Of a stretch of DNA of 33,540 nucleotides, positions 1 to 33,540 are shown piece after piece; the stretch's first letter is position 1, and every line of letters starts with the position of its first letter. Below the pieces are notes generated by a model. The model searched no databases. It was not told the origin of the DNA and worked only from the letters and a program-made list of their open reading frames with translations. The stretch is taken from contig JAGAUI010000033.1 of assembly GCA_017620815.1 (NCBI GenBank), positions 1-33,540 of the forward strand, in the 5' to 3' direction. The DNA is from Flavobacteriales bacterium. Lineage in GTDB: Bacteria > Bacteroidota > Bacteroidia > Flavobacteriales > UBA1820. A program made the translations under genes and the position numbers.

Positions 1-972
<972 letters not shown>

Positions 973-988
973 TTTTATCCCCATTATA

Positions 989-1270
989 ATGAACGTAAAG
1001 GTAATAAGCCCTGAAGGTCAGATATTCTGTGGAGAGACAGACGCTGTAACTCTGCCGGGAGAAAAAGGGGCCTTCCAGATACTCAAGATGCACGCCCCCA
1101 TAGTATCCACTCTTTCTGCAGGAGAGGTAAAGATACACTGCACTAGTACTATAGACAGTGAGAGCATCACTGAAGAAAACGTACGTGTAGAAGGTGAGAA
1201 CCTCATCATACGAGTAAACGGAGGCGTAGCCAAATCGGCACAGGATGAAATAGTTGTTCTAGCAGACTAA
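989..1270 (+). CDS. atpC: F1Fo ATP synthase subunit epsilon, short form
   Basis: Epsilon subunit of the F1 central stalk, which couples the c-ring to the gamma subunit. The 93 residues cover only the N-terminal beta-sandwich: the family pattern is seen in ISPEGQIFCGETDAVTLPGE followed by G-AFQILKMHAP. The C-terminal two-helix domain that inhibits ATP hydrolysis in E. coli (about 138 residues in all) is absent. Short epsilons are known in Bacteroidota and Chlorobi, so I read this as the natural form rather than a truncation. The gene lies 16 bases after atpD, and a strong terminator follows at once, so atpDC ends its transcript here. The remaining subunit genes are not downstream. Confidence 0.93.
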   Translation: MNVKVISPEGQIFCGETDAVTLPGEKGAFQILKMHAPIVSTLSAGEVKIHCTSTIDSESITEENVRVEGENLIIRVNGGVAKSAQDEIVVLAD

Positions 1271-1294
1271 CGATAGTTTATATTATAAATGATG

Positions 1295-1326
1295 ACAGCC
1301 TGCCCCCCGAGGGGCAGGCTGTTTTA
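1295..1326 (+). terminator. Rho-independent terminator after atpDC
   Basis: A perfect 12-bp stem (1295-1306 with 1311-1322) with loop CCGA, followed by a short T tract. It lies 25 bases after the atpC stop codon and ends the atpDC transcript. Confidence 0.88.
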
Positions 1327-1420
1327 TGTATTGACATGAAACAAATAATCCCCCACCCATCAAATATAACATAAAAAGATAGCAGATACGGGATTTTATC
1401 ACTAGACTAACGATGAAAAA

Positions 1421-2020
1421 ATGTGTGCCATGTGCTGTAAGCTGAATCTATATCTGGGTAGCATCATTACCTTTCCACTAGAAGTGGTAAGTGTCCCGTA
1501 CACCGAACTATCTAGTGCCATACCTGGCAGTGTGATAGAGAAAAAAGAGAGTTTTGCGGTGTACTACAATCATTTTATGAATGTCAATAACATCGCTTCG
1601 CAAATGAGGGTTGTGGGGGTAACCAGCGGTGATGAAACTGGAGGAGATATTTGGTTGCAGGGAGAGAGACTACTGGTGATTAAAAACACACATAAATATG
1701 ATGACACTCCATACTATGGATGTGATGCTTGTTATGTATATGATGTAGCTCTAGATGACGCTCCCCGCGAAGACATAGATGACATACTATCTTATAGCAA
1801 GACCTACATACGACATTCGCCACTGCTATCTCCATTATCTAGACGTATCACACTTTTGGAACTATTGCGTATAATACGTCTTACAGATGTGGAGAAATTC
1901 TATGCACTAGGTCTTCCTTCCATGCAACTCATGTATGCTTATGGAATTAACACTCTGCGGTTAAAGATGGCCTACTACCGCCAAGAGGGAAGTATAGTCT
2001 ATCCATTTTTTCTCAATTAA
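1421..2020 (+). CDS. Hypothetical protein, unrecognised family
   Basis: An open frame of 199 codons that I do not recognise. It has no signal peptide or membrane helix. Visible features are a cysteine cluster at the N-terminus (C2, C5, C6), a second Cys pair in GCDACYVYD near residue 100, an acidic patch (LDDAPREDIDDI), and a leucine- and arginine-rich helical stretch (SRRITLLELLRIIRLTDVEKF) in the last third. Base and codon use match the neighbours, including many ATA and CTA codons, which supports real coding and argues against recent import. The start could also be the ATG at 1430; neither has a Shine-Dalgarno, and no clear promoter is seen. It stands between a terminator and rel, with the strong rel ribosome site downstream. 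Confidence 0.6.
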   Translation: MCAMCCKLNLYLGSIITFPLEVVSVPYTELSSAIPGSVIEKKESFAVYYNHFMNVNNIASQMRVVGVTSGDETGGDIWLQGERLLVIKNTHKYDDTPYYGCDACYVYDVALDDAPREDIDDILSYSKTYIRHSPLLSPLSRRITLLELLRIIRLTDVEKFYALGLPSMQLMYAYGINTLRLKMAYYRQEGSIVYPFFLN

Positions 2021-2088
2021 ATCATAGATAATAGATGTGTACATATTTATATTTTTTATAATTTTAGCACTTATAAACCATACAGAAT

Positions 2089-2099
2089 AAAGGAGGTAA
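2089..2099 (+). promoter_or_regulatory. Strong Shine-Dalgarno ahead of rel
   Basis: The sequence AAAGGAGGTAA matches the anti-Shine-Dalgarno sequence over its whole core, with 7 bases between AGGAGG (2091-2096) and the ATG at 2104. Other starts in the window lack such a site, as is usual for Bacteroidota, so this one stands out and fixes the rel start. Confidence 0.8.
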
Positions 2100-2103
2100 G
2101 ATT

Positions 2104-4314
2104 ATGGCGTCCAAAGCACCAGTGAGAGAGATAACCCGTGAGGAAAAAATAGAGATATTAAAGGCATATCGCCGTCTGCTACAGGCGGTGCGTTACCCTA
2201 TGAGCAAAGAAGAGAAAGCTCTCATACACAAGGCTTTTGCACAGGCTTCAGAAGCTCACAGCCACCAGCGTCGCCGCAGCGGAGAGCCTTATATATTCCA
2301 CCCTATATCGGTAGCTACTATCGTTGCGAGCAAGATGAGCCTAGATGCAGTTGCCATTGCTTCGGCATTGCTTCATGATGTGGTAGAAGACACCGAAACC
2401 ACCCTAGAGGACATAGAACGCGACTATGGCCCTACCATTGCAGCTATCATAGACGGTCTTACCAAAATTTCTGGCATTTCAGACTCCAACATAAGCGTAC
2501 AGGCCGAAAACTTCCGCAAGATGCTCGTAACCATATCCAACGACATACGAGTTATCCTCATCAAAATAGCCGACCGTCTGCACAATATGAAGACCATGGA
2601 TGCTATGATACGTCAGAAACAGCAGAAGATAGCATCTGAAACGCTGTATATCTATGCCCCTCTAGCACATCGTCTAGGACTGTATAACATTAAAACAGAA
2701 CTAGAAGACCTGTCTCTTAAATACACCGAACCAGAAGCCTATGAAAATATAGTTACACTCCTTAAAGAAAGTGACGAAGCACAGAAAGCATATATAGATG
2801 AATTTATACGTGCAGTAAAAGACGTGCTGGACAAGGAAAAATTTGATTATACCATTACGGGTCGCAATAAATCCATCTACTCTATCCACAAAAAGATGGT
2901 AAACAAAGGCGTGCCATTTGACGAGGTATTTGACCGCTTTGCCATTAGGATAGTATATAATTCGGTACCATCAGAAGAGAAATTCTGTGCATGGAAGATA
3001 TATTCCATAGTAACCGATAGATTCCACCCAAATCCCTCCCGACTACGCGACTGGATTTCCACCCCCAAAAGCACTGGTTATGAGGCTCTACACACTACCG
3101 TTATGGGGCCACAGAACCGTTGGGTGGAGGTACAGATACGTTCTGCCCGCATGAACGAACTGGCCGAAACTGGTTATGCCGCCCACTACAAATATAAACA
3201 CGCAGGCGAGGCGACAGACAACTACATGGAAGAATGGATATCCAAAGTGAGAGACACTCTGGAACAAGCCGAAATGAATGCTGCCGACCTTGTAAACGAA
3301 TTCAAACTCAACTTGCTGGTGGGAGAGATATTTGTCTTTACTCCCAAAGGCGACTTGAGAAGCCTTCCAAAGGGTTCATCGGCGTTGGATTTTGCTTTTG
3401 CCATACACACTGCTGTGGGCACTCGTTGTCTAGGTGCCAAGGTTAATGGGACTCTCGTGCCTCTTAACTACATACTACAGAGCGGCGACCAAGTAGAAAT
3501 CATAACCGGTAAAAACCAACGTCCAAAGGCTCAATGGTTGGATTTTGTAAAGACATCTCGTGCCCGCAATAAAATCAAGGCAGCCCTTAACGAAGACATC
3601 CGCGAGATTTCATCATATGGTAAAGAGATACTAGTCCGCAAGCTCAAACACCTTAAAATGGAACTTACAGAAAAAGTCCTCAATGACCTAGTTACATATT
3701 TTAAAGTAGAGTCTTCACAGGAACTATTCTTGCGTTTTGGTAAGGGGCTTATAGACAACGAAGCTCTTAAACAGTTCTCTTCTCAACGCGGATTTTTCTC
3801 TACGCTATTCCGCCGTACCCCCACTTCATCTGCTCCCAAATCCATCTCTACCGATGAAGTTATGCACTATGACCGTCTGGTCTTTGGTGATAACGAGGAT
3901 AAGTTCAACTACACGTTGGCTCCCTGCTGTAACCCACAACCGGGAGATGATGTATTTGGATTTGTGAGCATAGGTAAAGGTATAACCGTGCACCGCCATG
4001 ACTGCCTTAACGCTACCGATATGAAAGCAAACTACGGCTATCGTGTCCTTACTGCCAAATGGATAGATTCTTCTCGTGAGGAAAGTCGTGTGGTGCTGGA
4101 TATAACAGGTGTGGATAACATAGGTCTTATAAATAACCTCACCCACGTCATATCTGAAGAGATGGGAATAAATATGGACTCCATAAATGTGAGCAGTAAA
4201 GCAGGCATGTTCAATGGCGAGGTAGCAGTCATCATCAAGAACAAAGACCAACTCAAAGAATTGATGGATAAGATACGTGAGATGGAATCCATTAAAAATG
4301 TGAGTGTAAAATAA
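2104..4314 (+). CDS. rel: Bifunctional (p)ppGpp synthetase/hydrolase (RelA/SpoT family)
   Basis: Makes and degrades the alarmone (p)ppGpp in the cytoplasm during amino-acid and other starvation. The 736 residues show the full long-RSH order. The N-terminal HD hydrolase domain has RRRSGEPYIFHP and the metal-binding HDVVED at residues 91-96. The synthetase domain has GRNKSIYSIHKKM, RDWISTPKSTGYEALHT and EVQIR. A TGS domain (IFVFTPKGDLRSLPKGSSAL), a middle Cys-His region (APCCNPQPGDDV, VHRHDC) and a C-terminal ACT domain follow. Both catalytic centres look intact, so this is likely the single bifunctional Rel rather than a one-way RelA. Translation starts behind an unusually good Shine-Dalgarno. 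The next gene begins 10 bases after the stop, making it the first gene of a probable four-gene run ending with uvrC. Confidence 0.95.
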   Translation: MASKAPVREITREEKIEILKAYRRLLQAVRYPMSKEEKALIHKAFAQASEAHSHQRRRSGEPYIFHPISVATIVASKMSLDAVAIASALLHDVVEDTETTLEDIERDYGPTIAAIIDGLTKISGISDSNISVQAENFRKMLVTISNDIRVILIKIADRLHNMKTMDAMIRQKQQKIASETLYIYAPLAHRLGLYNIKTELEDLSLKYTEPEAYENIVTLLKESDEAQKAYIDEFIRAVKDVLDKEKFDYTITGRNKSIYSIHKKMVNKGVPFDEVFDRFAIRIVYNSVPSEEKFCAWKIYSIVTDRFHPNPSRLRDWISTPKSTGYEALHTTVMGPQNRWVEVQIRSARMNELAETGYAAHYKYKHAGEATDNYMEEWISKVRDTLEQAEMNAADLVNEFKLNLLVGEIFVFTPKGDLRSLPKGSSALDFAFAIHTAVGTRCLGAKVNGTLVPLNYILQSGDQVEIITGKNQRPKAQWLDFVKTSRARNKIKAALNEDIREISSYGKEILVRKLKHLKMELTEKVLNDLVTYFKVESSQELFLRFGKGLIDNEALKQFSSQRGFFSTLFRRTPTSSAPKSISTDEVMHYDRLVFGDNEDKFNYTLAPCCNPQPGDDVFGFVSIGKGITVHRHDCLNATDMKANYGYRVLTAKWIDSSREESRVVLDITGVDNIGLINNLTHVISEEMGINMDSINVSSKAGMFNGEVAVIIKNKDQLKELMDKIREMESIKNVSVK

Positions 4315-4324
4315 TCCTCATCAT

Positions 4325-5092
4325 ATGAAAAGACATCTTTTATCTATCATCGTCATACTGTGTACCATATCTAGCCTGTGGGCACAGAAAAAGGACTATG
4401 TAGGAGTATCATTGGGAGTGGATTATGCTCTGCTCAATGACAATGCCGTGGGCGATGTCCCTATGAAAAGCCTTATGGGTAGTGCCTCTATGGGGTTTAT
4501 GCATATAGGAGAGAACAATAGATGGGGCGTAAACATAAAGGGAGGATTTGGTTTTACCAATACTTATAATTTTCCATCGGTCTCTTCTCGTGCAGCAGAT
4601 TCTTATTATTTCTCTCTCTCGGGAAGTTACCTGCACAGGATAAGCGATAAGACACATAAATGGAGATGGTATTTAGGGGGTAAAGCCGATGCAACCCTAT
4701 ACATCAACCAGATACTCTCCTTCACCAATAACGAAGCCAACTATTTCTTCCACTCTGGCATAGGCCCTAGTGGAAAAGTAGAGAGAGACATTAAACTCTT
4801 TAAGAGGGATTGGACACTGGATATGGGGTTGGATTTTGACGCTCTGGCGGTGGTTGTACGACCTTCATATGTACTGCCATTTGTAGAAGATGGGATAAGG
4901 AACGTAACACTCGCCACGATGAACGACTACGGGAACTATTCCACCCGTATAGGCATATTCCGCACTATGAAAAATGGCAATGCTATGCGTGTACAGTATC
5001 GTTGGAGGTATGATTTCTACTCTCGCGAGAACACCGTACGCCATGCTATGCATAGTATATCATTCACTCTTTACTTTAACTCCAGCAAATGA
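4325..5092 (+). CDS. Secreted beta-rich protein, probable outer-membrane barrel
   Basis: A 255-residue protein with a clear Sec signal peptide (MKRHLLSIIVILCTISSLWA, then QKKD). The rest alternates polar and hydrophobic residues in strand-like stretches rich in Tyr, Trp, Gly and Asn, and the protein ends in a strand (SISFTLYF), all typical of a small outer-membrane beta-barrel of Bacteroidota. I cannot assign a family or substrate. Its TGA overlaps the ATG of the S41-type lipoprotein gene (ATGA at 5089-5092), so the two are translationally coupled and may act together at the envelope. It lies 10 bases after rel. The call of a barrel is inference from sequence texture only. Confidence 0.75.
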   Translation: MKRHLLSIIVILCTISSLWAQKKDYVGVSLGVDYALLNDNAVGDVPMKSLMGSASMGFMHIGENNRWGVNIKGGFGFTNTYNFPSVSSRAADSYYFSLSGSYLHRISDKTHKWRWYLGGKADATLYINQILSFTNNEANYFFHSGIGPSGKVERDIKLFKRDWTLDMGLDFDALAVVVRPSYVLPFVEDGIRNVTLATMNDYGNYSTRIGIFRTMKNGNAMRVQYRWRYDFYSRENTVRHAMHSISFTLYFNSSK

Positions 5093-6114
5093 TTATGAAA
5101 AAGAAACTGATATACACATTGCTTTGTGTGGGCATTCTCCTTACATCTGGTTGTGAAAAGATATTTATGGATAGTGACCCAGATGATTTTTCATATGAGG
5201 ATATGTTTGAATCATTGTGGAAGACGGTAGATGAAAAATACTCATACCTAGAGTATAAAAACATAGACTGGCAGAGGGTGTATGACGAGAAAAAACCGCT
5301 TATAAACCCATCTATGACTACACTGGAATTCTACAAAGTGCTATGTGATATGCTCTATGTCCTTGAAGACGGGCATGTTAATCTATATGCGGGGTTTGAC
5401 TATGCACGTAACTGGCAGTGGTATCTGGACTCCCCACAGAATTTCAGTTATACTGTAGTAGAACGCAATTATCTGGGGGCAGACTATTGGGTATCGGGAG
5501 GTCTTAAAAACACCATTCTAGACGATGGCAAATATGGTTATATCTATTATGGTTCTTTTTCTAGTTCTATAACATACATGCCTATCATTCTAGAACGGTT
5601 TAAGGACACCCGAGGGCTTATAATAGACTTAAGAGATAATGGTGGAGGTTCGCTAGATAATGCCGAAGCATTGGCAGACTACATAGCCGATAATAGACGT
5701 CATACTTATTCTATCTACTATAAAGATGGTAAAGGACATGATGATTTTTCAGAACCGTATCCTCACTACAGCATTCCACGCGGTGCAGGATATGACCGCC
5801 CCATCATCATTCTTACCAATAGGTCTTGTTATAGTGCTACTTCCCATTTTGTCACTATGGCCAAAGAATTTCCAAATGTCATAGTGCTAGGAGATAAAAC
5901 AGGCGGAGGAGCAGGACTCCCTATGGACTATACCATACACGGAGGTTGGCAGTTGAGATTGAGTTCTACCCGCAGTGTAGATGCTCGTGGGGTAGATTTT
6001 GAACTAGGGGTAGAGCCAGATGTATATCACACTCTCGACGTCTCTCTCCTTACATCTGGTGTGGACTCTATGATAGAAAAAGCCAAAGACCTTATAGAAT
6101 CCCACTATAACTGA
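5089..6114 (+). CDS. S41-family peptidase-like lipoprotein
   Basis: A 341-residue lipoprotein: basic start, hydrophobic core and lipobox LLTSGC with the lipidated Cys at residue 22. The C-terminal half is an S41 (tail-specific protease/tricorn-like) core: GLIIDLRDNGGGSLDNAEAL, then TNRSCYSATS with the candidate nucleophile Ser249, then VLGDKTGGGAG. In C-terminal processing proteases the general-base Lys sits in a TFGKG motif; that position reads TGGGAG here, so the enzyme either uses another base, as tricorn-like members do, or has low activity. No PDZ domain is evident; the N-terminal half (WKTVDEKYSYLEYKNIDW and onward) matches the helical lead-in of tricorn-like members. Expected in the periplasm or outer membrane. 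The start could also be the ATG at 5095. It is coupled to the upstream barrel gene and followed 7 bases later by uvrC. Confidence 0.85.
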   Translation: MIMKKKLIYTLLCVGILLTSGCEKIFMDSDPDDFSYEDMFESLWKTVDEKYSYLEYKNIDWQRVYDEKKPLINPSMTTLEFYKVLCDMLYVLEDGHVNLYAGFDYARNWQWYLDSPQNFSYTVVERNYLGADYWVSGGLKNTILDDGKYGYIYYGSFSSSITYMPIILERFKDTRGLIIDLRDNGGGSLDNAEALADYIADNRRHTYSIYYKDGKGHDDFSEPYPHYSIPRGAGYDRPIIILTNRSCYSATSHFVTMAKEFPNVIVLGDKTGGGAGLPMDYTIHGGWQLRLSSTRSVDARGVDFELGVEPDVYHTLDVSLLTSGVDSMIEKAKDLIESHYN

Positions 6115-6121
6115 TTAAGCT

Positions 6122-7936
6122 ATGGCAAATGGGCTTGATATAGAACTCATACTTAAAACCATACCATCAGATGCTGGTGTGTATAGGTATTATGACAGCA
6201 ATGGTGAGATTCTATATGTAGGCAAAGCCAAAAACCTTAAAAAACGTGTAAGTTCATACTTTAAGGGTAGCGGACATTCGCCCAAAACCCGCGTTATGGT
6301 ATCCAAGATAGCCTCCATACAGTATGTGGTGGTAGAGAATGAAGCCGAAGCCCTTCTACTGGAAAACAACCTCATCAAGTCCCTACACCCTAGATATAAT
6401 ATCCTCCTTAAAGACGATAAGACCTACCCTTGGATATGTGTTAAAAACGAGGCTTTCCCTCGTATCTTCCTCACTCGCCGCAAACTGAATGACGGTAGTA
6501 CCTACTATGGCCCCTATCCCGATGTAGGCACTGCCCGTATGGTGATAGACGTTATCAAAGACCTCTTTCCCATACGCACCTGTAAATACACTCTCAATGA
6601 AAAAAACATAGAAGAAGGACGCGTAAGACCTTGTCTGGAATACCACATCAAACGTTGTGCTGCTCCTTGTGCGATGGGTATATCACAATCTAGATATGAC
6701 CACAACATAGAAATGGCACACCAGATATTGCGTGGGCATTTCTCCAGTGTACTCAAGGAGATGAAGGAAGACATGATGCTGTGTGCCGAAAAACTGGATT
6801 TTGAACAGGCACACCTACTCAAAGAAAAAATAGACCGCCTTTCCTCCTACCAATCCCGTTTTACCGTAGCAGGAGGCAAGGTACGCGATGCCGATGTGTT
6901 TTCCATAGTTTCAGATTCGCTATCGGGATATGTCAATTATATGAGAGTAGTACAGGGTTCCATCATTCAGTCCTACACTATGGAGATAAAAAAATGTATG
7001 GACGAGAGTGATGAAGAACTACTAATGCTTGCTGTGGTAGAGTTAAGAGAACGTTTTTCTTCCACTTCGCGGGAGGTGCTACTATCCATACCTCTGGAAA
7101 TAGAACTGGGGGATGGTATTAAAATCACCGTCCCACAGAAAGGCGAACGCCATACACTAGTGGAACTATCTGAAAGGAATGCCCGCATGGCACGTCTAGA
7201 ACGTCTTAACAAGGAACGTATCACCGACCCCGAAGCCCACAGCTCACGTCTTATGCAGACCATGCAGGAAGACCTACATCTAGACCGTCCGCCACGTCAT
7301 ATAGAGTGTTTTGATAATTCCAATATCCAAGGCACCAACGCCGTTTCTTCCTGTGTCGTTTTCCGTGATGGTCGCCCTAGCAAAAAAGACTACCGCCACT
7401 TTATAGTCCGCACAGTAGTAGGTGCCAACGATTTTGCTACTATGGCCGAAGTCATCACACGCCGTTACTCCCGTATGATAAACGAAGGTGAAAGCCTTCC
7501 AGACCTTATCATAGTAGATGGAGGCAAGGGACAGTTATCTTCGGCATATGAGATACTATGCCGTCTAGGGATAGAAAACAAGGTCAAAATCATAGGCATA
7601 GCCAAACGTCTGGAAGAACTCTTCTATCCAGATGACCCTGTGCCACTATATCTAGACCGCCGTAGTGTAACACTGCGAGTGATACAACAGTTACGAGATG
7701 AGGCTCACCGTTTTGGCATAACACATCACCGCAACCGCCGTAGCAAAGCTGCCCTTACATCAGAACTAGATGACATAAAGGGCATAGGAGAAAAGACACG
7801 TGAGAGTTTACTGAGGGTATTTAGCAGTGTGGATGCCATACGCGAGGCTTCGCGGGAGGAACTTTCGGCAGTAATAGGAGCTGCCCGTGCAGATATCATC
7901 CTCAATTATTATAAAAAGAGAACAGGTTTTATATAA
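6122..7936 (+). CDS. uvrC: Excinuclease ABC subunit C
   Basis: Dual-incision nuclease of nucleotide excision repair: joins the UvrB-DNA complex and cuts on both sides of the lesion. Length is 604 residues, normal for the family. The N-terminal GIY-YIG nuclease is seen at residues 19-42 (GVY, then YVGKAKNLKKR). A cysteine cluster follows (C154, C171, C179, C183), matching the proposed iron-sulphur site of E. coli UvrC but with five extra residues between the first two. A UVR helix pair for UvrB binding is near residues 205-240 (LDFEQAHLLKEKIDRL). Next is the RNase H-like nuclease (IECFDNSNIQG, LIIVDGGKGQLSSA) and a C-terminal helix-hairpin-helix (IKGIGEKTRESLL). It is last in the rel transcript; no terminator is seen directly after it. 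Confidence 0.97.
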   Translation: MANGLDIELILKTIPSDAGVYRYYDSNGEILYVGKAKNLKKRVSSYFKGSGHSPKTRVMVSKIASIQYVVVENEAEALLLENNLIKSLHPRYNILLKDDKTYPWICVKNEAFPRIFLTRRKLNDGSTYYGPYPDVGTARMVIDVIKDLFPIRTCKYTLNEKNIEEGRVRPCLEYHIKRCAAPCAMGISQSRYDHNIEMAHQILRGHFSSVLKEMKEDMMLCAEKLDFEQAHLLKEKIDRLSSYQSRFTVAGGKVRDADVFSIVSDSLSGYVNYMRVVQGSIIQSYTMEIKKCMDESDEELLMLAVVELRERFSSTSREVLLSIPLEIELGDGIKITVPQKGERHTLVELSERNARMARLERLNKERITDPEAHSSRLMQTMQEDLHLDRPPRHIECFDNSNIQGTNAVSSCVVFRDGRPSKKDYRHFIVRTVVGANDFATMAEVITRRYSRMINEGESLPDLIIVDGGKGQLSSAYEILCRLGIENKVKIIGIAKRLEELFYPDDPVPLYLDRRSVTLRVIQQLRDEAHRFGITHHRNRRSKAALTSELDDIKGIGEKTRESLLRVFSSVDAIREASREELSAVIGAARADIILNYYKKRTGFI

Positions 7937-7962
7937 ATCTATTTTTAGAATAAATTATTTTC

Positions 7963-7970
7963 TACATTTG
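7963..7970 (+). promoter_or_regulatory. Bacteroidota -7 box (TACATTTG)
   Basis: Matches TAnnTTTG. No clear -33 TTTG is seen at the right distance. It lies about 290 bases before the lipoprotein start, so a transcript from here would carry the whole nested hairpin as leader, or would make the hairpin as a separate RNA. Confidence 0.5.
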
Positions 7971-8048
7971 CATTATAAACAAAACATAATATGCCTATGA
8001 AACATTAAAATTAAAAGACATATATAAAAAAGCGTTAGCTTATATTCT

Positions 8049-8168
8049 TGCTTATCGGAAATCGCCAAAATTTAAAATAAGCCACAAGAGTAGAAGTTGA
8101 TGCTCACGTTTTGGCGTGGGCTATACTCATGTATGTGGCATTGGTGTTTGGCGATACCTCGATAAGCA
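8049..8168. other. Long nested hairpin element (candidate structured RNA or REP-like repeat)
   Basis: Three nested pairings share one axis. Outer: 8049-8057 with 8160-8168 and 8061-8069 with 8147-8155, separated by a small internal loop. Middle: GCCAC 8081-8085 with GTGGC 8135-8139, and GAGT 8088-8091 with ACTC 8125-8128. Inner: GCTCACG 8102-8108 with CGTGGGC 8115-8121 (one G-U pair) around loop TTTTGG. It is not a simple terminator, having no T tract on either side. It lies between a -7 box and a lipoprotein gene. Either a structured leader or separate RNA, or one copy of a dispersed palindromic repeat, fits. No second copy is in the window. Confidence 0.6.
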
Positions 8169-8260
8169 TAAATGAAGTTATTGGTCCACGTCTTTTTTAT
8201 TGTCTTATCTCAACTTTTTTGGACTACACATATTATTTACAAAAATTCAAGTTTAAAAAA

Positions 8261-8653
8261 ATGAAAAAGACACTTACTATATTTATAATAGCTATATCAT
8301 GTGTGATGATGTGCTCTTCTTGTGCAACTATATTCTGCGGAACACGTGCCAAAATAACTCTTGATAGCACTACGCCAGTAGAAAAAGCAACCCTTACGAT
8401 AGATGGGAACAAATACCGCAACATTACATTCCCTTATGCAGTAAAAATTCGCCGTGGTTTTGACCATACAGACATCAAAGCCGAAGCCGAAGGTTATGAA
8501 CCCGTATATTTTCAAGTGTACAAAAATTTTAACCCCGTTTCTATCATAAATCTATGTGATATATTGGCTTGGGGTATAGACGCTGCTACAGGAGCTATTA
8601 CCAAACCAGAAAAGAAATACTATGAGATAGAATTTGAAAAGAAAAAAGAATAA
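8261..8653 (+). CDS. Small lipoprotein, PEGA-like
   Basis: A 130-residue protein starting at MKKTLTIFIIAISC, with lipidated Cys probably at residue 21 (MMCSSC, then ATIFCG). The frame is open further upstream to 8111, but that part would place a hydrophobic tail before the signal peptide and overlaps the hairpin element, so I chose 8261. The body resembles the CATIF-type small lipoproteins of Bacteroidota: a PEGA-like beta domain (VEKATLTIDGNKYRNITFPY, then KAEAEGYEPVYF) that repeats a surface-exposed motif, followed by a short hydrophobic segment (INLCDILAWGIDAATGA) and the TKPEKKYYEIEF ending. The exact role is unknown; envelope location is expected. It stands alone between the hairpin element and a strong bidirectional terminator. 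Confidence 0.8.
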   Translation: MKKTLTIFIIAISCVMMCSSCATIFCGTRAKITLDSTTPVEKATLTIDGNKYRNITFPYAVKIRRGFDHTDIKAEAEGYEPVYFQVYKNFNPVSIINLCDILAWGIDAATGAITKPEKKYYEIEFEKKKE

Positions 8654-8677
8654 GATTCTCCCTCTTTTACTGCCAAT

Positions 8678-8717
8678 CATAAAAAATGTATCAGCTATCG
8701 CTGATACATTTTTTATG
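8678..8717. terminator. Bidirectional terminator after the lipoprotein gene
   Basis: A perfect 18-bp stem (8678-8695 with 8700-8717) and loop TATC. The arms contain A6 and T6 tracts, so it can act on both strands; here it ends the lipoprotein transcript. Confidence 0.85.
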
Positions 8718-8762
8718 TGGTAATACTTATAACCATATCTCTATCCACATTAAAATTTTCCG

Positions 8763-8770
8763 TACATTAG
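8763..8770 (+). promoter_or_regulatory. Possible -7 box variant (TACATTAG)
   Basis: Differs from TAnnTTTG at one base and lies 23 bases before the start at 8794, just after a terminator, so a promoter is needed here. No -33 element is evident. Confidence 0.35.
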
Positions 8771-8793
8771 TACCCTTAATAAACATATAGCTC

Positions 8794-9216
8794 ATGGATG
8801 ATAAAAAGATAGAAAAAGCCTCTGCATTATTTGAAGAAGGTTTTAATTGTGCCCAATCCGTAGTGGCTGCATATGCCACAGAATATGGTTTCACTCGTGA
8901 ACAATGCCTCAAGATGTCGGCATCGTTTGGAGGGGGGATAGGACGTATGCGTGAGACTTGCGGTGCTGCCTGCGGACTCTTTCTGCTGGCAGGACTAGAG
9001 ACAGGAGCCACAGAAGGTCGTGATACCACATCCAAGATGAATAACTATGCAACGGTGAAAAAATTGGCAGAAAGGTTTATAGAAGAAAACGGAGCCTTGC
9101 GTTGTGAAGATATTCTAAAGTTGGCTCGTGAAGGCAAATGTGCTACTCCATGTGTAGAACGTGTGCGTAGTGCCGCCCGTCTATGGGAAGAATACCGCCG
9201 TTCAGATGATAAATAA
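8794..9216 (+). CDS. C-GCAxxG-C-C family protein
   Basis: A 140-residue cytoplasmic protein of the C_GCAxxG_C_C family (PF09719), thought to be redox-related because of its conserved cysteines; the true activity is unknown. Seen here are NCAQSVVAAYA near the N-terminus, the glycine stretch SFGGGIGRMRETCGAACG carrying the signature CGAACG, a conserved Cys in LRCEDIL, and a closing Cys pair in GKCATPCVERV. Length is normal for the family. Related proteins are often found near redox or metal genes, but no such context exists here: the neighbours are a lipoprotein gene and an M3 peptidase gene. It begins after a terminator and is followed by the peptidase gene after 55 bases. Confidence 0.9.
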   Translation: MDDKKIEKASALFEEGFNCAQSVVAAYATEYGFTREQCLKMSASFGGGIGRMRETCGAACGLFLLAGLETGATEGRDTTSKMNNYATVKKLAERFIEENGALRCEDILKLAREGKCATPCVERVRSAARLWEEYRRSDDK

Positions 9217-9227
9217 AGTAAAATGCC

Positions 9228-9235
9228 TATCTTAG
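9228..9235 (+). promoter_or_regulatory. Possible -7 box variant (TATCTTAG)
   Basis: The same TAnnTTAG variant as ahead of 8794, located 36 bases before the M3 peptidase start. No -33 match. It may instead be chance sequence if the peptidase is read through from the gene before it. Confidence 0.3.
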
Positions 9236-9271
9236 CACCCTGTAAGAAAAAAACAAATACGCTATATTTAT

Positions 9272-11437
9272 ATGAATAAAAAAACATTAACACTATGCCT
9301 ATGTGCAGTTGCCTTTTGTGCAGGCTTGCTCATAGCTCTAATCCATGAGATGAAAACAACAGAAAAAACAGACGAGGGAAAGGAACAAATCATAAATCCT
9401 TTTTACTCACAGTACAGTACACCTTATCGTACTGCACCGTTTGATGTGATAACACTGGAGGACTACATGCCTGCCATTAAAAAAGGCATAGAGATAGCCC
9501 GCGAGGAAATGGATGCTATAACCAAAAATCCTGCCACACCTACATTTGAAAACACGATAGCTGCAATGGAACGCAGCGGAGAGATGTTATCCCGTGCCAC
9601 TTCGGTGTTCTATAACCTCAATAGTGCCGAGACTTCTCCTGCTATGCAGGCTCTAGCACAGGAGATTTCCCCACTGCTCTCACAGTATAGTTCAGACATG
9701 CTTTTCAACAAGGCTCTTTTTGAACGTATAGACTATGTTTACCAGAACCAAGACAAGGAAAACCTTACTAGCGAACAGAAAAAAGTCCTACGCGACACTT
9801 GGAAAGGATATGCCGAAGGCGGTGCCAAACTATCTGCAGAAGACCAGGAAAAACTACGTGAGGTAAGTATGCGACTAAGCCAACTATCACTTCAATTCCA
9901 GTCAAATGTCCTTAAAGAAACCAATGCCTTCCGTCTTAATATCACAGACGAGGCACAGCTAGCTGGCCTTCCAAAGAGTGCTATGGATGCCGCTCGTGAA
10001 GAAGCCGAGGCAGCAGGTGAAGAAGGCTGGACATTTACCCTTAAAGCTCCTAGCTATTCGGCAGTGATGAAATATGCACAGAACCGCCAATTACGTGAAA
10101 AAATGTATATGGCCAACGGTAGCGTAGCCATTAAAGGTGGCGAAGCAGACAACCGTGCGGTGATAGACGAGATAGTAAAATTACGCGGTGAACGTGCCCG
10201 CATACTAGGATATGCCACCTATGCCGATATGGCTCTTGAAGACCGTATGGCAAAAGACGCCAAAACTGTCAATGAATTCCTCGCTTCGCTGCTGGAAAAA
10301 GCTCTTCCTGCTGCTCGCCGCGATGTGGATATGCTTAAAGAATATGCCAAAAAACACGACAATCTTGATACATTGCAGGCTTGGGACCACTCTTATTATT
10401 CAAATCTTCTCAAAGAAGAACAGTATGCCTTTAATGACGAGATACTTAAACCATACTTCCAGCTAGAGAATGTTATACAGGGGGCTTTCTATGTGGCAGG
10501 CAAACTTTACGGACTTACCTTTACCGAAGTTCACGATATCCCTAAATATCACCCAGACGTACGCACATATGTCGTTCGTGATGAAAAAGGAGAATTCAAG
10601 GCCATATTCTATGGTGATTACTTCCCACGTGAAGGCAAACGCGATGGTGCTTGGATGAACTCTCTACGCGACCAGAATAAAGTATTTGGAGATAATCAAG
10701 CTCCTCATATCATCAACGTATGTAACTTTACAAAACCTACCGCCGATGCTCCTTCGCTACTTACATTCTATGAGGTAACTACTCTATTCCACGAGTTTGG
10801 ACACGCACTACACGGCATGCTTTCAGACGTTACATATACTTCGGTATCGGGTACAGCAGTACCACGAGATTTTGTAGAGCTACCATCACACATAATGGAA
10901 AACTGGGCAAAACAACCTGAAGTCCTCAAGGTATTTGCTCGTCATTACCAGACAGGAGAAGTTATCCCACAGAAATACATAGACGCTCTTATGCGTTCTA
11001 TCAATTATATGGAGGGATATGCTACTGTACGTCAGCTATCATTTGGCATGCTGGATATGGCTTGGCATGATGGACGTGTAGATGAATACCTAGCCGATGA
11101 GAACCACGACCTAGTCAAATATGAACGCACTGCTATGGCTCCCACACAACTATATCCTGTGGTAGATGGCACTGCTATGTCAACATCGTTTGGACATTTG
11201 TTCTCGGGGGGATATGCCGCTGGTTACTACTCATACAAATGGAGTGAGATGCACGATGCCGATGCCTTTGAATACTTCAAGGAGAACGGTATCCTATCTC
11301 GCGAGGCTGGCGAACACTTCAAGAACACCATACTATCTCGTGGTGGTAGTGCCCCTGCCGACGAACTTTATAAGGACTTCCGCGGTCGCAGTGCCACACC
11401 AGATGCACTACTACGTCGTGCTGGACTAGTAAAATAA
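9272..11437 (+). CDS. dcp: M3 family metallopeptidase (peptidyl-dipeptidase Dcp type)
   Basis: Zinc peptidase that removes C-terminal dipeptides from peptides. Of 721 residues, the first 25 or so form a hydrophobic export signal or anchor (TLCLCAVAFCAGLLIALIHE), so it acts outside the cytoplasm; the Cys at residue 16 is preceded by Phe, a poor lipobox, so lipid modification is uncertain. The M3 core has the zinc motif H507-E-F-G-H511, with the third ligand Glu536 in FVELPSHIMENW, 25 residues on. The helical N-terminal M3 domain starts at NPFYSQYSTPYRTAPFD. Length and layout agree with Dcp rather than oligopeptidase A, which lacks an export signal. Transcription ends at the GC-rich hairpin that follows. 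Confidence 0.93.
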   Translation: MNKKTLTLCLCAVAFCAGLLIALIHEMKTTEKTDEGKEQIINPFYSQYSTPYRTAPFDVITLEDYMPAIKKGIEIAREEMDAITKNPATPTFENTIAAMERSGEMLSRATSVFYNLNSAETSPAMQALAQEISPLLSQYSSDMLFNKALFERIDYVYQNQDKENLTSEQKKVLRDTWKGYAEGGAKLSAEDQEKLREVSMRLSQLSLQFQSNVLKETNAFRLNITDEAQLAGLPKSAMDAAREEAEAAGEEGWTFTLKAPSYSAVMKYAQNRQLREKMYMANGSVAIKGGEADNRAVIDEIVKLRGERARILGYATYADMALEDRMAKDAKTVNEFLASLLEKALPAARRDVDMLKEYAKKHDNLDTLQAWDHSYYSNLLKEEQYAFNDEILKPYFQLENVIQGAFYVAGKLYGLTFTEVHDIPKYHPDVRTYVVRDEKGEFKAIFYGDYFPREGKRDGAWMNSLRDQNKVFGDNQAPHIINVCNFTKPTADAPSLLTFYEVTTLFHEFGHALHGMLSDVTYTSVSGTAVPRDFVELPSHIMENWAKQPEVLKVFARHYQTGEVIPQKYIDALMRSINYMEGYATVRQLSFGMLDMAWHDGRVDEYLADENHDLVKYERTAMAPTQLYPVVDGTAMSTSFGHLFSGGYAAGYYSYKWSEMHDADAFEYFKENGILSREAGEHFKNTILSRGGSAPADELYKDFRGRSATPDALLRRAGLVK

Positions 11438-11471
11438 GTTTAACCTACCAGTAGTTATACATAACCACAAA

Positions 11472-11495
11472 CCCCGCCTGTGGCGGGGATTTTTT
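11472..11495 (+). terminator. Terminator after the M3 peptidase gene
   Basis: Stem CCCCGCC (11472-11478) with GGCGGGG (11482-11488), loop TGT, then A and a T6 run. Confidence 0.88.
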
Positions 11496-11544
11496 ATCTA
11501 TTCTTTTTACATCTCTTATTTCTCCTATCTCAAATACTTACCAT

Positions 11545-11577
11545 AAAAAAAGCCTCTCTTTCAGAGAGGCTTTTTTT
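11545..11577. terminator. Bidirectional terminator, tRNA-Gly 3' side
   Basis: A perfect 15-bp stem (11545-11559 with 11563-11577), loop TTC, with A7 and T7 tracts. On the minus strand it begins one base after the tRNA 3' end, so it ends the tRNA transcript; on the plus strand it backs up the peptidase terminator. Confidence 0.87.
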
Positions 11578-11578
11578 G

Positions 11579-11650
11579 AGCGGAAAACGGGATTCGGACC
11601 CGCGACCCTCACCTTGGCAAGGTGATGCTCTACCACTGAGCTATTTCCGC
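11579..11650 (-). tRNA. tRNA-Gly (anticodon GCC)
   Basis: Read on the minus strand, the 72 bases fold as a complete cloverleaf. The acceptor stem is GCGGAAA with TTTCCGC and the discriminator is T. The D arm is GCTCAGTGGTAGAGC, the anticodon stem CACCT with AGGTG around the loop TTGCCAA, and the T arm CGGGTTCGAATCCCG. The anticodon GCC reads GGC and GGT. The CCA end is not encoded. A consensus promoter lies just upstream and a terminator directly follows, so it is a single-gene unit. Confidence 0.97.
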
Positions 11651-11664
11651 CTATAATAGTGGTG

Positions 11665-11695
11665 CAAATATATAAACCTTATTTAATATGACAAA
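11665..11695 (-). promoter_or_regulatory. Consensus promoter for tRNA-Gly
   Basis: On the minus strand, -33 TTTG (plus 11692-11695), a 19-base spacer, then -7 TATATTTG (plus 11665-11672). This is a full match to the Bacteroidota sigma-ABfr promoter. The tRNA starts 14 bases downstream of the -7 box. Confidence 0.85.
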
Positions 11696-11740
11696 TAAAT
11701 TTAACACTTTTATATATCCTTTTTCTACCCCGTCAATATA

Positions 11741-11774
11741 AAAATCGCCGCCCACTTAAGTGGGCGGCGATTTT
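11741..11774. terminator. Bidirectional terminator after the TonB-type receptor
   Basis: A perfect 34-base palindrome (two 17-base arms with no spacer) with AAAA and TTTT outer ends. It lies 20 bases past the receptor stop on the minus strand. Confidence 0.8.
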
Positions 11775-11794
11775 AGATATGGTTATTAACCGTA

Positions 11795-14485
11795 TTACTG
11801 TGCAGCAGGCATTTCTGGAGCCAATTCTTCTCCTCCGCCACCTAGACCTTTGGCACGTTTATCTTTGAATTTGATTTCAGATATACGGTATGATAGAGTA
11901 AATGACACTACCTGACGGTTCATGTGGTTGTTATTAAACATGACATAGTCTGCACCGTAAGTATTGGATTTGGACTTCATACTATTGAATAGGTCATTTA
12001 CACGTATGCTGGCATTGAGTTTGTCCTTCAAGAAATTCTGACTCACACCCATGGAAGCTATGAGCATAGCATCTGATTTACCCTGCAACTGTGTACGAGG
12101 TCCATTGTAGTTAAGACGGAACTGGATACGAGTCTTGGTAGCAGGAATAGAGAAGTTGTTGTTAAGTCGCAACGAATACTGTCCTGCACATCTTATATAG
12201 TCTGTACGTTCGGGGATATCTGTCTCACGATACACATACTGGGCATTGAAACCTATATTCCAGAACTTAAACGGACGGTATGAGAACATCAATCCAGTAG
12301 ATATGCTGAACGAAGAACCTACGTTGGCCGATGTGGTATAAAGCACATCACCTTCTGGTTTGGTAGGGTCGGTAGGGTCTATACGAGTGGTTATACGCTC
12401 TACTTGGTCTTTGCTATCGCGGTATGACACATTGGCACCTAGGAAGCCTTTGTTATTGGATAGACGTTTATTATAACGCAACTGCAACGAATTGGTAAAC
12501 GAAGGGTCTAGATATGGGTTACCAACAGTTACATACATAGGGTCATCAAAACGATATGATGGGTTAAGAGTCATAACGTTTGGACGGGTTACACGGCGAG
12601 AGTAATTAAACGAGAAAGAGTTATTGGCTCCAAATTTATACATCACCGCTGCCGATGGGAACAGAGAGAAATAATCACGATACAATGACACGTCTTTGGA
12701 TTCTGAATAGATGATTTCATTGCCATTGCGTTCTACCCCTAGTCCAAGAGTATGATATATAGTCTGCTCACCACGCAATCCCGCTTGAAGTGTAAAGTTA
12801 CCCACATAACGAGCATAAGTAGCATAGATGCTCAATAGCTGTTGGTCATACTTGAAGTGGTTTGAACGTTGCATATCTGGGACATTGTCTATATAGTAGA
12901 AATATGGCATATCTCTCCATGTGAAATCCCCTTTTGCTCCCACTTCAAATTTTGAAGTTCCTCTCACCTCTTTGGCATAGTCCACACGTGCCGATAGCAA
13001 ATGTGAGAATGTGTGGTTATCTGTAATATCATCGGTAGTGATACGGGCAGGATTACCAGCCACAGTATTCAAAATACCCGAATAACCTTTATTTTCATTG
13101 AAGTCATGGCTCACATCCACTTCCAGGTATTCATAGTCTGACATATCATGGCGGAACGTAAGTGAGTTCTGCATCGTAAAGCTCTTGGTCTCAGAAAGGT
13201 TCTCACGATGACGATTGAAATATGGGTCAAGGTTGTCCATATATTCGTTAACTATCTCCTGAGCTATTTCTTTGGTAATATCATCATATGCTACATCCAG
13301 CGGCAAGAAATATGACGATGACACTCCCTCACTCTCACTTCTACGTGGCCCTACCGATATATTATAAGAGAACGCATTTTTCTTGTTTGGGAGGTAGTCT
13401 ATAGAAGCTCTCACATAGTGATTCATACGAGAACTGCTACTCTCTCCAAACTGATAGTTAAGATATGGATTTGGGCGAATGCTAGTAGTACGATAGTCTG
13501 CACGATATGTCTCATTATCACGAGAGTCTTCGCTGTAGTTAAAGTTATAACTCAAGGAGTAAAGGAATTTACCAGAATATGTACTGAAGTTAAGACCTCC
13601 GTTCAATTTACCTTTGGTATCTATACCCAGACGAGTATTAAATGTATAACCATACATACTCATACCGCGTTTGGTGATGATGTTTATGATACCACCCACA
13701 CCATCGGGGTCTTGTTTGGCAGAAGGGTTGGTGATAAGCTCCACTTTGTCTATTACCTCGGCAGGGATAGACTCTAGAAGGTCGGCCACAGACATATCGG
13801 TAGGGCGGTTATTAAGCAGTACCTTAACCGATGCCCCCTGCAATTCCACATTACCATCAAAATCCACATCCACCATAGGTAGATTTTCAAATACATCACG
13901 AGCCATAGCTCCGCCAGTAATCATATCTTTACCTATGTTTACCACCTGTCTGTCTATACGGTTTTCTATAGAAGTGAATTCTGGAGTGATGACTACCTCA
14001 TCAAGAGCCTCTATTTTTTCTTCCAGATATATGGTAGATAAATCCACATTACGGTTTTTATTGGATATAGTTATAGGTCCAGCAGTGTATTCTTCATAGC
14101 CTATGTATGACACTACGACCTTAAACTCACCTGCGGGGATTTGTTTTACATTAAATACACCCTTAAAGTTTGTAATACCACCTGTAACTACTTTTCCCGA
14201 CTGACTCTCTACCACCGAAACAGTCGCATACTCCACAGGTTTCTGGTCCAATATATTTATCACAGTACCCGTTACCGAGCCTATTTTTTTACTATCATCT
14301 TCTTCTAGTATTCCCATCCCCTGCTGTCTGTCACGAGCCGAAGGACGCATACCTCCAGGACCACCAGGACGCATGCCTCCGGGGCCTCCTCCAAAACCGC
14401 CCGGTCCTCCACCGAACTGTGCAAATGCCACATTAAACGTCAATAGTGCTAGTGCCAATAGGACTAAACGACTCATACTCTTCAT
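11795..14485 (-). CDS. TonB-type outer-membrane receptor with carboxypeptidase-like domain
   Basis: An 896-residue outer-membrane protein. A signal peptide (MKSMSRLVLLALALLTFNVA) is followed by a short Gly-Pro-Met-rich stretch with GGPGG repeats (about residues 24-46). Next comes a carboxypeptidase regulatory-like domain (VTGTVINILDQKPVEYATVS to VVVSYIGYEEY) and a plug (LDEVVITPEF, then VKVLLNNRPTDMSVADLLES, VDKVELITNPSAKQDPDGVGG with the I in place of V, INIITKRG). The rest is a barrel of the OMP_b-brl_3 type (PF14905), ending VSFTLSYRI plus a Gly- and Glu-rich tail. It differs from SusC proteins, and no SusD partner is nearby, so it is unlikely to be a glycan importer of that kind; its ligand is unknown. 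It is read from its own unit downstream of dnaN. Confidence 0.92.
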   Translation of the reverse strand: MKSMSRLVLLALALLTFNVAFAQFGGGPGGFGGGPGGMRPGGPGGMRPSARDRQQGMGILEEDDSKKIGSVTGTVINILDQKPVEYATVSVVESQSGKVVTGGITNFKGVFNVKQIPAGEFKVVVSYIGYEEYTAGPITISNKNRNVDLSTIYLEEKIEALDEVVITPEFTSIENRIDRQVVNIGKDMITGGAMARDVFENLPMVDVDFDGNVELQGASVKVLLNNRPTDMSVADLLESIPAEVIDKVELITNPSAKQDPDGVGGIINIITKRGMSMYGYTFNTRLGIDTKGKLNGGLNFSTYSGKFLYSLSYNFNYSEDSRDNETYRADYRTTSIRPNPYLNYQFGESSSSRMNHYVRASIDYLPNKKNAFSYNISVGPRRSESEGVSSSYFLPLDVAYDDITKEIAQEIVNEYMDNLDPYFNRHRENLSETKSFTMQNSLTFRHDMSDYEYLEVDVSHDFNENKGYSGILNTVAGNPARITTDDITDNHTFSHLLSARVDYAKEVRGTSKFEVGAKGDFTWRDMPYFYYIDNVPDMQRSNHFKYDQQLLSIYATYARYVGNFTLQAGLRGEQTIYHTLGLGVERNGNEIIYSESKDVSLYRDYFSLFPSAAVMYKFGANNSFSFNYSRRVTRPNVMTLNPSYRFDDPMYVTVGNPYLDPSFTNSLQLRYNKRLSNNKGFLGANVSYRDSKDQVERITTRIDPTDPTKPEGDVLYTTSANVGSSFSISTGLMFSYRPFKFWNIGFNAQYVYRETDIPERTDYIRCAGQYSLRLNNNFSIPATKTRIQFRLNYNGPRTQLQGKSDAMLIASMGVSQNFLKDKLNASIRVNDLFNSMKSKSNTYGADYVMFNNNHMNRQVVSFTLSYRISEIKFKDKRAKGLGGGGEELAPEMPAAQ

Positions 14486-14597
14486 TACTGCAAAATTTTA
14501 TTTTAAAAAGATTAAAAAATGAATTATAACTGCTTTTATGACGTGAAATAACGCAAAAGGTTTAATGTATGATATGTTAAATTTAACCCTTATAACA

Positions 14598-14626
14598 TAA
14601 AAAAGAGCGACACATAGTGTCGCTCT
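14598..14626 (-). terminator. Terminator after dnaN
   Basis: A 10-bp stem (14604-14613 with 14617-14626), loop ATA, followed on the minus strand by a T run (plus A tract from 14598). It lies 21 bases past the dnaN stop. Confidence 0.85.
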
Positions 14627-14646
14627 ATGTAGTCATATTTACATTA

Positions 14647-15777
14647 CTAGTTACTCAATATAACAGGCATTACCAGCATAGTGATATTTTCTCCTTCAGG
14701 GCTTTCCACAGGACGCAATATACCTGCACGATTTGGGGCAGACATATCTATGGTAACATCTTTGCTTTCCAGATTACCCAACATCTCAAGCAAGAAACGA
14801 GAGTTAAATCCTATGTCCATTTTGTCTCCGCTATATGCACAAGGTACTTTTTCTACAGCTTTTTTACCCATATCTCTATCTTCGGCAGAAATAAGGACTT
14901 CACTAGGAGAGAGGCTCAATCGAGTCTGGTGAGTAACCTTATTTGAGAAAAGAGCTATACGACGCAACGAATTCTGGAATAGTATGCGGTCTATAAGGAG
15001 TTGGTTGGGGTTTTCTTTTGGGATAACGGCTTCATAGTTGGGGTATTTACCGTCTATAAGACGGCATACTATCACTATGTCATCGGTCTGGAAACGAGCA
15101 TTGGTCTGGTTAAAAGTAATAGTTACATCACACGCCACACCAGCCATCATGCTTTTCATGATATTAAGAGGTTTTTTAGGCATGATGAATTCCACAGGAA
15201 CTGGGCTGGATATGTCTTCGCGGACGTATTTCACTAGTTTATGTGCATCTGTTGCGACAAATATAAGGCCATCGGGAGTGAATTTGAACAGCACACCAGA
15301 CATCACTGGACGCATGTCATCATTACCTGTAGCAAAAAGTGTCTTCTGTATAGCCGATGCTAGTATTTCTGATGTTACAACTGTCTGTGTAACATTTTCC
15401 ATAGCTGGCATCTGTGGGTATTCGTCTGCATCTTCATATGGGATATCACATTTACCTTCGCTATCTACTCCGCCATAGTTTATATACAGGACATGAGCTG
15501 CTTCATCGGTAGAGAAAGTGATAGGTTGTTCTGGGAATGTTTTAAGGATTTCCAGAAGCATTTTGGCAGGTACTGCTATTTTACCTTCGCCACTACCTTC
15601 TACATCTATGGTGGACATCATAGTAGTCTCCATATCTGATGCCGATATGGTAAGACGTCCGCCCTTCTGTTCAAAAAGAAAATTGTCTAGTATAGGCAGT
15701 GAACTACTAGAACCTATTATGCCTCCCAAAGTAGTGGTAGCACGTAATATAACCGAACTAGATACTACAAATTCCAT
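14647..15777 (-). CDS. dnaN: DNA polymerase III sliding clamp (beta subunit)
   Basis: The ring-shaped clamp that holds the replicative polymerase on DNA. Its 376 residues match the usual length and three-domain layout. The N-terminus MEFVVSSSVILRATTTLGGI is typical of Bacteroidota clamps, and the ending (VESPEGENITMLVMPVILSN) carries the C-terminal MPV-type tail next to the partner-binding pocket. Internal landmarks are KIAVPAKMLLEILKTFPEQP, MRPVMSGVLF and ATDAHKLVKYV. The gene stands alone with its own promoter and terminator and not beside dnaA, which is normal in this phylum; no origin-like repeats are seen around it. Confidence 0.97.
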   Translation of the reverse strand: MEFVVSSSVILRATTTLGGIIGSSSSLPILDNFLFEQKGGRLTISASDMETTMMSTIDVEGSGEGKIAVPAKMLLEILKTFPEQPITFSTDEAAHVLYINYGGVDSEGKCDIPYEDADEYPQMPAMENVTQTVVTSEILASAIQKTLFATGNDDMRPVMSGVLFKFTPDGLIFVATDAHKLVKYVREDISSPVPVEFIMPKKPLNIMKSMMAGVACDVTITFNQTNARFQTDDIVIVCRLIDGKYPNYEAVIPKENPNQLLIDRILFQNSLRRIALFSNKVTHQTRLSLSPSEVLISAEDRDMGKKAVEKVPCAYSGDKMDIGFNSRFLLEMLGNLESKDVTIDMSAPNRAGILRPVESPEGENITMLVMPVILSN

Positions 15778-15826
15778 ATTTATAATTTTAATTTTTTTAC
15801 TTTACAATCCGTGTACTTTTAAAGGT

Positions 15827-15834
15827 CAAATATA
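15827..15834 (-). promoter_or_regulatory. dnaN promoter -7 box
   Basis: On the minus strand TATATTTG, matching TAnnTTTG, 49 bases before the dnaN start. No TTTG is seen at -33. Confidence 0.6.
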
Positions 15835-15875
15835 GTGATAAAACTGTTCTTTCTAGCATATTTTAATCTCTTTTT

Positions 15876-15906
15876 TTTGAAAAACTACATCTTTTTTCTA
15901 CTTTAG
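15876..15906 (+). promoter_or_regulatory. Promoter of the DUF4294 gene (variant -7)
   Basis: -33 TTTG at 15876-15879, a 19-base spacer, and TACTTTAG at 15899-15906. The only departure from consensus is A for T at the seventh -7 position. The start codon at 15928 is 21 bases downstream. Confidence 0.5.
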
Positions 15907-15927
15907 CCACTAGAATAGACAGCATCC

Positions 15928-16650
15928 ATGATAGAGGCCAAAATACATACACGTTTATATCTTCACATATATATAATAGCATTGATTTTATGCTGTGCAA
16001 ATGTGCATTGTATAGCTCAATCATCAAATGACACCTCGTCATATAACATCATAGAAGTCCTAGACGAGGTCATAGTAACCCCTGTTTATAAAGACAGTGT
16101 GAGTCGCGATGATTCGTTGAGATTACGCGGACGAGTATTACGCACATGGGAATATGCCACTCTAGCAGCAGACCGCCTACAAGAGATAGACAGCTACCGC
16201 AAAGACGCCTCCCTCCGCCAATTCCGCCACGCAGTAAACGACACCCAGAAAGAGCTTTTCTCCCAATATGAAGATGCACTTAAAAAAATGAGCCGCAACG
16301 ATGGTCGCGTGCTTATAAAACTCATTCATCGTCTTACAGGGCTATCCACATATGACATAGCTCGCAATCTTAAAAGCGGCTGGAAGGCATGGTGGTGGAA
16401 TAGTGCAGCCAGCATGTTCTCTCTTTCACTTAAAAAAGAGTATGCCCCACTCTATGTAGCCGAAGACCGCGTGATAGAAAACATCATCAAAGACTTCTTC
16501 AGAAAAGGATACATAATGTACTACCCTGCACATTGGGAAAATCTCTCATATTTTTATACTCCAAATGGCAACACTAGCTTCCAGATGCAGGATGCTACAT
16601 CTCGTGCCACCCATAAAAAAGAACGCAAATATAAAAAACGTCATAAATGA
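15928..16650 (+). CDS. DUF4294 family protein, secreted
   Basis: A 240-residue protein of the Bacteroidota-specific DUF4294 family (PF14127); the function is unknown. An N-terminal signal peptide (HIYIIALILCCANVHCIAQ) precedes the family core: IIEVLDEVIVTP, RVLRTWEYATLAADRLQEID, and the highly typical NDGRVLIKLIHRLTGLSTYD and GWKAWWWNSAASMFSLSLKK, then IENIIKDFF. The core probably forms a helical, membrane-facing periplasmic domain. The C-terminus ends in a run of Lys, Arg and His (KKERKYKKRHK), an extension of the core that could contact acidic partners or lipids. It is a single-gene unit bounded by its own promoter and a long terminator, divergent from dnaN. Confidence 0.87.
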   Translation: MIEAKIHTRLYLHIYIIALILCCANVHCIAQSSNDTSSYNIIEVLDEVIVTPVYKDSVSRDDSLRLRGRVLRTWEYATLAADRLQEIDSYRKDASLRQFRHAVNDTQKELFSQYEDALKKMSRNDGRVLIKLIHRLTGLSTYDIARNLKSGWKAWWWNSAASMFSLSLKKEYAPLYVAEDRVIENIIKDFFRKGYIMYYPAHWENLSYFYTPNGNTSFQMQDATSRATHKKERKYKKRHK

Positions 16651-16697
16651 CCTTTAGAAAAAGGCACGCCCCTCTAGGGCGTGCCTTTTTCTAAAGG
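16651..16697. terminator. Long bidirectional terminator after the DUF4294 gene
   Basis: A perfect 21-bp stem (16651-16671 with 16677-16697) and loop CTCTA, with A5 and T5 tracts inside the arms. It begins right after the TGA stop. Confidence 0.87.
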
Positions 16698-16725
16698 ACG
16701 ACATTTCCATCTATGATTATTTAAA

Positions 16726-16776
16726 ATAAAAGACTCACGACAGGATATTTCCCACCGTGAATGTCATGTCTTTTAT
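16726..16776 (-). terminator. Possible terminator after rpmF
   Basis: Outer stem 16726-16734 with 16768-16776 (ATAAAAGAC with GTCTTTTAT) and an inner CACG/CGTG pairing (16736-16739 with 16756-16759) around an unpaired loop. It lies 17 bases past the rpmF stop and has a short T tract on the minus strand. Weaker than the other terminators here. Confidence 0.5.
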
Positions 16777-16792
16777 ATTGTAAAAAAGTGGC

Positions 16793-16987
16793 TTAGGCTT
16801 CGGCTACAGTTTTATCTACAACCACTTTACCACGATAGTAAAGTTTGCCTTCGTGCCAGTATGCACGGTGAGTAAGGTGTACTTCACCTGTTACTGGGCA
16901 TACGCTCACTTGTTTTGCGACAGCTTTGTCGTTTGTTCTTCTTTTGTCTCTTCTGGTAGAACCCTGACGTCTTTTAGGATGTGCCAT
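16793..16987 (-). CDS. rpmF: 50S ribosomal protein L32, cysteine-poor form
   Basis: A component of the large ribosomal subunit. The start [17 protein letters not shown] and the ending [11 protein letters not shown] are diagnostic. Length is 64 residues. The usual Bacteroidota form carries two CxxC pairs forming a zinc ribbon; here only one Cys remains ([17 protein letters not shown]), and the second pair is replaced by [10 protein letters not shown], so zinc cannot be bound in the normal way. This resembles the zinc-independent (C-minus) L32 of other bacteria. It lies 9 bases after the DUF177 gene, the standard arrangement, and is the last gene of that transcript. Confidence 0.95.
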
Positions 16988-16996
16988 TTTTGTGTA

Positions 16997-17611
16997 TTAT
17001 TTTGTTTTGTTATTCAATATATCTTTCAGTTTTGCCCAGCGAGGGTCTATATCTTCCTGCCCGCTATGGTCTTCTGTATTTTCTGTACTATAGATAGGAG
17101 CTATATTGCTATCCATCATATCATCTTCATCATACTCACCTTCATATTCCTCCTCATATCCATCCTCCTCTTCATCGTTCCACTCACTTCCTTCTCTCTC
17201 AAGGTATGACGGATGGTAACGTTTCTGCGGTACAGACAGCACTATTACTTCATATATCCACTGTCCTACATTGAGCACTGTATCCAGAGGCGAGAGAACT
17301 ATCACTTGGTCATCATCAGATGGAATCTCCTGCACTTTTACCGTAAGGCTCTCATGACCTTTTATAGGCAGACGGAACTCTTCATCAGTCACATCACACC
17401 ACGTATGTATATCCCCCACCGCATATATATCCAGCCTCATGACGTTTACTCTTTTTTCCAGAGTTACCGTTACACTTACCCTCGCATCATCCCAATGGTC
17501 CTCATAACCATAGAAATCCATCAAGTCCTGTGTTACCTCATAGTTAAACGTGTGAACACCTACCTTGAGGGACGTGATAGGGATATCATATATTTTCATA
17601 GGGTCTTTCAT
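16997..17611 (-). CDS. DUF177 (YceD-like) protein
   Basis: A 204-residue protein of the DUF177/YceD family, which in many bacteria is encoded directly before rpmF and is linked to 23S rRNA accumulation in plants and bacteria. The family core is visible in YDIPITSLKVGVHTFNYEV and the LEKRVNVMRLDIYAVGDI stretch, where the usual CxRC-type motif is partly replaced; C124-type Cys residues are few. The C-terminal third is strongly acidic (EWNDEEEDGYEEEYEGEYDE), then closes with DIDPRWAKLKDILNN, the conserved family ending. The frame is open to 17707, but that section has no family similarity and covers the promoter; I start at the ATG in MKDPMKIYD, and the ATG at 17599 is also possible. rpmF follows after 9 bases. 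Confidence 0.85.
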   Translation of the reverse strand: MKDPMKIYDIPITSLKVGVHTFNYEVTQDLMDFYGYEDHWDDARVSVTVTLEKRVNVMRLDIYAVGDIHTWCDVTDEEFRLPIKGHESLTVKVQEIPSDDDQVIVLSPLDTVLNVGQWIYEVIVLSVPQKRYHPSYLEREGSEWNDEEEDGYEEEYEGEYDEDDMMDSNIAPIYSTENTEDHSGQEDIDPRWAKLKDILNNKTK

Positions 17612-17652
17612 AATCTTTGGGATTTTGTGAACCTTACTCCCTACGGCGGGTG

Positions 17653-17660
17653 CAAAGGTA
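17653..17660 (-). promoter_or_regulatory. Promoter -7 box for DUF177-rpmF
   Basis: On the minus strand TACCTTTG, followed by GC, 41 bases before the chosen DUF177 start. It lies inside the open frame upstream of that start, which supports the shorter protein. Confidence 0.6.
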
Positions 17661-17703
17661 ATAATAATATGTGAATTGTAGAATAAAAATTGATTTTTTA
17701 AAA

Positions 17704-18798
17704 TCAACCTTCCATATCTCTCATATCTGGTTCGTCTTCGGCGGCTGCAACACTTGCTGCACGTATCTTCTGTGAACGCAAAACGTTCTCGGTGAGATGT
17801 TCATACTCCATGCGAGCCTTAAATATATCTATGGCCTCATACACAGCCCTACGGAATGATTGAGCATCGGCTGCATTTTTACCTGCTATGTCATATCCTG
17901 TGCCGTGGTCTGGCGATGTTCTCACACGCGAAAGCCCAGCAGTAAAATTCACTCCGTCTTCAAATGCTATGGTCTTAAACGGTATAAGACCTTGGTCGTG
18001 ATACATAGCCAGTGTCGCATCAAAGTGAGTATATGCTCCACTACCAAAGAATCCATCGGAAGGATATGGACCAAACACATAATGCCCTTCGTCAAACATT
18101 TTTCTTATAAGAGGAGCTATAATTTCGCTATCCTTGGTACCTATCACACCTCCGTCTCCCGTATGAGGGTCTAGCCCCAATACGGCTATACGCGGTTTCT
18201 CCACTCGGAAATCCCTACGCAAAGACTCTTCCATTTGATTGATTTTTTTCTCTATAAGAGCATCGGTAATGGCATCATTCACATCGCTTATAGATATATG
18301 ACCTGTCGCCACCGCTACTTTAAGAGAATCTGATATAAGGAACATAAGTGGCTCCCCATCCAATTCCGATGCCAGATATTCTGTATGACCTTGGAAATGG
18401 AAGCCCTCACATTGGATATTTTTTTTATTTATAGGAGCAGTAACCAGAGCATCTATCTGTCCCTTTTTAAGAGTAGATGTAGCCGCTTTAAGAGATTCAA
18501 ATGCCAGACGTCCGCCTTCCTCTGTGTCTCGTCCCGGAGTAATAACAGGAGCCTCCTGCCATAGATTTACTATGTTTACCTTTCCGGGGATCATCTGTGA
18601 TACATTATCTATCCCTACAAATGGCATATCACTACCACATAGCTTCTTATAATAGGATATGAGCTTACTGCTGCCAAATATAACCGGAGTACATAACTCT
18701 AGCATAGCAGGATTATCAAATGTCTTAATAATCACTTCTGTCCCTATGCCGTTTATATCTCCTACCGATACTCCTATGGTTATCTTATTGTTTATCAT
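17704..18798 (-). CDS. pdxA: 4-hydroxythreonine-4-phosphate dehydrogenase
   Basis: Oxidises 4-phosphohydroxy-L-threonine in the DXP-dependent route to pyridoxal phosphate (vitamin B6), with NAD and a divalent metal, in the cytoplasm. The 364 residues fit the family. The three metal-binding histidines fall at H167 (VATGH), H212 (LDPHTGDGG) and H267 (AMYHDQG), matching the E. coli positions almost exactly. Other landmarks are the N-terminal ITIGVSVGDINGIGTEV, the substrate-site ALVTAPINKKNI with FQGHTEYLA, and SPDHGTGYDIAG. The common NPHAGE motif reads DPHTGD, a mild variation. It has its own -7 box, 85 bases separate it from the hydrolase gene upstream, and DUF177 follows after 92 bases. Confidence 0.96.
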   Translation of the reverse strand: MINNKITIGVSVGDINGIGTEVIIKTFDNPAMLELCTPVIFGSSKLISYYKKLCGSDMPFVGIDNVSQMIPGKVNIVNLWQEAPVITPGRDTEEGGRLAFESLKAATSTLKKGQIDALVTAPINKKNIQCEGFHFQGHTEYLASELDGEPLMFLISDSLKVAVATGHISISDVNDAITDALIEKKINQMEESLRRDFRVEKPRIAVLGLDPHTGDGGVIGTKDSEIIAPLIRKMFDEGHYVFGPYPSDGFFGSGAYTHFDATLAMYHDQGLIPFKTIAFEDGVNFTAGLSRVRTSPDHGTGYDIAGKNAADAQSFRRAVYEAIDIFKARMEYEHLTENVLRSQKIRAASVAAAEDEPDMRDMEG

Positions 18799-18862
18799 AA
18801 TGCTTGATTTTATATATTTTGTGTGTTTCTTACCCTGTTACATTTTTTATCATTACAACCTA

Positions 18863-18870
18863 CAAATATA
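18863..18870 (-). promoter_or_regulatory. pdxA promoter -7 box
   Basis: On the minus strand TATATTTG, 64 bases before the pdxA start and in the gap after the hydrolase gene. It suggests pdxA is not simply the fourth gene of the glycosidase operon. Confidence 0.55.
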
Positions 18871-18883
18871 AAGAATCTAAACA

Positions 18884-20326
18884 TTAGATAAGCTCTTTAC
18901 TTAAACTTTTTATTTCAAAAATCTCTTTTCTGTCCCATTTTGCCATATATTCCAGTGCCAATTCCCTTATCTTTTCCCAATACTGCACCGTGCCTATCCC
19001 ATAATTTATCACCACATCCATAATCCTAGCATCTATCTCCTTTTTAAGACTAGGTTTAAGAGATACTATTATGTCCTTTGCTCCATAGGTAAACCTTGCC
19101 GAAGGACTATAAGAAATACTATCTCCCCCCGCTAGGCTTATAAGTGCATGTCCCAATGTTCCACCAGTAGAAACCTGCAATCCATCATTCATGCAAGAGT
19201 AAGGTGGGTAAGGTTCTGTATAAGATGTTATATTTACATCATCTATCCCTATACCCATATATTCTCTCACACGCTGTCCCATCTTCACACCTATCACTGC
19301 ATATACCCCCAGATGCCCGTGAAGTTCCCCTGCTATAAGAAAAGCTCTCCATTCGCTATGGCCATAGCGTGAGATTACGCTATCCTTTATACTTTTTACA
19401 TCATCATAGAACATATTTTCTCTATCTAGAGTACAATTAAACATTTGACTTTCTTTATAAAAAGCTCCAGTTGTTACATTTCTTAAAGCCTCTATTATCT
19501 CTCTTTTCTTTACATGCGGAGCTATAATGCTGTATGTTACATTATCTTTTGTTTCACTATGGAACATATGAGGATAATATAGATATAAAACAGTAGTAAG
19601 GTCGGCAAAAGGAGGCTTATGAGGATATATGCTATGGGCATTGCCTTGCAGTAATCTAGAGGCTGGAGCATCTATATTTTTATACATATGACATATGTCA
19701 TTTTCACTCACCCTGCACTCTCCTTCACATACCACACGCAAAGGGATACCACTCTGCATTACAGCATGATAAGCTGCGGTATCGGCTGTGAGGTTATAGT
19801 CTGATTCATCCATGCTAGACGACCACAATATCTCCCCTATACGCAAAGAAGCATTGGGATACCTAGAGATAAATCTCGCTATATTACTCAAAGGGCCACA
19901 AGCCACTATTATGGATTTCATAGGACTATGAAGAACAGCACGAGCCATAAGGTCTTCGGGAGAGAGTCCACAAGGCTCACATCTCAAGGTATCTTCATCT
20001 CTCCCCCAATACGCTGTATGACATACCGCATTCACCCACGATGCCTCAAATGTAGTATCACGTCCCGAGGCTACAGGAATTCCTTCGTGGTGGAGGTGAG
20101 ATAGCATTTTACACACTTTGCTGGCGGCATCTTCTGCATGCAGTATCCCATGAGTGGTAGTGATACACATCACTTCGGTATCTGGGCATGAGAGCAGGCT
20201 GGCACATACTCGTGCATCATCCACTCCTCCATCTATGTCCAGTACTACGTGTCTTGCCGTACGCACCGTTTGTCCTTCCAGCATTACATATACCAGAAGC
20301 AACATCACACATAATGTCTTTTTCAT
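18884..20326 (-). CDS. Secreted nucleoside hydrolase-FmdE-like fusion protein
   Basis: A 480-residue two-domain protein behind a signal peptide (MKKTLCVMLLLVYVMLEG). Residues of about 25-300 form an inosine/uridine-type nucleoside hydrolase: the calcium-binding loop LDIDGGVDDA, the IIVACGPLSNIARFI stretch and DESDYNLTADTAAYHAV. The catalytic His usually found before the last metal-binding Asp is not evident (PFADLTTV). About 330-470 resemble FmdE (PF02663): ELHGHLGVYAVIGVKMGQRV, then SCMNDGLQVSTGGTLGHALI and SARFTYGAKDIIVSLKP. FmdE modules bind metal in other contexts. Joined function is unknown: sugar-nucleoside cleavage or metal capture in the periplasm are guesses. It lies 8 bases after the GH3 gene, in one operon with it. 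Confidence 0.8.
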   Translation of the reverse strand: MKKTLCVMLLLVYVMLEGQTVRTARHVVLDIDGGVDDARVCASLLSCPDTEVMCITTTHGILHAEDAASKVCKMLSHLHHEGIPVASGRDTTFEASWVNAVCHTAYWGRDEDTLRCEPCGLSPEDLMARAVLHSPMKSIIVACGPLSNIARFISRYPNASLRIGEILWSSSMDESDYNLTADTAAYHAVMQSGIPLRVVCEGECRVSENDICHMYKNIDAPASRLLQGNAHSIYPHKPPFADLTTVLYLYYPHMFHSETKDNVTYSIIAPHVKKREIIEALRNVTTGAFYKESQMFNCTLDRENMFYDDVKSIKDSVISRYGHSEWRAFLIAGELHGHLGVYAVIGVKMGQRVREYMGIGIDDVNITSYTEPYPPYSCMNDGLQVSTGGTLGHALISLAGGDSISYSPSARFTYGAKDIIVSLKPSLKKEIDARIMDVVINYGIGTVQYWEKIRELALEYMAKWDRKEIFEIKSLSKELI

Positions 20327-20334
20327 ATCCCCAT

Positions 20335-22632
20335 CTAGTCTTTGATATAAAAATAATCTCCTTCGCTGGCATTACTATCGCCCCCTACCCACACGTCATA
20401 CTTGCCTGTCTCTATCCCCCAAGTCATATCGGCACGGTAGAAAGAAAGGTCTTTTTCTGTAAGAGAAAAGACTATAATCTGTTCTTCGCCGGGTTCTAGA
20501 TACACTTTCTGCCATGATTTGAGTTCTCTTACCGGACGTGTTACACTACCTACCACATCTCTCACATAGAGTTGTGCCGTCTCCACTCCTGCTATCTTCC
20601 CAGTGTTTTTTACCCTAGCTGTGATGCGTATAGGTTCTCCAGTGAGATAGTGTTCTTTTTCTACATTTACATCGCTATACTCATAAGTGGTATAGGAAAG
20701 TCCATAACCAAATGGGAACAATGGGCTATTGGGAGTGAAGAGATACCGCGAGAGATACTTCTGCTGGGGATTATCGGGAGTGTAAGGACGACCTGTATTT
20801 TTCATATCGTAGTGAATAGGCACTTGTCCTACACGTCTAGGGAAACTCATCGTAAGTCGTCCCGAAGGATTATATTCCCCACTGATGATATCTACCACCC
20901 CACGGGCTCCGTTACTTCCCGGAAACCAAGCCTCAAGTATAGCACAGGTATAAGGGACTACGCTGGTAAGTTCTAGAGGACGGCCGTTTAAGAGAATCAT
21001 TACCACATTGCGATTTACTCCACGCACCACTTGCAGGAGTTCATTCTGGATAGATGGCAGTGATATATCGGTAACGCTTGCTGCTTCGCCTGTCCACTGG
21101 CAAGACTCTCCACACACCATAAGCACCACATCGGCTGCGGTGGCTATCTCTCTGGCACGAGCAAAACCAGTGGTGTCATCTCCCATAAGCGGACTCCCTT
21201 TGGCATATGTTATATGTGGATAACGCTCCCGCATGGCATCAAGTATAGAAAGTACTCCCAGTGTATCTCCTGCCGCCCTCCACGAACCTAGTAGGTCATC
21301 ACGACTATCGGCTAGAGGGCCTATAACCGCTATATTGAGTGCTGGATCCAATGGCAATGCCATGTCTTCATTCTCTAGCAGCACACAAGACTCACGTGCC
21401 ACACGGCGAGATAGTTGCATATAACTATCTTTTTTATGTGCTGTCCTTTCACGTATAGTGTCTGTATTCTGGTACGGATTATCAAATAATCCCGCATAGA
21501 ACTTGATACGAAGTACATCACGACACATACGGTCCACCTGCCTTTCATTTACATATCCATATTCTACCGCAAGACGTAGATATTGCCTGTAGAAATCACT
21601 CTCCATATCTATGTTTACACCTGCGTTTATTGCTTGGGCGGTGGCAGAAAGACTATCGGTAGCTGTACCGTGATGCAGCAGTTCCATTATAGCTGTATAG
21701 TCAGACACCACCAGTCCCCCAAATCCCCACTCATTACGCAAAATGTCTGTCATTAGATAGTAACTGGATGTGGCAGGACAACCATCTACTTCGTTAAAGG
21801 CAGTCATCACACTAGCTGCTCCTGCATCCAATGCCGTTTTATAGGCAGGGAGATACACCCCTCGCAATGTACGTTCTGTGATATCCACCGTATGATAATC
21901 ACGTCCTGCCTGCACTGCTCCATATCCCGCCAAATGCTTTACACACGCAACCAGAGATGTATCACTGGACATATCGGTTCCTTGATATCCACGTACCATA
22001 GCGGCACCCATCTTTCCACATAGGAGGTAATCCTCTCCACTGCCTTCGCTTACACGTCCCCAGCGTGCATCGCGTGAGACATCACACATAGGAGAAAATG
22101 TCCACTTCACTCCCGATGCAGTCGCCTCCATAGCCGATACCCGTGCTACCTGCTCCACCAGAGTAGTATCCCACGAACAACTCATCGCTAGATTTATAGG
22201 GAATATAGTCTTGAAACCATGTATCACATCATACCCAAAGAGGATGGGTATCCCGTGAGGGGACTCCTCTACAGCTATACGTTGCAGGTAAGCATTATGA
22301 GAGGATGTAAAGGCATTGAACATAGCTCCTACCTTTCCTTCTCTTATAAGGTCTTCGGTGTAGATAGGAGTGGAAGGGCCTGTTATATCATGATGTGATG
22401 TGTACATACACAGCTGTCCTATCTTTTCTTCTAGGGTGAGAAGCCGCATGATAGAGTCAACTCTACGTTCTATCTCACGAGAGTGGAAATAGCCTTCTGT
22501 ACTCCCAGCAGGAGATATAAAACCCTCCTTTACCGTACAAGCCACTACCGCTCCTATTCCCAATAACATCACAAGAGTATATACTCTTCCTCTCCATCTA
22601 CCAGATGTCTTTTCAATGTATGTTTCTGTCAT
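20335..22632 (-). CDS. GH3 family beta-glucosidase, lipoprotein
   Basis: A retaining exo-beta-glucosidase of glycoside hydrolase family 3, 765 residues. A basic, rather long N-terminal leader ends in the lipobox VVAC (C32), so it is a likely periplasmic or outer-membrane lipoprotein. The (beta/alpha)8 domain carries the nucleophile D311 in GGLVVSDYTAIMELLHHG; the substrate-site motifs KHLAGYG and GRDYHTVD precede it. The alpha/beta sandwich domain has the likely acid/base E515 in WTGEAASVTDISLP. A fibronectin-III-like domain closes the protein (ITARVKNTGKIAGVETAQLY). In Bacteroides thetaiotaomicron, GH3 enzymes next to GH144 act on beta-1,2-linked glucose oligomers, and the neighbour here suggests the same. 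The gap to the GH144-like gene is only 19 bases. Confidence 0.93.
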   Translation of the reverse strand: MTETYIEKTSGRWRGRVYTLVMLLGIGAVVACTVKEGFISPAGSTEGYFHSREIERRVDSIMRLLTLEEKIGQLCMYTSHHDITGPSTPIYTEDLIREGKVGAMFNAFTSSHNAYLQRIAVEESPHGIPILFGYDVIHGFKTIFPINLAMSCSWDTTLVEQVARVSAMEATASGVKWTFSPMCDVSRDARWGRVSEGSGEDYLLCGKMGAAMVRGYQGTDMSSDTSLVACVKHLAGYGAVQAGRDYHTVDITERTLRGVYLPAYKTALDAGAASVMTAFNEVDGCPATSSYYLMTDILRNEWGFGGLVVSDYTAIMELLHHGTATDSLSATAQAINAGVNIDMESDFYRQYLRLAVEYGYVNERQVDRMCRDVLRIKFYAGLFDNPYQNTDTIRERTAHKKDSYMQLSRRVARESCVLLENEDMALPLDPALNIAVIGPLADSRDDLLGSWRAAGDTLGVLSILDAMRERYPHITYAKGSPLMGDDTTGFARAREIATAADVVLMVCGESCQWTGEAASVTDISLPSIQNELLQVVRGVNRNVVMILLNGRPLELTSVVPYTCAILEAWFPGSNGARGVVDIISGEYNPSGRLTMSFPRRVGQVPIHYDMKNTGRPYTPDNPQQKYLSRYLFTPNSPLFPFGYGLSYTTYEYSDVNVEKEHYLTGEPIRITARVKNTGKIAGVETAQLYVRDVVGSVTRPVRELKSWQKVYLEPGEEQIIVFSLTEKDLSFYRADMTWGIETGKYDVWVGGDSNASEGDYFYIKD

Positions 22633-22651
22633 AAAATTTATTTTTAGGTGG

Positions 22652-24208
22652 TTATTTATTTTCTGTTTTATCTATTGTAAATCCTAGACGGGATAGCCCT
22701 CTAGAGATGTCTTTGTCGCTCATAAATAGCCTCCACAACAGCCCTGTACGATGGTTTTCTATCATCACCACTTGTGGAGCTTGGTCTATGGCTAGGTATT
22801 GCTGGCGTACCATAGGCTTACCATCCATTATCTTTATAGCATCATAGAAACCATATCTGCCATATATGTATTCTCCATAGTTTCTATATAGATTTTTTAT
22901 CACTTCCATAGTGTAGGCCGGCGTATATGGCATACTGCTCACCGCAGCCGTAGGAGCTATCACCCCTCTATCAAACCAATAACCTGGAGCATGAGCCATA
23001 TAACCATCGGGGATTCCATAGCAAGCTGTTATTCCCCATAGACTTTCCCCATACCCCTCCCAATCATAAGGATTGTCTATGCAGTAAGCTCTGTTTACCA
23101 TCGTATGACGTACGTTCTGCTCCCAATACATAGCATACCTATCTCTCAATCCCACAGGACACAATCCCAGAAAAGAATAATGTGCAAAAAACAGTGGTCC
23201 TCCCAGATAACGCTCTTCGCCCAGTGGCAGCATCACCCCATAGTATTCTGTATATGCTCCAAATCGTTCCCTATCCCATGACGCCCAGCCATCATGATAA
23301 ACATCTGGTTTTATGGGATGTGAGGGAGAAGACGCCGCTAGGATATAAGCTATAAGAGCCTCGTTATAACCTTTTATGGGCATATTCATCTCAAATCCAT
23401 ATCGCTGCGAATAATGCCAATACATCACGTTTTCTCCCCTCGTGTAAAACTCCCAGTTTATATCCTCCCACAGCGTAGTAATAGAATCCCTTAACTCCAC
23501 CTCCTCTTGCCTATCAAAATATGCTCTGGCACACAACAAACCCTGCATCATAAGGGCACTCTCCACCACATCCCCGCCATCATCTTTCTGTGAAAAAGAC
23601 ACTACTTCGCCTGTATCCCCATCATACCAATGTGCCCACATACCATAGAAACGTGGCACTCGGGATAGAAATGACACTATACTTAATATGTGTTTATATG
23701 CCTCTTCTCGCGTTATCCAATTCCTACTAGCGGCTGCTATTATAGCCATCACACCCATTCCGCTACCTCCTACCGTAACCAGACTGCTATCCTTATCACT
23801 ACCCTCACGTGCCATACCCGATGGTCTATGTGCATATTCTATAAAATAGTCTGCCGTATGACGTTCTATCATATCCATCAGGGCTTCATCATCGGCTTTT
23901 TTAAGTTTTAAATGAATAGGAAGACTACTTTTTAATATGTTTCCATTTTTATCACAGGATGCCACTCTGTATGTATTATGACCTCTTTTTTTGGGGAAAT
24001 GCACATAGTAGGGTTCATGTATTGCTTCCTGTCCTATGCTGTCATTTATGTATATGAGATAATGGGCAGACGATGTATCTTTCTGCCAGTTTAGCAGGAT
24101 GTGGCTATCATAGGGGATTGCCTCTATATGCAGGGTGGTATCTGTGCTATAAGCATAGCAGGATACACATAGTAATGCATATAGGATAGGTAGAAAAATG
24201 TTTTTCAA
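22652..24208 (-). CDS. GH144-like endo-beta-1,2-glucanase (glycoamylase-like), lipoprotein
   Basis: A 518-residue lipoprotein (signal MKNIFLPILYALLCVSC). Residues of about 25-110 look like a fibronectin-type domain. The rest is the glycoamylase-like (alpha/alpha)6 barrel (PF10091), whose characterised members in Bacteroidota form GH144, endo-beta-1,2-glucanases. Signatures seen are FSQKDDGGDVVESALMMQGL, VMYWHYSQRYGFEMNMPIKG, YNEALIAYILAASSPSH, GGPLFFAHYSFLGLCPVG and the ending RFMS-type LLWRLFMSDKDISRGLS. The start is a TTG codon: no in-frame ATG precedes the signal peptide, and the leader fits exactly from there. It is first in a three-gene operon with GH3 and the nucleoside hydrolase-FmdE gene. 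The exact substrate is inferred from family only. Confidence 0.86.
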   Translation of the reverse strand: MKNIFLPILYALLCVSCYAYSTDTTLHIEAIPYDSHILLNWQKDTSSAHYLIYINDSIGQEAIHEPYYVHFPKKRGHNTYRVASCDKNGNILKSSLPIHLKLKKADDEALMDMIERHTADYFIEYAHRPSGMAREGSDKDSSLVTVGGSGMGVMAIIAAASRNWITREEAYKHILSIVSFLSRVPRFYGMWAHWYDGDTGEVVSFSQKDDGGDVVESALMMQGLLCARAYFDRQEEVELRDSITTLWEDINWEFYTRGENVMYWHYSQRYGFEMNMPIKGYNEALIAYILAASSPSHPIKPDVYHDGWASWDRERFGAYTEYYGVMLPLGEERYLGGPLFFAHYSFLGLCPVGLRDRYAMYWEQNVRHTMVNRAYCIDNPYDWEGYGESLWGITACYGIPDGYMAHAPGYWFDRGVIAPTAAVSSMPYTPAYTMEVIKNLYRNYGEYIYGRYGFYDAIKIMDGKPMVRQQYLAIDQAPQVVMIENHRTGLLWRLFMSDKDISRGLSRLGFTIDKTENK

Positions 24209-24328
24209 TGTATAGTTTTTAAGGTCATATTAAAGCTAATCATAAAAAAGCAAAATCCTTATTTTATCATCATTTTTAACACTCTACGTCCTATTTTAAG
24301 CACTAGATAGAGTTTGGGATTTATTTAC

Positions 24329-24336
24329 TACCTTTG
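24329..24336 (+). promoter_or_regulatory. pyk promoter -7 box (TACCTTTG)
   Basis: Full match to TAnnTTTG, followed by C, 38 bases before the pyk ATG and in the divergent gap with the glucanase gene. It also rules out an upstream start for pyk at 24345, which would leave almost no leader. Confidence 0.65.
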
Positions 24337-24374
24337 CGGCGTTATTGAGATTACAACCCACAACACATAAGACG

Positions 24375-25814
24375 ATGATAATCAACCACAAGAAAACCAA
24401 GATAGTAGCCACATTAGGCCCAGCATCAGATAATCTTTCCATCATGACAGACATGGTCAAGGCTGGAGTTAATGTGTTCCGTATAAATATGTCTCACGCC
24501 ACGCGAGAATTGGCAGCATTGCGTGCCGAACGCGTAAAACAGATAAATGCACGCTATGGGACAAACATCGCCATACTTGCCGACCTACAAGGCCCCAAAT
24601 TGCGTGTAGGAGAGGTAGAAGAAGGCGTTGAACTCAAGGTGGGAGATGAGATAACATTTACCAATACTCCTTGTATGGGTAATGCCTCTCGTGTTTATAT
24701 GACATATAAGGAGTTTGCTCATGATGTAAAAGTGGGAGAAAGAATACTTGTGGACGATGGCAAGATAGTTCTGGATGTCATCTCTACCAATGGCATAGAT
24801 GAAGTCGCAGCTCGTGTAGTACAAGGGGGAGCGTTGCGTAGCCGTAAAGGTGTCAATCTACCCAATACTCGTATATCACTGCCTGCCCTTACCGAAAAAG
24901 ACAAGGAAGACGTAAAGACAGCCATAGAGATAGGAGTGGATTGGTTTGCACTATCATTTGTACGTAGTGCCCAGGACATACAGCTATTGCGAGATGAGAT
25001 AGCTCTGCACACCAGCAAACGCATTCCCATAGTGTCCAAGATAGAAAAACCCGAAGCTGTAAATGATATAGATTCTATCTTCCTTCATACAGATGCCGTT
25101 ATGGTAGCCCGTGGAGATTTGGGAATAGAAATCCCAGCCGAAAGTGTCCCACTGGTACAGAAGATGTTGGTAAAAAAAGCTCGTGCCGCTGCCAAACCTA
25201 TTATCATAGCCACACAGATGATGGAGTCTATGACACATTCGCTCACTCCATCTCGCAGTGATGTGAACGACGTAGCCAATAGCGTTATGGATGGAGCCGA
25301 TGCCGTTATGTTATCGGGAGAGACAGCTATGGGAGAATATCCTGTAGGAGTGGTAGAACAGATGACAAAAATCATTCGCAATATAGAGCGTCACAACAGC
25401 ATAGACCACACCAAAAACCCTCCTAGTGACGAGTCCCGCGTACGTTTTATGACAGACGCTATATGCTACCACGCTTCGCAGATAGCTATCCAACTTTCTG
25501 CCAAAGCCATCTCCACCATTACCAATTCTGGATATACCGCATACCAAATATCTTCCCACCGTCCCAACGCCCATATATTGGTCTATACCTCAAACCGTGA
25601 TATAATGACACAACTCAACCTAGTATGGGGCTGCCGTGCATTCTACTACAAAAGTATAGAAAGCACCGACCAAGCAGTAGATGACATCAACGCAATGGGT
25701 GCCGAACGCGGATTTGTCGCAGCGGGAGAGAGAGTGGTTAATCTTATGACAACACCCCTTAATGAAAAAGGGCATGTTAATACATTGCGTATATCCACAG
25801 TAAAAGACTTTTAG
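24375..25814 (+). CDS. pyk: Pyruvate kinase
   Basis: Last step of glycolysis: transfers phosphate from phosphoenolpyruvate to ADP. The 479 residues hold the full enzyme. The substrate and metal motifs are seen in order: VATLGPASDNL, INMSHATREL, ILADLQGPKLRVG, VSKIEKPEAV with the catalytic Lys, MVARGDLGIEIPAESVPLVQ, and MMESMTHSLTPSRSDVNDVA plus DAVMLSGETAMGEYP. The B-domain barrel lid and the C-terminal domain are both present. The ATG at 24375 is chosen because the family begins at MIINHKKTKI; an in-frame TTG 30 bases earlier gives no conserved residues. The GDLGIE metal-site pattern and Lys pattern suggest the K+-dependent type, though I cannot tell its allosteric effector. Topoisomerase I gene follows with its own promoter. 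Confidence 0.97.
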   Translation: MIINHKKTKIVATLGPASDNLSIMTDMVKAGVNVFRINMSHATRELAALRAERVKQINARYGTNIAILADLQGPKLRVGEVEEGVELKVGDEITFTNTPCMGNASRVYMTYKEFAHDVKVGERILVDDGKIVLDVISTNGIDEVAARVVQGGALRSRKGVNLPNTRISLPALTEKDKEDVKTAIEIGVDWFALSFVRSAQDIQLLRDEIALHTSKRIPIVSKIEKPEAVNDIDSIFLHTDAVMVARGDLGIEIPAESVPLVQKMLVKKARAAAKPIIIATQMMESMTHSLTPSRSDVNDVANSVMDGADAVMLSGETAMGEYPVGVVEQMTKIIRNIERHNSIDHTKNPPSDESRVRFMTDAICYHASQIAIQLSAKAISTITNSGYTAYQISSHRPNAHILVYTSNRDIMTQLNLVWGCRAFYYKSIESTDQAVDDINAMGAERGFVAAGERVVNLMTTPLNEKGHVNTLRISTVKDF

Positions 25815-25879
25815 ACAGGCATTTATAAGCTCAAAATAAGTTCAACATTAAAACTCTACCAAATTTAAAAGTTAATAAA

Positions 25880-25913
25880 TTTGGAATGATACGACATAAA
25901 AACTGTACTTTTG
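25880..25913 (+). promoter_or_regulatory. topA promoter
   Basis: -33 TTTG at 25880-25883, a 22-base spacer, and -7 TACTTTTG at 25906-25913, 21 bases before the topA start. The spacer is slightly longer than the usual 19-21. Confidence 0.7.
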
Positions 25914-25934
25914 CAGTCCTATAACAAAAATGAT

Positions 25935-28313
25935 ATGGCAAAAAATCTCGTAATAGTCGAATCCCCAGCCAAAGCTGTAACCATAGAAAAATTCTTGGGA
26001 GCAGACTACAAGGTAGAATCCTCATTTGGACATATAGCAGACCTTCCCGAACGCAAGATGGGTATAGACACCCAGAATGGTTTTACTCCACAGTATGAGA
26101 TAGACCCCTCCAAGGTTGAACTGGTGAAAAAATTGCGTTCCATGGCTTCACGTGCCCAGATGGTTTATCTGGCTTCTGATGAGGACCGTGAGGGAGAGGC
26201 GATAGCTTGGCATTTATATGAAAATCTAGGTCTTACGCCAGAGCGTAGCCGCCGTATAGTCTTTCACGAGATAACCAAAAACGCCATACTTCACGCCATA
26301 GAAAACCCTCGCACCATAGACCTTCATCTGGTCAATGCTCAACAGGCTCGTCGTGTACTAGACCGTCTGGTAGGTTATGAGATTTCGCCATTGCTATGGA
26401 AGAAAATAAAAAGCGGGCTATCAGCAGGACGTGTGCAGAGTGTAGCGGTACGTCTTATAGTAGAACGCGAACGCGAGATACAGGCATTTGAACCACAGGC
26501 ATACTATAAAATAACTGCTGTCTTTACAGGCACGAGCGGTATTTCTTTCAAAGCCGATATGGCACACCGTTTCCCTACCGAAGACCAAGCCATTGACTTC
26601 CTTAAACACTGCATAGACGCGTCTTTCAGCGTACAGGCTATAGAGACTCGCCCTACCACACGCCGTGCAGCTGCTCCTTTTACCACTAGTACACTCCAGC
26701 AGGAAGCAGCTCGCAAGCTAGGGTATTCGGTGTCACAAACTATGACCCTCGCCCAACGCCTTTATGAAAGCGGACACATCACATACATGCGTACCGATAG
26801 CGTAAACCTCTCCTCCGAAGCTATGTCCAAGATAAAAAACGAGATAATCTCTCGTTATGGAGAGCAGTACTATCACTACACTCCTTACACCACCAAATCC
26901 AAAGGTGCACAGGAAGCCCACGAAGCCATACGTCCTACATACATGGAACACGAATGGGCTGGTAGTGATGAACGCCAAAAGAAACTATATAATCTCATCT
27001 GGCGACGTGCCATAGCTTCGCAAATGGAGGCTGCCCGTCTAGAACGTACCACTGCACAGATAGAAGTATCGGGTAGTACACACACATTCACCGCTGAAGG
27101 AGAGGTGCTACTCTTTGATGGATTCCTTAAAATATATGGCTATGAAAGCACAGACGATGAAGACGAAACAAGCAAAGAAGGTATGCTACCTCGCCTTATA
27201 GAAGGAGAAAAACTATCATATAATGATATAATAGCCACACAACGCTACACCAAAGCTCCTGTACGTTACGGGGAAGCAGCATTGGTAAAAAAACTGGAAG
27301 AACTGGGTATAGGTCGTCCATCTACATATGCTCCCATCATAAGCACCATACAGCGTCGCGGATATGTAGAGAAAGGAGATAGCAACGGCACCACACGTTC
27401 ATATAACACATATACACTATGTGCAGGAGAGATAACATCTGCTAGTGGGGTAGAAAACGTAGGCAAAGACCGCGGCAAACTCCTCCCTACCGATGTGGCT
27501 GGCGTGGTAAATGACTTCCTGGTAGAATATTTCCCTTCCATAGTGGATTATAAATTCACTGCCGATGCCGAAGAAGACCTAGACGCCATAGCTCTAGGTG
27601 AGAAAGATTGGGTGAAAACGATGGAGGATTTCTATAGCCCATTCCACGATACGGTGATAGACGTAGAGAAAAATGCAGACCGTTCTACCGGCGAAAGAAT
27701 ACTAGGTACACACCCAGAAAACGGGCGTCAGGTAAGCGTACGCATAGGCCGTTTTGGCCCTATGGTACAGATAGGTCGTGTGGACGATGAAGAAAAACCT
27801 CTTTTTGCCTCACTTATGAAAGGTCAGTCAATAGGAGATATAACTCTGGAGGAGGCATTGGAACTATTCCGTCTGCCACGCACAGTGGGAGAACATGAAG
27901 GCAAAGTGATTACTGCCGCCATAGGTCGTTTTGGCCCTTACATAAGATGGAATAATATGTTCATCTCCCTTAAAGCATCATCTGGTGATGACCCTATGAC
28001 CGTTACCAGAGAGCGTGCGATAGAGCTTATAGATGAAAAAATAAAAGCCGAAGCCGCCAAAGAGATAAAAATATATGAAGAACACGACCCTGTAGTCAAA
28101 ATTCTAAATGGTCGCTATGGCCCTTATATATCAATAGGTAAGGAAAACATCAAAATCCCAAAAGGGACAGACCCTGCCTCTCTTTCACTAGAAGACTGTC
28201 TTAAACTGCAGAGCGAAAGCACAGAAAAACCTGCTAAATCCAAATCCTCCAGCTCATCTGCTGGTAAAGCCAAAAAATCATCTACAAGTAAAAAGTCTAG
28301 CAGTAAAAAATAA
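25935..28313 (+). CDS. topA: DNA topoisomerase I (type IA)
   Basis: Relaxes negative supercoils by cutting and rejoining one DNA strand. It has 792 residues. The Toprim domain (KNLVIVESPAKAVTIEKFLG, then YLASDEDREGEAIAWHL) supplies the metal-binding acidic residues, and the active-site tyrosine is Y284 in HITYMRTDSVNLS. The C-terminus has no zinc fingers; instead, repeated modules of the IGRFGPMVQIG, IGRFGPYIRWN and LNGRYGPYISIG type are followed by a Lys- and Ser-rich tail, as is usual in this phylum. The ATG at 25935 gives the conserved MAKNLVIVESP start; the frame is open to 25911, which falls within the -7 box. A strong terminator follows. Confidence 0.97.
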   Translation: MAKNLVIVESPAKAVTIEKFLGADYKVESSFGHIADLPERKMGIDTQNGFTPQYEIDPSKVELVKKLRSMASRAQMVYLASDEDREGEAIAWHLYENLGLTPERSRRIVFHEITKNAILHAIENPRTIDLHLVNAQQARRVLDRLVGYEISPLLWKKIKSGLSAGRVQSVAVRLIVEREREIQAFEPQAYYKITAVFTGTSGISFKADMAHRFPTEDQAIDFLKHCIDASFSVQAIETRPTTRRAAAPFTTSTLQQEAARKLGYSVSQTMTLAQRLYESGHITYMRTDSVNLSSEAMSKIKNEIISRYGEQYYHYTPYTTKSKGAQEAHEAIRPTYMEHEWAGSDERQKKLYNLIWRRAIASQMEAARLERTTAQIEVSGSTHTFTAEGEVLLFDGFLKIYGYESTDDEDETSKEGMLPRLIEGEKLSYNDIIATQRYTKAPVRYGEAALVKKLEELGIGRPSTYAPIISTIQRRGYVEKGDSNGTTRSYNTYTLCAGEITSASGVENVGKDRGKLLPTDVAGVVNDFLVEYFPSIVDYKFTADAEEDLDAIALGEKDWVKTMEDFYSPFHDTVIDVEKNADRSTGERILGTHPENGRQVSVRIGRFGPMVQIGRVDDEEKPLFASLMKGQSIGDITLEEALELFRLPRTVGEHEGKVITAAIGRFGPYIRWNNMFISLKASSGDDPMTVTRERAIELIDEKIKAEAAKEIKIYEEHDPVVKILNGRYGPYISIGKENIKIPKGTDPASLSLEDCLKLQSESTEKPAKSKSSSSSAGKAKKSSTSKKSSSKK

Positions 28314-28317
28314 TCTA

Positions 28318-28358
28318 CTTCTCAAAAAGGCGACCCTTCGGGTCGCCTTTTTGAGAAG
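28318..28358. terminator. Bidirectional terminator after topA
   Basis: A perfect 19-bp stem (28318-28336 with 28340-28358), loop TTC, and A5 and T5 tracts in the arms. Confidence 0.88.
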
Positions 28359-28383
28359 GTCACCATGATGTCTATATTTTGAC

Positions 28384-28391
28384 TACATTTG
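28384..28391 (+). promoter_or_regulatory. -7 box (TACATTTG) before the 28414 gene
   Basis: Full TAnnTTTG match 22 bases before the start codon, directly after the topA terminator. No -33 TTTG at the right distance. Confidence 0.55.
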
Positions 28392-28413
28392 CCTAGATAT
28401 ATAGATAAAAGAT

Positions 28414-28776
28414 ATGTTGGAAAACGAGATAGGAATCATAGAGTCAATAGATGATTTTGATACATGGGCATACATAGTGGCAGGCTATGATTTCCGTGGA
28501 CGATTGATAATAAAATATGATTATTCAGATGTTAACAATCCCCACAATGATTACAGCCAGAGAGCCATCATAGATGCCGATGATGTAAAAACATTGGCTC
28601 ACAGACTAGGTGTTGCCCCACACGAAATACCATCGGTGATTAAAGAGGAATTGGGCAGTCTCTCCCCCGTTGGAGATACCTCTACAGTGAGATATGCTTT
28701 TAAGGAGATATTGCTCTTTATAATTGAAAAACAAGCCCAATATAAACTTGAAAACAGCTACGGGAGAGGACACTAG
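28414..28776 (+). CDS. Hypothetical protein, unrecognised family
   Basis: A small cytoplasmic protein of 120 residues that I do not recognise. It has no signal peptide or membrane helix and no cysteine. The first part is strand-like and aromatic (DTWAYIVAGYDFRGRLIIKY), the middle holds a short helical region (DADDVKTLAHRLGVAPHEIP), and the last third looks like an amphipathic helix (AFKEILLFIIEKQAQYKLEN). Its own -7 box, position between a terminator and the ugd promoter, and codon use like its neighbours support a real gene. It is a single-gene unit. The layout resembles small regulatory or binding proteins, but no motif supports a specific role. Confidence 0.65.
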   Translation: MLENEIGIIESIDDFDTWAYIVAGYDFRGRLIIKYDYSDVNNPHNDYSQRAIIDADDVKTLAHRLGVAPHEIPSVIKEELGSLSPVGDTSTVRYAFKEILLFIIEKQAQYKLENSYGRGH

Positions 28777-28791
28777 GTGAAAATATCATCA

Positions 28792-28823
28792 TTTGTGTTT
28801 TCTAGTTATTTATTTTAACTTTG
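28792..28823 (+). promoter_or_regulatory. ugd-galE promoter
   Basis: -33 TTTG at 28792-28795, a 20-base spacer, and -7 TAACTTTG at 28816-28823, 23 bases before the ugd start. A full consensus match. Confidence 0.8.
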
Positions 28824-28846
28824 CTCATCGCAAATAATCCAACGAT

Positions 28847-30088
28847 ATGAAAATAGTAGTAGCAGGCACCGGTTATGTAGGTCTATCTATAGCCACTCTT
28901 CTCTCTCAAAAAAACGAAGTAGTAGCCATAGATATAGACCCTCGCAAGGTAGAGCTTATCAACTCTCGTATATCTCCTATTCAGGATAGCTACATAGAGG
29001 AGTATCTCTCTACTCGTAAGCTCAATCTACATGCCACGCTAGATGAAGAAGAAGCATATAAAGACGCTCAATACATCATCATCGCCACCCCTACCAACTA
29101 TGATAGTCAGAAGAACTTTTTTGACACATCGGCAGTTGAGAGTGTTATAGAGTCAGCCATAAAGTGGAACCCTACTGCCACCATTGTCATAAAATCTACT
29201 ATCCCTGTTGGTTATACAGAATCCATCATAGCTAAAACAGGATACAAAAACATTCTTTTCTCTCCCGAATTTTTACGCGAGAGCAAGGCCCTTTATGATA
29301 ATCTATATCCATCACGCATTATAGTAGGCCGTAGCAAAGGTGATGATTATATGCAAGAGAGAGCCAGTCTTTTTGCAAATTTACTACAAGAGGGTGCTCT
29401 AAAAGAAGACATAGATACTATCATAATGGGCACTGCCGAAGCCGAAGCTGTAAAACTATTTGCCAATACATACTTGGCATTGCGTGTGAGCTATTTCAAT
29501 GAACTAGACACCTATGCTGAAATCAAAGGTCTTAACACCCGCGAGATAATAGAAGGTGTGGGACTAGACCCCCGCATAGGTATGCATTATAACAATCCTT
29601 CGTTTGGATATGGCGGTTATTGCCTTCCGAAAGACACCAAACAACTCCTAGCCAACTATGAGGATATCCCCGAAAACATGATTACCGCCATAGTGGAGAG
29701 CAACCGTACCCGTAAGGATTTCATAGCCGATAGAGTGCTGGAACGTGCAGGATATTACAGTTACTATGGGGACAACAATCTTTATAACCAAACATCGGAA
29801 AAAGAATGTATCATAGGCGTTTACCGCCTTACCATGAAATCACATTCAGATAATTTCCGCCAGAGTTCCATACAGGGAATTATGAAACGTATCAAAGCCA
29901 AAGGTGCCAAAGTCATAATATATGAGCCCACACTGGAAGACGGCAGTACGTTCTTTGGCAGCAAAGTGATAAATGACCTCGGCGAGTTTAAGGATAAATC
30001 ACACATCATCATAGCCAATAGGTATGACTCTATACTTTCTGATGTGAAAGACAAGGTATATACTCGTGACCTTTTTTACAGAGATTAA
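28847..30088 (+). CDS. ugd: UDP-glucose 6-dehydrogenase
   Basis: Oxidises UDP-glucose to UDP-glucuronate with two NAD+, in the cytoplasm, feeding capsule or other surface polysaccharide. The 413 residues fit the short single-subunit type (E. coli Ugd, 388). The N-terminal Rossmann motif is [17 protein letters not shown] with the acidic [11 protein letters not shown]. Landmarks are [38 protein letters not shown], and the catalytic C259 in [15 protein letters not shown]. Related dehydrogenases acting on other nucleotide sugars (UDP-ManNAc, GDP-mannose) share this layout, but the ATPTN and short length favour UDP-glucose. galE follows after 33 bases, and a consensus promoter precedes the pair. 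Confidence 0.9.
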
Positions 30089-30121
30089 CCCACACCTATT
30101 AACCAATAAAATAAAACTCAC

Positions 30122-31156
30122 ATGAAAAAACAAATACTCGTATCTGGAGGAGCTGGTTACATAGGCAGCCATGTAACAGTAGAACTTATAAATGCTGGAT
30201 ATGACGTCATAGTGGCAGATAATATGTCAAACTGTGATATGACTTGCTATGAAGGAGTTAAAAAAATCACAGGCAAGCAGGACATTCCTTTTGTAGAGAT
30301 GGATTTCTGTAATTATGGTGTAGTAGAAAAATTATTTACAGACTATAAGATAGATGCTGTGATACATTTTGCTGCGTTTAAGGCGGTAGGCGAATCTGTC
30401 GTAAAACCTATCATGTACTATAAAAATAATCTGCTTTCTTTCTTAAATCTACTAGAAGCTATACAGAAACATGGTGCATGTAATGTCCTTTTCTCATCAT
30501 CGGCTACGGTGTATGGAGAGGTCGAAACACTTCCCGTAACAGAAAAATCTCCCCGCCTTCCAGCCACATCACCATACGGTAAAACCAAACAGATGTGTGA
30601 GGACATCTTACGAGATACCATAAAAGCTCAGACAAATATTAAGGGAATAGCATTACGTTATTTTAATCCAATAGGAGCACACCCATCGGCACTTATAGGA
30701 GAACTTCCACGTGGTGTACCCAATAATCTGGTACCATACATCACACAGACAGCCATAGGTAAACGCGAATGCCTTAATATATTTGGAAATGATTATCCTA
30801 CCCCAGATGGCACTTGCCTGAGAGACTACATAGATGTTGTTGACCTGGCAAAGGCACATGTGGCAACTATAACCAGAATGGTAGAAGGATGTATGAAAGA
30901 AGACTATGAAGTATTTAACGTGGGAATAGGCCGTCCTGTTTCTGTACTAGAACTGGTTACGACATTTGAAAAAGTAAATGAATTATCTCTTAACTATAAA
31001 TATGTAGAACGTCGAATGGGGGACGTTCCTTCTCTATGGGCAGACACTACTCTGGCCAACGAAGAACTGGGTTGGAAAGCAACACGTACCCTAGAGGAGA
31101 CATTAAAATCTGCTTGGGAGTGGGAGAAATATGTCGCCCAAAAAGAGAACAAATAA
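30122..31156 (+). CDS. galE: UDP-glucose 4-epimerase
   Basis: Interconverts UDP-glucose and UDP-galactose in the Leloir pathway and for surface sugar synthesis, with tightly bound NAD+. The 344 residues match GalE. The extended short-chain dehydrogenase fold is seen in LVSGGAGYIGSHVTVELINA, VIHFAAFKAVGESV, LFSSSATVYG and the catalytic pair Y152 and K156 (SPYGKTK). The substrate part contains IALRYFNPIGAHPS, PNNLVPYITQTAIG, GTCLRDYIDVVDLAKAHV and the ending LGWKATRTLEETLKSAWEWE. It is second in the ugd operon, and the two together would supply UDP-glucuronate and UDP-galactose. A terminator follows directly. Confidence 0.95.
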   Translation: MKKQILVSGGAGYIGSHVTVELINAGYDVIVADNMSNCDMTCYEGVKKITGKQDIPFVEMDFCNYGVVEKLFTDYKIDAVIHFAAFKAVGESVVKPIMYYKNNLLSFLNLLEAIQKHGACNVLFSSSATVYGEVETLPVTEKSPRLPATSPYGKTKQMCEDILRDTIKAQTNIKGIALRYFNPIGAHPSALIGELPRGVPNNLVPYITQTAIGKRECLNIFGNDYPTPDGTCLRDYIDVVDLAKAHVATITRMVEGCMKEDYEVFNVGIGRPVSVLELVTTFEKVNELSLNYKYVERRMGDVPSLWADTTLANEELGWKATRTLEETLKSAWEWEKYVAQKENK

Positions 31157-31164
31157 CCATCTAT

Positions 31165-31196
31165 AAAAAAGCCGCTCCTATGGAGCGGCTTTTTAT
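31165..31196. terminator. Bidirectional terminator between galE and the YolD-like gene
   Basis: Stem AGCCGCTCC with GGAGCGGCT extended by A and T tracts (31166-31178 with 31182-31194), loop TAT. It serves galE on the plus strand and the convergent YolD-like gene on the minus strand, overlapping that gene's stop codon. Confidence 0.87.
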
Positions 31197-31615
31197 TCCA
31201 TATCCTTAAATATATCCCCCCACATATCCATTATACATATAAAGGGTATTTCCTTTCCACTATAGGTAGATATGACTGCCTTATACTCATCCACTCCCTT
31301 CACCCTGTCCTTTATATGGACATAGGAGCCTCCCGCCTTTTTTTCATCTGGAAGAAAATATGCTATGTTTATCTCTGGATGGTCTTTTATCCTTTCCTTT
31401 AATACGGCATAACGTCTATCTAGAACTTCGCTACGGGATTCGCTACGTTCTACCATAGAGTCTGTATGACGAGCCACTTCACTTATGGCAGCACTATGCC
31501 CCGTAAGTGCCGCAAACGGTGCAAACTGAGCAGCACGAGCCTCTATAGACATTTTATCATGTCTTTGAGAGCCACTATACTGGAACTTTATTATATCTTC
31601 ATATTTGGTATTCAT
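31193..31615 (-). CDS. YolD-like protein
   Basis: A 140-residue cytoplasmic protein of the YolD-like family (PF08863), found mainly in Firmicutes beside Y-family polymerases; its role is thought to be with the polymerase in the DNA-damage response, but is not established. The family core is clear: YEDIIKFQYSGSQRHDKMSI, then EARAAQFAPFAALTGHSAAI, then IAYFLPDEKKAGGSYVHIKD and VDEYKAVISTYSGKEIPF. The start ATG overlaps the polymerase stop by 4 bases (31612-31615), so the two are translationally coupled in the order polymerase then YolD. Finding this pair in a Bacteroidales chromosome suggests transfer from a Firmicute. Confidence 0.88.
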   Translation of the reverse strand: MNTKYEDIIKFQYSGSQRHDKMSIEARAAQFAPFAALTGHSAAISEVARHTDSMVERSESRSEVLDRRYAVLKERIKDHPEINIAYFLPDEKKAGGSYVHIKDRVKGVDEYKAVISTYSGKEIPFICIMDMWGDIFKDME

Positions 31616-33123
31616 GCCTTATGCCCTCCTATGGTTTTATTACGTGTTTTGGCAGTAGCTCCCTCGTCATAGTTAAGACCTTTGAGGACTGCATTTTTAC
31701 CATATTTCTTTTTTATGTCTAGTATAGCATTCTGCACTTGGCGTTCTTTTTCAAGACGTTGTTTGAGTTCGCTTTCCTCTTTTATGAGAGCATCTACATC
31801 TGTAAAAAGGTCGGCCTGTATAACTTTTTCTGGGGCTTTTATTTTGTCCTCACTTACAACCCTACCTAAGGTCACATTTAACCTACGTATGAGCAGGTCT
31901 TTGTTCACAATACCGTCATATAAGCCTACTATAGCCTCATTGAGCAATCTAGCACTAGAGGTAGGGAATTTCATAGTATGTGTAGCATGTGATGGTTTGG
32001 GGATTTTACGACCATAGTGGTCTTCTACTACCATGCCTTTGTAGTTATCATACACCTCTGGGCGAGATAGATTTTCCACATCATATCCTATGGTAAGGCT
32101 TATCTGGTCTGTGAGAAGTTTTTTATCCAGCAGTTTCAATGCCAATGCCTCTACCATCTCTCTAGCTACCACACGAGCTTTTTTACTATCATAAGCTTCC
32201 TGCAAAACCTGCCCCCTAGATAACGAATTGACCGATGGACGATATGCCTTTATAGCCTCCATAGTAGATGTCTCATGTCCCCAAGCATGGTCTATAAGCA
32301 GTTCTGCATTTACACCAAAGAGCTTATAAAAGAAATCCTCATTGGAGAGGGAATAACGGGCTACGTCCCCCATAGTATGTATCCCATACTGTGACAGGCG
32401 TGTGGCTATACCATGTCCCACTCTCCAGAAGTCTGTAAGCGGGCGATGCTCCCATAACTGCTCACGATATGACATTTCGTCTAGATATGCTATCCTTACA
32501 CCATCCTCATCTGGTGGGGTACGTTTGGCCATGATATCCATAGCCACCTTACACAGATAGAGGTTGGTACCTATACCTGCAGTGGCCGTTATGCCTGTGG
32601 TAGATAGAACGTCTTTGATGATGAGTTTTGCAAATTCATGAGCAGTAATATGTCTTAGAGAAATATATGAAGTAATGTCCATGAACACCTCATCTATGGA
32701 ATAGACGTGGATATCTTCAGCAGCGACATATTTGAGATAGACATTATATATACGCGTACTATAATCTATATAATAAGCCATACGTGGTGGAGCTATGATA
32801 TAATCAAGAGAGAGAGTAGGAGAGGATGCCAACTCCCCCACCTGTGATGAGCTACCGGTAAATGCTCTCATGCCGTTGGCTTTCATGCGGGCTTGATTGA
32901 CTTCTTTTACCCTCTGCACCACTTCAAATAACCTAGCTCGCCCTGCTATCCCATATGATTTAAGCGGAGGAGTTACTGCAAGACATATGGTTTTTTCTGT
33001 ACGCGAAGAGTCTGCCACCACTAGATGTGTAGTGAGAGGATTAAGACCTCTTTCTACACACTCTACCGATGCAAAAAAAGATTTCAAATCTATGGCTATA
33101 TATACCCTCTCCCCGTTTTTCAT
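31612..33123 (-). CDS. Y-family DNA polymerase (UvrX/ImpB-MucB type)
   Basis: A translesion DNA polymerase of the DinB/UmuC superfamily, 503 residues. The metal-binding carboxylates are D12 in YIAIDLKSFFASVECV and D144, E145 in VYSIDEVFMDIT. ECVERGLNPLTTHLVVAD and SRTEKTICLAVTPPLKSYGI are typical of the UvrX-type subgroup of Firmicutes that pairs with YolD. Palm, thumb (the FWRVGHGIATRLSQYGI helix-hairpin-helix) and little-finger regions (QISLTIGYDVENLSRPE to RRLNVTLGRV) are all present. A charged helical C-terminal tail (residues of about 440-490, ELKQRLEKERQVQNAILDIK) ends in a basic segment that could bind the clamp. It starts behind a -7 box and overlaps the YolD-like gene. Expected to be error-prone. 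Confidence 0.92.
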   Translation of the reverse strand: MKNGERVYIAIDLKSFFASVECVERGLNPLTTHLVVADSSRTEKTICLAVTPPLKSYGIAGRARLFEVVQRVKEVNQARMKANGMRAFTGSSSQVGELASSPTLSLDYIIAPPRMAYYIDYSTRIYNVYLKYVAAEDIHVYSIDEVFMDITSYISLRHITAHEFAKLIIKDVLSTTGITATAGIGTNLYLCKVAMDIMAKRTPPDEDGVRIAYLDEMSYREQLWEHRPLTDFWRVGHGIATRLSQYGIHTMGDVARYSLSNEDFFYKLFGVNAELLIDHAWGHETSTMEAIKAYRPSVNSLSRGQVLQEAYDSKKARVVAREMVEALALKLLDKKLLTDQISLTIGYDVENLSRPEVYDNYKGMVVEDHYGRKIPKPSHATHTMKFPTSSARLLNEAIVGLYDGIVNKDLLIRRLNVTLGRVVSEDKIKAPEKVIQADLFTDVDALIKEESELKQRLEKERQVQNAILDIKKKYGKNAVLKGLNYDEGATAKTRNKTIGGHKA

Positions 33124-33138
33124 AAAAAAATATTTTTA

Positions 33139-33146
33139 CAAATGTA
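33139..33146 (-). promoter_or_regulatory. -7 box for the polymerase-YolD pair
   Basis: On the minus strand TACATTTG, 15 bases before the polymerase start. No -33 TTTG is seen, and I see no SOS-type operator near it. Confidence 0.55.
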
Positions 33147-33229
33147 GCAGTTTTGGTTTATGGGGATTGTTAAGTGAGAATTTTTTATTGGCATGTCTTA
33201 ATACAAAATTCTCTCTTCATATTTATGGC

Positions 33230-33412
33230 ATTAAAAAACGCTTCACACATAGTGTGAAGCGTTTTTAGTGGTGCCACCAAGAAATGAGTTTCATTTCTAA
33301 ATGGCTCTATATCTTTGCATTAAAGAATCGCAACAAACATAATCTCCCGCTATTTCTCCACCTAATTTCTGCACCATTTTGCAGTGTCTCGCAGAGTTAA
33401 GTTCCTACTTTG
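33230..33412 (-). ncRNA. Candidate small RNA of about 180 nt
   Basis: A minus-strand unit running from a -7 box TACCTTTG (plus 33416-33423) to the hairpin at 33234-33266 with a T6 run. Inside are a small perfect hairpin (33280-33298), CTGCA/TGCAG pairing near the 5' side and the inverted repeat described above. No open frame of meaningful length fills it. A promoter, about 180 nt and a terminator match the general build of the 'Bacteroidales-1' RNA and of 6S-like RNAs, but I cannot confirm either from memory of their sequences, and no rplT gene is visible. Boundaries are approximate. It could also be the leader or trailer of other transcripts. Confidence 0.4.
33234..33266. terminator. Bidirectional terminator of the candidate small RNA
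   Basis: A perfect 15-bp stem (33234-33248 with 33252-33266), loop ATA, with A5 and T5 tracts. It has no protein-coding gene directly upstream on either strand within 100 bases, other than the minus-strand RNA unit. Confidence 0.85.
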
Positions 33413-33415
33413 ATG

Positions 33416-33423
33416 CAAAGGTA
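33416..33423 (-). promoter_or_regulatory. -7 box (TACCTTTG) of the candidate small RNA
   Basis: Full TAnnTTTG match on the minus strand; the transcript would begin within about the next 7 bases. No perfect -33 TTTG is seen upstream. Its last bases belong to one arm of the inverted repeat 33313-33325/33408-33420. Confidence 0.5.
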
Positions 33424-33467
33424 TATAATTATTGTTATATAGAATAGTAATGTTGAGTATTTTTCTA

Positions 33468-33540
33468 CTACATATTTTTATCTTCCGCATTCCACTTTGC
33501 AGCAAGTTCCAGCCCTCTTTTAATCCCTTGTGATAATCCA
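33468..33540 (-). CDS. C-terminal end of an unidentified gene, partial
   Basis: On the minus strand a frame enters from the right edge and ends at a TAG (plus 33468-33470), giving about 23 residues: GLSQGIKRGLELAAKWNAED and KNM. The composition is protein-like (helical, with charged residues), unlike the AT-rich non-coding sequence to its left. The repeating GxxxGI-type pattern recalls tails of Rpn/PD-(D/E)XK-type proteins, but so short a piece cannot be assigned. The rest is outside the window. Confidence 0.35.
   Translation of the reverse strand, partial: GLSQGIKRGLELAAKWNAEDKNM

Follow-up and report, generated by a model that had tools for sequence, protein, structure and literature searches.

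A nested hairpin that is half of a larger element

What is a 120-nt nested hairpin doing between a promoter and a lipoprotein gene? The question was raised by an earlier note on the window (the whole 33,540-nt stretch analyzed here, contig JAGAUI010000033.1 of a Flavobacteriales bacterium), which had described three sets of complementary arms at 8049–8168 and offered two readings, an RNA fold under selection in the leader of the lipoprotein gene or a mobile palindromic (REP/BIME-like) repeat. We found all three sets in nested order at the places described, pairing 8049–8058 with 8159–8168 and 8061–8069 with 8147–8155, 8081–8092 with 8124–8139, and approximately 8102–8110 with 8113–8121. The 136-nt stretch folded here reached –49.0 kcal/mol, compared with –29.2 (SD 3.7) in 200 dinucleotide shuffles, none of which was as good (z = –5.4). 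The proposed –7 box is likewise in place at 7963–7970, and from a spacing that we take to be usual, transcription presumably starts near 7976.

The full element extends beyond the nested hairpin, to approximately 8031–8198, so the extent of 8049–8168 given before holds for the hairpin and falls short of the element, of which the hairpin is half. Its 3′ end consists of CCACGTC (8186–8192) followed by TTTTTT (8193–8198). The note had also held that the element has no T tract and is not a plain terminator. It is indeed not a plain one; a T run does lie 25 nt past the hairpin's right edge, where it ends a competing terminator-like hairpin. The features referred to below are as follows.

7963–7970, +: –7 box TACATTTG of a Bacteroidetes-type promoter, from sequence (TAnnTTTG upstream in 97 of 132 copies)
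8031–8054, +: strand a, partner of b in the terminator fold (hairpin 1; 23 bp, –23.7 kcal/mol)
8049–8058, +: A5, 5′ strand of helix A, pairing with 8159–8168; covaries
8061–8069, +: B5, 5′ strand of helix B and loop of hairpin 1 in the terminator fold, with AAA/TTT flanks; pairs with 8147–8155
8079–8104, +: strand b, partner of a in the terminator fold; in the read-through fold, segments of it pair with C3 and c
8081–8091, +: C5, 5′ strand of helix C, pairing with 8124–8139; covaries
8102–8121, +: hairpin D (b:c), inner arms, 9 bp, 100% of cells paired; antiterminator in the proposed model
8113–8136, +: strand c, partner of d in the terminator fold (hairpin 2; 22 bp, –25.7 kcal/mol)
8124–8139, +: C3, 3′ strand of helix C, by computed pairing
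8143–8159, +: conserved block GGTGTTTGGCGATACCT containing B3 (8147–8155), used as a 17-mer probe; its GGT/ACC could close a small loop
8159–8168, +: A3, 3′ strand of helix A, by computed pairing with A5
8166–8192, +: strand d, 3′ side of the c:d hairpin (terminator-like), by pairing and the own-versus-other test
8193–8198, +: T run directly 3′ of c:d, from sequence (T fraction 0.66 over 133 copies)
8261–8653, +: downstream gene for a 130-aa lipoprotein-like protein with no Pfam match

A few neighboring features were noted in passing. Just past the lipoprotein gene, AAAAAATGTATCAGC-TATC-GCTGATACATTTTTT (8681–8716) forms, by eye, a hairpin with A and T runs that is probably the terminator of this gene, and the gene after it (8794–9216) encodes a C_GCAxxG_C_C putative redox protein (PF09719). 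A GGGACT-like block at 8218–8226, which recurs 20–40 nt past the T run at loci L003, L007, L028, L010, L036, and L039, can pair with the CCC of strand d, with weak covariation.

Two mutually exclusive folds

The element can adopt two structures. In the terminator fold, a pairs with b (23 bp, 8031–8054/8079–8104) and c with d (22 bp, 8113–8136/8166–8192); the read-through fold is the nested hairpin, with helices A, B, C, and D of 10, 9, 11, and 9 bp. Forty-five nucleotides of the window's element are paired in both folds and never with the same partner, and the two folds therefore exclude each other. Their energies are close. In the window, the terminator fold has –54.3 and the read-through fold –57.8 kcal/mol (3.5 in favor of read-through); the means over 133 copies are –50.7 and –55.1 kcal/mol, the read-through fold being lower in 72% of copies and the two lying within 5 kcal/mol of each other in 51%. 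Because thermodynamics favor the read-through fold both in the window and on average, folding programs predict no termination by default. Minimum-energy folding of growing window transcripts, which ignores kinetics and loop–loop contacts, gave a:b first and A-B-C-D from 8164 onward. A simple terminator scan of 7900–8800, which allows loops of 3–8 nt, found no terminator; the loop here is far longer.

Two features expected of an attenuator are present, namely a terminator and an antiterminator with nucleotides in common (45, in folds that both covary) and a T run directly past the terminator stem (8193–8198). Across the 133 copies, the T fraction in the 8 nt following d is 0.66, and the T runs of many copies are interrupted.

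A family of homologous leaders in Bacteroidota

Among 60 relatives searched by BLASTN, clear matches came from G015 (two), G001, G003, G020, G019, and others. We built a covariance model (R1) from 12 homologues (alignment A4), leaving out the long-insert rows L036, L039, and L046 of alignment A3; G019c, a chance match, had been dropped before A3. The model was searched against the Bacteroidota genomes of two overlapping draws, one from the order and one from the phylum. At E ≤ 0.001, the element was detected in 108 of 395 genomes of the order draw (22 of 108 genera) and in 51 of 395 of the phylum draw (25 of 171 genera), with up to seven copies per genome (seven candidates scored).

The 17-mer of the core was matched at no fewer than 119 loci in genome_contigs (at least 119), and 109 of the 119 listed loci hold a model match (89/99 and 20/20), leaving ten without one. 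Titles among the 17-mer matches listed are nearly all Bacteroidota; the loci labeled Acidobacteriota, Acidiferrobacteraceae, and Betaproteobacteria have no model match, and one labeled Ignavibacteria has one. Culturable carriers include Phocaeicola massiliensis DSM 17679 (L178) and Bacteroides timonensis (L141). The 17-mer also occurs in 17 viral contigs, 16 of which carry the element. Phage BS-TP1 (host Bacteroides salyersiae) has one element, which lies, within a run of same-strand genes, in the 288 bp without annotation that separate gp101 from gp102. A second viral sequence pattern returned no matches, and a BLASTN search of plasmids and phages with the window leader found none.

In the host genome the element is single-copy by BLASTN, and the model finds three copies. 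The host's three are ~50%–62% alike, and copies within one genome are generally ~40%–65% alike, orthologous pairs between genomes aside. Such divergence, together with the placement of each copy before a gene, does not fit the REP/BIME-like repeat of the earlier note. The host's other two copies, L221:2918–3077 (–) and L222:2888–3059 (–), precede other exported or lipoprotein-like genes, have B codes of their own (CTGCCA and TTAGGA), and have close orthologues in G002 (L224 and L225). One contig carries two elements 3 kb apart (L155:1475–1639 and L155:4587–4750). Another copy, L208:36–205, scores against the model in both orientations (140 and 31 bits), which shows how palindromic the element is.

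Compensating changes in both sets of helices

For each copy, the duplex energy of a segment and its own partner was set against the energies obtained when that partner was taken from 30 other copies. From 172 model matches, 167 had enough flank and 133 remained after removal of near-duplicates; the window element (0.87 alike to L114) was left out of these and analyzed separately. The own partner was better in 100% of the 133 copies for A, 100% for B, 99% for C, 100% for C+D, 99% for a:b, and 98% for c:d (p ~1e-23). Five control combinations showed no own-partner gain, and in one of these (a with the c half) the own partner was slightly worse (p = 0.02). Since a:b and c:d are not in the model, their result is independent of how copies were aligned and scored. 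Sixteen virus or phage copies found by the 17-mer alone behaved alike, with the own partner better in 16/16 for A, 14/16 for a:b, and 16/16 for c:d and with no gain in two controls; the 16 include related copies, and L035 (no element) and L043 (a near-copy of L040) were excluded.

Covariation was also counted in a 30-sequence MAFFT alignment built without structure. The terminator fold scored 0.181 versus 0.157 in shuffled alignments and the read-through fold 0.207 versus 0.138, with none of 500 shuffles as high in either case, and both structures exceeded all 500 shuffles and all slid versions in covariation score and in cells paired. The number of pair types in the terminator fold was not above shuffles (272/500), and two of its inner helices, 3 and 4, are poorly conserved, with 42% and 33% of cells paired. 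G-U outnumbered A-C 244:63 in the terminator fold and 107:62 in the read-through fold, as expected of an RNA of the + strand. Homologue stems have changed on both sides, for example TCGCCAAA/TTTGGCGA versus TCTAGAC/GTCTAGA.

A single fold is thus ruled out, as a:b and c:d covary as well. Two further pairings that we considered were weak: a fifth helix of d with the GGGACT block before the start codon (own partner better in 62%, p = 0.003) and an outer a:d closure (71% of the 133 copies, 12/16 viral copies).

Helix B is nearly free in sequence: the 47 copies derived from genomes show 37 distinct B5/B3 strings when aligned, some of them distinguished by frame alone. Its flanks (AAA..TTT and GG(G)T..ACC) are conserved. 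Selection for different B addresses within one genome was not supported in 24 copies of 10 genomes (cross-pairing of –18.7 within versus –17.2 between genomes, p = 0.07).

Upstream promoters and diverse downstream genes

In 97 of 132 copies (10.3 expected), a TAnnTTTG box is found in the 120 nt that precede strand a, usually at a distance of 30–70 nt. Of 124 nearest downstream ORFs (≥90 aa), 122 share the strand of the element, and upstream neighbors are mixed (75 same strand, 49 opposite); 12 of the 133 elements overlap an ORF of ≥90 aa. The gene mostly starts 20–80 nt past d. Among 100 genes starting 20–150 nt past d, only one has a TAnnTTTG between d and its start (4.1 expected). With a promoter before the leader and almost none between d and the gene, the gene seems to depend on the leader's promoter. 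Together with the homologues and compensating changes, these data support the other reading of the earlier note, that the lipoprotein gene has a leader whose RNA fold is under selection; the single copy without homologues or covarying pairs that the note had named as refuting is not what we found.

A signal-peptide-like start, judged by a simple rule of hydrophobicity, is present in 60% of 122 downstream proteins, compared with 25% of 624 other ORFs (p = 2e-13). The proteins are otherwise very diverse. In 101 of them (100 of 112 listed downstream proteins, very short ones excluded, plus the window's), no Pfam family has more than five members (top LRR_5), methyltransferases, HTH proteins, a sigma factor, and a Sie-like protein appear once or a few times, and family scans gave no hint of a signal. 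An association with defense genes was considered and dropped, as the 25 PADLOC families listed have one member each and are mostly DNA methyltransferases. On the related phage contigs L039, L044, and L047, which have similar minus-strand upstream genes, the leader sits at a like place before different lipoprotein-like cargo.

The uvrC locus in related genomes

Genome G002 has the same neighbors as the window (S41 peptidase and uvrC), and after them a leader and a gene for a lipoprotein that shares 81% identity with that of the window. In G001, a convergent gene lies 38 nt past uvrC with neither leader nor lipoprotein, whereas G002 has both before the same convergent gene. The G003 uvrC locus had no model match, and the stretches examined around lipoprotein homologues in seven other genomes held no convincing leader. 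The leaders of the two 81%-identical lipoproteins (window 8027–8199 and L030:1951–2118, minus strand) are 57% alike and have different B codes. Unrelated copies are about as similar, but the orthologous leaders of two other pairs are 88%–91% alike; the window leader may have undergone either fast evolution or exchange.

A proposed attenuation mechanism and its alternatives

Sequence comparison establishes a family with compensating selection on both sets of helices, an upstream promoter, a same-strand gene, and a T run past c:d. We favor, with somewhat better than even confidence, transcription attenuation by a leader RNA of ~170 nt that acts in cis and whose two folds exclude each other and have both been maintained in evolution; most likely, the leader determines whether RNA synthesis ends before the gene or continues into it. 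Hairpins a:b and c:d with the T run would stop transcription upstream of the gene. In the read-through fold, helices A, B, and C would join the loops of hairpins 1 and 2, and b and c would close hairpin D; strand c would then be unavailable to the terminator, and polymerase would continue into the gene. Actual termination and the change from one fold to the other are inferred, as is the kissing-loop contact proposed next.

A nearly free B with conserved AAA..TTT and GG(G)T..ACC flanks fits two small hairpins presenting complementary loops, and we therefore propose a strand exchange seeded by kissing loops. First contact is probably made by the two complementary B segments as kissing loops, one closed by AAA/TTT and the other by GGT/ACC, and the ensuing exchange would convert the terminator fold into the read-through fold. 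Were hairpin 1 held, the terminator would stay in force; possible holders include a protein, a small molecule, an RNA, temperature, and polymerase speed.

Other explanations account for parts of these data. A riboswitch or protein-binding leader acting on translation or mRNA stability, for which the second fold would be an intermediate and the T run no terminator, would suit the usual start of the gene 20–80 nt past d, the poor T run of some copies, and the GGGACT block that some show near the start, which pairs weakly with d (62%, p = 0.003). We consider it unlikely given the T enrichment directly past c:d and the strong covariation of c:d; moreover, no conserved unpaired core is visible save the short A-, T-, and G-rich flanks of B, and there is no common gene set (largest Pfam family at most five of 101 downstream proteins). 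An independent small RNA of ~220 nt, running from the promoter at 7963 to the T run and acting in trans beside a gene that is a mere neighbor, is likewise unlikely: with a same-strand gene in 122 of 124 cases and an own TAnnTTTG in one of 100, the gene would be left without a promoter. Such an RNA would nonetheless have the own promoter, T run, and compact conserved structure seen here, and the terminated leader could act in trans as a by-product.

We think it very unlikely that the element works as DNA, as a recombination site or mobile cassette end that folds single-stranded in the manner of attC sites. Its accessory and diverse cargo, and the presence of element and lipoprotein in G002 and their absence in G001 between the same genes, are what a cassette might produce. 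The fixed orientation to the gene, the upstream promoter, the excess of G-U over A-C, and the two alternative folds all speak for RNA instead; copies within a genome are not recent duplicates, and an unsystematic look noticed no common recombinase.

Attenuation by a cis-acting leader also admits an extension that we hold only tentatively and think doubtful, namely a phylum-wide, mobile, self-addressed RNA switch. Promoter and kissing-loop attenuator would then travel as a ready-made module with accessory genes of phages and hosts, each copy with an arbitrary self-complementary code, and the terminated product may act back on copies with the same code.

Relation to known systems

In the trp attenuator, a 1:2 and 3:4 terminator competes with a 2:3 antiterminator. 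The element would share this layout, with a:b and c:d plus the T run excluding b:c; it differs in that its antiterminator is extended by the loop-to-loop helices A, B, and C, which stabilize b:c, and in its very diverse downstream genes, with no conserved leader peptide noticed by eye. The window leader contains a five-codon ATGCCTATGAAACATTAA, and the G015 copies have, by eye, no ATG at a like place. Transcriptional riboswitches also place a structured 5′ leader with a terminator and an antiterminator before the gene, as here, whereas the element has no recognized conserved ligand pocket or common gene set. Antisense attenuation with kissing loops is known from CopA/CopT, pT181, and phage P1 c4. 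The element resembles these systems in its complementary hairpin loops, the proposed exchange into longer duplexes, and specificity by freely varying loop sequence; it differs in that both partners lie within one RNA. The mechanism would thus resemble an attenuator, a new family within a known working class.

Searches of Rfam 15 returned only one tRNA for the whole window, two chance matches on the other strand for 7930–8280 at E up to 10, and only tRNAs for 20 loci with members. Membership in an Rfam family, including Flavo-1, Bacteroidales-1, Bacteroides-1, and 6S-flavo, was rejected, with no match at the gathering score. The leader is an RNA family absent from Rfam 15 and apparently unnamed. 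The portions of the literature covered by our search (including PMC2864571, PMC8040213, PMC10994844, and PMC7366714) contained no such leader and no report of termination in one. The nearest candidate there is HMP2_4078, a 109-bp palindromic candidate RNA, mostly from Bacteroidetes and near phage domains, with no terminator called (Fremin and Bhatt 2021; PMC8040213). In the parts of that paper that we compared, by description only, no second fold, promoter, or leader role is given; judged from the description, HMP2_4078 may be a fragment, or partial earlier sighting, of this leader family.

A structured leader present in 108 of 395 sampled genomes of the order, and standing before exported and phage genes, would rank among the more common RNAs that regulate in cis in Bacteroidota, where few are known. 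Direct evidence of a conserved RNA switch in the form of covariation in two competing folds of the same nucleotides is uncommon, and it makes the logic of the switch directly testable with point mutants. The leader could also account for control over recently acquired cargo genes that bring along no regulator.
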